Assembly: GCF_018100785.1 (NCBI RefSeq)
Contig: NZ_JAGJEC010000001.1
Location: forward strand, 434,001 to 498,000
Direction of reading: 5' to 3'
Source: Maribacter sp. MMG018
GTDB lineage: Bacteria > Bacteroidota > Bacteroidia > Flavobacteriales > Flavobacteriaceae
Length of the DNA stretch: 64,000 nucleotides
The notes under the pieces were generated by a model. That model was not told the DNA's origin. It saw only the letters and a list, made by a program, of their open reading frames with translations, and searched no databases. The translations under genes were made by a program, and so were the position numbers. This document shows, piece by piece, positions 1 to 64,000 of this stretch. The first letter of the stretch is position 1. The number at the start of each line of letters is the position of its first letter.

Positions 1-54
1 TTTTGAACAATATTAACTTTATGATTCTTTATGTAGCACATTAATATCAATTTA

Positions 55-66
55 GGTAAATTTACC
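55..66. promoter_or_regulatory. 12-bp perfect palindrome upstream of the AraC-type gene
   Basis: GGTAAATTTACC is a perfect palindrome about 40 bp before the ATG at 106. Its position would suit an autoregulatory operator, but AT-rich DNA produces such palindromes by chance and no second copy was seen. Confidence 0.25.
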
Positions 67-105
67 CCCTATCGACATAGTTGATAAGGTTTTATTAAAA
101 ACAAA

Positions 106-954
106 ATGAAAGTAGAGTTAGAAACCATATTACCAGAATCTAAAAGTCCTTTTAGGCTATTGCACAACCCTAAACTAAACCACCTATTTTATTGGCATTT
201 TCATCCAGAATTAGAGTTGGTATATATAGAGGGCGCAAATGCAAAAAGACATGTAGGTGACCATATTTCCAATTATGAGGAAAGTGACTTGGTATTGATA
301 GGCTCAAACATTCCACATTTAAATTTTGATCATGGTGTAACCACCACTTATAGAAAAGAGGTGTTACATATAAAACCAAGTTTTAAAGAAAACGTTTTAA
401 ACGATTACCCTGAACTAAAACAATTGGACAGACTTCTGGAGCTTTCCAAATATGGAGTAGCTTTTTATGGAGAAACAAAAAAAGAAGTAGGCGCGCTTTT
501 AAAAAAATTACACACTTTACAGCCATTCGATTTTTTTATGAGCGTTATGAACATACTTAAACGTCTATCGCAAAGCAAAGAGTTTGAGTTACTTCATAAA
601 ACCCCTTTCGTAAATCGGTTTAAACAAAAAGAACAGGAACGAATCAGAAAAATATATGCTTTTATTGATGAGCATTACCAAGAGAAAATAGCATTAGAAG
701 AAGTATCGGAAATCTGTAACCTTACAAAACCGGCTTTTTGTAGGTACTTTAAAAAAGCTACGGGCAATACTTTTGTTTCCTTTTTAAACCAATACCGTAT
801 CAGCCAGGCAAAAAGACTTCTATTAATGGGAAAAAATGTAAGTGAAACAGCTTTCGAATGTGGTTTTGAGAGCCTTTCTTACTTTAACAGGAGCTTTAAA
901 AAAATAACAGGGGAAAATCCATCTGTATTCAAAAAGAACTACGTAACCCCCTAA
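106..954 (+). CDS. AraC-family transcriptional regulator
   Basis: The product is a 282-residue cytoplasmic DNA-binding regulator. The N-terminal ~130 residues look like the cupin-type sensor of this family (a pattern around FYWHFHPELELVYIEG near residues 28-43 and an IPHLNF stretch near 70). The C-terminal ~100 residues form a two-helix-turn-helix AraC/XylS domain (IALEEVSEICNLTKPAFCRYFKK, then ETAFECGFESLSYFNRSFKK ending in TGENPSVFKK), where arginine and phenylalanine contacts of the second helix are conserved. It stands alone: the next gene runs towards it and ends behind a shared hairpin. A palindrome lies just upstream. The ligand and targets cannot be told from sequence; members of this flavobacterial type often control sugar or stress genes, but none is adjacent here. 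Confidence 0.9.
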   Translation: MKVELETILPESKSPFRLLHNPKLNHLFYWHFHPELELVYIEGANAKRHVGDHISNYEESDLVLIGSNIPHLNFDHGVTTTYRKEVLHIKPSFKENVLNDYPELKQLDRLLELSKYGVAFYGETKKEVGALLKKLHTLQPFDFFMSVMNILKRLSQSKEFELLHKTPFVNRFKQKEQERIRKIYAFIDEHYQEKIALEEVSEICNLTKPAFCRYFKKATGNTFVSFLNQYRISQAKRLLLMGKNVSETAFECGFESLSYFNRSFKKITGENPSVFKKNYVTP

Positions 955-992
955 CAATTTATCATGATTTGATAATCGTTTAAAGAATAAAA

Positions 993-1022
993 AACCGCCA
1001 AGAAAATAATTCTTGACGGTTT
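993..1022 (-). terminator. Intrinsic terminator between convergent genes
   Basis: Hairpin arms AACCGcCAAGAA and TTCTTGaCGGTT, with a run of U on the minus-strand transcript. It terminates the lipoprotein gene at 1045-1959 and may weakly serve the AraC gene on the other side. Confidence 0.75.
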
Positions 1023-1044
1023 ATCGATCCAACTAACTCAAACT

Positions 1045-1959
1045 TTAATTTACCCTCTTCCGAACCACATTCATGGTAGGGTTAGAAGATTTTGTTCGTT
1101 TTTTGTCCACAGCACCTTTAGACGTCTTTAAATATTGTTGGTAACCTCTACCCCTAAATTCGTAAACCGTACCGCTATCTGGATGATACAACTCAATAGT
1201 TGCATCGTTTATGACATATAATTCGAAATAATCGTTTCCAAAAAAATCATAATCCAAGGTCAACGCCTTTAATGTCCTATCGTTAGGTATATCATATATT
1301 TGATAGTCGCCTTTAAAATCCCAACGCAAGTTTGACAACGATGTACCCGGAGCGTCTGTAGAAGACCTAAAGAAAGAAGGTAAAAACTGTATAAAGTTTT
1401 CATTGTCAAAATCGTTCAATGCCCCCTCAAGACTAGTATATGATTTTTCCCAGGTATCATATTCCTGAATAAAATAGCCGATGTTATCGTAAAAGACCTG
1501 ATCATAATCAAAGTTGTTTCTCTGATAGCCCTTTAATATATACGAGGTATCAGAACTGGCATCGTACAGCTCCAAGGTTCTGCCGTTTAGTGCATAAACC
1601 TCCAATAACCAATTACCATATACATCATGATCTATCTCTACTTGACCCCTGTACGTATTATAATAACCAACATCTATTCCGAATCCATTACCCGTTTTTC
1701 CTATACCCACTATATTATTGTTGGCATAAAAAACACCTTGATCGAACGAAACCGTAAACGCCCTTTGTAAAAAAGGAACTTCCCCGTTTCCACGTGTCTC
1801 GTTTATATCCACATACCAAAGTTCATATGATTGTAAGACTTGATCGGTATTGAACGCGGAGGTTTCTATATATTCATCATCCACGATCACCTCTGCATAA
1901 CAAGAAACCAACAAAGTTGCTATAAGGGTATATCCAAAAAGTAGTTTTACAGTTTTCAT
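1045..1959 (-). CDS. Lipoprotein with duplicated beta-rich domain, function unknown
   Basis: This 304-residue protein starts with a lipoprotein signal peptide: MKTVK, a hydrophobic stretch and a lipobox LLVSC with the lipidated Cys near residue 20. It should be anchored in an envelope membrane. The rest contains two related modules of about 110 residues. The C-terminal part of each is alignable by eye: GNWLLEVYALNGRTLELYDASSDT near 117-140 versus GNDYFELYVINDATIELYHPDSGT near 244-267. Each module ends in a Y/F-rich strand, which suggests a lipocalin-like or similar beta fold. The C-terminus is a basic tail (KKRTKSSNPTMNVVRKRVN). Similar flavobacterial proteins exist, sometimes labelled as nucleotide adenylyltransferases without any visible motif for that; I make no functional claim. 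Its stop codon is followed by AGTTTGAGTTAGTTGG, which recurs at 11374-11389. Confidence 0.8.
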   Translation of the reverse strand: MKTVKLLFGYTLIATLLVSCYAEVIVDDEYIETSAFNTDQVLQSYELWYVDINETRGNGEVPFLQRAFTVSFDQGVFYANNNIVGIGKTGNGFGIDVGYYNTYRGQVEIDHDVYGNWLLEVYALNGRTLELYDASSDTSYILKGYQRNNFDYDQVFYDNIGYFIQEYDTWEKSYTSLEGALNDFDNENFIQFLPSFFRSSTDAPGTSLSNLRWDFKGDYQIYDIPNDRTLKALTLDYDFFGNDYFELYVINDATIELYHPDSGTVYEFRGRGYQQYLKTSKGAVDKKRTKSSNPTMNVVRKRVN

Positions 1960-2057
1960 ATTTTTTCGGTTTTATATTCCCTTTGTGTAAAACAAGCACC
2001 ATGCCATAAAATGTAATATGTTGGTTATAAGCGAATAGCGTCCTGAATTTTATTTGG

Positions 2058-2065
2058 TAATTTTG
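2058..2065 (+). promoter_or_regulatory. Bacteroidota -7 element upstream of gpsA
   Basis: TAATTTTG matches the consensus TAnnTTTG, 19 bp before the ATG at 2085. No clear -33 TTTG lies at the usual distance. Confidence 0.45.
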
Positions 2066-2084
2066 TGTTTATATTTTTATTGTG

Positions 2085-3086
2085 ATGAACAAGAAAGTGA
2101 AATTTGCGGTGTTGGGTGGCGGAAGTTGGGCCACTGCCATTGTTAAGATGCTGACCACCAACCAACAAGAAGTAGGTTGGTACATGCGTAATTCTGATGC
2201 CATAGGTTATCTTAAAATTCAAAAACACAATCCGAATTACCTGACATCGGTAGAGTTTAAAACAGAACAACTGTTCTTGACGGACGATATCAATGAAATA
2301 GTCGCCTATGGTGATGTTCTTATTTTCGCTATTCCCTCTGCCTTTTTAAGTAGTGAACTAAAAAAGCTTAGCGCACCATTGACAGACAAAATAATCTTTT
2401 CTGCCATTAAAGGTATTGTGCCGGAGTCGGGCAAAATAGTTGGTCAACATTTTCATGACGAATACAATATACCTTATGAAAATATTGGAGTTATCACGGG
2501 ACCGTGCCATGCCGAGGAAGTTGCAATGGAAAGACTTTCTTATTTGACCATTGCCTGTTCGGATAGTAAAAAGGCCAAACTTGTGGCAAAAAACCTGTCC
2601 AGCAATTTTATAAAGACTAAGATTTCAAAAGACATCATAGGAGCGGAATATGCCGCAGTGCTCAAAAACATCTATGCCATTGCAGCAGGTATTGCCCATG
2701 GCCTGGGATATGGAGATAATTTTCAAAGTGTTCTGATGAGCAATGCCATACGCGAAATGAAACGTTTTACGAAGCGTATTCATAATATAGACCGTAACAT
2801 AAACCAATCTGCCTATCTGGGCGACCTTCTGGTTACCGGATACTCTACTTTTAGCAGAAATAGGATGTTCGGCAATATGATAGGCAAAGGGTATACCGTA
2901 AAAAGTGCACAAATGGAAATGAGCATGGTAGCAGAAGGGTATTATGCGGCCAAAAGTGCCTACAAAATCAAAGAAAACTTCAAAAAAAAGGTAAAAACAC
3001 CGATTATAGATGCCGTTTATGAAGTTTTATATGAGCATAAGAACCCGAAAAAAGTGTTTGCCGCCTTAACGGAAAAACTGAATTAA
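2085..3086 (+). CDS. gpsA: Glycerol-3-phosphate dehydrogenase [NAD(P)+], biosynthetic
   Basis: GpsA reduces dihydroxyacetone phosphate to sn-glycerol 3-phosphate, the backbone for phospholipid synthesis, in the cytoplasm. The 333-residue length is usual. The N-terminus carries the Rossmann dinucleotide motif GGGSWATA. A GPCHAEE segment and the catalytic-lysine region AAVLKNIYAIAAGIAHGLGYGDN follow. The reading frame is also open from a GTG one codon upstream (2082), but ATG at 2085 is preferred. The gene faces glpD and their stop codons overlap (TTAA at 3083-3086), so enzymes of opposite direction on the same metabolite pool are encoded tail to tail. Confidence 0.95.
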   Translation: MNKKVKFAVLGGGSWATAIVKMLTTNQQEVGWYMRNSDAIGYLKIQKHNPNYLTSVEFKTEQLFLTDDINEIVAYGDVLIFAIPSAFLSSELKKLSAPLTDKIIFSAIKGIVPESGKIVGQHFHDEYNIPYENIGVITGPCHAEEVAMERLSYLTIACSDSKKAKLVAKNLSSNFIKTKISKDIIGAEYAAVLKNIYAIAAGIAHGLGYGDNFQSVLMSNAIREMKRFTKRIHNIDRNINQSAYLGDLLVTGYSTFSRNRMFGNMIGKGYTVKSAQMEMSMVAEGYYAAKSAYKIKENFKKKVKTPIIDAVYEVLYEHKNPKKVFAALTEKLN

Positions 3087-4750
3087 GACCTTGTCAGGGA
3101 AAAATCAGAATGGTCCTTGATTTCATTTTGTAATGTTTCTTTCCATTCTAAAATTTGTTCATCATCGGACTTGAACACGCGCTTAAATTCGTTCAGAACA
3201 GGTTCCATAAAGGTTCTAACAGCGTCGATATCAAAATAAAGCCTTCCGGTTCTTCTAATAAAGAAATCCATAGGGGTAAGTACCATTTCATACTTAATAC
3301 CATATTCCAGCTCTGCCAACACCAATTTAACGGCATTATCGGCCTCGGTTCTGTTTTGGTAATACTCTAAAATAGTCTCTGTCTGCTCACCGTAGTTGGT
3401 AACCAAAAACCAGGCATCGTGCTTATCGAAACCATCTGCCTTAATACGCTCATAGATTTCTTTAATATACTTTTTAACGTTCTTGAACTTTTTAAAATCG
3501 TTGTTTCCACAAAGAAATATTTTCTCGGTATAACAATCTTTCACTTCCGTATCGTATTCTTCTTTCAGTTTTTCGGCAATTTTATTGACTACGCGTTCTG
3601 CCATTTTTCTATAACCTGTAAGTTTTCCACCGGCAATACTCACAAGGCCTGTATCTGAAATAAAAATTTCGTCTTTTCTAGAAAGTTCAGAAGCTGATTT
3701 ACCTTCTTCGTGAATAAGGGGGCGAAGGCCCGCCCATGAAGAAACAATGTCGTCCAACTCTAAATTAATATCGGGAAACATATTGTTTACCGCTGAAATC
3801 AGATAAATGGCATCGGCAAGGTCTGTTCTTACCTTATCTTTATTATCATTATAATTGGTATCGGTAGTACCGATATAGGTAACCTTGCCCCTTGGAATGG
3901 CAAACATCATACGACCATCGGGAATATCGAAATAGACCGATTGCTTAACAGGTAATTTTTCGAACGGAAACACCAAGTGTACTCCTTTGGTCAAATGCAA
4001 TTGCTTGCCTTTTTTTGAATTGTTCAAGCTTCTCAATTCATCTACCCATGGCCCGGCCGCACTAATTACATATTTGGACTTGATTTCAAATTCATTATCG
4101 GAAATAACATCTTTTACCTTAACACCCGAAACTTTATCGTTGGTATATAAAAAATCCGTAACCGATGCATAGTTCAAGGCCTGCGCCCCGAACAGCAAAC
4201 TTGTTTTTATGTTTTCGATAGTTAAACGTGCATCATCTGTACGGTATTCTGCATAATACCCGGCCCCATTCAATATGTTCTTGGGTAATAACGGCTCTAA
4301 TTTAAGTGCTTCCTTTTTTTTCAACATTTGGCGTTTGTCCTCGCCAGTAACCTGAGCCAGAATATCATATACCTTAAGCCCTACCGATGTTAACCATTTA
4401 CCGTAAGAACCGTTTTCTATCAAGGGCAAGAGCATTTTTTCGGGCAATACCAAATGAGGTGCCAATTTATGTACTATGGCCCGTTCGGAACCCACCTCTT
4501 TTACCAACCAAAAATCGAACTGCTTTAAATAGCGAAGTCCACCATGAATTAGTTTTGTAGATTTACTACTGGTACCCGAAGCAAAGTCGTTCTTCTCCAA
4601 TAAAGCCACCTTTAAACCTCTAGACGCGGCATCCAAGGCTATACCGCCTCCGGTTATACCCCCTCCGATCACAACAAGGTCGAACTTCTCTTTTTTTAGT
4701 TTATCTATGGACTTGGCCCTATCTAAATTGGTGAACTCTATATTTTTCAT
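3083..4750 (-). CDS. glpD: Aerobic glycerol-3-phosphate dehydrogenase (FAD)
   Basis: GlpD oxidises glycerol 3-phosphate to dihydroxyacetone phosphate and passes electrons to the quinone pool at the inner face of the cytoplasmic membrane. At 555 residues it has the FAD-binding GGGITGGG at residues 29-36, the family signature SGTSSKSTKLIHGGLRYL at about 58-75, a PRGKVTYIGTTDTNY segment near 292-306, and the C-terminal DAO_C cap domain. It lies 85 bp behind glpK on the same strand, so the two form a glycerol-catabolic operon. No glycerol facilitator gene (glpF) is in the cluster. Start ATG at 4750 gives a compact N-terminus before the Rossmann fold. Confidence 0.95.
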   Translation of the reverse strand: MKNIEFTNLDRAKSIDKLKKEKFDLVVIGGGITGGGIALDAASRGLKVALLEKNDFASGTSSKSTKLIHGGLRYLKQFDFWLVKEVGSERAIVHKLAPHLVLPEKMLLPLIENGSYGKWLTSVGLKVYDILAQVTGEDKRQMLKKKEALKLEPLLPKNILNGAGYYAEYRTDDARLTIENIKTSLLFGAQALNYASVTDFLYTNDKVSGVKVKDVISDNEFEIKSKYVISAAGPWVDELRSLNNSKKGKQLHLTKGVHLVFPFEKLPVKQSVYFDIPDGRMMFAIPRGKVTYIGTTDTNYNDNKDKVRTDLADAIYLISAVNNMFPDINLELDDIVSSWAGLRPLIHEEGKSASELSRKDEIFISDTGLVSIAGGKLTGYRKMAERVVNKIAEKLKEEYDTEVKDCYTEKIFLCGNNDFKKFKNVKKYIKEIYERIKADGFDKHDAWFLVTNYGEQTETILEYYQNRTEADNAVKLVLAELEYGIKYEMVLTPMDFFIRRTGRLYFDIDAVRTFMEPVLNEFKRVFKSDDEQILEWKETLQNEIKDHSDFSLTRS

Positions 4751-4835
4751 GACTCATTTATCTTTTGCAAAGGTATTAGGTAGCCTTCGTCTCTCCATAT
4801 TTTTAAAAGAGAAATTAACGATAAAATAACGGTGA

Positions 4836-6323
<1,488 letters not shown>

Positions 6324-6440
6324 TTAAATTGGATATTGCAGCCCTATGTGGTTACCACGAGACTACATTTTTGAAGTAATATAAAGGGATCTACCGAATT
6401 TTCAAAAAAACAGGCTATTTAAGCTCTTGCTATACCAAGA

Positions 6441-6746
6441 TTAAAATTCCCATGAATATTCTCGCTCTACGGAACATATTCTAACATGGTAATAGCTATA
6501 CCAATCTTTGATTCCCTTAGATTGCGCCACTAAATGTTCAGAGTTGTTCTTCCAGGCCGCTATAGCCTCAAGGCTCTCCCAATAACTCACTGTAATACCT
6601 ATATCTTCCCTTGCACTTTCTATGCCCAGATATCCGGGCTGGCTTTTGGCCAATTCCACCATTTCTTCCGCCATGGCTTCATATCCGTTGTCACCTTCCT
6701 TTCTTCTAGAAGTAAATATCACTGCATAATATGGTTTGTTATTCAT
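6441..6746 (-). CDS. Antibiotic biosynthesis monooxygenase (ABM) domain protein
   Basis: This 101-residue protein has the ferredoxin-like ABM fold pattern: YYAVIFTSRR strand, a helix around YEAMAEEMVELAKSQPGYLGIESAR, then VSYWESLEAIAAWKNNSEHLVAQ. Family members range from small monooxygenases to heme-degrading enzymes; no heme-ligand signature specific to IsdG is evident here. It follows the 6748 gene with only one base between (stop TAA to ATG), so the two are probably translated from one mRNA. The specific substrate cannot be inferred. Confidence 0.8.
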   Translation of the reverse strand: MNNKPYYAVIFTSRRKEGDNGYEAMAEEMVELAKSQPGYLGIESAREDIGITVSYWESLEAIAAWKNNSEHLVAQSKGIKDWYSYYHVRICSVEREYSWEF

Positions 6747-6747
6747 C

Positions 6748-7104
6748 TTACTCTATAAATTCCTTTTCTAAAAAATATTCAACGATGGCCTCTTTCATTA
6801 AAACTGTCTGTTCTCCCGCTTTTAAGGGAGGTAGCGCTTCTTTAACACTATAATGCGGCCAACCTTCCTCATCAAAAAATTCGAACTTATAATATCCGTA
6901 AGGTTCCAACAAACGGCAAATAGCAATGTGCATAAGGTCTAACTTGTCGTCTTTCTTATACTTTTTATGATATTGCCCCAGTTCTTGCACGCCCACCAGA
7001 TAAATAATGGCATCCAATTCTAGCGGGTCTCCGTCCGAAAATCGTTGAGACAACTTTTCTACCAAACCTTCCCATCTTTCTTTAAGTTGTATATCTCTTG
7101 CCAT
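6748..7104 (-). CDS. Conserved hypothetical protein
   Basis: A soluble 118-residue acidic protein (MARDIQLKERWEGLVEKLSQRF at the start). It reads as mostly helical, with EYFLEKEFIE at the C-terminus. The frame stays open to 7158, but the ATG at 7104 gives a sensible start and leaves room for a divergent promoter facing the CvpA-like gene. It is coupled to the ABM gene behind it. I recognise it as a Bacteroidota-type conserved protein of unknown function; no signal peptide, membrane segment or catalytic motif is visible. Confidence 0.7.
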   Translation of the reverse strand: MARDIQLKERWEGLVEKLSQRFSDGDPLELDAIIYLVGVQELGQYHKKYKKDDKLDLMHIAICRLLEPYGYYKFEFFDEEGWPHYSVKEALPPLKAGEQTVLMKEAIVEYFLEKEFIE

Positions 7105-7187
7105 AATTCTATATCGTACTTTACAGATATTTTTTACGGGCATAAAGGTACTAATCAATGTTCTATATTTGTCAAAACACCCGTGAA

Positions 7188-7694
7188 ATGAATATTTTGG
7201 ATATCGTTATTGGAGCATTGCTGGCCTTTGGTCTTTGGAAAGGTCTAAAAAACGGCCTTCTTGTAGAAATAGCTTCTATAGTCGCATTGATTGCCGGCAT
7301 CTTTGGAGCCATTCACTTTTCGTATATAACAGGCGATTATCTGTCCGAGCGAATGGATTGGAATGAAAAATACATCAATATAGCCGCTTTTATAATCACT
7401 TTTGCCATCATTGTAACAATAGTTCATTTTGCCGGTAAATTATTGACGAAAATTGCAGATTTTGCCATGTTGGGCCTTTTGAACAAAATAGCGGGCGGTT
7501 TGTTCGGGGCTCTTAAGGTCGCGGTGATCCTTGGCGCCCTATTAATATTCTTTGAACGGTTGAACGCCAATTTAAACCTAGTAAGCGAAGAAACTAAGAG
7601 CGAATCATTGTTTTACACCCCATTATCCGAGATAGGGTCTTTTGTTTTCGAAAAAGTATTAAACAGAAATGCAATAAACGAAGAAAATATTTGA
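7188..7694 (+). CDS. CvpA-family inner membrane protein
   Basis: The 168-residue product has four hydrophobic segments (about residues 5-22, 26-44, 62-82 and 96-120) and the CvpA signature: an N-terminal NILDIVIGALLAFGLWKGLKNGLLVEI with the G-x-x-x-G-rich first helix and a central LNKIAGGLFGALKVAVILG. In Escherichia coli CvpA is linked to colicin V secretion and envelope robustness; its exact action is not settled. The frame is open from 7158, but ATG at 7188 starts exactly where family members do. It is divergent from the 6748-7104 gene. Confidence 0.88.
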   Translation: MNILDIVIGALLAFGLWKGLKNGLLVEIASIVALIAGIFGAIHFSYITGDYLSERMDWNEKYINIAAFIITFAIIVTIVHFAGKLLTKIADFAMLGLLNKIAGGLFGALKVAVILGALLIFFERLNANLNLVSEETKSESLFYTPLSEIGSFVFEKVLNRNAINEENI

Positions 7695-7809
7695 TGGATT
7701 AATGACAAAAATCATAGTTTGAAAATATTTTTTAACAAAAAACAGGTATTTGGTCGAAAAAAGATAAAATTTTACCGTCATAAAAATCATTTTTGATTAT
7801 CATTACAGC

Positions 7810-7827
7810 GTCAATTCCCCAATTGAC
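7810..7827. promoter_or_regulatory. Inverted repeat upstream of CAP lipoprotein gene
   Basis: GTCAATT-CCCC-AATTGAC is a perfect 7-bp inverted repeat 80 bp ahead of the ATG at 7907. It has no U run, so an operator is more likely than a terminator. No second copy was found in the window. Confidence 0.3.
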
Positions 7828-7906
7828 ATAGAACACATAAGATACCCCTATCTTATTCTTGCCTACGAGTGCTGTTAGAACGGCCTACTTACAAATAAAA
7901 CACTTT

Positions 7907-8386
7907 ATGAAAATGAGATTACGTAATGTAGTCCCTGTTTTATTTGTAATAGTTTTAAGTTCCTGTACCAGCGAGTCTTTAGACGAAACGACGGCACATG
8001 AAGCGGAAAATGTATTTACAGTAGAACAGGAGCTTTTGGAGATTGTGAACGATTACAGATCGTCTGTGGGCGCCGTTCCTTTGAAGTTTAGTGAAATAGC
8101 ATACAAATATGCTAATTCGCATACCGATTACATGATTGAAAAAGGAAGTATAAACCACGATAACTTTAGCTCTAGAGCCTCTAGCATTAATTCAGAGGTC
8201 GGGGTAGAAATAGTTGCCGAGAACGTAGCCAAGGACTACGACACCGCTATAGAAGCCTTTAACGGGTGGCATGATAGTAGTAGCCACAAAAAAACTATGG
8301 AAGGTGATTTTACCCACACGGCCGTAAGTGTAAAGACGGATCCGTCGGGCAATTTTTATTACACCCAATTATTTTATAAAGAATAA
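7907..8386 (+). CDS. CAP (SCP/PR1)-domain lipoprotein
   Basis: A 159-residue secreted protein. The start at 7907 gives a short basic N-terminus and a lipobox VLSSC (Cys near residue 19), so it is predicted to be lipid-anchored. An upstream TTG-initiated extension is possible but would spoil the signal peptide. The rest is a CAP domain: LLEIVNDYRSSVGAVPL, ANSHTDYM, VAENVAKDYDTAIEAFNGWHDSSSHKKTM, and a final YYTQLFYK strand. The conserved His/Glu/His set of the CAP cavity is present. Bacterial CAP proteins are poorly understood, with lipid-binding and peptidoglycan-associated roles suggested. A terminator follows. Confidence 0.85.
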   Translation: MKMRLRNVVPVLFVIVLSSCTSESLDETTAHEAENVFTVEQELLEIVNDYRSSVGAVPLKFSEIAYKYANSHTDYMIEKGSINHDNFSSRASSINSEVGVEIVAENVAKDYDTAIEAFNGWHDSSSHKKTMEGDFTHTAVSVKTDPSGNFYYTQLFYKE

Positions 8387-8411
8387 CCAAACCAATTATA
8401 TTTAAACCAGT

Positions 8412-8442
8412 AAAAAAGTCTTTGGAATACAAAGGCTTTTTT
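8412..8442 (+). terminator. Intrinsic terminator after CAP lipoprotein gene
   Basis: Arms AAAAGtCTTTG and CAAAGgCTTTT around GAATA, followed by T residues, 25 bp past the stop codon. Confidence 0.8.
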
Positions 8443-8476
8443 ATTGTTCATACGTAAGCATAAGATCGTTCTTTTT

Positions 8477-8498
8477 TATAACTTTCGATAAAGTTATA
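8477..8498. promoter_or_regulatory. Perfect inverted repeat abutting the HAAO start codon
   Basis: Arms TATAACTTT and AAAGTTATA flank CGAT and end 2 bp before the ATG at 8501. The left arm contains TAACTTTC, one base from the -7 consensus TAnnTTTG, so the repeat would overlap both promoter and initiation region. Confidence 0.45.
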
Positions 8499-8500
8499 AT

Positions 8501-9043
8501 ATGAAAATTAGAGCACCCTTTAATCTTAACAAATGGATCGAAGAAAACAGGGATACCCTAAAACCCCCTGTTGGCAACAAAAACCTATATAAAGATGCCG
8601 ATGATTATATTGTTATGGTAGTGGCCGGGCCAAATGCCAGAAAAGACTACCACTACAACGAGACCGAAGAACTATTTTATCAATTAGAAGGAAATATAGA
8701 AGTACACATACAAGAAGATGGCCAAAAAAAGACCATGAAGTTAGGGCCTGGCGATATGTATTTACATCCTGCCAAAGTACCCCATTCCCCGGTAAGATAT
8801 GAAAACTCCATAGGGTTGGTCATAGAACGCAAAAGAGCGGATTTGGACATTAAAGATGGCCTTCTCTGGTTTTGTGATAACTGCAACAACAAACTATACG
8901 AAACCTATTTTAAGCTGAACGATATCGAAAAAGACTTTCTAGGTCATTTTAAACATTTCTATAGTTCAGAAGATTTAAGAACATGTGACAAGTGCGGAAC
9001 CGTAATGCCCGTAGATGATCGCTTTATAGCCAAAGAAGAGTGA
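8501..9043 (+). CDS. 3-Hydroxyanthranilate 3,4-dioxygenase
   Basis: This cytosolic Fe(II) cupin opens 3-hydroxyanthranilate to 2-amino-3-carboxymuconate semialdehyde in the kynurenine route (tryptophan breakdown or quinolinate/NAD synthesis). The 180-residue length and the two-part structure match the bacterial family. The cupin has the metal set H-x5-E plus a later His in DYHYNETEELFYQLEG and HPAKVPHSPVRY. The C-terminal rubredoxin-like site is built from two CxxC pairs: WFCDNCNN near residue 125 and LRTCDKCGTV near 163. Its stop overlaps the GTG start of the DUF1304 gene (GTGA), which implies coupling. No other kynurenine-pathway gene is in the window. Confidence 0.93.
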   Translation: MKIRAPFNLNKWIEENRDTLKPPVGNKNLYKDADDYIVMVVAGPNARKDYHYNETEELFYQLEGNIEVHIQEDGQKKTMKLGPGDMYLHPAKVPHSPVRYENSIGLVIERKRADLDIKDGLLWFCDNCNNKLYETYFKLNDIEKDFLGHFKHFYSSEDLRTCDKCGTVMPVDDRFIAKEE

Positions 9044-9417
9044 TCGTTCTCGTAGTCGCCAAAACAGTTAGTTTCTTAGTTGCTTTAATGCACCTATACT
9101 TTCTATGGCTAGAAATGTTCGTTTGGACCACGAAAGGAAAAAAAGTTTTTAGAAACTTTCCTGAAGACCTATTTGAACCAACCAAAAGCATGGCCGCCAA
9201 CCAAGGCCTTTACAATGGATTTCTCTCGGCGGGCCTTATTTGGTCCGTTCTTATAGATGATCCTATATGGGCCGCCAATATTTCATTGTTCTTTTTGGCC
9301 TGCGTTCTAATAGCTGGAATATATGGAGGACTGTCCGTCTCAAAAAAAATATTCTTTGTTCAAGGTATTCCTCCAATTATAGGTATAATACTTTGGCTAA
9401 CAATAAGATTAACTTAA
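9040..9417 (+). CDS. DUF1304-type small membrane protein
   Basis: The 125-residue protein has four predicted membrane helices (about residues 2-22, 58-72, 76-96 and 104-123). The pattern HLYFLWLEMFVWTTKGKKVF, then NQGLYNGFLSAGLIWS, is typical of the DUF1304 family, whose function is unknown. It starts at GTG inside the stop of the dioxygenase gene; no ATG lies nearby in frame before the first helix, so the non-ATG start is well supported. Translational coupling suggests co-expression, though a role in kynurenine metabolism is only inference. Confidence 0.85.
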   Translation: MIVLVVAKTVSFLVALMHLYFLWLEMFVWTTKGKKVFRNFPEDLFEPTKSMAANQGLYNGFLSAGLIWSVLIDDPIWAANISLFFLACVLIAGIYGGLSVSKKIFFVQGIPPIIGIILWLTIRLT

Positions 9418-9427
9418 AACCACTTGG

Positions 9428-9460
9428 TTTGTATTAAGCAGGTTATTCTTTGTATTTTTG
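9428..9460 (+). promoter_or_regulatory. Bacteroidota promoter for the ALDH7 gene
   Basis: TTTG at 9428-9431, 21 bp, then a perfect -7 element TATTTTTG at 9453-9460. Both elements and the spacing fit the Bacteroidota sigma factor, and the ATG follows at 9497. Confidence 0.7.
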
Positions 9461-9496
9461 TTTAAATATAACAATTTGGTCTAAAAAAGTTACAAA

Positions 9497-11050
9497 ATGT
9501 CAAAAGTCGCCATAGAATTTGGAATAGAAGAAGCTTTGAAAGCTTTGGGTATTAAAGATATTAATGACGGGTCTTCTACTGGGTCCCAGAATTTTTCGTC
9601 CGGTGAAATTATTGAGTCATTCTCTCCCGTAGACGGATCCTTGATCAGCAGCGTTAAAAGCACTACACCATCAGATTACGAAAAAGTCGTGCAAACTGCT
9701 CAAGAGGCATTTCTAACATGGCGTAAAAAACCTGCTCCACAACGTGGTGAAATAGTACGCCAGTTTGGAGAAAAGTTAAGGGAGTTAAAGGAACCCTTAG
9801 GTAAATTGGTTTCCTATGAAATGGGAAAAAGTTACCAAGAAGGTTTAGGTGAGGTACAAGAAATGATAGATATCTGTGATTTTGCGGTTGGTCTTTCCCG
9901 TCAATTACACGGTCTTACCATGCATTCTGAACGTCCCGGACATAGAATGTACGAACAATACCACTCTTTAGGAATCGTAGGTATAATCTCCGCATTTAAT
10001 TTTCCTGTGGCCGTATGGGCCTGGAATACGGCGTTGGCATGGATCTGTGGTGATGTATGCATATGGAAACCTTCTGAAAAAACCCCTTTATGTGGAATAG
10101 CGTGCCAAAACATAGCCGCAGAAGTATTCAAAAACAATAATCTGCCAGAAGGCATTTCTTGTCTAATAAATGGTGATTATAAAGTAGGCGAGATGATGAC
10201 CCACGATAAACGAGTACCCCTGATTTCTGCGACCGGTTCCATTAGAATGGGAAAAATCGTTGCCCAGGCCGTTGCAGCCCGTTTGGGCAAATCGTTATTG
10301 GAACTGGGAGGCAACAATGCGATTATAGTTACACCCGATGCCGATATTAAAATGACGGTGATCGGTGCCGTGTTCGGCGCAGTAGGTACGGCTGGCCAAC
10401 GTTGTACTTCTACCAGAAGGTTAATTATTCACGAATCTATTTATGACAAGGTAAAAGAGGCTTTAGTAGCCGCCTACGAACAACTTAGAATAGGAAACCC
10501 CTTGGACGAAAACAACCACGTAGGCCCCTTGATAGATACAGATGCCGTAGCCCTTTACGAACAGGCGTTACAAAAAGTTGTAGAAGAAGGCGGCAAGATC
10601 GTTGTAGAAGGAGGCGTACTCTCTGGAGAAGGTTATGAAAGTGGATGTTATGTGAAACCTGCCATTGCAGAGGCACAGAACGACTTTGAAATAGTACAGC
10701 ACGAAACTTTTGCACCCGTACTTTACCTTCTAAAATATAAGGGAGATGTTGAAAATGCCATAGCCATTCAAAATGGGGTGGTACAAGGGCTTTCATCCGC
10801 CATTATGACAAACAACTTGCGCGAAGCGGAAAAATTTCTTTCCGTTGCAGGTAGCGACTGCGGTATCGCCAATGTGAACATAGGAACTTCAGGAGCTGAA
10901 ATAGGCGGGGCCTTTGGTGGCGAGAAAGAAACAGGCGGTGGTCGCGAAAGTGGTTCCGACGCATGGAAAGTATATATGAGAAGACAAACCAATACCATCA
11001 ATTACACCACCGAACTACCCCTTGCTCAAGGCATTAAATTCGACTTATAA
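9497..11050 (+). CDS. Aldehyde dehydrogenase, ALDH7 (antiquitin) type
   Basis: The 517-residue NAD-dependent dehydrogenase carries the substrate-channel and cofactor motifs NFPVAVWAWNTALAWICGDVCIWKPSEKTP (split around residues 169-198), the catalytic glutamate segment LELGGNN near 273-279 and the catalytic cysteine in GQRCTSTRR near 302-310. The overall pattern is that of ALDH7, whose best-known activity is oxidation of alpha-aminoadipate semialdehyde (piperideine-6-carboxylate) in lysine breakdown. Lysine-degradation partners are not adjacent, so the substrate is inferred from family. It has its own promoter and terminator and sits next to, but is separately transcribed from, the 3-hydroxyanthranilate dioxygenase pair. 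Confidence 0.9.
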   Translation: MSKVAIEFGIEEALKALGIKDINDGSSTGSQNFSSGEIIESFSPVDGSLISSVKSTTPSDYEKVVQTAQEAFLTWRKKPAPQRGEIVRQFGEKLRELKEPLGKLVSYEMGKSYQEGLGEVQEMIDICDFAVGLSRQLHGLTMHSERPGHRMYEQYHSLGIVGIISAFNFPVAVWAWNTALAWICGDVCIWKPSEKTPLCGIACQNIAAEVFKNNNLPEGISCLINGDYKVGEMMTHDKRVPLISATGSIRMGKIVAQAVAARLGKSLLELGGNNAIIVTPDADIKMTVIGAVFGAVGTAGQRCTSTRRLIIHESIYDKVKEALVAAYEQLRIGNPLDENNHVGPLIDTDAVALYEQALQKVVEEGGKIVVEGGVLSGEGYESGCYVKPAIAEAQNDFEIVQHETFAPVLYLLKYKGDVENAIAIQNGVVQGLSSAIMTNNLREAEKFLSVAGSDCGIANVNIGTSGAEIGGAFGGEKETGGGRESGSDAWKVYMRRQTNTINYTTELPLAQGIKFDL

Positions 11051-11063
11051 GATTCATAACCTA

Positions 11064-11101
11064 AAAACGGTCTAAAAGCAACAACTTTAGGCCGTTTTTT
11101 G
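11064..11101 (+). terminator. Intrinsic terminator after ALDH7 gene
   Basis: Arms ACGGTCTAAAAG and CTTTAGGCCGT around CAACAA, followed by six T residues. One bulged A and one G-U pair are tolerated. Confidence 0.8.
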
Positions 11102-11212
11102 ATTTTGGTTTTCTGTTGTCCAACTTCCGGTTACCAAGTTCTGCAGACCAAGCACAACCACCATACACAAAAACCTAATCAAATCAAGTATTTTCTTTTT
11201 TACAGTTTTCAT
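11087..11212 (-). CDS. Possible 41-residue membrane peptide (weak)
   Basis: On the minus strand an ATG opens MKTVKKKILDLIRFLCMVVV, then a short hydrophobic run and a polar tail, ending at TAA. A basic N-terminus followed by one hydrophobic helix would suit a small membrane peptide. Its MKTVK opening also matches the lipoprotein at 1045-1959, though the rest does not. Against it, the 3' end overlaps the terminator of the ALDH7 gene and there is no clear promoter. It may be a decayed signal-peptide remnant or chance. Confidence 0.2.
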   Translation of the reverse strand: MKTVKKKILDLIRFLCMVVVLGLQNLVTGSWTTENQNQKTA

Positions 11213-11650
11213 ACTCTTATTATTCAACAATAATCAAGATAAAGCATATCTGCCCAAAGAAATCTTTATTCTGTATACTTCGTTTTAAAAACTGTATGAA
11301 CTGCTTTCAATCTTTATTCAAATCGCCCCAAAAAAAAGCCCCATAAATGTATTAATGGAGCTTTTCCCTAAAACCAACTAACTCAAACTTTTTAACTATA
11401 CCTAACTCAGTGCCGAAACTTGGACGGGAGAGATAGGAAGCTCTTTAATTTGTTACCGCAATTTCTCATTTAATCTCTTTAAAGAAAAATGGATTTATGC
11501 CTACTATACCATAACCTGTATAAATGACATTGAACTTTGTATAACTGGATATCGCTTTTCCCTGATTATTAGCAATTAAGACTGGATAATTATCATAATT
11601 TTAAGATTTTTTTAATACATTGTACGTCAAACACTAAACATTTATGAACA
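11213..11650. other. Gene-poor stretch with an orphan minus-strand terminator
   Basis: I see no convincing protein gene here. The stretch holds a minus-strand intrinsic terminator at 11336-11363, preceded on that strand by AGTTTGAGTTAGTTGG at 11374-11389, the same element that follows the lipoprotein gene at 1045. Upstream of it on the minus strand only a 20-codon reading frame (11407-11469) is present. The right end must contain the promoter for the OmpA-like gene at 11651, but no perfect -7 element was found. Confidence 0.6.
11336..11363 (-). terminator. Orphan intrinsic terminator
   Basis: On the minus strand, arms AAGCTCCAT and ATGGGGCTT (one U-G pair) surround a 10-base loop and precede a run of eight U. 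No recognisable minus-strand gene lies upstream of it, so it may end a small transcript. Confidence 0.65.
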
Positions 11651-12556
11651 ATGACTAAAACAACAACAAATCTACTGCTGATGCTGATCACCATTCTGGC
11701 AGGTACTTATTTCTACATTACCTGTTGTAGCGAATGTGGAGCCAGCCCGTTAGAAGAACCCCCGAAAGAAGTCGCTGCACCCATTGCCCCCGAGGCAACA
11801 TCTTATCCTTTTGCGCTAAACGATGGCTCTTTTTCTTATAGCACAAACGATAATTATAACTTTACTATTTCTTCTTCAGATATTCTAATGCCATTGGCAA
11901 GCAGTTTGGAGACAGGTATTGACACCTTAAAATCTTTTTTTCAGGCAAATCCGGAAAAAGTAGTCAACATAACAGGTTACTACACCAGTGAGGAGACCAA
12001 TAACTCGGCTTATCCAAATCTTGGTATCGCCAGGGCAAATGCCGTTAAAAATCATTTTGTATCGAAGGGAATATCATCTGCCAGCATCAACACTTATGGC
12101 AAATTAATGGACGAGATGGTACCCGAGAACAACATTTATCTTGGGCCCATTACTTATGCCCTTGGCGAAAAAACAGAAAATGCAGCGGAAGAACTTTCCG
12201 CCCTATATGAAAAAATAAAGGCCGATCCCTTGGTGTTGTATTTTAATACAGCAGAGGCATCTATTAACCTAAATTCCGAACAACGGCAGAAAGTGGCCGA
12301 TATTTCCAGATATCTTGATAAGGTGGAAGCTGCCACGGTAAATGTGATCGGGCATACGGATAATACAGGGCAAGCCGCCACCAATATGAACTTGGGGTTA
12401 GACAGGGCAAATTTCGCAAAGAACTATTTGACACAAAATGGTATCTCCGAATCAAAAATAAACACTTCTTCCAAAGGGCAGGCAGAACCTATAGCCGATA
12501 ACTCAACAGAAGAGGGAAGAGCAAAAAACAGACGAACCGTCGTAACCCTTAATTAA
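11651..12556 (+). CDS. OmpA-like domain protein
   Basis: The 301-residue product has an N-terminal hydrophobic signal segment (LLLMLITILAGTYFYITCC, near residues 8-26) and a Pro-rich linker. Two OmpA-like units follow. The second is canonical: LYFNTAEASINLNSEQRQKVADISRYLDK, VNVIGHTDNTGQAATNMNLGLDRANFAKNYL and GQAEPIADNSTEEGRAKNRRTVVTL (residues ~195-300), which normally bind peptidoglycan diaminopimelate through Asp and Arg. The first (residues ~60-160) keeps the same outline (SLETGIDTLKSF, NITGYYTSEE, LGIARANAVKNHF) but is divergent. Tandem Cys residues at the signal end could allow lipidation. The gene lies 26 bp before the 12583 gene and likely forms an operon. Confidence 0.85.
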   Translation: MTKTTTNLLLMLITILAGTYFYITCCSECGASPLEEPPKEVAAPIAPEATSYPFALNDGSFSYSTNDNYNFTISSSDILMPLASSLETGIDTLKSFFQANPEKVVNITGYYTSEETNNSAYPNLGIARANAVKNHFVSKGISSASINTYGKLMDEMVPENNIYLGPITYALGEKTENAAEELSALYEKIKADPLVLYFNTAEASINLNSEQRQKVADISRYLDKVEAATVNVIGHTDNTGQAATNMNLGLDRANFAKNYLTQNGISESKINTSSKGQAEPIADNSTEEGRAKNRRTVVTLN

Positions 12557-12582
12557 TAATATAACAATTAAAATAGTAAAAA

Positions 12583-13137
12583 ATGAATTTTGAAAATATG
12601 AACATCTGGTGTTGGCTTATTCCACTTTTAGTTGGTGTAATTTGTGGAATCTTAGGTTATCTTATCGGCAAGGGCAACAGTACCGTTATCGATAATTCTG
12701 CCGATTTAAAAATATTGCAAGACAAAAACTCAAAATTACAAGCAGATTTGGATGCCTGCAACAAGAAAGTTTCCGCTAATACGAACTTAGGTGCTTCCGC
12801 AGCCTCTTTTGCCGCAGGAGCCGTAGCCGCTTCCATTCCTTTTGATGGTGCCGCAGCAAAAGCCGTTTTCGGAAAGACCATAAAACAAGACGACCTAAAG
12901 GTTGTTGAAGGTATCGGCCCTAAAATTGAGGGAATGTTCAAAGAAGCAGGCATCAAAACCTGGAAAGCTTTATCGGAAGCCTCGGTCGCCGATTGCCAAA
13001 AAATACTGGATGGCGGCGGAAAACGTTATCAAATACACGACCCTGCCTCTTGGCCCATGCAAGCTAAAATGTGTTATGAGGGCAAATGGGAAGAACTTTT
13101 AAAGTGGCAAGACAAACATGATCACGGTAAGTTATAA
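12583..13137 (+). CDS. Membrane-anchored protein with helix-hairpin-helix-like C-terminus
   Basis: A 184-residue protein. It has an N-terminal membrane helix (WCWLIPLLVGVICGILGYLIG, ~9-29), a short coiled-coil-like stretch (LKILQDKNSKLQADLDACNKKV), an Ala-rich segment (~62-85), and a C-terminal domain with the DNA-binding-like hairpin KVVEGIGPKIEGMFKEAGIKTWKALSEAS (~105-133). The latter resembles the 'flap endonuclease-like' domain widespread in bacterial proteins of unknown role, which is also found fused to ribosomal or envelope proteins. It is paired with an OmpA-like gene, so an envelope rather than a DNA role is plausible. A strong terminator follows. Confidence 0.75.
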   Translation: MNFENMNIWCWLIPLLVGVICGILGYLIGKGNSTVIDNSADLKILQDKNSKLQADLDACNKKVSANTNLGASAASFAAGAVAASIPFDGAAAKAVFGKTIKQDDLKVVEGIGPKIEGMFKEAGIKTWKALSEASVADCQKILDGGGKRYQIHDPASWPMQAKMCYEGKWEELLKWQDKHDHGKL

Positions 13138-13163
13138 CCAATAACCAACTGACCAAGCAAAAA

Positions 13164-13193
13164 CCCCGATCGTAAACAGATCGGGGTTTTTTT
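13164..13193 (+). terminator. Intrinsic terminator after OmpA operon
   Basis: Perfect arms CCCCGATC and GATCGGGG around GTAAACA, followed by seven T residues, 26 bp past the stop of the 12583 gene. Confidence 0.92.
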
Positions 13194-13215
13194 AATAATT
13201 ATAAGAACTTAAACT

Positions 13216-14214
13216 TTATAATGCTCCGTTAGGCTCTACCCATTTAAAATGATATTGATCTTCAGGAAACTTCATACGTTCGGCAATACGCTCTAACCTA
13301 GCAGGTAATTTTAATAGATAGTCGCGGGCTTTTTCCGCTTCTTCGTTCAACGACCTTATAGTCTCCAACTCCCAATACGCATTCAGCTTTCTTAAAATAT
13401 CAACGTAATCTTGCGCCGTATACACCCCTAAACGCTGGGCGCAGTTGGAAAAATTCTCAAATGCCGTACCTATAGTGCCACCAGACTCACGTAAGAAATG
13501 TGCCGGCATTACAATTTTTTTCTTCATCATATCGGCAAAGGCCAACATCATACCAGACGGATCCTCTCCGAATATTGTTTTCACAAACTCCCTATAGGCC
13601 AAATGATGTCTCATTTCATCACCTGCAATGATCGTACACATTTTACCTAGCAATGCATTCCCTTTTTTCTTGGCCATTTGCCCCACTCTTTTATGAGAAA
13701 TATTGGTTGCCAGTTCTTGAAAAGAGGTATATACAAAATTTTTATAGGGATCACGATCCGTACCAATATCAAAACCATCCGATATTAAATGTTGGGTCGT
13801 AATTTCGATCTCCCGCATATTTACCCGTCCCGACAAGTATAAATATTTGTTCAATACATCACCATGTCTATTTTCTTCGCCTGTCCAAGCCCTTACCCAT
13901 TTGGCCCAACCATTGGTTTTGTAATCTCCGTGCTGATCAATTCCCACAACATCCATTAACCATGATTCATAGGTCGGCAGTGCTTCTTCGGTAATGGTAT
14001 CAGCTACCATGGTTACCCAAAAATCATACCCTAAATCTTTCGATTCTTCACGTATCTCTTTTACCTTTTCTAAAAAATCATCCTGTTCAGAATCTGGCAA
14101 AAAATCGCTAGGTTGCCAAATCTTTTCTACAGGAATAAGAAAAGAATCCATAAAACCTGCTACTTTAGGTTCTAAGGCCTGCATTACCTCTAGTCTTATA
14201 TTTTTTTCTGCCAT
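13216..14214 (-). CDS. Acyl-ACP desaturase (stearoyl-ACP desaturase type)
   Basis: This soluble di-iron enzyme introduces a cis double bond into acyl chains on acyl carrier protein. The 332-residue form starting at MAEKNIRLEVMQ is chosen; an upstream in-frame extension to 14325 is unlikely because it would overlap the phosphoesterase gene. Iron ligands of the FA_desaturase_2 family are visible as paired E and ExxH motifs: WTGEENRHGDVLNKYL near 132-147 and AGDEMRHHLAYREF near 218-231. Plant-type acyl-ACP desaturases are known in Bacteroidota and actinobacteria. It lies 65 bp behind the phosphoesterase gene on the same strand but may have its own promoter (GAACTTTG lies ~17 bp upstream). Confidence 0.9.
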   Translation of the reverse strand: MAEKNIRLEVMQALEPKVAGFMDSFLIPVEKIWQPSDFLPDSEQDDFLEKVKEIREESKDLGYDFWVTMVADTITEEALPTYESWLMDVVGIDQHGDYKTNGWAKWVRAWTGEENRHGDVLNKYLYLSGRVNMREIEITTQHLISDGFDIGTDRDPYKNFVYTSFQELATNISHKRVGQMAKKKGNALLGKMCTIIAGDEMRHHLAYREFVKTIFGEDPSGMMLAFADMMKKKIVMPAHFLRESGGTIGTAFENFSNCAQRLGVYTAQDYVDILRKLNAYWELETIRSLNEEAEKARDYLLKLPARLERIAERMKFPEDQYHFKWVEPNGAL

Positions 14215-14278
14215 AATTTTAGTTTTAATCAAAGTTCGCCAATAATATAATGAATTGAACTTAAATAGATCTCTTTTT

Positions 14279-15013
14279 TTAATTTCTCCCCTTTTCACCT
14301 GGATAATAGGTGTGTACGGGATCACTCTGCCAATACTCTTTCGTATCTACGTTCATTGCCGTTAATGGCCCTCTGAAAGCTGCACCCGTATCTATATTCC
14401 ATACGTTTGCCGCATTTTGCGGTGTGGTTTCCCCTATGCGCGTCACCGGAGTATGGCCAATATATATTTCCTTATATAAAGTTAACCGTTTTGGATAAAC
14501 AATGGCATCCTTTTTTAACTTGGGGTTTAAGGCCAACGCCAATTCCCAAAGGGTACGGTCCCAATAAAAGGTTTTAGTGAAATACTCATGGTCTATACCC
14601 TTTAAATTGGTAAACCCCGCATGCAAAAAAAGTCTGTTCTCATCATCCAAATAGTAGTTCTGGAGATTTTTATAAAAGGCGATATGACCTTTTTTCGTTG
14701 CTTCGTCAATTTTATCGTATGATGCCATCGTGGCCTTGCCCCCGTGCATAAACCATGTTGGATTGTCTTTGCCCTTGGCGAGCCATTCATAACACAACTC
14801 ATCATGGTTGCCCCTTAAAAAAACACAATTGTGGGATGATTTAAGCTCTATTAAAAAGTTAATGGTCTCAACGGCATCGCTCCACCCATCTATATAATCC
14901 CCCAAAAAAATGAGTGTGTCTTTTTCGGTAACACCAACTTTTTGCAACAAATGTTGCAGTGCCTTTAATCCTGAATGTATATCCCCTATTACAAATGTCC
15001 TCTCTGAATTCAT
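14279..15013 (-). CDS. Calcineurin-like metallophosphoesterase (PPP-type phosphatase)
   Basis: The 244-residue cytoplasmic enzyme has the full two-metal phosphoesterase set: GDIHSGLKAL (residues ~9-18), GDYIDGWSD (~38-46), RGNHDE (~66-71), and a later histidine in FLHAGF and YIGHTPV. This arrangement is that of bacterial Ser/Thr phosphatases and diadenosine tetraphosphate hydrolases; the substrate is not resolved. Its ATG overlaps the stop of the zinc-ribbon gene by four bases (15010-15013), implying coupled expression with the SPFH and zinc-ribbon proteins upstream. Confidence 0.88.
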   Translation of the reverse strand: MNSERTFVIGDIHSGLKALQHLLQKVGVTEKDTLIFLGDYIDGWSDAVETINFLIELKSSHNCVFLRGNHDELCYEWLAKGKDNPTWFMHGGKATMASYDKIDEATKKGHIAFYKNLQNYYLDDENRLFLHAGFTNLKGIDHEYFTKTFYWDRTLWELALALNPKLKKDAIVYPKRLTLYKEIYIGHTPVTRIGETTPQNAANVWNIDTGAAFRGPLTAMNVDTKEYWQSDPVHTYYPGEKGRN

Positions 15014-16092
15014 TTAGCAAAAATCGCAATTACCCCAATTACCACAATAACAAAAAGGATTAAAAAGAAGATTTTCCAAAAAGAATAAGGTCTGTTTCCA
15101 CTTACCGTACCCGTTTGTCCATTGATAAAAAAATTAAACTCCTTTCCATCATATCTGTATGAACTTATGTAAATGGGCAACAGCACATGTTTAAAAGTTT
15201 CGTCGGAAAGCTTTATATCGGCATTGGTGATACGCTGTGTATCCCCCCCAATATCATTCCTGATCCAATTATAGGCAATATTCTTTGCTTTCTGAAAAGA
15301 TTGGCGGTGCCCTTCTTTTAAAGAAACGGTATATTTCTCGGTTACAAACCCCGACAGATATTTTGAATTAAAAGGAACCAAATCCTTTAAATTCCAGAAT
15401 GCTACCTTAGAAGGAATCATATTTCGTTTTCTCTGTGAGGCATTGACCAGAATATCATCGACAAAACCATCTACCTTTCCAGTAACATAAGACCATCTTG
15501 TCTTTCTAACCCGCCTCGTTTTTCTACCTTTGCCCGTATTATAGGTTTGTGTTTCATAATAGTAATCCCCTCTTTGTCCTTGGTAAGACGCAAAAAGATT
15601 GGCGTCAAAAGTCCAATAGGGTAGGTAAAGCCCATGTATTGCCTCTGGATCTAAGGCGGCTCTTTTTAGTTTATCCGGAGCAAACCAGAGACTGCCCACC
15701 CATGTCTTGAATATGTTTCGTGCCTTTTTAGAATCTAGCTGAAAAGGGACCAAGGCACCCGGCAGGATCCACCCTTCCGTTTCCGCATCTTCAAGAATCA
15801 AAGGCTCACCACAATACACACAGTCCAACGACTTATAATGCTCTTCAACATGTTGGTTGGCCCCACAATTTTTACAATGCAACAATTCTATCGTATCGGT
15901 ATGGGCATTTTCTCCCACTACTTTAATATAATGTTCCAACTCTAGCTCTTCAAAGCTACTTTTAGACTGCTCTATAAACTCCTCATATCCACAATATTCA
16001 CAGGTAAGTTGGTTTGAACCAGGTTTAAACTTTAACTCAGCGCCACAATTGGCACAGGCTTTCTTTTTTTCTGATGCTTTAATATCTTCCAT
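15010..16092 (-). CDS. Zinc-ribbon membrane protein (YdjG-like)
   Basis: A 360-residue protein with two TFIIB-type zinc ribbons at the N-terminus: CANCGAELKFKPGSNQLTCEYC (split; Cys near 13, 16, 34, 37) and HCKNCGANQH plus LDCVYCGEP (Cys near 72, 75, 91, 94). A large middle domain follows with WFAPDKLKRAALDP and LYLPYWTFDANLFASYQGQRG. A single C-terminal helix (WKIFFLILFVIVVIGVIAIFA) anchors it with the bulk in the cytoplasm. Such proteins are often misnamed as helicases. In Bacillus subtilis a similar zinc-ribbon membrane protein (YdjG) is encoded with an SPFH protein (YdjI) and PspA; here the SPFH partner is immediately upstream and PspA is absent. Confidence 0.8.
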   Translation of the reverse strand: MEDIKASEKKKACANCGAELKFKPGSNQLTCEYCGYEEFIEQSKSSFEELELEHYIKVVGENAHTDTIELLHCKNCGANQHVEEHYKSLDCVYCGEPLILEDAETEGWILPGALVPFQLDSKKARNIFKTWVGSLWFAPDKLKRAALDPEAIHGLYLPYWTFDANLFASYQGQRGDYYYETQTYNTGKGRKTRRVRKTRWSYVTGKVDGFVDDILVNASQRKRNMIPSKVAFWNLKDLVPFNSKYLSGFVTEKYTVSLKEGHRQSFQKAKNIAYNWIRNDIGGDTQRITNADIKLSDETFKHVLLPIYISSYRYDGKEFNFFINGQTGTVSGNRPYSFWKIFFLILFVIVVIGVIAIFAK

Positions 16093-16150
16093 AGAAATAA
16101 CTACCCCCTTTACACAAAGTGAGCAACTTTTTTAGCGTTATCTAAGTTTG

Positions 16151-17299
16151 TTAAACTGTTGGTAACGGTGGTGGTGTATTGCCCCCCAAAAAAGATTTTA
16201 GTTCCTCTATATCCTTTAAGGCACTCCAATTGGCCATGCCTTGTTTCCAGATCAAAGAATCTCTATTTATGGTTCTACTAGCAAAAAGTTCTTTTAACCT
16301 TTCATAGGATACAGGACCCAATTGTTGTCCGTTTACGGCATAATAATAATTAACCTGTGCCGGAACTGGGGGAGGCGCCATAGAAGCCTGTTGTGGTTGG
16401 CTCATTGGCTGGCCCATTGGTTGCCCCATAGATTGGCCTCCCATTAGACCGCCCATTTGCTGGGCCAGAACAAAGCCCATACCCATGCCCATACCTGCGC
16501 CGGCAGTTCCTCCTTCGTTCTTGGCCGCTGCTTCCATTGCTTTTGCCGCTTTGAACTGCGCAAGCTTGCTCATATCCAACTTATCTAAACGACTGTATTC
16601 GAAGATCTCTTTTTTAAGTTCTTCGGGCATGGATACGTTCTCTATATAGAATTTCTCCAGCTCTATACCTACTCTATTAAATTCTGGCTGCATTACTTCT
16701 TGGCAGGTCTCTGAAAGTTCACTGGTATTGGCGGCATATAACTCTATGGGCAGATTTGCCTCACCTACGGTATCGGTAAAACGCGTAACGATCAAACTCT
16801 TTAGATGTTCGTTTATTTCAAAATTTGTAAAATTACCGTCCGTTCCAACAACATCCACGATAAATTTACCTGGGTCGTTAATTCTAAAGCTATAGGTACC
16901 AAAAGCTCTTATCTCTACCAAACCAAACCGGTCATCGCTTAACATAAATGGGTTTTTGGTCCCCCATTTCTCATCGGTAAAAAGTCTTGTATTCACAAAA
17001 TATACCTCTGCCTTAAATGGGCTATCAAACCCATATTTCCAACCTTTTAAGGTCGTAAGTATTGGTAAATTTTTTGTGTTTAACGTGTAGGTGCCAGGTT
17101 TAAAAACATCTGCCAGTTGCCCTTCGTTTACAAAAACGGCCATTTGCCCCTCTCTTACGATCAACTGGGCATTGTTCTTTATTTCGTTCTGGTATCTTTC
17201 AAATCGATGGACTATAGTATCATTGGAAGTATCCAACCATTCTACAATATCTATAAACTCATTACTTAATTTTTTCTTTATCTCGTCAAATAAACTCAT
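16151..17299 (-). CDS. SPFH-domain protein with C-terminal GYF_2 domain (YdjI-like)
   Basis: The 382-residue protein begins with an SPFH/band-7-like 'virion core' domain (residues ~1-250; EGQMAVFVNEGQLADVFKPGTYTL, then VEIRAFGTYSFRINDP). A Gly/Met/Gln/Pro-rich linker follows (~265-310, with MGQPMGQPMSQPQQ). The C-terminal GYF_2 (DUF4339) module has YYYAVNGQQLGPVSYERL and DSLIWKQGMANWSAL (~318-372). There is no membrane helix of its own, so it probably assembles on the membrane through a partner, plausibly the zinc-ribbon protein encoded 58 bp downstream. GYF modules bind proline-rich peptides in eukaryotes; the bacterial ligand is unknown. Confidence 0.85.
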   Translation of the reverse strand: MSLFDEIKKKLSNEFIDIVEWLDTSNDTIVHRFERYQNEIKNNAQLIVREGQMAVFVNEGQLADVFKPGTYTLNTKNLPILTTLKGWKYGFDSPFKAEVYFVNTRLFTDEKWGTKNPFMLSDDRFGLVEIRAFGTYSFRINDPGKFIVDVVGTDGNFTNFEINEHLKSLIVTRFTDTVGEANLPIELYAANTSELSETCQEVMQPEFNRVGIELEKFYIENVSMPEELKKEIFEYSRLDKLDMSKLAQFKAAKAMEAAAKNEGGTAGAGMGMGMGFVLAQQMGGLMGGQSMGQPMGQPMSQPQQASMAPPPVPAQVNYYYAVNGQQLGPVSYERLKELFASRTINRDSLIWKQGMANWSALKDIEELKSFLGGNTPPPLPTV

Positions 17300-17489
17300 T
17301 TTCCTATCTTTTATAATTGTTCTAAAAAGGTAGGGAATTCCAACATACCCAACAAAAAATGTAGTTATCTACCCATTAAAAATGGCATATTAGCACAATT
17401 CAAATATTTTGCCCCCGTAATAATCCACAACAAAATTTATATTAGGCAATTTTTCTGATTATCTTAGAAAATCTAATTTCGCCTTTTGT

Positions 17490-18434
17490 ATGAAAAAAGT
17501 CTTTTGCATTGGAGAGCTGTTGATCGATTTTGTCGCCGAAAACCAAGGGAAAAATTTATCTGAAGCCAAAGAGTTTACCAAAAAGGCCGGTGGAGCACCG
17601 GCGAACGTTGCTTGTGCCATTAGCAAACTAAATGGGAAGAGCGTCTTTTTAGGATGTGTTGGAAATGACCCTTTCGGCTCTTTTTTACTTAATATTCTTA
17701 AAGATGAAAATGTGGATGTTTCGTCGGCTCAGCTTTCGGATACGTTTACGACCCTGGCTTTTGTCTCTATAGACGAAGAAGGGGAGCGAGACTTTGTATT
17801 TAGTCGGGGTGCCGATAAAAAATTAAAATATGACCCTGCATTAAAAAAGGAATTCAATAACAACATTGTTCATTTTGGAGCTGCCACCGCTATGCTAGGA
17901 GGGGAACTGGAAGAAGCCTACGGCAGGTATTTGTTCGATGCACTGACCCAAAATTCATTTATAAGCTTTGACCCTAATTATAGGGTAGACCTTTGGAAGA
18001 ACAAAGAAGAATTGTTTATTAAAAAATGTACCCCTTTTATTGAAAAATCACATTTGTGTAAATTTAGTTTAGAGGAAGCGCAATTATTATCCAATAAAGA
18101 AAACTTGGAAGAGGCCTGCAAAGTATTCCATGAAATGGGTGTGCCTATAATCGTAATTACGCTCGGAAAGGAAGGAACCATGTTAAGCACCCCAAAATTT
18201 TCGAAAACGATTGAGAGTATAAAAGTGAAACCCGTGGACACCACTGGTGCAGGTGATGCATTTATCGGATGTTTGCTCAAACAACTTTCTATGCACGATA
18301 GTCTTGACAAGGTGCTAGAGAATGAAAACCAACTCACACAAATGGTTGCCTTGGCCAATAAAGCAGGTGCTATTACCACTACAAACTTTGGCGCCATAGA
18401 ATCTCTGCCTACACCCGAACAATTAGCATCTTAG
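17490..18434 (+). CDS. PfkB-family carbohydrate kinase (fructokinase-like)
   Basis: A 314-residue ribokinase-fold kinase. The N-terminal GELLIDFVAEN and the substrate-loop motif KKAGGAPANVACAISKLNG (~31-49) resemble bacterial fructokinases. The second signature PVDTTGAGDAFIGCLLKQL (~247-265) holds the catalytic Asp and anion hole. Fructose is the likely acceptor but the subgroup cannot be fixed by eye. It is transcribed alone, divergent from the SPFH operon, in an AT-rich gap of 190 bp. Confidence 0.87.
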   Translation: MKKVFCIGELLIDFVAENQGKNLSEAKEFTKKAGGAPANVACAISKLNGKSVFLGCVGNDPFGSFLLNILKDENVDVSSAQLSDTFTTLAFVSIDEEGERDFVFSRGADKKLKYDPALKKEFNNNIVHFGAATAMLGGELEEAYGRYLFDALTQNSFISFDPNYRVDLWKNKEELFIKKCTPFIEKSHLCKFSLEEAQLLSNKENLEEACKVFHEMGVPIIVITLGKEGTMLSTPKFSKTIESIKVKPVDTTGAGDAFIGCLLKQLSMHDSLDKVLENENQLTQMVALANKAGAITTTNFGAIESLPTPEQLAS

Positions 18435-18463
18435 CAAAGGCAATTTATAACAGAAACAAAAGG

Positions 18464-19600
18464 TTAGTTATATTTTACCTTTCTTAAAACCCTTAATGCT
18501 TCTTTTATAGAACCATACGTTTTAGGAAACTTGTTCTTGGTCAGGTTTTTGGCAAGTTCCATTTGGGGCTTGGCCTCCTCGAACCCGTTTAGGTAGCATA
18601 TAAGATAGGTGTCTGCCATATGCTTCAGGTCTTCTTTTTCCCTAGGTTTTAAAGGTATATTGTTTTTTACTTTGGTCAAAAGTGAATTGTTGCTATTGTA
18701 GACGTGGTACAAGGTCTTTTTGTCATACTGAGGAGCCTCGAACAATAATTCGGATTCTATCTTATAAGTACCGTTATCCTGAAAATTAATAACCACTTTT
18801 TCTAAAGGAAAATATTTCTGCTTTGTTCCTAGGCCCAATTGTACATATTCTATGGTTGTAAAAGAATCATCATCAAAGGTAATGGTAACCTCATCAAGGT
18901 TAGAGTAGAACAGTTTTACCTGTTCGTTGATCAATTCTATATCTACCCTATAATAATACGTTTGATCTTTTACGGTTTTGGTATTGCCGGCCCAACAAAC
19001 TACAAACTGCTCTTTAAAAACTTTATAGTGGCTGTCCAGATCCCTATGTCTATTATTCAAAAAATCTATGACACCGTCCAATGTAAGTTCTATATTGTTT
19101 CTGGCATGCTGTTCTATGGTGGCTACAGCTTCCGAATTGATGTCTTTTAACTGAATGCCATAGGCTTTTGGCAAACTTATACTGCCTTCCCTAAAAAATA
19201 CCATACCCCCATAGTACTTCCAGATGTTCTTACGCAGGGCACAAACTTTACCTATAGACCTAATGGTAACCAACCCGACCACCTTGCCTTCTGGCAAATG
19301 TGGAAATGGTATATTCTCGTAGGAAATTAAAGGGGGGTTGTCTAGATAGGCATTTACGAGGTTTTGGATCTTACTATCGTCAAAAAAATCTACCCCAACA
19401 ATTTTGTTGTCCTCATCCTCTACCCCGACCACAATAAAAGAATTGTTGTTGGGGTTACTATTGGCCAATGCACATACGTGTTTTAAAAACTTGGCCTTAC
19501 CTTCTTTTTCTCCGATGGAGATAAAACGTTTTTTGTCATAAAAACTATTTTCGTCGTTATGAGCGAGCAAGTTCTTGACAAGAAGACGTTTATTGATCAT
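18464..19600 (-). CDS. AlbA_2 (Schlafen/AAA_4-type) DNA-binding domain protein
   Basis: The 378-residue protein has the AlbA_2 domain formerly called AAA_4 at its N-terminus: KFLKHVCALANSNPNNNSFIVVGVEDEDNKIVGVD (~36-70), then NPPLISYENIPFPHLPEGKVVGLVTI. The last ~200 residues are unassigned and mixed alpha/beta. This module occurs in putative transcription regulators and in Schlafen-related nucleases; nuclease residues were not evident to me. Its start codon overlaps the end of the SDR gene by four bases, so the two are translated together. Confidence 0.8.
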   Translation of the reverse strand: MINKRLLVKNLLAHNDENSFYDKKRFISIGEKEGKAKFLKHVCALANSNPNNNSFIVVGVEDEDNKIVGVDFFDDSKIQNLVNAYLDNPPLISYENIPFPHLPEGKVVGLVTIRSIGKVCALRKNIWKYYGGMVFFREGSISLPKAYGIQLKDINSEAVATIEQHARNNIELTLDGVIDFLNNRHRDLDSHYKVFKEQFVVCWAGNTKTVKDQTYYYRVDIELINEQVKLFYSNLDEVTITFDDDSFTTIEYVQLGLGTKQKYFPLEKVVINFQDNGTYKIESELLFEAPQYDKKTLYHVYNSNNSLLTKVKNNIPLKPREKEDLKHMADTYLICYLNGFEEAKPQMELAKNLTKNKFPKTYGSIKEALRVLRKVKYN

Positions 19601-20352
19601 ACCTTCTTATTCACAATTGTTGAAGAGGCTTGTGCCGTAGGCATCACAACTAAATCCGCAATATTAACATGAAATGGTCTCGTAACTACAAAATAAATAA
19701 TATCTGCTATATCTTCTGGCCTTAACGGTGTAAAACCTTTATAAACATTTTCGGCACGTTCTTCGTCCCCTTTAAAACGAACGTTACTGAACTCCGTCTC
19801 AACCAAACCCGGGTTAACGGCACCGACCCTTATGCCGTACTGATTTAAATCTATACGCATTCCTTGGTTTATAGCATCTACCGCATGCTTGCTCGCACAG
19901 TATACATTTCCTTTCGGGTACACCTCCTTGCCTGCGGTAGAACCAATGTTTATAATATGCCCCTCTTTTCTTTCTATCATTTGGGGCAAAATTGCCTTTG
20001 ACACGTATAACAATCCTTTTACGTTAATGTCCAGCATGGCGTCCCAATCATCTAGATCACCATCTTCAATTGGATCAAGACCATGGGCATTTCCAGCATT
20101 GTTTACCAAAATGTCGATCTTTGAAAAATTTTCGGGCAAAGAGGCCACTGCCTGTTGAACAGAGGCTTTGTTTCTAACATCAAAGTTCAAGGTAAAGACC
20201 CGAACCATCTTTTCTAGTTCGCCCTTAAGTTTATCCAACCTTTCTTGACGCCTACCACATAAAATAAGATTTATGCCGTTTTTGGCAAAAAGTTCTGCCG
20301 TAGCTTTTCCTATGCCACTGGTGGCCCCGGTTATAAACGCGGTTTTACTCAT
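19597..20352 (-). CDS. Short-chain dehydrogenase/reductase (YdfG-like)
   Basis: The 251-residue classical SDR has the cofactor motif ITGATSGIGKATAELFAKNG (residues ~7-26), NNAGNAHG (~86-93), the catalytic Ser in NIGSTAGKEVYPKGNVYCASKHA (Ser ~138, YxxxK ~151-155), and an Arg at GRRQ after the second strand that favours NADP. The set resembles the serine/3-hydroxyacid dehydrogenase group to which YdfG belongs. It is 12 bp behind the aldo/keto reductase gene and overlaps the AlbA_2 gene, forming a three-gene operon with two NADPH-type oxidoreductases. Confidence 0.88.
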   Translation of the reverse strand: MSKTAFITGATSGIGKATAELFAKNGINLILCGRRQERLDKLKGELEKMVRVFTLNFDVRNKASVQQAVASLPENFSKIDILVNNAGNAHGLDPIEDGDLDDWDAMLDINVKGLLYVSKAILPQMIERKEGHIINIGSTAGKEVYPKGNVYCASKHAVDAINQGMRIDLNQYGIRVGAVNPGLVETEFSNVRFKGDEERAENVYKGFTPLRPEDIADIIYFVVTRPFHVNIADLVVMPTAQASSTIVNKKV

Positions 20353-20364
20353 ACTTATACATTT

Positions 20365-21240
20365 TTAAGGTACTTCATGACCATTACTTGCCTCTAACAT
20401 TAAAAACCAATCTTCCAATTCTAACTCCAACGCTATAGCCTTTATGGCGGACTCTAATCTTTTGGGAGTTGTTGTACCCACCACCGGATACACCTTGGCC
20501 GGATGTTTTAATATCCAAGAAAGTAATAATTGATCTTCTGTTACACCATACTTGGCACTTAGTTTTTGAAGTACGTTTTTAATTCTTTTTGTCTGTTCGG
20601 TACCTTCCTTGAAATATACTCCCAACGGACTCCAAGACATGGCCATTCTACCATGAGACAAACAATCATCTAAAGTACCATCGTACATTACAGAGTTGGA
20701 AGTTAACGAATATTCTACCTGATTACCTTCGACCGGTACGACCGTTTCTAACAACCTAATTTGCGAAGGTGTAAAATTTGACACCCCAAACTGCCGGATC
20801 TTTCCTTCTTTTTTCAATAAGGTAATTGCTTCCAACACCTCATTGGGATCCATTAAAGGGCTCGGTCTATGTAAAAGCAACATATCCAAATATTCCGTTC
20901 GTAGTTTCTGCAGCGACCTTTCTACCGATTCAACAATATAATCTCTGCCGTAATCGTAATGCTTTACCCTATTATCTCTTGTTTCCGTCTTAAATTGAAT
21001 ACCACATTTACTGATCAGCTGAATATTTTCTCGCCCAATACCACTTTTAGAAAAAGCATTCCCGAACTGTTCCTCATTGGTATAATCGCCATAAATATCG
21101 GCATGGTCAAAAGTAGTTATCCCAAACTCTACACAATGGTTCATGAGGGCTATCATCTCTTTAGCATTAAAATCCTTGCCCCATTTGCCCCAGGTCATGG
21201 TGCCCGCTATAATTCGTGAATACTTGAAGGTTCTTTTCAT
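20365..21240 (-). CDS. Aldo/keto reductase (YdhF-like)
   Basis: A 291-residue TIM-barrel NADPH oxidoreductase. The catalytic tetrad is visible: Asp and Tyr in FDHADIYGDYTNEEQFG (~44-60), Lys in IQLISKCGI (~75-83) and His in MLLLHRPSPLMDP (~121-133). The C-terminus has VVGTTTPKRLESAIKA for cofactor binding. The pattern is close to the AKR11-like enzymes of the YdhF type, with unknown carbonyl substrates. It is the first gene of the operon with the SDR. Confidence 0.88.
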   Translation of the reverse strand: MKRTFKYSRIIAGTMTWGKWGKDFNAKEMIALMNHCVEFGITTFDHADIYGDYTNEEQFGNAFSKSGIGRENIQLISKCGIQFKTETRDNRVKHYDYGRDYIVESVERSLQKLRTEYLDMLLLHRPSPLMDPNEVLEAITLLKKEGKIRQFGVSNFTPSQIRLLETVVPVEGNQVEYSLTSNSVMYDGTLDDCLSHGRMAMSWSPLGVYFKEGTEQTKRIKNVLQKLSAKYGVTEDQLLLSWILKHPAKVYPVVGTTTPKRLESAIKAIALELELEDWFLMLEASNGHEVP

Positions 21241-21398
21241 AAAGAAGTTAAATTAAAAATAAATCCCTTAAATACTTCATAAAAATCAGGGACTTTGGCT
21301 TTTTTTAACCAATCGTTAACAGCGACTCAGTGAATTAATTTTCAATTTGCATAACTGTTAATTTTTTAAGCTAAATTACGCCAAAAACAAGCTGATAC

Positions 21399-22400
21399 AT
21401 GGAAGAAAATACAACTGTTGATATAAGTGCGGTAAATGAGAAGATTGCTCAGGAAAGCGCATTTATAGATTTACTTGTTCTTGAAATGAACAAGGTCATA
21501 GTAGGTCAAAAACACATGGTCGAAAGATTGTTGATCGGGCTTTTGGGCCAAGGCCACATACTTTTAGAAGGTGTTCCGGGCTTAGCTAAAACATTGGCAA
21601 TAAACACATTGGCCAAAGCTGTAAAAGGAAGTTTTAGTAGAATACAGTTTACCCCCGATCTTTTGCCTGCAGATGTTGTTGGAACGTTGATCTACAACAT
21701 GAAAGAAAATGATTTCTCCATTAAAAAAGGTCCCATCTTTGCAAATTTTGTCTTAGCGGATGAGATTAACAGGGCACCTGCCAAAGTACAATCGGCTTTA
21801 TTGGAAGCAATGCAAGAAAAACAAGTTACCATTGGTGACGAAACTTTTGTGTTGGACAAACCATTTTTGGTAATGGCAACCCAAAACCCTGTTGAACAGG
21901 AAGGTACTTACCCTTTACCCGAAGCACAGGTAGACCGTTTTATGCTAAAAACGGTTATCGATTACCCTAAAATGAACGAGGAGCAACTTATAATGCGTCA
22001 AAATCTTTTAGGGGCCTATGAAACGGTAAAACCGGTGGTATCGCTAAAACAGATTCTTAGTGCGCAAAAAGCGGTGCGAGAAGTTTACATGGACGAAAAA
22101 ATAGAAAAATACATTCTTGATATCATTTTCGCTACCAGATACCCGGAAAAATATAACCTAGAAAATCTAAAACCCTTAATAAGTTTTGGAGCATCGCCTC
22201 GTGGTAGTATCAATTTGGGTACGGCCGCAAAATGTTATGCCTTCATAAAAAGAAGGGGCTATGTAGTACCGGAAGATGTAAGGGCCGTGGTACACGATGT
22301 GCTAAGGCATAGAATTGGCATCACATACGAGGCCGAAGCGGAAAACATCACTTCTGAAGAAATTATCAATAAAATCGTTAACGAGATAGAAGTGCCATAA
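21399..22400 (+). CDS. MoxR-family AAA+ ATPase
   Basis: The 333-residue ATPase is the first gene of the Bat operon. Motifs: Walker A GVPGLAKT (~59-66), Walker B VLADEINRAPAKVQSALLEAMQE (~115-137), sensor 1 MATQNPVEQEGTYPLPEAQVDRF (~159-181), and an arginine-containing sensor 2 near SFGASPRGSINL. MoxR proteins act as chaperone-like remodellers that work with the von Willebrand factor A proteins encoded downstream; in Bacteroidota the operon is linked to stress tolerance. The ATG at 21399 is preceded by a 158-bp leader. Confidence 0.93.
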   Translation: MEENTTVDISAVNEKIAQESAFIDLLVLEMNKVIVGQKHMVERLLIGLLGQGHILLEGVPGLAKTLAINTLAKAVKGSFSRIQFTPDLLPADVVGTLIYNMKENDFSIKKGPIFANFVLADEINRAPAKVQSALLEAMQEKQVTIGDETFVLDKPFLVMATQNPVEQEGTYPLPEAQVDRFMLKTVIDYPKMNEEQLIMRQNLLGAYETVKPVVSLKQILSAQKAVREVYMDEKIEKYILDIIFATRYPEKYNLENLKPLISFGASPRGSINLGTAAKCYAFIKRRGYVVPEDVRAVVHDVLRHRIGITYEAEAENITSEEIINKIVNEIEVP

Positions 22401-22401
22401 A

Positions 22402-22500
22402 TCAGTTCACAGTTGTCTCTAAAAGTTCATGACCCGTTCTAAGAAAGGAATGGGAGATGACCTTCTCACCGACTTCTGCATGCTAATCACTGTTAACTGA
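22402..22500. repeat. 99-bp element bounded by 12-bp inverted repeats
   Basis: TCAGTTCACAGT at 22402-22413 and ACTGTTAACTGA at 22489-22500 form an inverted repeat with one mismatch. They bound almost the entire gap between moxR and the DUF58 gene, in an operon where other gaps are 0-8 bp. This may be a small REP/MITE-like insertion or an mRNA processing structure. Confidence 0.4.
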
Positions 22501-22505
22501 AACAA

Positions 22506-23372
22506 ATGGATACCAAAGAATTACTCAAAAAAGTTCGTAAAATTGAAATCAAGACACGTCGTCTGTCCGACCATGTTTTTGGTGGGGAGTACCATTCTAC
22601 GTTCAAGGGTAGAGGTATGACATTCAGCGAGGTGAGGCAATATCAATTTGGCGATGATGTGCGTAGTATAGATTGGAACGTTACCGCCAGATATAATGAA
22701 CCTTATGTAAAGGTCTTTGAAGAAGAACGGGAACTTACCATGATGCTCATGGTAGATGTGAGCGGATCAGAGTTTTTTGGTACCAAGAACCAGTTTAAGA
22801 ACGAAATTCTGACCGAAATATCGGCAACCTTGGCTTTTAGCGCCCTTCAGAATAATGATAAGGTAGGGGTAATCTTGTTCTCGGATCAGGTAGAATTGTT
22901 TATTCCGCCCAAGAAAGGAAAAACCCATGTTCTTCGTATTATACGGGAACTACTGGAGTTTAAGCCCGTTAGCAACAAGACCAATATTGCAGAGGCCTTA
23001 AAATATCTGACCAACGTAATGAAGAAGAAAGCCATCGTTTTTGTGCTTTCAGATTTTATCGCCTCCGACTACGAACGAACGTTAAAGATCATTGGAAACA
23101 AGCATGATGTTACCGGAATAAGGGTCTATGATGAGCGAGAAGAATATATTCCCAATCTCGGAATGGTTCAAATGATGGATGCCGAAACGGGAAAATTACA
23201 ATTGATAAATACCCAATCTAAAAAAGTTAGAAATTCATACACAGAATTTTATCGCGAAAGGGTTACCTATTTTAAGGAAACCTTTACTAAATCGGGATGT
23301 GGAGTGTTTGATTGCAGGGTCGACGAAAGCTATGTCAGAAAACTTTTAGGGTATTTTAAAAGAAGAGGTTAA
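22506..23372 (+). CDS. DUF58 / vWA-like protein of the Bat operon
   Basis: A 288-residue soluble protein. The DUF58 signature YQFGDDVRSIDWNVTARYNEPYVKVFEEERE lies at about residues 44-74. A von Willebrand A-like fold follows with the degenerate MIDAS start LMVDVSGSEFFG (~79-90) and SDFIASDYERT. These proteins are constant partners of MoxR ATPases and probably its substrates or adaptors. Its final base is the first base of the next ATG (TAATG), so translation is coupled. Confidence 0.92.
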   Translation: MDTKELLKKVRKIEIKTRRLSDHVFGGEYHSTFKGRGMTFSEVRQYQFGDDVRSIDWNVTARYNEPYVKVFEEERELTMMLMVDVSGSEFFGTKNQFKNEILTEISATLAFSALQNNDKVGVILFSDQVELFIPPKKGKTHVLRIIRELLEFKPVSNKTNIAEALKYLTNVMKKKAIVFVLSDFIASDYERTLKIIGNKHDVTGIRVYDEREEYIPNLGMVQMMDAETGKLQLINTQSKKVRNSYTEFYRERVTYFKETFTKSGCGVFDCRVDESYVRKLLGYFKRRG

Positions 23373-25033
23373 TGCAAATTAAAAGAGTACATTTTAAAGT
23401 TAATGCCATTTTACCCTTTGTAAAGGGTATACTTGCGCTGTGCTTCTTTCTTTTTTCTTTAGTAGGTTTTTCTCAACAAAAACCCACCATTGCCACAGAG
23501 GTAGATACAACCTATATTAGAATTGGAGAACAGATACATTGGAAAGTTTCGGTAGATGTAGACTCTACCGACCAAGTTATTTTTCCAGAGGGACAAACAT
23601 TCTCCCCCCTAGAAACCGTCGAGGCATTTGCCACCGACACCACGCGTAAAAAAGATAGGCTAACCCTACAAAAAATATATGCCCTTACACAATTCGATTC
23701 GGGTGCATACAAACTTCCCGCGCAAAGAATAGATATAAACGGCATCGGTTATTTTACAGACTCTATGATGATCAATGTAGAAACCGTACCGGTAGATACC
23801 GTTGCACAGAAGATGTATGATATAAAACCGTTCATCAATGTGGATAAGGTACCGACAGAACGATGGAAGTATATACTTATCGGGTTAGTCGTCTTATTGT
23901 TATTGGGAGGTATATTTTATTGGTTCTTTATTCGTAAAAAACCATTGACACAAGAAGAAAAAGAAGCTTTATTGCCGCCATACGATCGTGCATTATTAGA
24001 ATTAAAACGATTGGAAAATTCTAAATACTTGATCCAAGATGAATACAAGCAATATTATTCGGAGCTGACCACCATTGTACGGTCTTATTTAGAAGAAGAT
24101 GTCAATGTCTCGGCACTGGAGAGTACTACGGGGCAGTTAATAGAAAAACTTGAATTGCTAAGTGATTCCGGAGAGCTGGAACTGGAGAAAGACACGATCG
24201 ATCAATTCAAAAATATTCTGCAAACGGCAGACTTGGTAAAATTCGCCAAATCAAAACCTTCTACCTCTACCGCGGAACAAGATAGAAAACTGGTAGAACA
24301 AATTGTGGTAAAGACCCATGATGCCCTGCCAGAACCTACAGAGGAAGAACTTCTACAACAAGAGGAATACAAAGAAGAACTGAGCCGCAGAAAACAAAAG
24401 AAAAAGCTTATAATCGGCCTTTCCTCTTTAGCTGGCCTGCTAATCCTCGCTATTTTGATCGTAGGACTAAAAATGGGGTTTACACAATTAAAGGACACAG
24501 TTTTTGGACATCCCACCAAAGAATTACTAGAAGGTGATTGGATCTCCAGTTCATATGGGTATCCACCCATTATGTTAGAAACCCCCAAAGTATTGGTAAG
24601 AAACGAGGTAAAACTACCTCCCGAGGCCAAAGCCAATATTCAAGAAATTCAAGCTTTTAGTTATCGAAGCCCTGAAAGTTTGTTCACTGTCGGCACTACT
24701 TCTATCACCATGAACCAAGAAGCCCAGGCCGCTTTTGATCAAACTATTGAACAGATAATAGAAGGATTTGAAAAACAGGGAGCCAAAAATATCATAACAA
24801 AACAAGAAGAATTTACCACCATTAGTGGTGTAAAAGGCATCAAGGTATACGGTAGTGGAGATTTTGCGGTCCCCGATTCTAAAGAACTGGTCAAAGGAAA
24901 ATACACTGTTCTATTATTTGGGGGAAATGGTTTTCAGCAAAACGTAATTATTACTTGGTTAGATGACGATATGTACGCACAAGAAATGGTAGATAGAATT
25001 TTAACCAGTGTTGAGGTAAAAACAGATGTTTAA
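23372..25033 (+). CDS. Bat-operon membrane protein, two-helix, BatD-like N-terminus
   Basis: The 553-residue protein has a signal segment (~14-34), a beta-rich extracytoplasmic domain, a membrane helix (WKYILIGLVVLLLLGGIFYWFFI, ~165-187) and a helical cytoplasmic part with charged stretches. A second helix (KLIIGLSSLAGLLILAILIVGLKMGF, ~343-368) is followed by a ~180-residue extracytoplasmic C-terminal domain. A protein in this position between DUF58 and batA is usual in Flavobacteriaceae, but the role is unknown. The C-terminal domain looks independent (repeated beta-strand pattern, KGIKVYGSGDFAVPDSKE). The stop codon abuts the ATG of batA. Confidence 0.8.
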   Translation: MQIKRVHFKVNAILPFVKGILALCFFLFSLVGFSQQKPTIATEVDTTYIRIGEQIHWKVSVDVDSTDQVIFPEGQTFSPLETVEAFATDTTRKKDRLTLQKIYALTQFDSGAYKLPAQRIDINGIGYFTDSMMINVETVPVDTVAQKMYDIKPFINVDKVPTERWKYILIGLVVLLLLGGIFYWFFIRKKPLTQEEKEALLPPYDRALLELKRLENSKYLIQDEYKQYYSELTTIVRSYLEEDVNVSALESTTGQLIEKLELLSDSGELELEKDTIDQFKNILQTADLVKFAKSKPSTSTAEQDRKLVEQIVVKTHDALPEPTEEELLQQEEYKEELSRRKQKKKLIIGLSSLAGLLILAILIVGLKMGFTQLKDTVFGHPTKELLEGDWISSSYGYPPIMLETPKVLVRNEVKLPPEAKANIQEIQAFSYRSPESLFTVGTTSITMNQEAQAAFDQTIEQIIEGFEKQGAKNIITKQEEFTTISGVKGIKVYGSGDFAVPDSKELVKGKYTVLLFGGNGFQQNVIITWLDDDMYAQEMVDRILTSVEVKTDV

Positions 25034-26032
25034 ATGTTAGAGAATATATCATTCGCAAATCCTGATTTCTTTTGGCTATTTCTCTTATTGCCATTGGCTA
25101 TCCTTTGGTATATCTTTAAGAATAAAGAGGAAACCGCAGCCCTAAGAATCTCTACCCTTCAAGGTTTTCGGCACAATAGTTTGTTACCTAAAATAAAACC
25201 TGCATTGTTCTTGCTCAGGTTATTGGCCCTAAGTGCCATTATAGTCGCAATGGCAAGACCACAGACCGAAGATATTTCTACCCGTACCAAAACGACCAAA
25301 GGTATAGATATTGTTATGGCCATTGATGTCTCTTCTAGTATGTTGGCCCGTGACCTAAAACCAAATCGACTCTCTGCCCTTAAAAAAGTGGCTTCCGATT
25401 TTATCAAAAAAAGACCCAACGACAGAATAGGGCTCGTAGTCTACGCGGGGGAAAGTTATACAAAAACACCGATTACCACAGACAAAGGTATTGTGCTAAA
25501 CGCATTACGTGATATTTCATATGGCCAGTTAGAAGACGGTACCGCTATTGGCATGGGGCTGGCAACCTCGGTGAACAGACTTAAAGAAAGTAAGGCCAAA
25601 AGTAAAATTATTATTCTTTTGACCGATGGGGTAAACAACTCGGGGTTCATAGAACCACAGACCGCGGCGGACCTAGCTACGGAATATGGAATAAAAACCT
25701 ATACCATAGGCCTTGGTACCAATGGTAATGCCCTCACCCCTATCAATTACAATGCAGATGGGTCTTTTAGGTACGGAATGCGCCAGGTAGAAATCGATGA
25801 AGAATTATTGGAAAGTATAGCAGAGGTGACCGGAGGCAAATACTTTAGGGCTACCAACAATGAAACACTGGAAGAGATCTACGATGAAATAAACAAATTA
25901 GAGAAAACCGAGATAGAAGAGTTTAAATATTACCGATATGAAGAAAAATTTAGACCATGGGTTTTATTGGCCGGAGTATTTCTTCTATTAGAATGGGTTT
26001 TGCGAAATACCTTATTTAGAAGCTTTATATAA
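25034..26032 (+). CDS. batA: BatA, von Willebrand factor A membrane protein
   Basis: The 332-residue protein has two N-terminal membrane segments (~10-25 and ~55-72), a vWA domain with an intact metal-binding MIDAS (MAIDVSSSMLARDL, ~94-107; later T and D in LLTDGVNNSG), and a C-terminal helix (WVLLAGVFLLLEWVLR). The vWA faces the periplasm. BatA and BatB are paired vWA proteins thought to assemble with BatC-E in the periplasm, with MoxR on the other side. Start immediately follows the stop of the previous gene. Confidence 0.93.
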   Translation: MLENISFANPDFFWLFLLLPLAILWYIFKNKEETAALRISTLQGFRHNSLLPKIKPALFLLRLLALSAIIVAMARPQTEDISTRTKTTKGIDIVMAIDVSSSMLARDLKPNRLSALKKVASDFIKKRPNDRIGLVVYAGESYTKTPITTDKGIVLNALRDISYGQLEDGTAIGMGLATSVNRLKESKAKSKIIILLTDGVNNSGFIEPQTAADLATEYGIKTYTIGLGTNGNALTPINYNADGSFRYGMRQVEIDEELLESIAEVTGGKYFRATNNETLEEIYDEINKLEKTEIEEFKYYRYEEKFRPWVLLAGVFLLLEWVLRNTLFRSFI

Positions 26033-26034
26033 TT

Positions 26035-27081
26035 ATGATACAGTTAGACGAAAAAATATATTTCTATTTGCTGTTCATCATTCCGGTGATAGTGGTACTA
26101 TTCCTATTACTACTGATCTGGAAAAAGCGTACCCAGAAAAAATTTGCGGACAGTGTATTATTAAAGAGATTAACACCTACGAGGTCATATTATAAAAGCA
26201 CCTTGAAGCTCATAATTTTTCTATTGGGCCTTTCATCTTTGATCATGGCATTGGTAAACCCGAAAATCGGCACAAAACTAGAGACCGTAAAACGAGAGGG
26301 TGTAGATATCGTATTTGCCGTAGATGTCTCTAAAAGTATGTTGGCCGAAGACATTGCCCCCAACAGACTAGAAAAGGCAAAACGTATCGTCTCTGAAATA
26401 ATCAACCAATTGGCAAGTGACCGTATTGGTATTATCGCCTATGCCGGCCAAGCATTTCCACAATTGCCAATTACCACAGATTATGGGGCCGCAAAAATGT
26501 TTTTGCAGAGCATGAATACCGATATGCTCTCGTCACAAGGTACCGCAATTAACGAAGCCATAGAACTGGCCACGACCTTCTATGACGATGAAGATCAGAC
26601 CAACAGAGTCCTTTTTATCATCTCTGACGGAGAAGACCATTCTGAAGGCACCACCTTAGATGCCGTAGAAGAGGCCGTGGACGAAGGCATAAAAATTTAT
26701 ACCATTGGCGTAGGAAAACCAAAGGGCGCCCCTATTCCAATTAAAAGAAACGGTATCTTGGAGACCTTGAAGAAAGATGCCCAGGGCGAAGTCGTTATCA
26801 CTAAATTGAACCCAGAGGTACTGGCAGAAATCTCAGAGGAGGGCGACGGCCTTTACATAGATGGCACCAATACGGAAGAAGCAGTATCCATTATAAAAGA
26901 CGAACTGCTTCGAATGGATAAAACAGAGTTCGAGGCCAAGCAATTTGCAGAGTACAAAGACCAGTTTCAATGGTTTCTTGCCGCAGGTCTCTTGTTCTTA
27001 TTTTTAGAAATCTTTATCTTGGACAGGAAGACAAAATGGCTAAAAAAATTGAATTTATTTAATGACAAACAGCCTGAGTAA
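26035..27081 (+). CDS. batB: BatB, von Willebrand factor A membrane protein
   Basis: A 348-residue paralogue of BatA, two bases downstream of it. It has the same layout: an N-terminal helix (YFYLLFIIPVIVVLFLLLLIW), a second helix (~59-75), MIDAS FAVDVSKSMLAED (~96-108), ISDGEDHSEG near 194-203, and a C-terminal helix before a short basic tail. Family members are membrane anchored with the vWA outside the cytoplasm and bind divalent metal for protein-protein contact. It likely arose from the same duplication seen across Bacteroidota. Confidence 0.93.
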   Translation: MIQLDEKIYFYLLFIIPVIVVLFLLLLIWKKRTQKKFADSVLLKRLTPTRSYYKSTLKLIIFLLGLSSLIMALVNPKIGTKLETVKREGVDIVFAVDVSKSMLAEDIAPNRLEKAKRIVSEIINQLASDRIGIIAYAGQAFPQLPITTDYGAAKMFLQSMNTDMLSSQGTAINEAIELATTFYDDEDQTNRVLFIISDGEDHSEGTTLDAVEEAVDEGIKIYTIGVGKPKGAPIPIKRNGILETLKKDAQGEVVITKLNPEVLAEISEEGDGLYIDGTNTEEAVSIIKDELLRMDKTEFEAKQFAEYKDQFQWFLAAGLLFLFLEIFILDRKTKWLKKLNLFNDKQPE

Positions 27082-27082
27082 A

Positions 27083-27937
27083 ATGAAAAATATAACAATC
27101 ACTTTTTTTGTTCTTTTTATTGCGGGCTTAAGTTTTGCCCAAGAAAAGGAGGCAAAACAAAAAGAAAAAGCGCTTAAGGCCGCTACCAATCTTACCTGGA
27201 ACGGTAACAAAAATTTATCGGAAAATAACTTTGTTCAGGCCGAGGTGGATTATAGAATGGCCATAGCCAAAGATCCAGAAAATGCGATTGCCCCATACAA
27301 TTTAGGTACTGCCTATTACAACAAAGAAACCTATAGCGAAGCCTTTGGAAGATTCAAACAAGCAGGCGAAACAGCAACCACTAAAGAAGAAAAACATAAA
27401 GCCTACCACAATATGGGTAATGTTTTTATGAAACGTAAAGAATATCCCAAAGCTATAGAAGCATACAAAGAGGCCCTTAGAAACGACCCTACGGACGAAG
27501 AGACCAGGTATAACCTTGCCTTGGCTAAAGAAATGCAAAAGAAAGATGATCAAAACAAAGATCAGAACAAGGACGACCAAAATAAAGAAGACCAAAAAGA
27601 CAACAAAGACCAAGACAAGGAAGGCGACAATAAAGAAGACCAAAACCAAGATAAAAAAGATCAAGGTGACAAAGGGGACAAGGGAGATGAAGGAGATGAT
27701 CAAAAAGATGAGAACAAAGAAGGTGATGGCGACAAAAAGGAAGAGCAAAAGAAAAAACCCGAACAAGGGGACGGAGACAAACCCAAGGATCAACCTGAAC
27801 GAAAACCAAACCAGTTAAGTAAACAACAGGTAGAAAATCTTTTGAGGGCCATGCAAAATGCCGAGAAGAAAGTACAGGAAAAAATTGATGCAAAAAAAGT
27901 AAAGGGTGCTAAAGTAAAGAATGAAAAAGATTGGTAA
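27083..27937 (+). CDS. batC: BatC, TPR protein with highly charged tail
   Basis: The 284-residue form begins at ATG 27083, one base after the batB stop, which gives a clean signal peptide (MKNITITFFVLFIAGLSFAQ). An upstream in-frame start at 27062 overlaps batB and is less likely. Three TPR-like units cover ~residues 45-155 (AIAPYNLGTAYYNKETYSEAFGRF and KAYHNMGNVFMKRKEYPKAIEAYKEAL). They are followed by ~90 residues composed almost only of K, D, E, Q, N and G, then a short C-terminal helix with VENLLRAMQNAEKKVQEKI. Periplasmic scaffolding between BatA/B and other partners is the likely role. Confidence 0.9.
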   Translation: MKNITITFFVLFIAGLSFAQEKEAKQKEKALKAATNLTWNGNKNLSENNFVQAEVDYRMAIAKDPENAIAPYNLGTAYYNKETYSEAFGRFKQAGETATTKEEKHKAYHNMGNVFMKRKEYPKAIEAYKEALRNDPTDEETRYNLALAKEMQKKDDQNKDQNKDDQNKEDQKDNKDQDKEGDNKEDQNQDKKDQGDKGDKGDEGDDQKDENKEGDGDKKEEQKKKPEQGDGDKPKDQPERKPNQLSKQQVENLLRAMQNAEKKVQEKIDAKKVKGAKVKNEKDW

Positions 27938-27944
27938 CATATTC

Positions 27945-29726
27945 ATGAAGAACAGAAAGCTCTTTTTATTAGGGCCACTTTTGTTGTTCGCACTCATCTT
28001 ACATGCTCAAGATGAGGATGCGGTTACTTTTGAAATGCGATTGAGCAAGCCCAAGTTGGGTCTCAATGAGCGATTAAGGGTAGATTTTACCATGAATAAG
28101 GATGGGGACAATTTTAACCCTCCAGACTTTGAAGGGTTCAGGGTTCTAATGGGCCCTTCACAATCCATTAGCTCTTCATGGATCAATGGTGTAAGAAGCT
28201 ATTCGAAAACATATTCATATACCCTGGCACCAACTGCCAAAGGAAAATTTACCATAAAACAGGCCACTATTGTCATAGGTGGGGTTACCTATAAATCGTT
28301 ACCAAAAGAAGTAGAGGTTACTGCTGCCGTAGACAAACCCAGCGATCAAATGACAGCTGATGATATTGCCGACGAAAACCTTCATTTGGTTGCAGAGGTC
28401 TCAAAAACAGACCCTTACCTAAACGAAGCTATCAGTGTTGTTTACAAATTATATGTTAGCCCCAATATCAGTGTTTCCAACTATCAACCGCTAGACAACC
28501 CTAAATACAACAATTTTTGGAGCCAAGACATTAAAGTATCCAGGTTAAGTGCACAAAATGGCACATATCAAGGCAAACCATATAGATATGTGGTATTGAA
28601 AAGAGTAGTTCTATATCCACAGAAAACTGGAAAACTGGAAATTGAACCGCTCTCTTTAGATGTGACCGTAGATGTACCTACCAATAGAAGAGACTTTTTT
28701 GGAGGTAGAATCTATTCACAAACCAACAAAACTGTTTCTGCAGGTAAAAGAACCATCAACGTAAAAAGTCTTCCAACCGCAAACCAACCAGCAGATTTTA
28801 CCGGGGCCGTAGGTGATTTCGATTTCGCTGTAACTACCAGCAAAACCAGTTTAAATGCTTCAGAATCTTTGCAAGCGGTGGTAGAAGTTAGTGGTAAAGG
28901 CAACTTAAAGTTGTTTAAACTACCAGAACCTGACCTTCCTAGCTCTTTAGAGGTATTTGAGCCAGAATTTAACGAAAGGGTACGTACAACCTTAAGTGGC
29001 ATGCAAGGTAAAGTAAGCAATAGCTACACGATAGTGCCGGCATATAGGGGCAAATACCCTGTTCCTCCTGTATCATTCAGCTATTTTAATCCAGACACAA
29101 AGAAATACCACACCCTTAATTCTGACGAAATTTTAATTAATGTGTTGGAAGGCCCCACAAAATCTTCCAACTCAGCCTCCCCATCAGGTGTAACATCTAA
29201 CAAGCACAAGGTTATCGCCAGTGGAAATCAGTTCAATTTTATAAAATTGAAACCAAATCTTTCGGCAAAAAGCATTTCTTACTTTTTTGGTTCCAACCTT
29301 TATTACATATTGTTATTCGGACCATTACTGCTAATTCCCCTGGCTATATTCCTTAGAAAAAAGAGAGATGCCATAGCCAGTGACGTAATCGGCAACAAAG
29401 TGAAAAAAGCGAACAAGTTGGCAAGAAAATATCTTTCGGCCGCGAAGAAACAACTTGGTGATAAAGATTCTTTTTATGTTGCCTTGGAAAAAGCCCTACA
29501 TAACTACTTAAAGGCAAAACTGAAAATAGAAACCTCTGAGTTTAGTAAGGACAAAATTTCGGAGTTACTCACAAAAAAGAAAATTGAAGAAGCTACCGTA
29601 ACGGATTTTATAGGTCTTTTACAAAATTGTGAAGCGGCAAGGTATAGCCCCTTCTCAGATGTAGAGATGCAACGTGATTATGAAAAGGCCAGTGAAGTGA
29701 TTTCATTAATGGATAAAGAATTATAG
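27945..29726 (+). CDS. batD: BatD, membrane-anchored periplasmic protein
   Basis: The product has a signal peptide (MKNRKLFLLGPLLLFALILHAQ), a long beta-sandwich region with repeated strand patterns (e.g. FEMRLSKPKLGLNERLRVDF, VAEVSKTDPYLNEAISVVYKLYV, and AVTTSKTSLNASESLQAVVEVSGKGN), a membrane helix near residues 455-475 (YYILLFGPLLLIPLAIFL) and a cytoplasmic helical tail of ~120 residues. This is the BatD family of the aerotolerance operon. The frame is open from 27921, overlapping batC by 17 bases; the internal ATG at 27945 gives a better signal peptide, giving 593 residues rather than 601. Confidence 0.88.
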   Translation: MKNRKLFLLGPLLLFALILHAQDEDAVTFEMRLSKPKLGLNERLRVDFTMNKDGDNFNPPDFEGFRVLMGPSQSISSSWINGVRSYSKTYSYTLAPTAKGKFTIKQATIVIGGVTYKSLPKEVEVTAAVDKPSDQMTADDIADENLHLVAEVSKTDPYLNEAISVVYKLYVSPNISVSNYQPLDNPKYNNFWSQDIKVSRLSAQNGTYQGKPYRYVVLKRVVLYPQKTGKLEIEPLSLDVTVDVPTNRRDFFGGRIYSQTNKTVSAGKRTINVKSLPTANQPADFTGAVGDFDFAVTTSKTSLNASESLQAVVEVSGKGNLKLFKLPEPDLPSSLEVFEPEFNERVRTTLSGMQGKVSNSYTIVPAYRGKYPVPPVSFSYFNPDTKKYHTLNSDEILINVLEGPTKSSNSASPSGVTSNKHKVIASGNQFNFIKLKPNLSAKSISYFFGSNLYYILLFGPLLLIPLAIFLRKKRDAIASDVIGNKVKKANKLARKYLSAAKKQLGDKDSFYVALEKALHNYLKAKLKIETSEFSKDKISELLTKKKIEEATVTDFIGLLQNCEAARYSPFSDVEMQRDYEKASEVISLMDKEL

Positions 29727-29728
29727 CC

Positions 29729-30490
29729 ATGATCAAAAAGTTCACTTTAATTCTAGGTTTGCTATTTATGTTCATTGCCTCTGCGCAGAACGAGAAATTG
29801 TTCGACCAAGCCACCGAAGCCTATAACAATGGTGATTATGAAAAAGCCATTGAACTATACAATTCCATCTTGGGCAACGGTCAACATTCCGCCGCCCTTT
29901 ATTATAATTTGGGAAACGCTTATTATAAGTTGAACCATATAGCGGAAAGCATCTATTACTATGAAAAATCGTTATTACTAAACCCGAGCGATGAAGAGGT
30001 AAAAACAAATCTAGGGTTTGCCCAGAATATGACTTTAGATGCGATCGACACGCTTCCTCAAACCGGATTAGCCCGTATCTATAAAAATGTTACCACTATA
30101 TTGACGTTTGACCAATGGGCCTACATTTCCATTATCTGTATGGTTTTGTTCGTATTACTTTATATCGCTTTTTACTATTTTAAATATTCCACAAAAAAAA
30201 GGTGGGCATTTATAGGTAGTTTGATCGCTTTGTTCCTGTGCATAATAAGTATTGCTTTCGCCGCTATTGGAAAAAGGGATTTTAACCTAGACAACCCTGC
30301 CATAATATTTGCCGAGGAAATTGCCGTAAACACCGAGCCTAATAATACTAGCGAAACTATTTTCACCTTACATTCGGGCACAAAGGTTAATGTGCTTGAA
30401 ACCTTGAACAACTGGAAAAAAATAAGGCTTTCGGACGGAAAAACGGGTTGGGTACCACAAACAGAATTAAAATTGTTAAAGGATTTTTAA
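29729..30490 (+). CDS. batE: BatE, TPR and SH3-like protein
   Basis: The 253-residue last gene of the operon has a signal peptide (FTLILGLLFMFIASAQ), TPR units (residues ~22-95; ATEAYNNGDYEKAIELYNSIL and AALYYNLGNAYYKLNHIAESIYYYEKSL), two membrane helices (~128-147 and ~157-177), and a C-terminal bacterial SH3-like domain (EIAVNTEPNNTSETIFTLHSGTKVNVLETLNNWKKIRLSDGKTGWVP, split, ~197-243). SH3b domains in this setting usually bind peptidoglycan or peptides. No strong terminator follows before the next promoter. Confidence 0.9.
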   Translation: MIKKFTLILGLLFMFIASAQNEKLFDQATEAYNNGDYEKAIELYNSILGNGQHSAALYYNLGNAYYKLNHIAESIYYYEKSLLLNPSDEEVKTNLGFAQNMTLDAIDTLPQTGLARIYKNVTTILTFDQWAYISIICMVLFVLLYIAFYYFKYSTKKRWAFIGSLIALFLCIISIAFAAIGKRDFNLDNPAIIFAEEIAVNTEPNNTSETIFTLHSGTKVNVLETLNNWKKIRLSDGKTGWVPQTELKLLKDF

Positions 30491-30523
30491 AAATACATTA
30501 ACAATTTTTGAAACAATGAGTTG

Positions 30524-30531
30524 TATATTTG
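30524..30531 (+). promoter_or_regulatory. Perfect -7 element before the SulP cluster
   Basis: TATATTTG fits TAnnTTTG, 16 bp ahead of the ATG at 30548. A TTTTTG lies 13 bp upstream, rather close for a -33 element. It probably drives the small secreted protein and the SulP genes. Confidence 0.55.
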
Positions 30532-30547
30532 CATTTAACATTGCAAT

Positions 30548-30844
30548 ATGAAACAATTTGCACGTTTTACCTTGTTATTTTTGTGGCTTTTTGCAATTGT
30601 TGCACCAAGTGTGGCTACGCTGTGCAATCCTGACAAACCCATTGTTGTTACAAACCTAAACGAAGAAGAACAACAAGAATCAGGAAAAAAATCTTTGGCT
30701 GAAGAAAAATTTGTCAAAGAAAACCTTTTAAATTTCTCATTGATTTGTTTTAATGACAAATCAAAAATAAATAGTTACCGAGGCATGGTTTGTTTTGACC
30801 ATACCTTGGAAGTCTTATCGCCCCCCCCAGAATACACCTGTTAG
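30548..30844 (+). CDS. Small secreted protein upstream of SulP gene, unknown
   Basis: A 98-residue protein with an N-terminal signal segment (FARFTLLFLWLFAIVAPSVA) and four later Cys (near residues 26, 71, 84 and 98, the last at the very C-terminus). It ends in LSPPPEYTC, a Pro-rich end seen in many small flavobacterial secreted proteins. The codons for PPP form an eight-base run of C (30821-30828) inside an AT-rich gene, so the frame there would be prone to slippage or sequencing error. I do not recognise a family. It lies 71 bp ahead of the SulP gene, with palindromes between, and may be co-transcribed. Confidence 0.65.
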   Translation: MKQFARFTLLFLWLFAIVAPSVATLCNPDKPIVVTNLNEEEQQESGKKSLAEEKFVKENLLNFSLICFNDKSKINSYRGMVCFDHTLEVLSPPPEYTC

Positions 30845-30872
30845 TATTTTTCGGTATTTATTTCAATCAACT

Positions 30873-30896
30873 AACACGTGTTGCATTTAGATGCAA
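30873..30896. promoter_or_regulatory. Overlapping palindromes upstream of first SulP gene
   Basis: AACACGTGTT (30873-30882) is a perfect palindrome, and TTGCAT-TTAG-ATGCAA (30881-30896) a perfect inverted repeat, both 20-43 bp before the ATG at 30916. They could be an operator or a leader hairpin. Confidence 0.35.
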
Positions 30897-30915
30897 GACA
30901 TAACACTTTATTTTT

Positions 30916-32508
30916 ATGTTTAAATATATTAAAAACGATATTCCGGCGAGTATCGTAGTATTCTTTGTTGCCCTTCCTCTTTGTTTAGGAATAGCATTAG
31001 CTAGTGGGGCGCCGTTGTTTTCTGGGTTAATTTCAGGTATTGTAGGCGGTATATTTGTTGGAGCCTTAAGTGGTTCTAAAATTGGTGTCAGCGGTCCGGC
31101 CGCAGGTTTGGCAGCAATAGTTTTAACCGCAATAGGTACTTTGGGCGGTTATCAGAATTTTTTGGTCGCAGTGGTTTTAGGAGGAGTTATTCAAATAATT
31201 TTCGGTATTCTTAAAGCGGGCGTCATTGGTTATTATTTTCCATCTTCGGTCATAAAAGGAATGCTTACGGGAATAGGTATCATAATTATTCTAAAGCAAA
31301 TTCCCCATTTTTTTGGTTATGACTCCGATCCCGAAGGAGACTGGGCATTTTTTCAAGTAGATGGAGAAAACACATTTTCAGAGATACTGAACACGGTCAA
31401 CAACATAAGCCCTGGAGCAACTATAGTAGCCATAATAGGTTTAACCATTTTATTGTTGTGGGATAAGGTACTATCTAAAAAAGGTAGAATATTTCAACTC
31501 ATACAGGGGCCTTTAGTGGCCGTCGCGGTTGGAATAATTTTTTACATACTAACCCAAAATAACGAGGTATTGGCGATATCGCCAGAACACCTGGTAAGTG
31601 TTCCGGTACCCGAAGATGCGGCCTCGTTCTTTGGTCAATTCAGTTTTCCTAATTTTGGGGCCATTACCAACCCTCAGGTTTGGGTCGTTGCCTTTACCAT
31701 TGCACTGGTCGCCAGTTTAGAAACATTACTGTGCGTAGAAGCGACAGACAAATTAGATCCTAACAAGAATGTTACACCTACCAATCGTGAGCTACTGGCA
31801 CAAGGTACCGGAAACATTATTTCGGGTATGATAGGAGGATTGCCTATTACACAGGTAATCGTAAGAAGTTCTGCCAACATTCAATCGAATGGAAGAACCA
31901 AGCTATCTACCATTATTCACGGTCTTTTATTATTGATCTCGGTAGTTTTAATACCTAGATTACTAAATATGATACCATTATCGGTATTGGCGGCAATTCT
32001 CTTTATTGTCGGCTACAAATTGGCAAAACCTGCGCTATTCGTAAAAATGTACAAACTAGGCTGGAAACAATCTATTCCATTCTTTGTGACCATAGCCGGA
32101 ATCGTTTTCACCGATTTATTGATCGGTATAAGTCTAGGCTTGGCGGTAGGTATTGTTGTAATACTCTTAAAAAGTTATCAAAACTCGCATTTTCTGCATA
32201 TTGAAGATAACAGCAACGGAAAACATAAGATTAAAATGACTTTAGCGGAAGAGGTTACCTTTTTTAACAAAGGCGCTATTTTGAAGGAATTGGAAAACTT
32301 GCCAAGAGATACCTATTTAGAACTCGATATTCTAAAAACAAGATACTTGGATTATGATATAATCGAAATTTTAGAAGATTTCGCATTCAAGGCAAAAGAA
32401 AGAAATATCGATATTAAGCTACTCTCAAAACGAGGGGTAATAGAAAACCCCCCAAGTTTTACCGACTTCTTTGAACAAAGACCTAAATCAAAATTAAGTT
32501 TAAGCTAG
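30916..32508 (+). CDS. SulP-family anion transporter
   Basis: The 530-residue inner membrane protein has the ~10-12 hydrophobic segments of SulP carriers. It begins with DIPASIVVFFVALPLCLGIALASGAPLFSGLISGIVGG and has the signature GPAAGLAAIVLTAIG. A short STAS-like domain is present at the C-terminus (~435-520; TYLELDILKTRYLDYDIIEILEDFA). SulP proteins move sulfate, bicarbonate or other anions, usually with sodium or protons. Because a carbonic anhydrase follows two genes later, bicarbonate is the most likely substrate, as in the cyanobacterial BicA branch. This remains inference. Confidence 0.88.
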   Translation: MFKYIKNDIPASIVVFFVALPLCLGIALASGAPLFSGLISGIVGGIFVGALSGSKIGVSGPAAGLAAIVLTAIGTLGGYQNFLVAVVLGGVIQIIFGILKAGVIGYYFPSSVIKGMLTGIGIIIILKQIPHFFGYDSDPEGDWAFFQVDGENTFSEILNTVNNISPGATIVAIIGLTILLLWDKVLSKKGRIFQLIQGPLVAVAVGIIFYILTQNNEVLAISPEHLVSVPVPEDAASFFGQFSFPNFGAITNPQVWVVAFTIALVASLETLLCVEATDKLDPNKNVTPTNRELLAQGTGNIISGMIGGLPITQVIVRSSANIQSNGRTKLSTIIHGLLLLISVVLIPRLLNMIPLSVLAAILFIVGYKLAKPALFVKMYKLGWKQSIPFFVTIAGIVFTDLLIGISLGLAVGIVVILLKSYQNSHFLHIEDNSNGKHKIKMTLAEEVTFFNKGAILKELENLPRDTYLELDILKTRYLDYDIIEILEDFAFKAKERNIDIKLLSKRGVIENPPSFTDFFEQRPKSKLSLS

Positions 32509-32547
32509 TCATTGTTCTTGGTATATCCAGAATATAAAAACATCGAG

Positions 32548-33375
32548 ATGAAAAAAGATAAAAATAGAATAGTAATATTCTCACACTCAACAAAATATCT
32601 TGAAAAGACACTTAAAAGCACCGTTAATTTAGCCAATATGATCAACGGTGAAATAGTATTGTTTCTTGTCAAGAAACCTTCTGATGTGGTTAGGGAAGAA
32701 AGTCAATTATCAGCTATTCGGGCCTTAAGCCATGAGTATATAGCAACCGACAAGAAAATAAGGGATATATTAAATGGATACTCCAAAACCTTTGGAGTAC
32801 CCATTTCCTATTCCTGTTCTGTCGGAAACATAAAGAACGAGACAAAAAAATATATACAGGATAACAGTCCTGATGTAGTTGTACTTGAAAAAAGAAAATC
32901 TGCTATGCTAGATTTTCTTGGTAATAACACCATAGACTATGTTCTTCAACATCACCAAGGTCCTATCTTTATAGTTAGTAACGATATTACTTTAGAACAA
33001 AAAAATCTATCAATGGCTTTCTTAAAGACCGATGGAAGAATAAAGCCCGTACCATTTGCAGAAAATCTGCTTATGTACACCCAAAAACCCATAAAATCAT
33101 TCACCATTACTAAAAACTGTGACGGACTTGGTTCTTATAACGAATTCAATGGAAAAAAAACAATCGACTTTGTCTTTGAGAAACGAGACGATTCTTTTAA
33201 AAATCTATCGAACTATCTTACTATAAACAATATAAACCTTCTTTGTGTCAACAGAACAAATGATAATTTCAATAAAAAAAACAAGCATTCCCCGGATATG
33301 TTAAATGTCAAGGATATAATTGCCAATTTGAACGTTCCCATGTTATTTACGGGCGAACACAATTACACATCATAA
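32548..33375 (+). CDS. Universal stress protein-like protein
   Basis: The 275-residue protein starts at MKKDKNRIVIFSHST; the frame continues upstream to a TTG at 32512, but this ATG is preferred. The N-terminal ~145 residues follow the UspA pattern: a hydrophobic strand, KYLEKTLKSTVNLANMINGEIVLFLVKKPSD, then a conserved acidic run DNSPDVVVLEKRKSAMLDFLGNNTIDYVLQHHQGPIFIVSN. The GxxGxxxx(S/T) ATP-binding loop is not clear. The C-terminal ~130 residues look like a second, degenerate Usp unit. It lies between SulP and carbonic anhydrase genes, a place where small regulators of bicarbonate carriers are seen in other bacteria. Codon use is very AT-rich. Confidence 0.7.
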   Translation: MKKDKNRIVIFSHSTKYLEKTLKSTVNLANMINGEIVLFLVKKPSDVVREESQLSAIRALSHEYIATDKKIRDILNGYSKTFGVPISYSCSVGNIKNETKKYIQDNSPDVVVLEKRKSAMLDFLGNNTIDYVLQHHQGPIFIVSNDITLEQKNLSMAFLKTDGRIKPVPFAENLLMYTQKPIKSFTITKNCDGLGSYNEFNGKKTIDFVFEKRDDSFKNLSNYLTINNINLLCVNRTNDNFNKKNKHSPDMLNVKDIIANLNVPMLFTGEHNYTS

Positions 33376-33402
33376 CAATCCAACAACTTAAATAAAAATA
33401 CA

Positions 33403-34032
33403 ATGAAAGCACATACAAAAGAAACACAAGCAACCATGACCCCCGAAAAGTCGTTACAATTCTTGAAAGAGGGCAATGAAAGGTTTCAAAACAATCTAAA
33501 AGCGAACCGTAATTTACTTGAACAGGTAAACGATACCAGTGAAGGACAGTTTCCGTTTGCCACCATATTAAGTTGTATAGATTCCAGGGTGTCCGCAGAA
33601 TTGGTATTCGACCAAGGTTTGGGAGATATCTTTAGTGTTCGTATCGCCGGTAACTTTGTGAACGAAGATATATTAGGAAGCATGGAATTTGGCTGTAAAC
33701 TAGCTGGCACCAAATTGATAGTTGTCTTGGGGCACACCAGTTGCGGGGCCATTAAAGGAGCCTGTGACCATGCCAGATTGGGCAACCTTACCGCTCTGAT
33801 CAATAAGATAGAACCTGCAGTAGCAGCAGTAAAAGAGCCTGCTGACGAAAGTTTAAGAAATTCAAAAAATCTTGAATTTGTAGATATGGTAGCCGAAAAA
33901 AATGTTCAAATGACTCTTGATAACATTAGAAAAAGAAGTAGTGTTTTGGCCGAAATGGAAGAAAAAAACGAAATTATGATCGTTGGGGCCATGTATGATA
34001 TTTCTACAGGAGCAGTTAAATTTTATGATTAA
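33403..34032 (+). CDS. Beta-carbonic anhydrase
   Basis: This 209-residue cytoplasmic zinc enzyme interconverts CO2 and bicarbonate. The beta-class zinc set is complete: SCIDSR with Cys58, Asp60 and Arg62, and GHTSCGA with His111 and Cys114. Further motifs are DIFSVRIAGN and the C-terminal AMYDISTGAVKFYD. The gene is 27 bp behind the Usp-like gene. Together with SulP transporters on both sides it suggests a bicarbonate uptake/hydration module that feeds anaplerotic carboxylation, as proposed for other marine heterotrophs. Confidence 0.95.
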   Translation: MKAHTKETQATMTPEKSLQFLKEGNERFQNNLKANRNLLEQVNDTSEGQFPFATILSCIDSRVSAELVFDQGLGDIFSVRIAGNFVNEDILGSMEFGCKLAGTKLIVVLGHTSCGAIKGACDHARLGNLTALINKIEPAVAAVKEPADESLRNSKNLEFVDMVAEKNVQMTLDNIRKRSSVLAEMEEKNEIMIVGAMYDISTGAVKFYD

Positions 34033-34047
34033 TAGTTAAATTTTTAA

Positions 34048-34074
34048 AAAGCCGTTGTTTTTACAACGGCTTTA
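34048..34074 (+). terminator. Intrinsic terminator after carbonic anhydrase gene
   Basis: Perfect arms AAAGCCGTTGT and ACAACGGCTTT around TTTT; the + strand U run is short, so termination may be partial. Confidence 0.7.
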
Positions 34075-34198
34075 ATACCAACATCATACGGTCTAACATA
34101 TTTATCTACACGATTATGACCACATAGTTTGGGCCTTTCCAAAAATCAATTAAAAAATAATACTCTAATTAATAATTAATATTTGTTACTTTAAAACT

Positions 34199-36076
34199 AT
34201 GAAAAAACTTTTCTCAAACTTCAAGGGTGATTTGTTCGGTGGTATTACGGCAGGTATTGTTGCCTTGCCCTTGGCGCTGGCTTTTGGTGTAAGTTCTGGA
34301 CTGGGACCTAGTGCAGGCCTTTACGGAGCGATTTTTTTAAGTTTTTTCGCCGCATTGTTCGGAGGTACCAACACTCAGATTTCTGGTCCCACGGCACCCA
34401 TGACCGCCGTAAGTATGGTTGTAATTGCAGGATTAGTGGCCGTGAACGATGGAGATATGGAAAAGGCATTGCCCAGTATTCTTCTTGTCTTTCTTCTAGC
34501 AGGTCTTATGCAAGTGGGGCTCGGACTATTGGGAATTGGTAAATACATAAGATATATACCATATCCCGTAGTTTCCGGTTTTATGACCGCTATCGGGGTT
34601 ATTATATTAATAACACAAATACTGCCTGCCATTGGCTACTACCCTAAAGAAGATCTGGAATATGTGAACGAATTTAAACCAATGGCCGAAGAAATAATTC
34701 TGGACAATATTTTAAAAGAAGAAGCGGGCGAAGGTATTTTGGTCTTGGAAGATTTTAAAGAAACAATTATAAGGGCAGAAAAAATTACCAAAGAAGAAAT
34801 GCTCAAAGAGGCAAAAACACTGGCCAATACAAACGCCTCTGGGGTTATTGGAGCTATAAAAATTCTACCTAGAGCCCTGAAGAACATTAATTGGCTAGAA
34901 CTGGCCCTTGCCCTATCTACCATAATAATCATATACGGATTTAAAAGAATTACCACCAAAATACCTAGTGCTTTGGTGGCGTTGATCGTTGTTTCAGGGG
35001 TCGCCTTCGGTTTTGGACTCGACTATAGGCCCATAGAACAAATACCCAGTGGTTTTCCTGTACCCAACCTCAATATTTTTACAGAATTTGAACTAGGAGC
35101 CATATCACCTTATGTATTTACCGCACTTACCCTAGCATTATTGGGGGCAATAGACTCGCTTTTAACCTCGGTAGTTGCCGACAATATGACCAAGACCAAG
35201 CACAAACCTAACAAAGAACTGATAGGGCAAGGAATAGGAAATAGTATGGCCGCTATATTTGGTGGTCTGCCCGGAGCAGGTGCCACTATTAGAACGGTAG
35301 TCAACATCAATGCCGGCGGTAAGACAAAATTATCGGGTATGGCAGCGGGTGTTCTATTATTGATTGTTTTATTGGCCCTTGGGCCAATAGCCTCACAAAT
35401 TCCTGCAGCGGTATTGGCCGGAATTTTGGTTACCGTAGGTATTGGGGTAATGGATTATAAAGGCTTAAAAGCTATTCCCAGCTTGCCAAAAGATGTAAGC
35501 GTAGGACCTTTTAAGTTTAGTTCGGAAGTAGTGATAATGTTAGTTGTTCTTGTATTGTCCTCTGTCTGGAACCTAGTTTATGCTGTCGGTGTAGGACTGG
35601 TAATAGCCTCTTTAATGTTCATGAAAAAAATGGGAGATCTCACGGCAGAACGTTCAGATGTTAAATCGTTGGAAAAAGAATCCAATTGGCCCGATGAAGC
35701 AACATTTCCACAATACCTGAAAGAAGAGGTTTTTATAAAACATCTAAAAGGGCCCTTATTTTTCGGCTCTACCAGTGAGTTTCAGCAATTAGCAGATCAG
35801 ATACCGAGAACAGCTTCAACTGTTGTTATCAGAATGGGTCGTATGCAATACATGGACCAATCTGGTCTTTACACCTTAGAGGATGTATTGATAGACCTAA
35901 AAAGATCGGGAATCAATGTATTATTGGTAAACGTATTGAAACAACCAAGATATATGATGGAACGTGTAGACGTAATCCCCGATCTAATACCGGAAGAGCA
36001 TATTTTTGAGACCTTTAAAAACTGCTTGGATTGGATAAAGGAAAACGTAAAAGACGAGTTCCAGACGGCAGAATAA
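34199..36076 (+). CDS. SulP-family anion transporter with STAS domain
   Basis: A 625-residue paralogue of the first SulP protein. The N-terminus is DLFGGITAGIVALPLALAFGVSSGLGPSAGLYGAIFLSFFAALFGGTNTQISGPTAPM, the canonical SulP entry motif, and a cytoplasmic STAS domain occupies ~515-620 (HLKGPLFFGSTSEFQQLADQ and MGRMQYMDQSGLYTLEDVLIDLKRSG, in which the conserved D-x-S/T-G is present). An insertion of about 80 residues, charged and helical, sits between membrane segments near 140-230, longer than in the first SulP protein. Bicarbonate or sulfate is the probable cargo; the neighbouring anhydrase favours bicarbonate. It is separated from that gene by a terminator and 166 bp, so it is probably its own unit. 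Confidence 0.88.
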   Translation: MKKLFSNFKGDLFGGITAGIVALPLALAFGVSSGLGPSAGLYGAIFLSFFAALFGGTNTQISGPTAPMTAVSMVVIAGLVAVNDGDMEKALPSILLVFLLAGLMQVGLGLLGIGKYIRYIPYPVVSGFMTAIGVIILITQILPAIGYYPKEDLEYVNEFKPMAEEIILDNILKEEAGEGILVLEDFKETIIRAEKITKEEMLKEAKTLANTNASGVIGAIKILPRALKNINWLELALALSTIIIIYGFKRITTKIPSALVALIVVSGVAFGFGLDYRPIEQIPSGFPVPNLNIFTEFELGAISPYVFTALTLALLGAIDSLLTSVVADNMTKTKHKPNKELIGQGIGNSMAAIFGGLPGAGATIRTVVNINAGGKTKLSGMAAGVLLLIVLLALGPIASQIPAAVLAGILVTVGIGVMDYKGLKAIPSLPKDVSVGPFKFSSEVVIMLVVLVLSSVWNLVYAVGVGLVIASLMFMKKMGDLTAERSDVKSLEKESNWPDEATFPQYLKEEVFIKHLKGPLFFGSTSEFQQLADQIPRTASTVVIRMGRMQYMDQSGLYTLEDVLIDLKRSGINVLLVNVLKQPRYMMERVDVIPDLIPEEHIFETFKNCLDWIKENVKDEFQTAE

Positions 36077-36088
36077 ATCAAAACCGAC

Positions 36089-36110
36089 AAAAAGGTAACT
36101 TACCTTTTTT
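36089..36110 (+). terminator. Intrinsic terminator after second SulP gene
   Basis: Arms AAAGGTA and TACCTTT around ACT, followed by T residues, directly ahead of the pheS promoter. Confidence 0.6.
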
Positions 36111-36118
36111 AAAAGTTT

Positions 36119-36126
36119 TAAATTTG
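36119..36126 (+). promoter_or_regulatory. Perfect -7 element for pheS
   Basis: TAAATTTG fits TAnnTTTG, 18 bp ahead of the ATG at 36145 and just behind the SulP terminator. Confidence 0.6.
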
Positions 36127-36144
36127 CTCCTTTAATCGACCCTG

Positions 36145-37164
36145 ATGATAGACAAGATAAAGGAACAAATAACTGAAGTACAAGCTTTTACCGCAACTGA
36201 TCTAGATGCAGTAGAAGCTTTTAGAATTAAATATTTAGGAAAAAAAGGAATTTTAAACGGTTTTTTCGCCGAGTTTAAAAATGTTCCGAACGAACAGAAA
36301 AAAGAATTTGGCCAAACCATAAACCAGTTAAAGAACGCAGCCACCGAAAAGGTCGATCAATTAAAGCGATCGCTAGAGAACAGTAGCTCTCAAGAAAAAA
36401 TATTCGGTGATTTGACACGTCCTGGAAACCCTATAGAACTTGGCGCCCGACATCCTATTTCTATCGTTAAAAATAAAATTATAGATATTTTTTCCAGAAT
36501 AGGTTTCAATGTCTCCGAAGGACCTGAGATCGAAGATGATTGGCATAATTTTACCGCTTTGAACCTTCCCGAATATCATCCGGCAAGGGATATGCAGGAT
36601 ACTTTTTTTGTTCAAACAGATCCAGATATACTGTTGCGTACACATACATCATCTGTTCAGGTACGTTACATGGAAAACAACAAACCTCCCATTAGAACCA
36701 TTTCTCCCGGTAGGGTTTATAGAAACGAGGCCATTTCAGCAAGGTCCCATTGTTTTTTTCACCAAGTGGAAGGATTATATATTGACAAGGATGTTTCTTT
36801 TGCCGACCTAAAACAAACGTTGCAGTATTTTACTACCGAGCTTTTCGGAAAATCAAAAATTAGACTGCGACCCTCTTATTTCCCATTCACGGAACCAAGT
36901 GCAGAGGTAGATGTTTACTGGGGGCTGGAAACAGAAGCCGATTATAGAATTACAAAAGGTACCGGATGGTTAGAAATCGGGGGTTGCGGCATGGTAGACC
37001 CTAACGTTCTTACGAATTGTAATATAGACCCAGAAGAATACTCTGGTTTTGCCTTTGGTGTTGGTATAGACCGTATTGCCATGCTTCTATACCAAATAAC
37101 CGATATACGCATGTTAAGTGAAAACGATGTGCGCTTTTTAGAACAGTTTAAAAGCTCTTTATAA
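36145..37164 (+). CDS. pheS: Phenylalanine-tRNA ligase, alpha subunit
   Basis: PheS carries the active site of the (alpha-beta)2 enzyme that charges tRNA-Phe in the cytoplasm. The 339-residue length is standard. The N-terminal coiled coil (residues 1-90), motif 1 near GARHPISIVKNKIIDIFSRIGFNVSEGPEIEDDWHNF, motif 2 (TISPGRVYRNEAISARSHCFFHQVEGLYID) and motif 3 (YSGFAFGVGIDRIAMLLYQITDIR) are all present. The beta subunit is not in the window; the next gene is a small conserved protein. Confidence 0.97.
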   Translation: MIDKIKEQITEVQAFTATDLDAVEAFRIKYLGKKGILNGFFAEFKNVPNEQKKEFGQTINQLKNAATEKVDQLKRSLENSSSQEKIFGDLTRPGNPIELGARHPISIVKNKIIDIFSRIGFNVSEGPEIEDDWHNFTALNLPEYHPARDMQDTFFVQTDPDILLRTHTSSVQVRYMENNKPPIRTISPGRVYRNEAISARSHCFFHQVEGLYIDKDVSFADLKQTLQYFTTELFGKSKIRLRPSYFPFTEPSAEVDVYWGLETEADYRITKGTGWLEIGGCGMVDPNVLTNCNIDPEEYSGFAFGVGIDRIAMLLYQITDIRMLSENDVRFLEQFKSSL

Positions 37165-37197
37165 GGATTTTGAATTGATAAAATCTAACATTTATTT

Positions 37198-37593
37198 TTG
37201 AAAAAAGACATAGAAATACCGGTTTCAAAAGACGTATATGTTGCATTGATCAGAGAATGGAACGATGAATTCTTGTCCAAAGATTGGAACGCCTATATCA
37301 TAAACAATAGAACAACACCGATAGAAATGGCACTAATTGTTTCTAAAGGTTATGATGACAAGGTAAAAACTTCCACTATGCGGCATGCTATCGGTGTAGT
37401 CGCAGCCAAATCGTACGAAAAAATTGAGTTGGTGCAAGAAGATGTACTTCGTCTTAACAATGAGTTTTATGTAACTTATTACGCTGATAATAAACTATTT
37501 GAAAGAAAATTTATTTTTGAAAAACATTCGGTCAACGAGGCAAATACGGTTACGATACCCATTATAGAAAAGGATGGGATTTTCGCAAAATAG
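37198..37593 (+). CDS. Conserved hypothetical protein downstream of pheS
   Basis: The 131-residue cytoplasmic protein opens with KKDIEIPVSKDVYVALIREWNDEFLSKDWNAYI from a TTG codon at 37198. No in-frame ATG exists before residue 43, so a TTG start is needed to keep the conserved N-terminus. The fold looks alpha/beta with AIGVVAAKSYEKIELVQEDVLRLNNEFYVTYYADN in the middle. Such proteins in this position are sometimes labelled as PheS, with which it shares no motif; only adjacency suggests a link. Function unknown. Confidence 0.75.
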   Translation: MKKDIEIPVSKDVYVALIREWNDEFLSKDWNAYIINNRTTPIEMALIVSKGYDDKVKTSTMRHAIGVVAAKSYEKIELVQEDVLRLNNEFYVTYYADNKLFERKFIFEKHSVNEANTVTIPIIEKDGIFAK

Positions 37594-37750
37594 CCCCTTT
37601 TTTTAACGTCCCAATTACTATATTGATAATTTCAGCCTTCAATTAATTTTCAATAAACATTCTAACTACCTGATTTTTATATTATTCGGATAGGTTTTAG
37701 CATTCTCTGGTTTTACCTTAGTAACTATAGCAACTAAACCAGAAGAACTA

Positions 37751-38944
37751 ATGGAAACAAGTAAATTAAACCGTAGGGATTGGATACGAACAGGACTACT
37801 CACAGCAGGGGGAATAACACTATTGCCACATCTAGGGATAGCGGAAACCGCGAAAGCATCTATACCATTAGACAGAAACGGAAATGCATTATACAGTCCG
37901 TTATTTAAAGAATATCTTCCTGAAAAATTTCCTGACGAGTCTAAATTATTGGCAAAGTTAAATGCCAATGAAAATCCTTATGGGCCTTCACCAAAAGCTA
38001 TCGATGCTTTAAAAAACGTGGCTACAAAAGGAAATAGGTACGCTTGGAAAGAACTTTTTGCCCTAATCGATAAAATTGCGATCAAAGAAGGTGTGGAGGC
38101 CAAAAATATTATGATGGGCCCTGGTTCTTCCGACCTATTGGAAAAAACAGCCATGGTGTTATTTATGGACGGTGGCAATGTTGTTTCTGCCGACCCTTCT
38201 TACATGTCTCTTATTCGTGTTGCCGAAGCAACCGGAGCAAGTTGGAAACCTGTTCCTTTAAAAGAAGATTGGTCCCATGACCTTAAAGGTATGGAAGCTG
38301 CTATAGATAAAGATACCAAACTCGTTTATATATGTAACCCCAATAATCCGACCGGTAGCATAACCGACACTAAAGAACTCTTAGACTTTTGTTCCCGTGT
38401 TTCAGAAAAAGTGCCTGTTTTTGTAGACGAAGCATATCTCGACTTCTTGGAAGATGGTACCAAGCAAAGTATGGTCGGATTGATCAATGAGGGTAAAAAT
38501 GTAATTATAGCCCGTACGTTTTCAAAAATTCATGGCATGGCCGGATTAAGGGTAGGATATATTGTTGCACAAGAAACCACCTTAAACAAAATACAGAAAA
38601 TTACACGTGGCGGAATGGGTATTGCCTATACTTCTATATATGCAGCTTTGGCCAGTATGGATGATCCTGATTTTCAAAATTCCTCCAGGTCTAAAAATGC
38701 GGAATCGAGAGAGTATGTTTATAAGAGCTTAAAACAGCTAGGCTACGACTATGTCACCTCATATACCAGTTTTATCATTTTCCCAATAGAAATGGAGGGT
38801 CAACTATTCCTGAAAAAAATGACGGAAAAAAAGGTAGGCGTTAGAGCATTTGAGTTCATGGGCAAGAATTGGTGCAGGGTGAGCATGGGTACCATGGACG
38901 AAATGAAGATTTTTACTGCAGCGTTAACAGACGTTCTTGCATAA
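37751..38944 (+). CDS. Tat-exported PLP aminotransferase, HisC-like
   Basis: A 397-residue class I/II aminotransferase closely resembling histidinol-phosphate aminotransferase. It contains LNANENPYGPSPKAIDAL (~72-89), the N-terminal substrate/PLP motif VYICNPNNPTGSI (~195-207), VFVDEAYLDF (~224-233) and the Schiff-base lysine in ARTFSKIHGMAGLRVGY (~256-272). Unlike HisC, it starts with a twin-arginine signal (NRRDWIRTGLLTAGGITLLPHLG, ~7-29), so it should be folded with its cofactor and exported to the periplasm. It lacks his-operon neighbours and its stop is followed one base later by an AEC-type permease gene. The natural substrate is unknown. Confidence 0.88.
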   Translation: METSKLNRRDWIRTGLLTAGGITLLPHLGIAETAKASIPLDRNGNALYSPLFKEYLPEKFPDESKLLAKLNANENPYGPSPKAIDALKNVATKGNRYAWKELFALIDKIAIKEGVEAKNIMMGPGSSDLLEKTAMVLFMDGGNVVSADPSYMSLIRVAEATGASWKPVPLKEDWSHDLKGMEAAIDKDTKLVYICNPNNPTGSITDTKELLDFCSRVSEKVPVFVDEAYLDFLEDGTKQSMVGLINEGKNVIIARTFSKIHGMAGLRVGYIVAQETTLNKIQKITRGGMGIAYTSIYAALASMDDPDFQNSSRSKNAESREYVYKSLKQLGYDYVTSYTSFIIFPIEMEGQLFLKKMTEKKVGVRAFEFMGKNWCRVSMGTMDEMKIFTAALTDVLA

Positions 38945-38945
38945 G

Positions 38946-40088
38946 ATGGATGTAACCCTACAAAAGACAATTACCTTTCTAACATTTATTGGTATCGGCT
39001 TTCTTTTAAAGATAAAGTTCAATTCAAAAGAGGAGCTTTCCGGTATCAAGAAAATCATACTCAACCTTGCCCTACCGGCAACAATATTTATAGCATTGAT
39101 AGGGGTTAAAATAGATGGTGCTTTACTTTCTTTACCCTTTTTGGCTCTTACCTTAAATATTGTTCTTTTTTATCTGTTTCCGTATTTAATGCCACTAACG
39201 GGTATTAAATATAATTCACCGGAACATAGAACAGCTAGATTGCTCGTATCTTCTTTGGCCCCGGGCCTTTCATGTTTTCCCTTCGTATTAGAGTTTTTAG
39301 GGGAAGATTACTTGGCAAAGGCAGCAATGGCAGACTTGGGTAATAAGGTATTTGTACTTATCATCTTATATCTGGTTGCTATGAATTGGTTTTATAGCAA
39401 ACGAGCTATAGAGTCAAAATCAAAAGCTGGAAAATTAAAATCCCTAACGATGGCAATGATCTCCGAACCTGTAAATATCTTTATAGTCATTGCCTTGATT
39501 TTGGTATTTTTTGGTTTTAATATGGAGTCATTGCCATTATTTATAAGCGACACCATTACTAGACTAAGTGTAATAATGACTCCTTTGGTACTTCTTTTTA
39601 TTGGCCTTGCCGTAAAAATCAAAAAGCAACAGATCTATAAAATATTTTCACTTTTATTCTTAAGGGCGGGTTTCGTGGCCATGCTTTCAGGGGTATTTAT
39701 TGTTATCGCCAACATTACCGTTCAGCAAGACATACTGCTACTTCTATGTTTCGGACTAAGTGCTTGTAGTTTTTGGCCATTTTCCCATATATCAGTAGTA
39801 GATGCTCAAGAAAAAGGAATAAAAAAGAAGAAAAAAACCTTTAACTCTACTTTTGGCGTCAACATTCTTGCTCTATCGTTTCCTCTTTCTACCATACTTA
39901 TATTGGGTATCTTATCCAGTGGAAAACTTTTCTCAAATGGTTACAATGTAATGGCATTGGGCCTTATCTTTCTTTTAGTGGGAACCACTCCTTATATTCT
40001 TAAAAGGGTCTTTCTATTAAAAGGTAAAGAACATGATAAAAAAGCAAATATAATTCTCTATAAAACCTCAAGTACCGAAACCTCTTAA
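38946..40088 (+). CDS. AEC-type permease-like membrane protein
   Basis: The 380-residue integral membrane protein has about ten hydrophobic segments. The pattern is that of the auxin-efflux-carrier (AEC) family: an N-terminal helix with GIGFLLKIK, NLALPATIFIALIGVKI, and LGLSACSFWPF-like short helices. AEC members move organic acids or amino-acid-like anions. The ATG at 38946 is one base past the aminotransferase stop, so translation is linked. A short TTG-initiated extension is possible. Family assignment is by overall pattern, not a strict signature. Confidence 0.7.
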   Translation: MDVTLQKTITFLTFIGIGFLLKIKFNSKEELSGIKKIILNLALPATIFIALIGVKIDGALLSLPFLALTLNIVLFYLFPYLMPLTGIKYNSPEHRTARLLVSSLAPGLSCFPFVLEFLGEDYLAKAAMADLGNKVFVLIILYLVAMNWFYSKRAIESKSKAGKLKSLTMAMISEPVNIFIVIALILVFFGFNMESLPLFISDTITRLSVIMTPLVLLFIGLAVKIKKQQIYKIFSLLFLRAGFVAMLSGVFIVIANITVQQDILLLLCFGLSACSFWPFSHISVVDAQEKGIKKKKKTFNSTFGVNILALSFPLSTILILGILSSGKLFSNGYNVMALGLIFLLVGTTPYILKRVFLLKGKEHDKKANIILYKTSSTETS

Positions 40089-40210
40089 ATTATCTTGAGG
40101 TAATTTTACGCACCAATGTAGCAGTAAGATCTGAATCTAATTAAATAAAGTTCTATTGCACGATATGACAACTTTAACACTAATTATGAAAATTTAAGTT
40201 CTTTTGGTTT

Positions 40211-40238
40211 GTTAGTTTCCGAACTAACTGTACCTTTG
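40211..40238 (+). promoter_or_regulatory. Operator (18-bp inverted repeat) and -7 element of GbsR-type gene
   Basis: GTTAGTTTCCGAACTAAC at 40211-40228 has perfect 7-bp arms. It ends 2 bp before the -7 element TACCTTTG (40231-40238). A repressor here would block the promoter. A related repeat is found at 40759-40776 in front of the RND operon. Confidence 0.65.
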
Positions 40239-40259
40239 TACTTTCAATTTTTCATAATT

Positions 40260-40742
40260 ATGAATAAAGAAGAAGCCAAACAACAGTTAATAGAAGAGCT
40301 AGGGGTTCATTTTGAATCGGAATATTCCCTACCTCCATTGGCTGCAAGAATTTTCGCAAATTTGGTCATTACAGAAGAGGACGGACTTACTTTTGAAGAC
40401 TGCCTAACAAAACAATGTGCCAGTAAAAGTTCTGTATCAACATCACTGAACCTACTCTTACAAATGGACTATATTAAATATTTTACCAAGTCCGGAGACA
40501 GAAAAAGATATTTTAAGATCGCTAACAAAGACGCTTTTTTTATCGGAAAACTTAATGCAGTGCTCAAAAAACTGGAAAAAGAGTCGGAAATGCTAAAAAA
40601 AGTTGAAAACTATAACATAGCACATAACCCAGAAAAATATGAAGCCAACAAAGAAAAGAAAAAGATTTATATGAAATGCGTAGAAGATACCAAGGCCATA
40701 TATCGAAAGACCATTCAAGATTTGAAAAATCTAAACAAATAA
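40260..40742 (+). CDS. GbsR/MarR-family transcriptional regulator
   Basis: The 160-residue regulator starts at MNKEEAKQQLIEELGVHFESEYSLPP (upstream TTG extension rejected, because it runs into the promoter). The GbsR-type winged helix is clear: LAARIFANLVITEEDGLTFEDCLTKQCASKSSVSTSLNLLLQMDYIKYFTKSGDRKRYFKI, followed by a C-terminal coiled coil for dimerisation. GbsR-like proteins regulate osmolyte or efflux genes. A palindromic operator overlaps its own promoter and a similar palindrome lies in front of the RND adaptor gene, so it probably controls both itself and the efflux operon. Confidence 0.88.
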   Translation: MNKEEAKQQLIEELGVHFESEYSLPPLAARIFANLVITEEDGLTFEDCLTKQCASKSSVSTSLNLLLQMDYIKYFTKSGDRKRYFKIANKDAFFIGKLNAVLKKLEKESEMLKKVENYNIAHNPEKYEANKEKKKIYMKCVEDTKAIYRKTIQDLKNLNK

Positions 40743-40758
40743 TTTTTTTGCCTCTATA

Positions 40759-40776
40759 GTTCGTTTATTTCCGAAC
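40759..40776 (+). promoter_or_regulatory. Second operator copy upstream of the RND operon
   Basis: GTTCG-TTTATTTC-CGAAC is 18 bp with 5-bp arms and shares TTTCCGAAC with the site at 40211. It is 66 bp before the adaptor ATG. The -7 element is not clear here (TATTTCCG is a weak match). Confidence 0.5.
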
Positions 40777-40841
40777 ATTCAGAATTAACAAAACCTTAAC
40801 AGGTTCACATTAATAATTACATATAAACATCCATCTAAAAA

Positions 40842-41927
40842 ATGAAAAAATTATCAATCATAGGACTATTAAGTGCAGGCCTTCTTTTAAGTTCCTGTTT
40901 TGGAACCACCCCTGAAAATAAGGCGGGAGCGGCCGCACCTCCCCCACCAAGTCTAAAGGTCGGTGAACTTCAAAAGAAAGACATTACCATTTACAACGAA
41001 TTTGCGACCACCCTAGAAGGTAAGCAAAATGTTGAAATATGGCCGAAAGTAAGTGGTTTTATACAAGAGGTCTATGTTGAGGAAGGGCAGAAAATAAAAA
41101 AGGGACAATTGCTTTTTAAATTGGAGACCCAAACCCTTAACCAAGATGCCAACGCCGCCAAAGCAGCGGTAAACGTCGCCCAGGTTGAGGTAGACAAACT
41201 TAAGCCCCTCGTTGAAAAAAACATCATTAGTGAGGTACAATTGGAAACGGCTAAGGCCCAATTAGCACAAGCAAAGGCCAATTACGAAAGTGTTGTTTCT
41301 AATATAGGATATTCACGAATTACCAGTCCGGTAGACGGTTATATCGGCGAGATTCCCTATAAAACAGGAGCTTTGGTAAGTTCAAATATGACCAAGCCCT
41401 TAACTACGGTATCCGATGTGAGTGAGGTACGTGCCTATTTCTCATTGAACGAAAAAGAGCTTCTAGCCCTAAAGGAGTCCATGCCAAAAAACGAGAATAA
41501 CGGCATAGATCTTAAAAATGCGCCCGAAGTAACCTTAGTTATGATCAATGGCCAAGAATATCCCGAACCCGGAAAAATAGCCATGATCAACTCCATAATC
41601 AACAGTACTACCGGAAGCGTAACGGCAAGGGCCGATTTTAAAAACAAAAACAATCTCCTAAGTAGTGGTAGTACCGGTAAGATCAAGATGCCGGTTGTTT
41701 ATGGAGGTGCCTTTGAAATTCCACAGGAGGCCACCATTGACCTTCAAGGCAAAAAACTGGTCTATGTACTAAAAGACGACAATACCATTACCACAATGCC
41801 CATAAACATAGTAGCAAATACCCAAAAAGGGTTTATCGTGGAAAAGGGAATTGAGGAAGGAACCAAAATCGTTCTTGAAGGAGTGACCAAATTAAGGGAC
41901 GGAATGACAATAAACCCTGTCCAATAA
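40842..41927 (+). CDS. RND efflux periplasmic adaptor (MFP), lipoprotein
   Basis: The 361-residue adaptor has a lipoprotein signal with lipobox LLSSC (Cys19). The biotinyl-lipoyl, alpha-hairpin and beta-barrel order of the HlyD/AcrA family is visible: VEIWPKVSGFIQEVYVEEGQKIKKGQLLFKLE near 64-95, a helical hairpin rich in Ala/Lys/Glu to ~152, then IGYSRITSPVDGYIGEIPYKTGALVS. It links the inner membrane pump to the outer membrane channel, both encoded next. The first gene of the operon, 99 bp behind the regulator gene. Confidence 0.93.
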   Translation: MKKLSIIGLLSAGLLLSSCFGTTPENKAGAAAPPPPSLKVGELQKKDITIYNEFATTLEGKQNVEIWPKVSGFIQEVYVEEGQKIKKGQLLFKLETQTLNQDANAAKAAVNVAQVEVDKLKPLVEKNIISEVQLETAKAQLAQAKANYESVVSNIGYSRITSPVDGYIGEIPYKTGALVSSNMTKPLTTVSDVSEVRAYFSLNEKELLALKESMPKNENNGIDLKNAPEVTLVMINGQEYPEPGKIAMINSIINSTTGSVTARADFKNKNNLLSSGSTGKIKMPVVYGGAFEIPQEATIDLQGKKLVYVLKDDNTITTMPINIVANTQKGFIVEKGIEEGTKIVLEGVTKLRDGMTINPVQ

Positions 41928-41967
41928 CAATCACTACACACATTCCATAATACATAAATAAAGAACA

Positions 41968-44900
41968 ATGTTTCAAAAATTTATAGATCGTCCCGTACTA
42001 TCTACGGTGATATCGATCATTATAGCCATTCTGGGTATTTTAGGGTTGACCTCATTGCCCGTTGAACAGTATCCTGAAATTGCACCGCCTACGGTACAGG
42101 TTTCAGCTACCTATACCGGTGCAAACGCCGAAACGGTGCTTAATAGTGTTGTTACCCCATTGGAGGAGCAGATCAATGGTGTCGAAGGCATGTTGTACAT
42201 GACTTCTACCGCGAGTAATGACGGATCCGCCAATATAAACGTATTTTTTAAACTGGGTACCGACCCCGATATTGCCGCTGTAAACGTTCAAAACAGGGTG
42301 GCCCGCGCCAATAGTGTACTGCCAGAGGCCGTAATAAACACCGGGGTAATTACCCAAAAGGCACAGACCAGCGCCCTAATGTTCTTCTCCCTATTTTCGG
42401 AGAACGAAAACTACGACGCCACCTTTGTCGAAAACTACGCCCGAATCAATTTGGTGCCCAAGCTACAACGTATCGAAGGGGTAGGAAACGTTACCGTGTT
42501 CGGTGCCAAGGACTACTCGATGCGTATTTGGTTGAACCCGGAAAAAATGGCAGCCTATAAACTGATGCCCTCCGATATTCAAGCGGCATTGCGAGAGCAA
42601 AACCTTGAGGCGGCTACAGGTAAAATCGGTGAAAATGCCGATGGTATTTACGAGTACGTACTTAAATACAAGGGCCGTCTTTCCGAAGAGGCCGAATATG
42701 AGAACATCATCATCAAGGCACAGGAAAACGGACAATATTTGCGTCTTGGTGATGTGGCCGAAGTAGAGATGGGCGCTTTTAACTACAGTACCCTGAACGA
42801 AGGTATGGGAAAACCCGGTACCGCCGTGGGAATCTTTCAGACCTCTGGTTCGAACGCCAACGAGATCATCGACGCCATCCAGGATATTCTTGAAGAAAGC
42901 AAAAGTGATTTTCCCAAGGGAATCGATTATGTAATCCCATACAACACCAAAGACTTTCTTGATGCCTCTATCGACCATGTGGTACAGACCCTTATCGAAG
43001 CCTTCTTGCTGGTATTTGTTGTCGTGTTCCTGTTCCTACAGGATTTTAGGTCTACCCTAATTCCCGCGATTGCCGTGCCAGTAGCCATTATCGGTACTTT
43101 CTTCTTCCTATCGCTATTTGGGTACTCCATCAACATGTTGACCCTTTTTGCAATGATTCTGGCCATTGGTATTGTGGTGGATGATGCCATTGTGGTGGTA
43201 GAAGCGGTGCACGCAAAGTTGGAGGAGAGAGCCGATAACGCCAAAACGGCCACCAAGTCGGCCATGTCGGAAATATCGGGTGCCATTATATCCATTACCT
43301 TGGTCATGTCAGCGGTATTTATCCCCGTATCCTTTATCAGTGGTTCATCGGGTGTGTTCTACCAACAGTTCGGCATTACCTTGGCCATCGCGATCCTAAT
43401 TTCTGCGGTAAACGCCCTAACGTTGAGTCCTGCCTTGGCAGCCCTTTTCCTAAAACCGCACAGCCCCTCCGAGGAACATAAGAAAAAGGGATTTTTGAAA
43501 CGCTTTTTTACCGTGTTCAACACCGGGTTTGACGCCATGACCGATAAATATATCGGTTCCGTAAAATTCTTTTCCAATAAAAAATGGTTGACCGTTTTAA
43601 CCTTGGTTCTCTTTTCGGCCATCGCTTTAGCCTTATTCAGGTCTACCCCTTCAGGTTTTATACCAAACGAAGATCAAGGTATTATCTTTACCGACATATC
43701 ATTGGCTCCGGGTACCACCTTGGAAAAAACCCAGAAAACGGTTAAGAAAATAGATTCGATTTACCAATCCATGGATGTTATCAAATCTAGGATGAACATT
43801 GCCGGTAGAAGCTTTTTAAATGGCGTAAACGGTGGGTCATACGCCTTTTCTGTACTAAAACTACAGGACTTTGATGATCGTAAAGCCGATTCACTTTCGG
43901 TAGGTGCGACCATTCAAACCTTATTTGCTAAGGCATCGACCATCAAAGAGGCCAATATTATTTTTATCGCCCCGCCCAGTGTTCGAGGTTTCGGTAATTC
44001 CGCCGGTTTTGAACTTAACCTACAGAGTAAGGATGCCGACGATTGGCTGACCATAGGCCAAACCACGAACGAATTCTTGGCCGCCTTGAACGCAAGGCCA
44101 GAGGTACAATACGCCATTACATCGTTCAATCCGAATTTCCCACAATACGAATTGCAGGTCGATATCGAAAAAATAAAATCGGCCGGATTGGCCGTTACCG
44201 ATATTTTCAACGCCATGCAAGGGTATTACGGTGGGTTGTACACCACCGACTTTAACAAGTTTGGTAAGCAGTACCGCGTAATGATCCAGGCGAAACCTGA
44301 AGATAGGGCCGACGAAAATTCGTTGAACCATATTTTTGTGACCAACGGAAACGGCGAATCGGTAGCCGTATCGCAATTCGTTTCCTTAAATAAAATTTAT
44401 GGTCCCGAAATGGTCAGTAGGTTCAACCTGTTGAGTTCGGTCAAAATCAATGGTGCCATGAACCCCGGTTATTCAACAGGTGATGCCATTAAGGCGATCG
44501 AAGAGGTTACCGCCCAAGTATTGCCCAATAATTACACCTATGAATATTCCGGACTTACCAAGGAGGAAAACAGTGCGGGTAGCCAAACCGTACTCATCTT
44601 CCTGTTGAGTTTGATATTCGTTTATTTCTTGTTAAGCGCCCAGTACGAATCGTACATATTGCCCTTGTCGATCATACTATCACTGCCTGTTGGTATTGCC
44701 GGGGCTATCGGCTTTATTAATCTGGCCGGACTCGAAAACAACATTTATTTTCAAATCGCCTTGATCATGTTGATCGGTCTGCTTTCCAAAAACGCCATTC
44801 TTATCGTAGAATTTGCGTTGCAACGTAGAAAGCACGGCATGTCTATCATCGACTCGGCCATCGATGGTGCAAAAGCACGACTTAGACCTATATTAATGAC

Positions 44901-45117
44901 GTCTTTCGCGTTTATACTTGGTCTGTTGCCATTGGCCCTGTCATCAGGTATCGGTGCCGTTGGTAACCGATCAATAGGTATGAGTGCCGTTGGGGGTATG
45001 TTGATAGGTACCGTGTTCGGTGTCTTCGTTATACCGGCACTGTACGTTATTTTCCAGTCTATTCAAGAACGGGTGAGCGGTGCTCCCCAAGAACCAATCG
45101 CAGAAATAAAGAACTAG
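41968..45117 (+). CDS. RND efflux pump, HAE-1 (AcrB-like) permease
   Basis: The 1049-residue proton antiporter expels hydrophobic compounds through the tripartite complex. It starts with MFQKFIDRPVLSTVISIIIAILGI and has twelve membrane helices around two large periplasmic loops. The proton-relay aspartates in TM4 are present (GIVVDDAIVVVEAVHAKLEERADNA) and the conserved Lys in TM10 is in GLLSKNAILIVEFALQRRKHG. Drug classes transported cannot be predicted. Codon use looks more GC-rich than the SulP region. Confidence 0.96.
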   Translation: MFQKFIDRPVLSTVISIIIAILGILGLTSLPVEQYPEIAPPTVQVSATYTGANAETVLNSVVTPLEEQINGVEGMLYMTSTASNDGSANINVFFKLGTDPDIAAVNVQNRVARANSVLPEAVINTGVITQKAQTSALMFFSLFSENENYDATFVENYARINLVPKLQRIEGVGNVTVFGAKDYSMRIWLNPEKMAAYKLMPSDIQAALREQNLEAATGKIGENADGIYEYVLKYKGRLSEEAEYENIIIKAQENGQYLRLGDVAEVEMGAFNYSTLNEGMGKPGTAVGIFQTSGSNANEIIDAIQDILEESKSDFPKGIDYVIPYNTKDFLDASIDHVVQTLIEAFLLVFVVVFLFLQDFRSTLIPAIAVPVAIIGTFFFLSLFGYSINMLTLFAMILAIGIVVDDAIVVVEAVHAKLEERADNAKTATKSAMSEISGAIISITLVMSAVFIPVSFISGSSGVFYQQFGITLAIAILISAVNALTLSPALAALFLKPHSPSEEHKKKGFLKRFFTVFNTGFDAMTDKYIGSVKFFSNKKWLTVLTLVLFSAIALALFRSTPSGFIPNEDQGIIFTDISLAPGTTLEKTQKTVKKIDSIYQSMDVIKSRMNIAGRSFLNGVNGGSYAFSVLKLQDFDDRKADSLSVGATIQTLFAKASTIKEANIIFIAPPSVRGFGNSAGFELNLQSKDADDWLTIGQTTNEFLAALNARPEVQYAITSFNPNFPQYELQVDIEKIKSAGLAVTDIFNAMQGYYGGLYTTDFNKFGKQYRVMIQAKPEDRADENSLNHIFVTNGNGESVAVSQFVSLNKIYGPEMVSRFNLLSSVKINGAMNPGYSTGDAIKAIEEVTAQVLPNNYTYEYSGLTKEENSAGSQTVLIFLLSLIFVYFLLSAQYESYILPLSIILSLPVGIAGAIGFINLAGLENNIYFQIALIMLIGLLSKNAILIVEFALQRRKHGMSIIDSAIDGAKARLRPILMTSFAFILGLLPLALSSGIGAVGNRSIGMSAVGGMLIGTVFGVFVIPALYVIFQSIQERVSGAPQEPIAEIKN

Positions 45118-45124
45118 AGAAATC

Positions 45125-46528
45125 ATGAAGAAATTAGCTATAAATAAATTCTTGTTGGTGGCCATGCTTCCGCTCTTGTTGGAATCTTGCTTTACGGCAA
45201 AAACCTATGAGCGTCCGCAGGTCGAGACCGAAAACCTGTATCGCACCGACCATCTGCCCCAAGACAGTATCTCCTTTGCCTCGGTATCGTATAAAGACCT
45301 TTTTACCGATCCCTATCTAAAAGGTTATATCGAAAAAGGATTGGAGAACAACCTGGATATACGTATTGCCCTGCAAAACATTGAAGCGGCGCAGGCCTAT
45401 GTAAAACAGGGAAAAGCGGGTTACCTGCCCACCATTAACGGTGCGGCAAGTGCTACCAGAACGGCAAGAACCAGTGAAAACGGCCAGTTCGGAAGTATCT
45501 TTTCGCAACCCTACAATCAATTTGAGGCTTCGGGAACCCTATCTTGGGAGGCCGATATCTGGGGAAAGATAAGAAGCACCAAACGGGCAAGCGACGCAAG
45601 TTACCTGCAGACCGTTGCGGCCCACAAAGCCGTTAAGACCAGCTTGGTGGCCCAAATTGCCTCCACCTACTACCAATTGTTGGCCTTGGACAAGCAAATT
45701 GCCGTTACCGAGGAGACCATTGAAAACCGAATGAGGAGCTTGGAGACCATTACCGCCCTAAAAGAGGCGGGACAGGCCAATCAAGTTGGCGTAGACCAAA
45801 CGGCCGCGCAATTGTACAGCGCACAAAGTCAATTGTTAGACCTTAAAAATACGCTCTTCAAGACCGAAACGACCTTGAGCCTACTTTTGGGCGAGCAACC
45901 ACAGACCTATACCCGTGGTTCCCTTGACGACCAAGAACTGGCAAGCGATATGCAACTTGGGGTACCGGCGTTATTGTTGCGCAACCGACCCGATATTATG
46001 CAGGCCGAATTCGGTTTGGTAAACAGTTTTGAGCTCACCAATGTGGCCCGAAGCAACTTTTACCCTTCCATTACCCTGTCGGCCCAAGGTGGTTTTCAAA
46101 GTCTGGAAATCGAAAATTGGATAGACAGTAGTTCTATTTTTGCCAACCTTATCGGCGGCCTAACACAGCCCATCTTAAACGGCCGAAAGGTCAGGACGGC
46201 CTACGAAGTGGCCAAGGCCCAGCAAGAGCAGGCCCTCCTTAACTTTAAAAAGACACTGCTTACCGCAGGCAAAGAGGTTTCGGATGCGTTGAACGAATAC
46301 AACACCGCCGTTGAAAAAGAAGCCTATGTTACCAAACAGGTGGTCGCCTTAAAAAGGGCCGAAAGCAACTCGGAAGAACTATTAAACAGTGGATACTTAA
46401 CCTATTTAGATCTGTTGACCGCAAGGGAAAACTCCCTGAACGCAGAACTTAACTTGGTCGATAACAAGTTGGCCCAGTTATCTGCAACGGTAGAGTTATA
46501 TCGTTCCCTAGGTGGTGGATGGCACTAA
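45125..46528 (+). CDS. Outer membrane efflux channel (TolC/NodT type), lipoprotein
   Basis: The 467-residue protein is the outer membrane partner of the RND pump. A lipoprotein signal ends at LLLESC (Cys22). Two repeats of the OEP family are visible as long helices (LENNLDIRIALQNIEAAQAYVKQGKAGYLP; later LLNSGYLTYLDLLTARENSLNAELNLVDNKLAQLSATVELYRSLGGGWH, a typical NodT end). LRNRPDIMQAE near 290 is a family signature. It starts seven bases after the pump stop, so the three genes are one operon. Confidence 0.95.
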   Translation: MKKLAINKFLLVAMLPLLLESCFTAKTYERPQVETENLYRTDHLPQDSISFASVSYKDLFTDPYLKGYIEKGLENNLDIRIALQNIEAAQAYVKQGKAGYLPTINGAASATRTARTSENGQFGSIFSQPYNQFEASGTLSWEADIWGKIRSTKRASDASYLQTVAAHKAVKTSLVAQIASTYYQLLALDKQIAVTEETIENRMRSLETITALKEAGQANQVGVDQTAAQLYSAQSQLLDLKNTLFKTETTLSLLLGEQPQTYTRGSLDDQELASDMQLGVPALLLRNRPDIMQAEFGLVNSFELTNVARSNFYPSITLSAQGGFQSLEIENWIDSSSIFANLIGGLTQPILNGRKVRTAYEVAKAQQEQALLNFKKTLLTAGKEVSDALNEYNTAVEKEAYVTKQVVALKRAESNSEELLNSGYLTYLDLLTARENSLNAELNLVDNKLAQLSATVELYRSLGGGWH

Positions 46529-46541
46529 TTTTTATGGATAT

Positions 46542-47150
46542 ATGTTCAATAAGGAGCGTTTTTTAGAATTTGCCCTGTCCAAGTTCACAAAATTTGGAAG
46601 CAAGCGATTTACCCTGGACGATCTGGCCCATGAACTCGGTATCTCGAAAAAAACGATATACGAGAACTTTAAAGGCAAGGAAGAGATCATTCAAGAAAGC
46701 TTGGAGGCCCTTTTGAACAAATTAAGATCCGAAATAAACGAATGTGTAAACAAGGAAAAATCCGACCCTATTCTAACTATAATTTCAATTTATCGAATAG
46801 GGTTGGATACCTTTAAATCTTTTAGTCCCAATTTTCTGCGAAGCCTAAAAAAGTACTACCCCAATGTCTATCGCCTTTTCAACGATTTTAGGGAGAACGA
46901 GGTTTCCGTCCTTGTCAAAGACCTGCTATCGAGCGCACAAGAGAAAGGCCAGATAAGGCAAGATGTCAACATTGCCCTTACGTATCAACTCTACTTTAAT
47001 CGGATGGAGCTCATTGTACATGCCGAACAAAAGAATTTTTTTGAAAAATTTACACGTGAAGAGCTTTTGAACCACATCATAATCAATAATTTAAGAGGTA
47101 TTGCCACCAAAAGTTATCTAGATCAAAACGATGCTTTGTTCTTCTCGTAA
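46542..47150 (+). CDS. TetR/AcrR-family transcriptional regulator
   Basis: The 202-residue repressor has the TetR N-terminal helix-turn-helix: FTLDDLAHELGISKKTIYENFKGKEEIIQES (~18-48). The C-terminal ligand domain is variable. The start at 46542 lies 13 bp past the OMF stop; a longer frame overlaps that gene and lacks the family N-terminus. It is co-directional with the efflux operon. With the GbsR-type regulator upstream, the operon would be under two regulators, which is not the usual arrangement of one local repressor. Confidence 0.9.
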   Translation: MFNKERFLEFALSKFTKFGSKRFTLDDLAHELGISKKTIYENFKGKEEIIQESLEALLNKLRSEINECVNKEKSDPILTIISIYRIGLDTFKSFSPNFLRSLKKYYPNVYRLFNDFRENEVSVLVKDLLSSAQEKGQIRQDVNIALTYQLYFNRMELIVHAEQKNFFEKFTREELLNHIIINNLRGIATKSYLDQNDALFFS

Positions 47151-47152
47151 CG

Positions 47153-47620
47153 CTACCACGACCTATAAGGTTTTTTGCCCAATTGCGAATTGTAGTACTT
47201 TATTTCCCCGGTCACCTCTTGCCCCAGCCACTCGGGCTTTTTAAAGTTTTCGTTTTCTTCCCGTAGCTCCACCTCGGCCACGACTAGGCCCTCATTGTCG
47301 CCATAAAATTCATCCACTTCAAAAACATGTTGTCCCACGGGTACATTATAGCGCACCTTCTTGATAACTCCCGGTTCACAAATAAGCATCAGTTGCTCTG
47401 CCTCGGCTACCGGAATTTCCTTTTCCCATTCAAATCGAACGGTTCCCGCATCGTTTGATTTTCCCTTTACGGTCAAAAAACCCGAATCCGCCTTGATCCT
47501 CACCCTAACGGTTCGCTCCGGGTGGGTGTTCAAAAAACCTTGAACTATTCGTTCTTTAGAAGTGGCCTGCCCTTGATAGGCCGAGGACGTGACCAAAAAT
47601 TTACGTTCAATCTCTATCAC
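47153..47620 (-). CDS. CYTH-domain protein (triphosphate tunnel family)
   Basis: A 155-residue protein with the signature MIEIERKFLV, then repeated basic-acidic strand pairs (VRVRIKADSGFLTVKGKS, RFEWEKEIP, HVFEVDEFYGDNEGLVVAEVEL). These charged tunnel residues bind triphosphates and divalent metal; family members are thiamine triphosphatase, polyphosphatase or class IV adenylate cyclase. The exact activity is unknown. Its start overlaps the preceding gene by 14 bases and the pair look co-expressed. Confidence 0.88.
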   Translation of the reverse strand: MIEIERKFLVTSSAYQGQATSKERIVQGFLNTHPERTVRVRIKADSGFLTVKGKSNDAGTVRFEWEKEIPVAEAEQLMLICEPGVIKKVRYNVPVGQHVFEVDEFYGDNEGLVVAEVELREENENFKKPEWLGQEVTGEIKYYNSQLGKKPYRSW

Positions 47621-48284
47621 CTGATGCTATTTTATATATTTTGTCCGATTCTATAATCGGTTTTATATACCCTTTAATGGCCACCATTAGCATAGCTTTT
47701 GCTATGGTTTCGGGCTTAATGGAACGGTATTTTTTTAAAGGACCGGCCAAGACCAAATTTACACCTTTCATGAGTTGTTTGAACACCCATTCGCCCAAAC
47801 GTTTTTCTTCGCGTTTGCCCCCGATTAACGAAGGTCTAAAGATATAGGTGTTCTTAATATGTTTACCAAGTACGGCATCTTCCATTTCACCTTTTAGGCG
47901 ATTGTAGAACACCTTGCTCTTCGCATCTGCCCCCATGGAAGACATTACCAAGAAACTTGAAATTCCGTTTTTGACGGAAAGCTCGGCAGCCGCCACCGGA
48001 ATACCATAATCGACTTTTCTATAGGCCTCCTTATCGGGTGTCTTCGACTTGGTGGTACCGATGCAACAGAACACCTCATCACCGGTAAAATCGACCTCAA
48101 ATTGTACCAACTGCATCAAATCGCCCAAATGCTCCTCTATCTTTTGATGGGAGATACCTACGCTTGACCGAGAGAACAATTTTATCTTTTCGTACCGATC
48201 GTCCTGCAACAAAAGCCGTAACAAAATACCTCCGGTAAGACCGGTTGCCCCTAATAGTATCGCTGTCTTTTTTTGTGTTTCCAT
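47607..48284 (-). CDS. NAD(P)-binding protein, HTATIP2/atypical SDR-like
   Basis: This 225-residue protein has an N-terminal Rossmann motif ILLGATGLTGGILLRLLL (~9-26) and the later segments FCCIGTTKSKTPDKEAYRKVDYGIPVAAAELSVKNG, FLVMSSMGADAKSKVFYNRLKGEME and IFRPSLIGGKREEKRLGEW. That set fits the atypical SDR group including HTATIP2 and bacterial YwnB-like proteins. The usual YxxxK is displaced (YNRLK). The reaction is unknown. It is transcribed divergently from dinB, 28 bp away. Confidence 0.82.
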   Translation of the reverse strand: METQKKTAILLGATGLTGGILLRLLLQDDRYEKIKLFSRSSVGISHQKIEEHLGDLMQLVQFEVDFTGDEVFCCIGTTKSKTPDKEAYRKVDYGIPVAAAELSVKNGISSFLVMSSMGADAKSKVFYNRLKGEMEDAVLGKHIKNTYIFRPSLIGGKREEKRLGEWVFKQLMKGVNLVLAGPLKKYRSIKPETIAKAMLMVAIKGYIKPIIESDKIYKIASGDRD

Positions 48285-48312
48285 CCAACTAAATATACCT
48301 TAATTTTACAGG

Positions 48313-49413
48313 ATGTCCAACGATTTTCCAAGACGAAAGATCATTCATGTAGATATGGATGCCTTCTATGCATCGGTAGAGCAACTGGACCATCCAGAAC
48401 TGCGCGGAAAGCCCATTGCCGTGGGCGGAAACTCAAAACGTGGTGTGGTGGCCGCCGCCAGTTACGAAGCACGAAAATTTGGGGTCAGGAGCGCCATGAG
48501 CAGTGTCATCGCCCAACGGAATTGCCCCGAACTTATTTTCGTAAAACCTCGCTTTGATCGTTACAAGGAAATATCACATCAAATCAGAAACATATTCCAC
48601 GAATATACCGATCTGGTAGAGCCCCTTTCACTGGACGAGGCCTACCTCGATGTAACGGTCAACAAAAAGGGAAACCCGTCGGCCACCCTGATCGCCAAAG
48701 AAATACGCCAAAAGATTTTTGACACCACGGGCCTGAATGCCTCGGCAGGGATCAGTATCAACAAGTTCATCGCCAAAGTGGCCAGCGATGTGAACAAGCC
48801 CAACGGACAAAAGACCGTAAACCCCGAAGAGGTGTTACAATTTCTAGAGGACCTGGAAATCAGAAAATTTTATGGCGTGGGAAAGGTCACTGCCGAAAAA
48901 ATGTACAAACTTGGCATCTTTACCGGTAAAGACCTAAAACAAAAAACGCTTGAATTTCTGGAAGAGAATTTCGGAAAAAGTGGTAGCCACTACTACTATG
49001 TGGTCCGGGGCATCCATACCAGTCCCGTAAAACCGCATCGCATTCCCAAATCGGTAGGGGCCGAACGTACCTTTAGCGAAAACCTGAGCAGCGAGATCTT
49101 TATGTTGGAACGTTTGGACCATATCGCATCTGAACTGGAACGCCGCCTCAAGAAGTCGAAAATTGCAGGAAAAACGGTGACCCTTAAAATAAAATACAGC
49201 GACTTTACCCTGAATACACGAAGCAAGACCCTGCCCTACTATATTGCCGAAAAAGAATTGATCCTCGAAACGGCCAAAGAGCTTTTGTACCAAGAAAAGC
49301 TACAAAATTCGGTGCGCTTATTGGGTATTTCACTGGCCAACCTCAACACCGAAAAAGACACAAAAACCCCAAAAAAGGAGAGCGTTTCGGTACAGTTAAA
49401 ATTCGATTTTTAA
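48313..49413 (+). CDS. dinB: DNA polymerase IV (Y family)
   Basis: The 366-residue translesion polymerase has palm motifs IIHVDMDAFYASVEQ (catalytic Asp14) and LSLDEAYLDVT (Asp-Glu near 110), a steric-gate aromatic (Phe18/Tyr19), the helix-hairpin-helix KFYGVGKVTAEKMYKLGIFTG near 185-205 and a little-finger domain. It ends in QLKFDF, which resembles a beta-clamp-binding motif. No SOS box family can be named for this phylum from sequence alone. Codon use is GC-richer than the window's average. Confidence 0.95.
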   Translation: MSNDFPRRKIIHVDMDAFYASVEQLDHPELRGKPIAVGGNSKRGVVAAASYEARKFGVRSAMSSVIAQRNCPELIFVKPRFDRYKEISHQIRNIFHEYTDLVEPLSLDEAYLDVTVNKKGNPSATLIAKEIRQKIFDTTGLNASAGISINKFIAKVASDVNKPNGQKTVNPEEVLQFLEDLEIRKFYGVGKVTAEKMYKLGIFTGKDLKQKTLEFLEENFGKSGSHYYYVVRGIHTSPVKPHRIPKSVGAERTFSENLSSEIFMLERLDHIASELERRLKKSKIAGKTVTLKIKYSDFTLNTRSKTLPYYIAEKELILETAKELLYQEKLQNSVRLLGISLANLNTEKDTKTPKKESVSVQLKFDF

Positions 49414-49422
49414 CTAAAAAAA

Positions 49423-49448
49423 CCGCTGGGATAAAATTATCCCAACGG
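49423..49448 (-). terminator. Intrinsic terminator of the cupredoxin gene
   Basis: CCGcTGGGATAA and TTATCCCAaCGG are separated by two bases, and the minus-strand transcript then reads seven U. It also lies behind dinB but the + strand lacks a U run. Confidence 0.75.
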
Positions 49449-49471
49449 CTCTGAAAACTTCTATTTTAAAT

Positions 49472-49861
49472 CTATTTCACTATTAATGTATTATCTGTGG
49501 CCGTTGGGTTTAGCGGGCAAAAATAAACATACTCACCTTTCTCCAACATGGTAGGATTGGATACTCCCGTCTTTCCTGTCTCCACCTGTTTTTTTACATA
49601 GGCCGTTTTAATATGATTTTCAGGATTCGAAATGTCCTCTCCTTTTTTTACCAAAACAAAACCAACATTATGCCCTACATCATTATTCGAAATTTTAAAA
49701 ATATACGTTCCTTCAGATACTGTTATTTGTTTCTGGGTAAACTCTCCGGGCACTTGTTCGAGTGCAATAAACTCTGTAGAACCTTTCATTGTTTTGTCTT
49801 GAGCGTTCGCTGAGAATATCGCTCCGATCGCCAATACCAATACTACTATAATCTTTTTCAT
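49472..49861 (-). CDS. Cupredoxin-like secreted protein with incomplete copper site
   Basis: The 129-residue precursor has a signal peptide (MKKIIVVLVLAIGAIFSANAQ) and a cupredoxin-like beta-sandwich. GHNVGF supplies the first His (His64), and YFCPLNPT the Cys (Cys115). The second His expected a few residues after the Cys is absent; the segment PTATDNTLIVK continues the last strand directly. A normal type 1 copper site is therefore unlikely unless other residues, such as His83 or Met105, take part. It is the last gene in a probable operon with the AhpD-like gene (gap 66 bp) and the micro-gene. Confidence 0.8.
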   Translation of the reverse strand: MKKIIVVLVLAIGAIFSANAQDKTMKGSTEFIALEQVPGEFTQKQITVSEGTYIFKISNNDVGHNVGFVLVKKGEDISNPENHIKTAYVKKQVETGKTGVSNPTMLEKGEYVYFCPLNPTATDNTLIVK

Positions 49862-49927
49862 AATTCTTGTTTTTAAGTTTGTTCCCCACTGTTGGGGAGC
49901 TTGTTGTTAATTATTTGTTTTTATCTA

Positions 49928-50476
49928 TTATACCTCAACTGTTTCCAACGGTTTCGCTTCCGGAAAATCTACTGGCACGTTGGTAGTTTTATGTAGATAA
50001 TTTGAAATGGTCTTATCGCCCACCAACACAATAGTATCCACCAAATTCTCTTTGGTCCAGCCGGCTTCAAAAAAATCATCTACAACAGTTTGGTCCGTTG
50101 CCCCCCTGTTCTCTGTAATATTCTTGGCCAGTTTGGCCAATGCATCCAACTTGGCATCGAAAGAGGCCTGCCCTTTTCTAAGCTCCAATATCTGGTCGTC
50201 GGTAAAACCGTTCATTTTTCCTATTGCCGTATGGGCCGCCAAACAATAACTACAATCGTTTACCTGACTTACCGCTAGGTTCACCACTTCTTTTTGTTTT
50301 GCGCTAAGCGATGTTTTTGCATTGCTCAATGCCAAATAATTGGCCAATGCATTCTCTGAATGCGCATAGGTAGCATATAGATTTGGAACAAAACCTACTG
50401 CTTTTTCAAGATTGTCGAAAATTGCCCGGTTGCTGTTTGATACTTCTTCTCTTTTAGGTACATTAAATGTGCTCAT
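49928..50476 (-). CDS. AhpD-like carboxymuconolactone decarboxylase-family protein
   Basis: The 182-residue cytoplasmic protein has the alkylhydroperoxidase D-like signature: EVVNLAVSQVNDCSYCLAAHTAIGKMNG with Cys75, Cys78 and His82 and Glu63 upstream. This CxxC acts in peroxide or thiol redox chemistry. The rest, including KNITENRGATDQTVVDDFFEAGWTKENLVDTIVLV, matches the uncharacterised flavobacterial subgroup. It follows the 51-codon micro-gene by 15 bp, and lies behind an AraC-family regulator gene. Such genes are often regulated by the adjacent AraC protein. Confidence 0.88.
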   Translation of the reverse strand: MSTFNVPKREEVSNSNRAIFDNLEKAVGFVPNLYATYAHSENALANYLALSNAKTSLSAKQKEVVNLAVSQVNDCSYCLAAHTAIGKMNGFTDDQILELRKGQASFDAKLDALAKLAKNITENRGATDQTVVDDFFEAGWTKENLVDTIVLVGDKTISNYLHKTTNVPVDFPEAKPLETVEV

Positions 50477-50491
50477 AACTTTCTTTTTATA

Positions 50492-50647
50492 TTAAAATGA
50501 TACGTATGGTTTTTCTGCATCACAGTAAAAATCGTGATGGTGTTTTTGCTCGCAATGCGCTTTAGCGCTCAAGGTTGTTTTTACCTCTTTTTTAGATTGC
50601 CCGAATATTTCAATTAAATTGAAAATGGATTTGATACGTGTCTTCAT
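50492..50647 (-). CDS. 51-residue Cys/His-rich micro-protein
   Basis: An ATG at 50647 opens a frame of 51 codons ending in TAA at 50492. The protein starts MKTRIKSIFNLIEIFGQSKK and has Cys32, then His36-His38, then Cys42, in AHCEQKHHHDFYCDAEK, so a metal-binding CxxxHHHxxxC cluster is possible. It has no signal peptide. It is co-directional with the AhpD-like gene (15-bp gap), and CATCTTTG, one base from a -7 element, lies 17 bp upstream. I do not recognise a family. A coding role is supported by position, start and clean frame, not by homology. Confidence 0.55.
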   Translation of the reverse strand: MKTRIKSIFNLIEIFGQSKKEVKTTLSAKAHCEQKHHHDFYCDAEKPYVSF

Positions 50648-50738
50648 CTTTCTTTGTTTTTAATTACACTGCAAAGATGCGACCGCAAGAAGGGTATTTG
50701 TTAGGAGCTATTGCCCGACTACTTGTACAATTTTCCTT

Positions 50739-51587
50739 TTATGTACCTAACACTTGTGTTTGCTTGTATTTAGAAGGGGAATAGCCCGTCATTTTTTTGA
50801 AGAATTTGCTAAAATGTGCCGGGTCGTTAAAACCTAATTCAAAAGCTATTTCCTGATGCTGTTTGTCCGTAAAGCTGATAAGTCGTTTTGCTTCTAATGC
50901 CAAACGTTCCAATATTATCTGTTGTGGGGATTTTTGGTTATAAATAGCAAAAAGGTTGGAGAGGGTCTTAGGACTCTTAAAAAGAAGCTCGGCATATTCG
51001 CTCACTTTTCTTTTTGTTTTAAAATGTGTGTCCACAAGAACATTGAATTTCCGCATTATTTCTATCTGCTCGTTATTCAACGATTTTAAAAAGTGCTGTT
51101 CTTTAGCCAAACGCGTACAGATAATAATTAAACGTTTCAATAACATTTGCAACATATCTCCCTGTATCTGATCCGATGTATCAAATTCCTCTTTAAATAC
51201 TTCATATAGTATATTAAACTTGTGCTCCTGTTCTGGTGGAATAGTAATGATCGGTAAATCTTGTGTGCCAAAAAATAGTACGCCGTTACAGGAAACCTCG
51301 CTGTCGTGATCATTGATACAGTAAAAAGCCCTATTAAAAAGAAAGCTGACCAAGGGAGCTTTCGTATTTGAGAAACTTACATGTTGCAGATAGGTTGTAG
51401 TTACAAGTTGATCTGGTCGTAAAGTAATGGTAAGACCGTCTATACACAAAAATACGGGTACCTTATTCCTGTTCCAAAGAATCTGTATATTGTCAGAATT
51501 GATAGAAAAGGTATTATGATACTTTTTAATATCATCGGTAAATCCAAAAAGAGATCCCAATTTGGGATCATGAAATTCGAATTTCAT
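50739..51587 (-). CDS. AraC-family transcriptional regulator
   Basis: A 282-residue regulator. The N-terminal ~170 residues form a sensor domain (TFSINSDNIQILWNRNKVPVFLCIDGLTITL and LVSFLFNRAFYCINDHD). The C-terminal ~100 residues form the AraC HTH pair, RKVSEYAELLFKSPKTLSNLFAIYN and QEIAFELGFNDPAHFSKFFKKMTGYSPSKYK. It lies upstream of the micro-gene, the AhpD-like gene and the cupredoxin-like gene on the same strand (91-bp gap with a possible promoter), which makes them its probable targets. The 180-bp gap to the divergent PAS gene shows no clear operator. Confidence 0.9.
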   Translation of the reverse strand: MKFEFHDPKLGSLFGFTDDIKKYHNTFSINSDNIQILWNRNKVPVFLCIDGLTITLRPDQLVTTTYLQHVSFSNTKAPLVSFLFNRAFYCINDHDSEVSCNGVLFFGTQDLPIITIPPEQEHKFNILYEVFKEEFDTSDQIQGDMLQMLLKRLIIICTRLAKEQHFLKSLNNEQIEIMRKFNVLVDTHFKTKRKVSEYAELLFKSPKTLSNLFAIYNQKSPQQIILERLALEAKRLISFTDKQHQEIAFELGFNDPAHFSKFFKKMTGYSPSKYKQTQVLGT

Positions 51588-51767
51588 GTTCTTTGTTTCT
51601 TTAATTGGCCTAGTTTTATTCTTTTAGTCTCCGTTCTTGTTCATCCTTTACAAGCCAAAAGATATTTTATGGCATATTTTGTTAAACAAAAGAGTTAATC
51701 GATATTAAATATTTTAATCGGACTCACCATTTTTATAGCTTTATGTATATAAAGAAGCAGCATACAC

Positions 51768-52292
51768 ATGTACGATCTAATTAATTACGATAATGCCTTA
51801 GACAGATTTCAAAAGACCTTAAAAATTAATTCCCTACCATTGACCTCTTGGGATTTTTATGGCACCAGCTTCGATAGAGTTTTAAAATCGAACCATGATA
51901 TCAAATTACTATTAGACCTTGCCGAAAACAATCGCTGGGCCTTTAACACCATTAGTTTTGAAGAAGAACTAATAAATAAAGAGCATACTATCGTTGTAAC
52001 GGATACCGACCTGCATATCGTGTATGCCTCGCAGAACATATGGGAAATGAACAGATATCATCCGGAAGAAATAATAGGACAAAAACCCAAAATATTTCAA
52101 GGGAAAAAGACCTGTAAAAAAACACTTAAGGTAGTATCAAATAGTATTCGAAATCAAAAACCCTTTGAGGTTGTAGTTCTAAATTACAGAAAAGACGGTT
52201 CTACATATAACTGTCATATTCATGGACTACCTATATTTAATAAGGCGGGTGAGATAGTTAATTTTATTGCCTTTGAAAAGGAAGTGGCCTGA
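51768..52292 (+). CDS. PAS-domain protein
   Basis: The 174-residue protein has a single PAS domain in its C-terminal two thirds: TIVVTDTDLHIVYASQNIWEMNRYHPEEIIGQKPKIFQG (~70-108), then KPFEVVVLNYRKDGSTYNCHIHGLPIFNKAGEIVNFIAFEKEV. The position corresponding to the LOV cysteine reads GQKPKIFQG, so flavin photochemistry is not expected. No kinase, HTH or cyclase output is attached, so it would act as a free sensor or adaptor. It is divergent from the AraC gene, which may be functionally linked. Confidence 0.82.
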   Translation: MYDLINYDNALDRFQKTLKINSLPLTSWDFYGTSFDRVLKSNHDIKLLLDLAENNRWAFNTISFEEELINKEHTIVVTDTDLHIVYASQNIWEMNRYHPEEIIGQKPKIFQGKKTCKKTLKVVSNSIRNQKPFEVVVLNYRKDGSTYNCHIHGLPIFNKAGEIVNFIAFEKEVA

Positions 52293-52303
52293 TAGGCCAT
52301 AAA

Positions 52304-52334
52304 AAAACCCGCTCAACGATAAGCGGGTCTTTTA
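52304..52334. terminator. Bidirectional terminator between PAS gene and pyk
   Basis: ACCCGCT and AGCGGGT arms around CAACGATA. A-run on the left gives U on the minus transcript (pyk); CTTTTA on the right serves the PAS gene. Confidence 0.85.
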
Positions 52335-52352
52335 TATATTATATGGTATTCT

Positions 52353-53795
52353 TTAAAAATTACAGGTCTCTATTTCGGAAACCCTTAAGGTATTTACCAT
52401 ACCTTTTTCTTTAATTGGCATGGCCGCTAGGCTGACCAACATATCACCTACCTCTAAAAATCCTTTTTTACAAGCAATGGTATTCACATCTTCTATCGTT
52501 TGATCTGTAGAAACAAACTTATCATAATAAAATGCTTGTACGCCCCAAAGTAGATTTAATTGGGTAAGTATTCTTTTATTTGAGGTGAACACCAAAATAT
52601 GTGCACTTGGTCTCCATGCAGAAATTTGAAATGCGGTATACCCACTATTGGTTAAAGTAGAAATAGCCTTCGCCTTTATTTCATTGGCCATTAAGGCTGC
52701 ATGATAACAAATAGATTTCGTAATATATCTCTTAGTACGCACATGTGGTGGTTCGTGCGGAACCTTAATAAGTTCCGAAGCCTCAACGCTTTCCAAAATA
52801 CTCGACATTTTCTCTATAACCTGCACAGGGTAGTTACCCACAGAGGTTTCACCAGAAAGCATTACGGCATCAGCACCGTCCATTACCGAATTGGCAACAT
52901 CGTTCACCTCTGCCCTGGTCGGGGTTAGACTGGTAATCATGGTCTCCATCATTTGGGTGGCAATAATCACCGGTATTCTTGCTTTCTTGGCCCTAAGAAC
53001 CAATTTTTTCTGAATTAAGGGAACTTCCTGCGCGGGAACCTCGACCCCTAGATCACCCCTTGCTACCATTAACCCATCACAATAGGCAACTATCTTGTCT
53101 ATGTTCTCTACCGCCTCCGGTTTTTCTATTTTTGCAATGATAGGAATCTTATGCTCTGAATGTTCTTTTATAATATTCTGAAGATCTATAAGATCTTGGC
53201 TGAACCTAACGAACGAAAGTGCGATCCAATCTACTTCTAAAGAAATTGCAAATTCAGCATCCTTGATATCTTTGGGGGTAAGTGCCGGTAACGAAATATT
53301 GGTATTGGGCAGGTTCACCCCTTTTTTTGATTTTAAAGGCCCTCCTTGAATTACTTTTGCCTTTACTTCGGTTTCCCCATTGGTGGAAATAGCTTCGAAC
53401 ATAAGCTTACCGTCATCCAAAAGTATGCGCTCGCCAGGCTTTACATCTCTTGGAAACTCTTTGTAATTCATATAAACACGCTGGTTGGTACCTTCAAAGG
53501 GTTCACCGGTCACAAAAGTTATTTCATCGCCCGGACTCACAACAACCTCGCCGGCCATAACACCAACCCTTAATTTTGGCCCCTGTAAATCAGCCAAAAT
53601 AGAAGTGTTTATTTCCAATTCTTCATTCAATTCACGAATCATTTTAACCCGCTCTTTTACATCTTCATAATCGGCATGCGAAAAGTTGATTCTAAAGACA
53701 TCTACTCCTGCCTGCATCATGCTTCTTAGCACATCTTTCTTACTTGTAGCCGGCCCTAAGGTCGCTACGATTTTTGTCTTCTTGTTAGTTGGCAT
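52353..53795 (-). CDS. pyk: Pyruvate kinase
   Basis: Pyk makes ATP and pyruvate from phosphoenolpyruvate and ADP at the end of glycolysis. The 480-residue length is typical. Motifs are MPTNKKTKIVATLGPATS and VFRINFSHADYEDV (N-terminal substrate residues), IIAKIEKPEAVENIDKIV with the catalytic Lys, and VMVARGDLGVEVPAQEVPLIQKK (magnesium-binding; reads LMVARGDLGVEVP). The C-terminal regulatory domain is complete. It is 2 bp behind the IPExxxVDY gene. Confidence 0.96.
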   Translation of the reverse strand: MPTNKKTKIVATLGPATSKKDVLRSMMQAGVDVFRINFSHADYEDVKERVKMIRELNEELEINTSILADLQGPKLRVGVMAGEVVVSPGDEITFVTGEPFEGTNQRVYMNYKEFPRDVKPGERILLDDGKLMFEAISTNGETEVKAKVIQGGPLKSKKGVNLPNTNISLPALTPKDIKDAEFAISLEVDWIALSFVRFSQDLIDLQNIIKEHSEHKIPIIAKIEKPEAVENIDKIVAYCDGLMVARGDLGVEVPAQEVPLIQKKLVLRAKKARIPVIIATQMMETMITSLTPTRAEVNDVANSVMDGADAVMLSGETSVGNYPVQVIEKMSSILESVEASELIKVPHEPPHVRTKRYITKSICYHAALMANEIKAKAISTLTNSGYTAFQISAWRPSAHILVFTSNKRILTQLNLLWGVQAFYYDKFVSTDQTIEDVNTIACKKGFLEVGDMLVSLAAMPIKEKGMVNTLRVSEIETCNF

Positions 53796-53797
53796 TC

Positions 53798-54265
53798 TTA
53801 AAAAATTAAATTATTCTTCGATTTTAGTTTGTCGGCATCAACTTCATACGCCGCCATTATTCTTGGCATACCCAATAAAAGTTTGATGATCTCTTCGCAA
53901 TCGATACTTTCATCATCCTCGATCTTCAAAAAGTAATCCACCTCTTTAAGTTCTGGAATAAGACGGGGAGTACTGTAAGTAGATTCGTTCTGGAACAAAT
54001 CGTTCGTATTGGCCACCAATTCTTTTTTTGTGCTTTGGTTAGCAACTAGCACCCAATAACGATCGTTAAGTTCATCTTGCCATTCATAAAAAGGGAATGA
54101 ACTGTTCTTCGTCAGTTCAAAGTCCGTTTTGGCCCTTTTTAGGTTTGATTTCAATACATGGTTCAATCTGTATGCGACCGCGTAATCCTCTAAAGTGCTA
54201 TGCAAAGCAATTAAAAAAAAGGAGTCATCGTAAAAATCATCGTTTATTTTATATACTGATGCCAT
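53798..54265 (-). CDS. IPExxxVDY-family protein
   Basis: A 155-residue cytoplasmic protein of a Bacteroidota family named after its motif, here LIPELKEVDYFLKIEDDES (near residues 105-123). The beginning MASVYKINDDFYDDSFFLIALHSTLEDYAVAYRLNHVL is characteristic. The ATG at 54265 is preferred to a GTG two codons upstream. The family's role is unknown, yet it is strictly kept in the interval between rnc and pyk in many Bacteroidota, which suggests a conserved connection to one of them. Confidence 0.88.
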   Translation of the reverse strand: MASVYKINDDFYDDSFFLIALHSTLEDYAVAYRLNHVLKSNLKRAKTDFELTKNSSFPFYEWQDELNDRYWVLVANQSTKKELVANTNDLFQNESTYSTPRLIPELKEVDYFLKIEDDESIDCEEIIKLLLGMPRIMAAYEVDADKLKSKNNLIF

Positions 54266-54384
54266 AAGCACGGAAAAACCGTAAATATAGAACTATTAAA
54301 GTATAATGCCTAACAAGGAAATAAGTTTAAGATGTTCTAATTGTTATCAAAAAGTTAGTCTTTTGTTTCAATTATAACTAAACG

Positions 54385-55116
54385 TTATTTCATTTTATCC
54401 TGAAGGGCAAAAAAAGCTCTTTTCGATGCCCTTTCTTCTGCCTTCTTTTTAGAGGTTGCCCTAGCCTTTGCTACCACATTGCCCCCAATGGACAGTTTTA
54501 CCGCGAAATGTTTTAGGGTATCGTTACCCGTATCTTCATACACATTAAAGTTGAAGGTCTTCTTCTGTTTTTGACACCATTCTATAATCAAACTTTTATA
54601 ACTGATGACCTTACCTTCTAACTGTTCAATATCTACATAAGGTTCTATAACCCGCTTATTAATGAACTTTTCACAATAAGAATAGCCCCTATCCAAATAA
54701 ATGGCCCCTACAAGCGCCTCGAAAACATTACCGTGTATATTTTCCCCAAAATGCGTTTTGGGAATTCTGCTCTCAACATATTTTATTAGTTGCAGATCTT
54801 TACCTAGCTCGTTCAAATGTTCTCTGCTGACAATTTTAGACCTCATCTTGGTCAAATAACCTTCATCTCCTTCCGGAACTTCGTTGTAGAGATATTTGGA
54901 TATGATCGTACCCAACATGGAATCTCCCAAAAATTCAAGTCTTTCGTAGTTCATAGGATTTCCCTTATCGTCCTTTTTGTTCATGGACCTATGAAGGAAA
55001 GCCTTTTTATAAAACTCGATTTCTTTGGGTTTAAATCCTATGATTCTTTTGACCCCTAAAAAAAAATCCCCATCCTGTTTAGAATGGGAATTGAATATAT
55101 TCTTAGGAAATGTCAT
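54385..55116 (-). CDS. rnc: Ribonuclease III
   Basis: The 243-residue enzyme cleaves double-stranded RNA in rRNA and mRNA maturation. The RNase III signature NYERLEFLGDSMLGTIISKYLY (residues ~58-79) includes the catalytic Glu/Asp; the second acidic set is near NVFEALVGAIYLDRGY. The double-stranded RNA-binding domain follows at ~165-240, ending in ARATSKKKAEERASKRAFFAL. It lies seven bases behind fabF and so belongs to the acpP-fabF-rnc operon. Confidence 0.96.
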   Translation of the reverse strand: MTFPKNIFNSHSKQDGDFFLGVKRIIGFKPKEIEFYKKAFLHRSMNKKDDKGNPMNYERLEFLGDSMLGTIISKYLYNEVPEGDEGYLTKMRSKIVSREHLNELGKDLQLIKYVESRIPKTHFGENIHGNVFEALVGAIYLDRGYSYCEKFINKRVIEPYVDIEQLEGKVISYKSLIIEWCQKQKKTFNFNVYEDTGNDTLKHFAVKLSIGGNVVAKARATSKKKAEERASKRAFFALQDKMK

Positions 55117-55123
55117 AAATATC

Positions 55124-56374
55124 TTAATCTATTTTTTTAAAGACAACACAAGCATTATGTCCTCCAAACCCGAAGGTATTGCTCATCGCCACTTTAACAT
55201 CTCTTTTCTGCGCCTTGTTTAAAGTAAGGTTTAAACTAGGGTCAATATTCTCGTCTACCGTAGCATGGTTTATCGTTGGTGGCACTATGCCGTGTTCCAT
55301 CGCCAATATCGATGCTATTGCCTCAATGGCACCGGCCGCACCCAATAAGTGTCCGGTCATTGATTTTGTAGAATTTATATTGATATCTTTCGCATGCTCA
55401 CCAAAAACTTCCGAAATCGCCTTTAACTCCGCAACGTCCCCTAAAGGCGTAGAAGTACCATGTGTATTAATGGCATCGACATCTTCAATACTTAACCCGG
55501 CATCGCGCAAACAATTCTCCATCACTTTAACAACACCGATCCCATCTGGGTGTGGGGCCGTCATATGATAGGCATCACTAGAAAGGCCACCACCTGCGAC
55601 CTCGGCATATATTTTTGCCCCTCTGGCTTTTGCATGTTCGTATTCTTCCAACACCAATGCTCCCGCTCCTTCCCCAAGTACAAACCCGTCTCTGGTAGCA
55701 TCAAATGGCCTTGATGCCGTTTCGGGACTATCGTTTCTGGTAGAAAGCGCATGCATTGCTCCAAAACCTCCCATACCCGCAATGGTTACGGCTGCCTCAC
55801 TACCTCCGGTAACGACCACATCGCAATGCCCTAGACGTATATAGTTAAGAGCATCTATCATTGCATTGGCAGATGACGCACAGGCCGAAACCGTTGTATA
55901 ATTAGGCCCCATAAAACCGTGCTTTATAGAAATGTTTCCTGGTGCAATATCAGCAATCATCTTGGGTATAAAAAAAGGATTGAAACGTGGTGTGCCATCT
56001 CCTTGGGCAAAATTCATCACCTCGTTTTGAAATGTTTCCAAACCTCCAATACCTGCTCCCCAAATAACGCCTACCCTGAACTTGTCAACTACATCCAAAT
56101 CCAATTTGGAGTCTTTTATCGCTTCATCAGAAGAAACCAAGGCATATTGTGCAAACTTATCCAGTTTACGACCTTCCTTACGTTCAAAATAATCTTCTGT
56201 TTTGTAATTTTTTAGCTCACAGGCGAATTTTACCTTGAATTTTTCGGTATCATAATAGGTAATAGGTGCAGAACCGCTTTTGCCATTTACCAAACCGTCC
56301 CAATACTCCTCAATATTATTACCGATGGGCGTAAGTGCACCCAATCCTGTAACCACAACTCGCTTTAATTGCAT
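55124..56374 (-). CDS. fabF: 3-Oxoacyl-[acyl-carrier-protein] synthase II
   Basis: FabF condenses malonyl-ACP with acyl-ACP in fatty acid elongation. The 416-residue thiolase-fold enzyme has the catalytic cysteine in TVSACASSANAMIDALNYI (~163), the two histidines in NTHGTSTPLGD (~303) and STKSMTGHLLGAAGAIEA (~340), and the Gly-rich end SNTFGFGGHNACVVFK. It is 108 bp behind acpP and 7 bp ahead of rnc, the usual Bacteroidota order. Confidence 0.97.
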   Translation of the reverse strand: MQLKRVVVTGLGALTPIGNNIEEYWDGLVNGKSGSAPITYYDTEKFKVKFACELKNYKTEDYFERKEGRKLDKFAQYALVSSDEAIKDSKLDLDVVDKFRVGVIWGAGIGGLETFQNEVMNFAQGDGTPRFNPFFIPKMIADIAPGNISIKHGFMGPNYTTVSACASSANAMIDALNYIRLGHCDVVVTGGSEAAVTIAGMGGFGAMHALSTRNDSPETASRPFDATRDGFVLGEGAGALVLEEYEHAKARGAKIYAEVAGGGLSSDAYHMTAPHPDGIGVVKVMENCLRDAGLSIEDVDAINTHGTSTPLGDVAELKAISEVFGEHAKDININSTKSMTGHLLGAAGAIEAIASILAMEHGIVPPTINHATVDENIDPSLNLTLNKAQKRDVKVAMSNTFGFGGHNACVVFKKID

Positions 56375-56482
56375 TGAACTTATTTTTAGTTTAAATAAAA
56401 ACCGGATGTAAATTAAAAAAAATTATCCATGCGGAGAATTTACCACATGGATAATTTGAATTCTATTTAAGAAATAATCAAA

Positions 56483-56716
56483 TTACTTTGCTTCTTCTAT
56501 ATAGCTAATGGCCTGGCCAACTGTTGCGATGTTCTCAGCTTGATCATCAGGGATCTGAATATCGAATTCTTTTTCGAACTCCATAATCAATTCAACAGTA
56601 TCCAATGAATCTGCCCCTAAATCGTTAGTAAAGCTAGCTTCTGATACCACTTCGTTTTCATCAACTCCTAATTTATCAACAATGATAGCTTTAACTCTTG
56701 ATGCAATGTCTGACAT
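56483..56716 (-). CDS. acpP: Acyl carrier protein
   Basis: The 77-residue acidic protein carries growing fatty acids on the phosphopantetheine attached to Ser37 in [21 protein letters not shown]. The helical pattern and C-terminus ISYIEEAK are standard. It heads the acpP-fabF-rnc operon and supplies substrate to FabF and to the acyl-ACP desaturase at 13216. Confidence 0.97.
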
Positions 56717-56749
56717 AATAATATTGGTTTTAAAAATTTAAATTGAAGG

Positions 56750-56757
56750 CAAAAATA
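56750..56757 (-). promoter_or_regulatory. Perfect -7 element for acpP
   Basis: The minus strand reads TATTTTTG (TAnnTTTG) 33 bp before the acpP ATG. The -33 region has no TTTG at the usual distance. Confidence 0.5.
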
Positions 56758-56977
56758 AAAAACTTTGGATTAATAACACTAAATGTCGTTAAAATGTACC
56801 GTAATTTAATAAAATTAAATACAGGTACCCTTATTTGTACTCAGAAAATTTTAGGTGTAGCCATCGAATTTTGTTTTATTCTTTTACTATGAAACCTTTG
56901 GCTATTCTTTAATTTCTATTTTCTTTTGCCTTGTATTTGCGAGGTAAACGGCTTATCTAACTTAAAATCTATTTCTT

Positions 56978-57547
56978 TTGAACACCAAACGAATTGTGCT
57001 TTTTGCATCCGGTTCCGGCTCTAATGTTGAGAACATTGTAAACTATTTTAGCGATAAGACCCATGTTACGGTCACTGCCGTACTTACTAACAAAAGGGAT
57101 GCCAAAGTATTGGACAGGTGCAACAGGCTTAATATTAGCGGATTGTTTTTCAATAAACACGCGTTTGCCAAAAGCGATTGTGTTCTAAATATTCTTAAGA
57201 CATTAAATCCCGACTTGATCGTTCTTGCAGGTTTTTTATGGAAAATCCCCAATTCCATTATAGAGGCTTTTCCAGATAAGATCATAAACATACACCCGGC
57301 ATTGTTACCAAAATACGGCGGCAAGGGCATGTATGGCATGAATGTTCACCAAGCGGTAAAGGTCAATAACGAAACCGAGACCGGCATTACCATCCATATG
57401 GTCAACTCCAATTATGACGAGGGCGCCATTATTCACCAAGCAAGAACACCCGTGCTACCGACCGATAGTGCCGAAGACATCGCCAACAAAGTACACCAGT
57501 TAGAGTACGAGCATTTTCCGAAAGTGATAGATAAACTTTTATCATAA
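56978..57547 (+). CDS. purN: Phosphoribosylglycinamide formyltransferase
   Basis: PurN transfers a formyl group from 10-formyltetrahydrofolate to GAR, the third step of purine synthesis. The 189-residue length fits. The motifs are FASGSGSNVENIVNYF (phosphate loop, ~9-24), the catalytic Asn/His in INIHPALLPKYGG (~104-116) and Asp in NSNYDEGAIIHQ (~148-159). The protein begins with a TTG codon at 56978; no in-frame ATG precedes the Rossmann strand. The last base overlaps the ATG of rnhA (TAATG). Confidence 0.93.
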   Translation: MNTKRIVLFASGSGSNVENIVNYFSDKTHVTVTAVLTNKRDAKVLDRCNRLNISGLFFNKHAFAKSDCVLNILKTLNPDLIVLAGFLWKIPNSIIEAFPDKIINIHPALLPKYGGKGMYGMNVHQAVKVNNETETGITIHMVNSNYDEGAIIHQARTPVLPTDSAEDIANKVHQLEYEHFPKVIDKLLS

Positions 57548-58182
57548 TGGCCAAAAAGCAAAAATTCTATGTGGTGTGGCAGGGCAAAAAACCCGGTATT
57601 TATGATACCTGGAAAGATTGTAAAGCTGCCATAACAGGTTTTAAGGGGGCCCAATACAAATCGTTCGAGACTTTTGACATGGCAAAAAAAGCCTACAACG
57701 GAAACTATCAGGACTTTAAGGGAAAGAAAAAAGAAACAACAAAACTATCTCCTTCCGAGCTTTTAAAAATTGGCAGACCTAATTATCATTCCATTTCGGT
57801 AGATGCCGCCTCTAGCGGAAACCCGGGAGTAATGGAATACCAAGGTGTGGATACCAAAACCGGCAAAAAACTTTTCAAACAGGGCCCTTTTGAACAAGGC
57901 ACCAATAACATTGGTGAATTTTTGGCCATTGTTCACGGCCTAGCGTATTTAAAAGAAAGAAAAAGCGACCGTATTATTTATACCGACTCACGAACCGCCA
58001 TGAGTTGGGTAAGAAAGAAAAAATGTAACACCAAGTTGGTGGAGACGGACAAGAACAAAGAGCTATTCAACTTAGTAAGGCGTGCCATTGATTGGTTAAA
58101 CAAAAACCACTACAACACCCCTATTGTTAAGTGGGAAACCAAAGCTTGGGGAGAAATACCTGCAGATTTCGGCAGAAAGTAA
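57547..58182 (+). CDS. rnhA: Ribonuclease HI with N-terminal viroplasmin domain
   Basis: The 211-residue protein degrades RNA in RNA-DNA hybrids. The N-terminal ~50 residues are a viroplasmin/RNase H-binding module (KFYVVWQGKKPGIYDTWKDCKAAITGFKGAQYKSF), which grips hybrid duplexes. The catalytic domain has the four acidic positions: Asp in SVDAASSGNPG (~80), Glu in NNIGEFLAIVHGL (~119), Asp in IIYTDSRTAMSWV (~141) and Asp near the C-terminal PADFGRK. It is translationally coupled to purN, a recurrent flavobacterial pair. Confidence 0.92.
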   Translation: MAKKQKFYVVWQGKKPGIYDTWKDCKAAITGFKGAQYKSFETFDMAKKAYNGNYQDFKGKKKETTKLSPSELLKIGRPNYHSISVDAASSGNPGVMEYQGVDTKTGKKLFKQGPFEQGTNNIGEFLAIVHGLAYLKERKSDRIIYTDSRTAMSWVRKKKCNTKLVETDKNKELFNLVRRAIDWLNKNHYNTPIVKWETKAWGEIPADFGRK

Positions 58183-58319
58183 CACTTGCCATCTTCAACA
58201 TGGCTCAACTTGCCTCTACCATATACCTTATATATTAACAAACCCCTGCAGCGGGCACAACTTGTGAAAACTATTTATAAACACCACAAAAACTAATTTT
58301 CAATGGGCAATGAAAACCT

Positions 58320-58327
58320 TATATTTG
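58320..58327 (+). promoter_or_regulatory. Perfect -7 element for PfkB gene
   Basis: TATATTTG, 22 bp before the ATG at 58350. Confidence 0.55.
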
Positions 58328-58349
58328 CAACTTCATTTTTATACACCGT

Positions 58350-59276
58350 ATGGGTAAATTAGTTATAGTTGGTACCGTCGCTTTTGACGCCATTGAGACC
58401 CCTTTTGGAAAAACCGATAAAATATTGGGTGGCGCAGCCACGTTTATCGGCCTGGCCGCCTCTCAGTTTCAAGTAGATTCCGCAATCGTATCTGTCGTCG
58501 GAGAGGATTTTCCCCAAGAATACTTAGATCTTCTTTCCAATAGAAATATTGACATATCGGCCCTAGAGGTGGTAAAAGGAGGAAAAACCTTTTTTTGGAA
58601 AGGAAAATACCATAACGACCTTAATTCTAGGGACACCTTGGCAACAGAACTAAATGTGTTGGCGGACTTTAACCCAGTGGTGCCAAGCGCATACAAAAAT
58701 GCAGAGGTGGTTATGTTGGGCAATTTGCACCCCAACATTCAAATGAGCGTTATAGACCAAATGGAGAAAAGGCCCAAACTCATTGTTTTGGACACCATGA
58801 ACTTTTGGATGGACAATACCTTGGAAGAACTAATGGAAGTCATTAAAAGAATAGATGTTCTTACCATTAACGACGAAGAGGCAAGGCAACTTACGGGAGA
58901 ATATTCTTTGGTAAAGGCCGCCCAGAAAATATTTAAGATGGGCCCTAAATATGTAGTTATAAAGAAAGGGGAACACGGCGCTTTATTGTTCCATGAAGAA
59001 CAAGTTTTCTTTGCCCCGGCATTACCCTTGGAAGATGTATTCGACCCTACCGGAGCCGGAGATACCTTTGCCGGAGGATTTTCTGGATATTTGGCCGCAT
59101 CAGATAATATTTCGTTCGACAATTTAAAGAAGGCCGTTATACATGGATCCAACCTGGCATCGTTTTCGGTCGAAAAATTTGGTACAGAACGGATGCTAAA
59201 CTTAGATCGAGACGATATTAACAGCAGATTACACCAATTTAAAGCACTAACCCAGTTTGAAATTGAATTACAATAA
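58350..59276 (+). CDS. PfkB-family sugar kinase
   Basis: The 308-residue ribokinase-fold kinase has the N-terminal GKLVIVGTVAFDAIETPFG, a substrate-loop glycine pair in ILGGAATFIGLAASQF (~24-39), and the second signature DVFDPTGAGDTFAGGFSGYLA (~230-250). This subgroup sits in front of purF in many Bacteroidota. Adenosine or another nucleoside-like acceptor would fit purine neighbours but is not proven. It has its own promoter and terminator. Confidence 0.9.
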   Translation: MGKLVIVGTVAFDAIETPFGKTDKILGGAATFIGLAASQFQVDSAIVSVVGEDFPQEYLDLLSNRNIDISALEVVKGGKTFFWKGKYHNDLNSRDTLATELNVLADFNPVVPSAYKNAEVVMLGNLHPNIQMSVIDQMEKRPKLIVLDTMNFWMDNTLEELMEVIKRIDVLTINDEEARQLTGEYSLVKAAQKIFKMGPKYVVIKKGEHGALLFHEEQVFFAPALPLEDVFDPTGAGDTFAGGFSGYLAASDNISFDNLKKAVIHGSNLASFSVEKFGTERMLNLDRDDINSRLHQFKALTQFEIELQ

Positions 59277-59304
59277 CCCCACGCCCCTTTCTTGGGGTTT
59301 TTTT
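59275..59304 (+). terminator. Intrinsic terminator after PfkB gene
   Basis: Arms AACCCCA and TGGGGTT around an 11-base loop, followed by seven T, overlapping the last base pairs of the stop codon region and 14 bp ahead of purF. Confidence 0.85.
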
Positions 59305-59317
59305 AATACCTATAATA

Positions 59318-61216
59318 ATGAGTGACGCTATTAAGCACGAGTGTGGTATCTCCGTTATCCGGTTGCTAAAGCCCCTTGAATACTACAAGAAAAAATACGG
59401 ATCGGCATTTTATGGAGTAAATAAAATGTACCTAATGATGGAAAAACAGCACAACCGTGGTCAGGATGGTGCCGGTTTTGCCAGTATAAAACTAGATGTA
59501 GAGGCCGGACAGCGTTACATAAGCAGGGTACGATCTTGTCAACAACAGCCCATTCAAGATATTTTTGCCCAGATAAACGAACGTATCAATTACGAACTAA
59601 AGGAACATCCGGAATACGAAGACGACGTTGCCCTACAAAAAAAGAATATTCCGTATATAGGAGAACTGCTTTTGGGCCATGTGCGCTATGGCACCTTCGG
59701 AAAAAACAGCATTGAAAGTGTTCATCCGTTCTTAAGACAGAACAACTGGATGCACCGTAACCTTATTGTTGCCGGTAACTTTAACATGACCAATGTTAAT
59801 GAGCTGTTCGACAACCTTATTCAACTTGGCCAGCACCCTAAAGAAATGGCCGACACGGTGACCGTTATGGAAAAAATAGGCCACTTTTTAGATGATGCCG
59901 TTGCCAAATTATACAAACAGATAAAAAAAGAGGGGTATACAAAACAAGAGGCCTCCCCATTAATTGCAGAAAGATTAAAGGTTGCCAAGATATTAAGAAG
60001 GGCCGCCAAGAATTTTGACGGGGGGTATACCATGGCCGGTCTATTAGGTCATGGAGATGCCTTTGTACTTCGTGATCCCGCAGGTATTAGACCCGCCTAT
60101 TATTATAAGGACGATGAAATTGTAGTGGTTGCTTCAGAAAGACCTGCCATACAAACTGTTTTTAACGTTCCTTTCGACAAAGTACAAGAGCTCGAACCCG
60201 GTAATGCCATAATCGTAAAGAAAAACGGAAACACCCAGATCAAGCAGATCCTAGAACCCACAGAACGGAAGGCATGTTCTTTTGAACGTATTTATTTTTC
60301 TAGGGGCAGTGACAAAGAAATTTATCAGGAAAGAAAAAAACTCGGCAAACTTGTATTTCCGAAAATACTTGAAGCCATTGACAACGACATAAAAAATACG
60401 GTCTTCTCATATATTCCAAATACTGCGGAAACGTCATTTTTTGGAATGGTCAAAGAAGCCCAAAACTATTTGAACAAGAAAAAGGAAGAGCAAATTCTTT
60501 CTATAGGCTCTAAGATCACAAGTAAGCAATTACATGAAATCTTGGAGGTTAGACCCAGAATTGAGAAGGTCGCCATCAAAGATGCCAAACTAAGGACATT
60601 TATTACCCAAGACGATAGTAGAGACGACCTTGTCGCCCACGTATACGATATCTCTTATGGATCTGTAAAAAAAGGGGACAACCTAGTCATAATAGATGAT
60701 AGTATTGTAAGAGGTACAACACTTAAGAAAAGTATTTTAAAAATCTTAGACCGTCTGTCTCCAAAAAAGATAATAGTGGTCTCCTCTGCGCCACAAATCA
60801 GATATCCGGACTGCTATGGCATAGATATGGCCAAACTAGAAGACTTTATCGCTTTTAAGGCAGCACTTGCCCTGCATAAAGAAAATAATACGATGCATAT
60901 TGTAGAGGACATCTATAAAAAATGTATTGACCAGGTTAAATCGAAAGACAAAGATGTCATCAATTATGTAAAGGATATTTATAGCCCGTTTTCGCCAGAT
61001 CAAATCTCTGCCAAAATTGGTGAACTTTTGAGTCCACCGGACATAAAAGCAGAAGTACAAATTTTATATCAGAGCGTACCTAGCCTGCATGAAGCTTGTC
61101 CAAAAAATCTTGGCGACTGGTATTTTACAGGGAATTATCCTACCCCAGGTGGAAACAGGGTGGTAAATAGGGCATTCATTAATTTTTATGAAGGTAAGAA
61201 CGAACGTGCCTACTAA
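59318..61216 (+). CDS. purF: Amidophosphoribosyltransferase, long Bacteroidota form
   Basis: PurF makes 5-phosphoribosylamine from PRPP and glutamine, the first committed step of purine synthesis. The N-terminal glutaminase nucleophile is Cys9 (HECGIS), behind an eight-residue propeptide. The PRTase loop VIIDDSIVRGTTLKKSIL lies near 465-482. At 632 residues it is about 130 longer than the E. coli enzyme, with extra helical segments between residues ~75 and 210 and a C-terminal extension. This form is common in Bacteroidota. It is separated from the PfkB gene by a terminator, so probably uses its own promoter. Confidence 0.93.
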   Translation: MSDAIKHECGISVIRLLKPLEYYKKKYGSAFYGVNKMYLMMEKQHNRGQDGAGFASIKLDVEAGQRYISRVRSCQQQPIQDIFAQINERINYELKEHPEYEDDVALQKKNIPYIGELLLGHVRYGTFGKNSIESVHPFLRQNNWMHRNLIVAGNFNMTNVNELFDNLIQLGQHPKEMADTVTVMEKIGHFLDDAVAKLYKQIKKEGYTKQEASPLIAERLKVAKILRRAAKNFDGGYTMAGLLGHGDAFVLRDPAGIRPAYYYKDDEIVVVASERPAIQTVFNVPFDKVQELEPGNAIIVKKNGNTQIKQILEPTERKACSFERIYFSRGSDKEIYQERKKLGKLVFPKILEAIDNDIKNTVFSYIPNTAETSFFGMVKEAQNYLNKKKEEQILSIGSKITSKQLHEILEVRPRIEKVAIKDAKLRTFITQDDSRDDLVAHVYDISYGSVKKGDNLVIIDDSIVRGTTLKKSILKILDRLSPKKIIVVSSAPQIRYPDCYGIDMAKLEDFIAFKAALALHKENNTMHIVEDIYKKCIDQVKSKDKDVINYVKDIYSPFSPDQISAKIGELLSPPDIKAEVQILYQSVPSLHEACPKNLGDWYFTGNYPTPGGNRVVNRAFINFYEGKNERAY

Positions 61217-61251
61217 TACGCAGAATACCTTTCAACGTATAAATCATGTGC

Positions 61252-61284
61252 TTCATCGATAAAACAGGTATTTCATCGATGAAA
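61252..61284. promoter_or_regulatory. Repeated TTCATCGAT boxes upstream of sRNA copy 1
   Basis: TTCATCGAT occurs at 61252-61260 and again at 61272-61280, exactly 20 bp apart; the second is part of a perfect palindrome TTTCATCGATGAAA (61271-61284). It is about 26 bp upstream of the -7 element of the first small RNA copy, a position suitable for an activator. Confidence 0.45.
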
Positions 61285-61309
61285 CGAACATTAAGGTTCA
61301 CGGTAAGCA

Positions 61310-61317
61310 TATTTTTA
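61310..61317 (+). promoter_or_regulatory. -7-like element of sRNA copy 1
   Basis: TATTTTTA lies 6 bp before the conserved CCATAGC start of copy 1; one base differs from TAnnTTTG. Confidence 0.5.
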
Positions 61318-61323
61318 AGCTTG

Positions 61324-61394
61324 CCATAGCATAAGTAGGTTAAGTTCATGGTAAGATTTGGGGAAAAAAGGTGGAGCTATGCTCCGCCTTTTTT
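61324..61394 (+). ncRNA. Candidate small RNA, copy 1 of 3
   Basis: This 71-nt unit starts CCATAGCATAAGTAGG and ends with an intrinsic terminator (GGTGGAGC-TAT-GCTCCGCC and six T). CCAT near the start can pair with ATGG 24 nt later to form a wide-loop hairpin, and a single-stranded TAAGATTTGGGG follows. No start codon with a plausible frame is contained. It is identical to copy 2 over the first 56 nt. The -7-like element upstream and the terminator imply an independent transcript. The flanking sequence is not conserved between copies, so selection acts on the unit itself. Confidence 0.78.
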
Positions 61395-61519
61395 ATTTAA
61401 CACCCTTTTTATAGAAAGCACTTCTTTACCTTATTTGTAAGAGAATAAAACAACTAGGGTATTTCAACCAAGGTTTAAGTCTTTTGGCTAATACCTTTTT
61501 CTTGCGGACACACAAGCTA

Positions 61520-61527
61520 TATCTTTG
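61520..61527 (+). promoter_or_regulatory. Perfect -7 element of sRNA copy 2
   Basis: TATCTTTG (TAnnTTTG), 5 bp before CCATAGC of copy 2. A TTTTTCTTG lies upstream at 61496-61504. Confidence 0.7.
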
Positions 61528-61532
61528 AAGGA

Positions 61533-61603
61533 CCATAGCATAAGTAGGTTAAGTTCATGGTAAGATTTGGGGAAAAAAGGTGGAGCTACGCTCTGCCTTT
61601 TTT
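61533..61603 (+). ncRNA. Candidate small RNA, copy 2 of 3
   Basis: Also 71 nt, starting CCATAGCATAAGTAGG and ending in GGTGGAGC-TAC-GCTCTGCC plus six T. Relative to copy 1, the terminator differs at two bases: one in the loop and one that turns a G-C pair into G-U, so the stem is kept. It has the best promoter of the three. It begins 209 bp after the start of copy 1. The DNA between the two is unrelated, apart from a short TTAACACC stretch directly behind each terminator. Confidence 0.8.
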
Positions 61604-61717
61604 ATTTTAACACCAAAAGTGCCTACATTCAGATAGTTAACTTCTTTAACAGAAATAACCTCATTAGGGAAAAGGAATTTTTTTTAACATTTCTTTTTTT
61701 ATTTCCCACAATACCAG

Positions 61718-61725
61718 TATTTTAG
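61718..61725 (+). promoter_or_regulatory. -7-like element of sRNA copy 3
   Basis: TATTTTAG, 5 bp before CCATAGC of copy 3; one base from TAnnTTTG. Confidence 0.5.
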
Positions 61726-61730
61726 TGTCG

Positions 61731-61800
61731 CCATAGCATAAGTAGGTTAAGTTTATGGTAAGATTTGGGACGAAAAGGGTGGAGATTTCTCCACCCTTTT
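61731..61800 (+). ncRNA. Candidate small RNA, copy 3 of 3
   Basis: A 70-nt diverged copy. The first 23 bases equal those of copies 1 and 2, then one C-to-T change, then ATGGTAAGATTTGGG is kept. The terminator is a different but equally stable stem (GGGTGGAG-ATTT-CTCCACCC, four T). Because the stem changed on both arms while pairing was kept, the structure rather than the sequence is conserved. It starts 198 bp after copy 2. Confidence 0.78.
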
Positions 61801-61821
61801 CTATTTCTTAAAAACAAAAAA

Positions 61822-61849
61822 ACCACCTATAGATTTATCCATAAGTGGT
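61822..61849 (-). terminator. Intrinsic terminator of superoxide dismutase gene
   Basis: On the minus strand ACCACTTAT and ATAGGTGGT pair around a 10-base loop and are followed by seven U. Confidence 0.75.
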
Positions 61850-61889
61850 CCTTTCCCTGTAAAAGATCAGGGTTTTACAAAATCTTCGA

Positions 61890-62498
61890 TTATTTGTTCT
61901 CTGCGTACAACCTAGAAACTTCTTCCCAGTTAATGATATTAAAGAACGCACTGATATAATCTGGTCTCTTATTTTGGTAATTTAGATAATAGGCATGTTC
62001 CCATACATCCAAGCCAAGAATAGGCTGTCCTCCACAACCAACACCTGGCATAATCGGTGTATCTTGGTTCGGAGTAGAACAAATTTCCAGTTTACCTCCT
62101 TTGTGAACACATAACCAAGCCCAACCAGAACCAAACCTGGTAGCTGCTGCAGCGCTAAATTTTTCTTTGAACCCTTCAAAAGAACCAAAGGCACTGTTTA
62201 TTGCATCTGCCAACTCCCCTGTTGGAGCTCCACCTCCGTTTGGTGATAACATGGTCCAGAACAAAGAGTGATTGTAAAAACCACCTCCGTTATTTCTTAC
62301 CGCACTGTTGTTCATGTCCAATCCGGTCAAAATATCTTCAATAGATTTTCCTTCTAAATCCGTACCCTCGATAGCGGCGTTCAATTTAGTAGTATATCCA
62401 TTGTGATGTTTTGTGTGATGTATTTCCATAGTCCTTGCATCTATGTGCGGTTCTAAAGCATCATATGCATAGGGCAATTTTGGTAATTCAAAAGCCAT
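61890..62498 (-). CDS. Superoxide dismutase (Fe/Mn family)
   Basis: The 202-residue cytoplasmic enzyme converts superoxide to peroxide and oxygen. The start [35 protein letters not shown] supplies the first metal histidine (His27), the second lies in [13 protein letters not shown], and [11 protein letters not shown] supplies the Asp and last His. The segment [12 protein letters not shown] is slightly longer than usual around the metal loop. Iron or manganese preference cannot be safely assigned by eye. It faces the small RNA array with two hairpins between. Confidence 0.95.
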
Positions 62499-62534
62499 AA
62501 TTTTATTGTTTTTAGATTAATAATAATTCCAACT

Positions 62535-62542
62535 CAAATTTA
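62535..62542 (-). promoter_or_regulatory. Perfect -7 element for superoxide dismutase
   Basis: The minus strand reads TAAATTTG, 36 bp before the ATG, with a TTG 24 bp further upstream. Confidence 0.55.
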
Positions 62543-62618
62543 GGTATTTTAACATTTATATTAACCCAATAATTTGTTAAGAACTGTTGTATAATCCTTA
62601 TTTTGCAGGTAAAAACAA

Positions 62619-64000
62619 GTGCACGAAAGTTCCTTTAAGATATATAATGCTTCTGCTGGATCTGGCAAGACCTATGCCCTTTCCAAAGCCTATCTAAAGA
62701 TAGTGCTTTCTTCTTCGAACAGTTTTAGACGAATTTTGGCTATTACCTTTACCAACAAGGCAGTAAACGAGATGAAGAGTCGTATTCTTCAAAATCTCTT
62801 TCAGTTTAGCCAAGTCACTTCATTGGAAAAAGCCCCTCCGTTGTTCAAAGAACTTATGGCCGATCTGAACCTGACCGATTCCTCTCTTAGGAATTTAAGC
62901 AAGCTTCGCTTAAAGGAAATTCTTCACAATTATGCTTTTTTTGACATCTCTACCATAGATAAATTTACCCACCGGGTAATACGCACTTTTGCCCGTGACC
63001 TTAAAATTCCTCAAAATTTTGAAGTAGTATTGGATGTGGACCTACTCTTGGACGAAGCGGTATCAAGAGTCATTGCAAGGGCCGGTGAAGACATGGACCT
63101 AACCAAAGTTCTGATGGATTTTGCCCTAGAAAAAATTGATGATGACAGAAGTTGGGACATCACCTATGACCTTACCAATATCGGAAAACTATTGTTCGAC
63201 GAGAACAATGCAAAACACATAAATGGTTTTTCGGACAAAACTATTTCCGATTTTCAGAAATTGCAAAAAAAGGTTCTATCAGAAATTAAGGCGGCCGAGA
63301 AAAAAGCCACAACAATCGCCGAAGAGACACTTTCATACATTGCCTCTACAGGCCTGGACGATACCGATTTTCCGAGACAAACATTGCCCAACCATTTTAA
63401 AAAAATACGCAACGGCCAATTCTCGCCCTCACAATTGTACAACAATAAGTTAGAAGAAAATTTAATAGCCCAGAAAATTGTCAAAGCCAATGTTTCGCTC
63501 CCTTCAGAAGATATAGCCGTCAATTTGTTACATTATTACCAAAACTTAAAAACCCTCATATACACCAGAAGTTTCTTTCAGAACATTTACAGAAACCTGG
63601 TTCCGTTGACCTTATTGAATGAAATAGAAAACGAGATAAAAAAAATTCAACAAGAAAAGGACCAGTTATCCATATCTGAGTTCAATGCAATTATATCAAA
63701 AGAGATCAAGGATCAACCCGCCCCTTTTATATACGAGCGTCTGGGTGAAAAATACCGCCATTATTTTATAGACGAGTTTCAAGACACCTCTGAAATGCAA
63801 TGGAAAAATCTGTTACCTCTGATCGGAAATGCTCTGGAAGGTGAAGATGAACAGGGAAACACGGGTTCTTTGTTTATAGTAGGCGATGCCAAACAAGCTA
63901 TTTACAGATGGCGAGGCGGAAAAGCGGAGCAATTTTTAACCCTAGTCACTAAAAACTCACAACCGTTCTCAATTGCCGCAGACACTCATGTGCTACCCAG
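62619..64000 (+). CDS. UvrD/RecB-type helicase-nuclease, 5' part (runs off the window)
   Basis: The frame opens with GTG at 62619; an in-frame TAA at 62610 excludes a longer start and no ATG precedes the first motif. At least 460 residues are visible. The Walker A motif is NASAGSGKT (residues 10-18), motif Ia is AITFTNKAVNEMKSRI, the Walker B motif is FIDEFQDTSEMQWKNL near 382-397 and motif III is VGDAKQAIYRWRGG near 421-434. This is the N-terminal half of an AddA/RecB-like ATP-dependent double-strand DNA exonuclease, whose nuclease domain should follow beyond 64000. Partial because of the window edge, not broken. Confidence 0.9.
   Translation, partial: MHESSFKIYNASAGSGKTYALSKAYLKIVLSSSNSFRRILAITFTNKAVNEMKSRILQNLFQFSQVTSLEKAPPLFKELMADLNLTDSSLRNLSKLRLKEILHNYAFFDISTIDKFTHRVIRTFARDLKIPQNFEVVLDVDLLLDEAVSRVIARAGEDMDLTKVLMDFALEKIDDDRSWDITYDLTNIGKLLFDENNAKHINGFSDKTISDFQKLQKKVLSEIKAAEKKATTIAEETLSYIASTGLDDTDFPRQTLPNHFKKIRNGQFSPSQLYNNKLEENLIAQKIVKANVSLPSEDIAVNLLHYYQNLKTLIYTRSFFQNIYRNLVPLTLLNEIENEIKKIQQEKDQLSISEFNAIISKEIKDQPAPFIYERLGEKYRHYFIDEFQDTSEMQWKNLLPLIGNALEGEDEQGNTGSLFIVGDAKQAIYRWRGGKAEQFLTLVTKNSQPFSIAADTHVLP

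Follow-up and report, generated by a model that had tools for sequence, protein, structure and literature searches.

Introduction

LhrC, PrrF1/2 and Qrr are tandem multicopy small RNAs (sRNAs), near-identical to each other and resembling the array described here in dosage and promoter diversification, but they belong to other phyla and their sequences were compared with it through Rfam only. The enterobacterial RybB, MicA and MicL block outer-membrane protein and lipoprotein targets at the translation start, like the class proposed below, which differs from them by its two-block pairing; we know of no relation between these envelope sRNAs and the present family. Flavobacteriaceae are a large marine and soil family, in which post-transcriptional control is, to our knowledge, little known.

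Within the Bacteroidota, one report (PMC11697453) describes FopS of Bacteroides thetaiotaomicron as 14 paralogous sRNAs of about 65–70 nt, the 5' end of which pairs at the susC start codon and blocks translation. FopS/GibS (Rfam RF04319; PMC11697453) shares with the family described here the multicopy nature, the length of about 65–70 nt, a common 5' region, own promoters, the bacterial phylum and the start-site pairing on surface-protein mRNAs; FopS is, however, found at several loci, whereas the present family occupies one tandem locus, carries two pairing blocks and shows no enrichment of SusC leaders among its predicted targets. Rfp18 from Flavobacterium psychrophilum (PMC9723704) is likewise a conserved flavobacterial sRNA with predicted mRNA targets, but it is described there as pairing via its third stem-loop, while the present unit consists of one weak hairpin and a terminator; on this description the two appear to differ.

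The array and its genomic neighbourhood

The window—the whole stretch of 64,000 nucleotides from Maribacter sp. MMG018 that was analysed—contains three 71-nt units on the forward strand, starting at 61324, 61533 and 61731 (spacing 209 and 198 nt) and flanked by purF and a superoxide dismutase (SOD) gene. The features, with bit scores and E-values in the own genome from the covariance model (CM) introduced below, are as follows:

59318..61216, + strand: purF (amidophosphoribosyltransferase), conserved left neighbour (TIGR01134, 128.9 bits, under the cut-off of 350; synteny)
61324..61394/61398, + strand: sRNA copy 1, type II body (CM 84.8 bits, E 1.7e-17)
61533..61603/61607, + strand: sRNA copy 2, type II, 97% identical to copy 1 (CM 80.6 bits, E 1.8e-16)
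61731..61801/61805, + strand: sRNA copy 3, type III with T at position 24 and a GGGACG linker (CM 102.4 bits, E 6.4e-22)
61890..62498, − strand: Fe/Mn SOD, conserved convergent right neighbour (NCBIfam SOD models, under their cut-offs; synteny)

Copies 1 and 2 are identical over their first 56 nt, and copy 3 retains the first 23 nt and ATGGTAAGATTTGGG, so that the three paralogous units of the preliminary description are present with the identities given there. The SOD of the window is 98% identical to that of M. thermophilus. No DNA-level copy beyond the three units was found in the own 4.13-Mb genome, and a fourth weak match of the covariance model corresponds to the region of copy 3 on the opposite strand. 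An inverted repeat (TTCATCGATAAAA / TTTCATCGATGAA) without a T-run is positioned at 61252-61283, between purF and copy 1.

Concerning the related loci, purF and/or SOD adjoin 114 of the 118 arrays (both at 78, one at 36 and neither at 4, many of the 36 being truncated where the retrieved sequence stops). Wherever seen, purF always precedes the array and SOD always faces it. Since this is one syntenic place, the array represents a fixed address and not a spreading element. The number of copies per locus ranges from 1 to 6, in stretches that are possibly cut. The highest count, ten model matches, belongs to one genome (G056, locus L123), where some may be opposite-strand matches to the terminator.

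Three subtypes can be distinguished by the linker, i.e. GGGGC in type I, GGGGA in type II, and GGGAC/T together with T at position 24 in type III. The order I-II(1-4)-III is present in 57 of the 117 typed loci (31, 19, 5 and 2 of them with 1, 2, 3 and 4 type II copies, respectively); 11 others are II-III, 26 consist of a single type I, and the remainder exhibit other short forms. In each of the 74 typed loci that hold a type III copy, no further copy is seen after it. The array in the window is II-II-III. The promoter of its copy 1 ends in TTG like those of first copies, its body being nevertheless of type II, which suggests, from the sequence pattern, that this copy may have arisen by gene conversion.

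Distribution and conservation of the family

A covariance model was built from 38 units. At E ≤ 1e-10 it matched 120 of 149 Flavobacteriaceae genomes, and at E ≤ 0.01 it matched 128 of 149 (8 of them weakly), the latter covering 127 of the 148 genera sampled; it should be noted that the E-values of this search are rough. The search reached the family and order levels, and in the order-level sample (148 genomes) matches at E ≤ 1e-10 were confined to genomes labelled with the same family, nothing convincing being found outside. The best weak matches outside the family scored 42 and 39 bits, and the five that were read proved to be AT-rich sequence with a terminator. At least 117 public genome stretches contain the exact 22-nt core, and the repeat is therefore far beyond chance. 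Among the matches listed (80), the named stretches with this core bear Flavobacteriaceae or generic names, except for one bin labelled 'Algicola', which is probably a misnomer. The proposal that these units form a multicopy sRNA family is supported.

About 39 nt of the unit are nearly fixed across the family. Positions 23-39, lying outside the 22-mer by which the loci were selected, are mostly conserved at >99% in 301 units, all from loci with the exact core, the exceptions being position 24, by which the subtypes differ, and 28 units that are shifted by one base. The divergent first copy of one locus (L067, 3999-4070) carries a seed change (AGTAGATTAAG), the sole such case in the 301 units, whose loci were picked for the exact core. 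In the five genomes read from genus g127, presumably Flavobacterium, the stretch after CCA(T) varies in both sequence and length, with TAGTAGGTTAAGTT and TAGATTTGGGG kept.

The Rfam search suggested in the preliminary description gave no match at the gathering score in the whole window (4227 models). Weak matches to sraA, STnc40, HrrF and FopS were obtained with the full-length unit and lean on the terminator; they were rejected, the 5' block alone yielding none. The FopS model (RF04319) reached 17.7 and 16.2 bits against a gathering score of 56; in the own genome it matched nothing at E ≤ 1, and the 5' block alone matched neither Rfam nor FopS at E ≤ 10. Membership in the FopS family is not supported, as the model does not match and the target class differs. 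No report of the family was found among the listed papers on flavobacterial and paralogous sRNAs or among those listed for the seed letters, most subscription papers lying outside the scope of that search. It could be one of the 85 RNAs newly described in F. psychrophilum (PMC9723704). The sRNA family is real and family-wide, and apparently undescribed, the kind of regulator being one already known.

Promoter-like elements, terminators and folding

The elements recognised around the three units are given below:

61310..61317, + strand: -7-like element of copy 1, TATTTTTA (by sequence; the type I upstreams have a stronger consensus, ta.tTtag)
61520..61527, + strand: -7 element of copy 2, TATCTTTG (by sequence; 113 distinct type II upstreams give the consensus TAc.TTTGgAG)
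61709..61725, + strand: promoter block of copy 3, CAATACCAG plus TATTTTAG (conserved in 70 distinct type III upstreams)
61364..61394, + strand: intrinsic terminator of copy 1 (predicted hairpin; two-sided changes in 8 of 13 pairs across the family)

The motif common to the type III upstreams is CaCAATACCAGTAaTTTAG, and that common to the type II upstreams is TAc.TTTGgAG. The TAnnTTTG-like element previously placed 5-6 nt before CCATAGC in every unit holds for copies 2 and 3, copy 1 being a weaker match. A strong hairpin followed by a T-run closes each unit of the window. A promoter of its own together with an intrinsic terminator, the features generally expected of a trans-acting sRNA, can therefore be recognised at the level of sequence.

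The whole units are predicted to fold more stably than dinucleotide shuffles, with z-scores of -3.5, -2.2 and -5.1 for the three copies in the window. Across the 38 units, which were chosen for a common fold and share one terminator geometry, two-sided changes were observed in 8 of the 13 terminator pairs, with 60 covarying cells versus 14.7 in shuffles (0/500 reaching that value) and at most 8 when the alignment was slid; the percentage paired in this alignment is biased because the rows were chosen for the common fold. It was thus correctly noticed beforehand that the terminator stems differ yet stay paired. The selection also assumed for the CCAT/ATGG pairing was not borne out: the 5' hairpin alone (5' 37 nt) is no more stable than shuffles (z about -0.6), and the hairpin is without covariation support because its pairs never vary in the 38 units. 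Selection on the 5' part acts on the sequence.

Predicted pairing blocks and candidate targets

The fixed 5' sequence contains two blocks, here exemplified by copy 1:

61331..61343, + strand: block B, putative seed ATAAGTAGGTTAA, positions 8-20 (complementary to TTAACCTACTTAT at start codons; near-invariant, partly through the selection of loci)
61355..61363, + strand: block A, second pairing block GATTTGGGG, positions 32-40 (complementary to CCCCAAATC in leaders)

Block A is near-invariant except for position 40 and the one-base shift in 28 of 301 units. Leaders of the type CCC[A/G]AATC-N(4-12)-(TTA)ACCTACTTA-ATG hold the complements of TAAGTAGGTTAA and GATTTGGG(G), both fixed in the RNA, and hold them in antiparallel order. 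Neither this second block nor the three subtypes nor the target class appears in the preliminary description, which had suggested the loop TAAGTAGGTTAAG as the target-binding seed; that suggestion is supported by the conserved complementary candidate targets presented in what follows.

With at most one mismatch allowed, 10 genomes contain the antisense 13-mer AACTTAACCTACT at 43 sites that do not belong to sRNA genes. In the pairing orientation, seven sites lie 5-25 nt before an ORF-opening ATG, versus 0/42 in the opposite orientation, the distance window having been chosen after a first reading of the sites and 42 of the 43 entering one test, with the last read separately. Looser criteria give nine start-adjacent sites, which include the P1 gene of the own genome together with its orthologue from another genome of that genus (L185, L252) as well as the lipoprotein family P2 (L245, L248, L258); the leaders of P2 also hold CCCAAATC, the complement of block A.

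P1 is a 148-aa protein with no curated domain, called DUF559 or a short-patch-repair endonuclease by some sources, and P2 is a lipocalin-like lipoprotein unrelated to it. P1 is found in 21 of the 149 family genomes and P2 in the same 21 (27 loci), so that all this evidence comes from one set of 21 genomes. The leaders of both diverge apart from CCC[A/G]AATC and (TTA)ACCTACTTA adjoining the ATG. The two-site pairing score exceeds the 99th percentile of 754 own-genome ORFs in 18/21 P1 leaders (16/19 without the discovery loci) and in 15/25 P2 leaders (12/22 without them), and none of 500 shuffled sRNAs reaches the P1 or the P2 median. The leaders below this percentile are 3/21 for P1 and 10/25 for P2, where some of those scored are distant paralogues or have uncertain starts; two of the 27 P2 loci are without a usable start.

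With the five discovery loci left out, CCCAAATC occurs in 17/41 P1/P2 leaders versus 2/1116 in the background, and ACCTACTT in 9/41 versus 1/1116. The top enriched 7-mers of both gene families, again without the discovery loci, are antisense to the RNA, namely CCAAATC and CCCAAAT, then ACCTACT, and the leading 8-mers are TCCCAAAT (antisense at 7/8 positions) and CCCAAATC. GGTTATA, which is not antisense to the RNA, is likewise enriched in P1 leaders and may be a promoter element. Complementarity to the leaders of genes unlinked to the array is thus conserved within the 21 genomes.

The own-genome candidate targets lie outside the window, P1 at C10:1120927 and P2 at C1:790893 and C1:1762550. 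The predicted dimer energies of these three with both sRNA types were equalled by 0/300 shuffles in each of the six tests. A third, distant P2 paralogue of the same genome (L368) is without the sites.

It may be added that many of the P1 upstream regions (L321-L341) retain (C/G)GGTTATA directly before CCCAAATC; as a possible -10 element, it would make the P1 mRNA begin near the pairing site. By eye, many P2 upstream regions (L346, L348-L351, L354, L355, L357-L360) carry a TCGAATTTTnnCAATAC-like sequence with CGTT ~20 nt later, an arrangement that looks like an ECF-type promoter.

Proposed mode of action

The array is probably that of a multicopy trans-acting sRNA which pairs up to the start codon and represses mRNAs of envelope lipoproteins. 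It would encode RNAs of about 70 nt, each with a separate promoter and terminator. In the cell, GATTTGGG(G) would pair with CCCC[A/G]AATC near the 5' end of the mRNA, and TAAGTAGGTTAA would pair with TTAACCTACTTA immediately upstream of the start codon, in some cases taking in the codon itself. Once bound, the sRNA would cover the ribosome landing site and block translation, mainly of surface (lipo)protein mRNAs, with the several copies providing dose and separate promoter inputs. In place of the link to stress or metabolism suggested earlier as a possibility, the target class looks like surface lipoproteins.

The RNAs could, alternatively, mainly bind a protein, as a sponge or a 6S-like decoy, with the leader motifs bound by the same protein or unrelated. 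We regard this as rather unlikely, notwithstanding that near-total conservation over about 39 nt, combined with multicopy dosage, is unusual for an antisense seed alone, and that RbpB binds FopS in Bacteroides (PMC11697453). Against it, what the leaders contain is complementary to the blocks and not a copy of them, with the two sites in antiparallel order and the genes concerned unrelated. Moreover, pair-keeping (G.U) changes at A and C positions of the leader sites are over-represented (31/63 vs 1340/4410, p 0.0015), in contrast to the pair-breaking T>C changes (17/86 vs 370/2001). This count is based on 40 leaders, six scored P2 leaders (distant or with an uncertain start) having been dropped, and the p values are not independent because orthologous leaders share ancestry.

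Equally improbable, in our judgement, is activation of the targets by the RNA, for instance through an opening of the leader structure or protection of the mRNA. Deletion of rfp18 in F. psychrophilum lowers two metalloprotease mRNAs (PMC9723704), and positive sRNA effects therefore occur in Flavobacteriaceae; the pairing predicted here is, on the other hand, at the start codon, where FopS blocks translation (PMC11697453). Both signs are compatible with the sequence, and repression is the one predicted.

There is very little in favour of the repeats belonging to an extended purF 3'UTR, or being a mobile or interspersed element devoid of a regulatory role: in most loci showing purF, about 105-120 nt separate its end from the start of the first copy, but promoter-like and terminator elements are seen on each copy. 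A spreading mobile repeat, envisaged at the outset as an alternative, is rejected on the basis of the fixed synteny, the lack of further copies in the own genome and the absence of one exact pattern of the array from viral contigs. The units hardly encode a short peptide (ATGGTAAGATTTGGG...), a reading offered by the ATG inside the conserved block and rejected here, since the one-base shift after ATGGTA in 28/301 units changes the frame and the bases downstream are covarying terminator stems.

Returning to the repression of lipoprotein mRNAs, a wider version can be put forward more tentatively, with somewhat less than even confidence, i.e. a core regulon of the Flavobacteriaceae in which the syntenic two-seed multicopy sRNA would be a general surface-lipoprotein repressor, its copies standing under different promoters (type III with CAATACCAG). 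Given the ECF-like promoter on some targets (P2), the sRNA could be joined in a single circuit with an envelope-stress sigma factor, like sigma-E with RybB/MicL. The family suggests that, within Bacteroidota, multicopy sRNAs that occlude the translation start of mRNAs for surface proteins have more than one origin. Experimental work can build on its fixed address, its concrete seed with a further block for pairing, and candidate targets known by name, and it is clear which mutants to construct.

Broader search for targets

The pattern TTAACCTA-N(2-4)-ATGD was counted 326 times in 60 genomes versus 249 for GTAD, i.e. without a clear excess, the former number being inflated by at least 27 listed rows that have the form of sRNA variants. 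The exact two-block pattern gave 88 occurrences versus 104 for the reversed control in 110 genomes, again without a clear excess; the regulon is therefore small or its sites are rare or degenerate. An apparent depletion of the antisense 11-mer against the reversed control was rejected as a sign of avoidance, the Markov expectation in the own genome being 1.4-1.8 and two occurrences being seen outside the sRNAs. SusC leaders were not enriched, 2/22 lying above the 99th percentile with a median of 28.2 vs 26.0 in the background, where the 22 are the matches above the cut-off, of 56. Scanning 864 kb of own-genome sequence revealed a modest excess over shuffled sRNAs (30 ORFs vs a mean of 12.3 and a maximum of 25, at score 34), which is not taken as target evidence, few of the leaders looking right.

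The 60 loci listed from the two broad pattern counts were scanned, and nine have a site adjoining a usable ATG, among them a TonB-dependent receptor (L308), GldK (L316), a CAP lipoprotein (L275) and a DUF6340 protein (L283). Lipobox-like N-termini, called by a home-made rule, are present in 10/18 start-adjacent candidates (the nine from the 13-mer and the nine scanned loci) vs 84/754 ORFs, and in 8/15 after removal of redundancy (p 1e-4). CAP lipoproteins, relatives of one encoded in the window, are candidates in two other genera (L244, L275), most other candidates being from a single genome and weak alone. The window itself holds a suggestive site of this kind:

7882..7891, + strand: possible block-B site GGCCTACTTA, two of its pairs being G.U; it lies in the leader of the gene at 7907-8386 (+ strand), which encodes a CAP-domain lipoprotein
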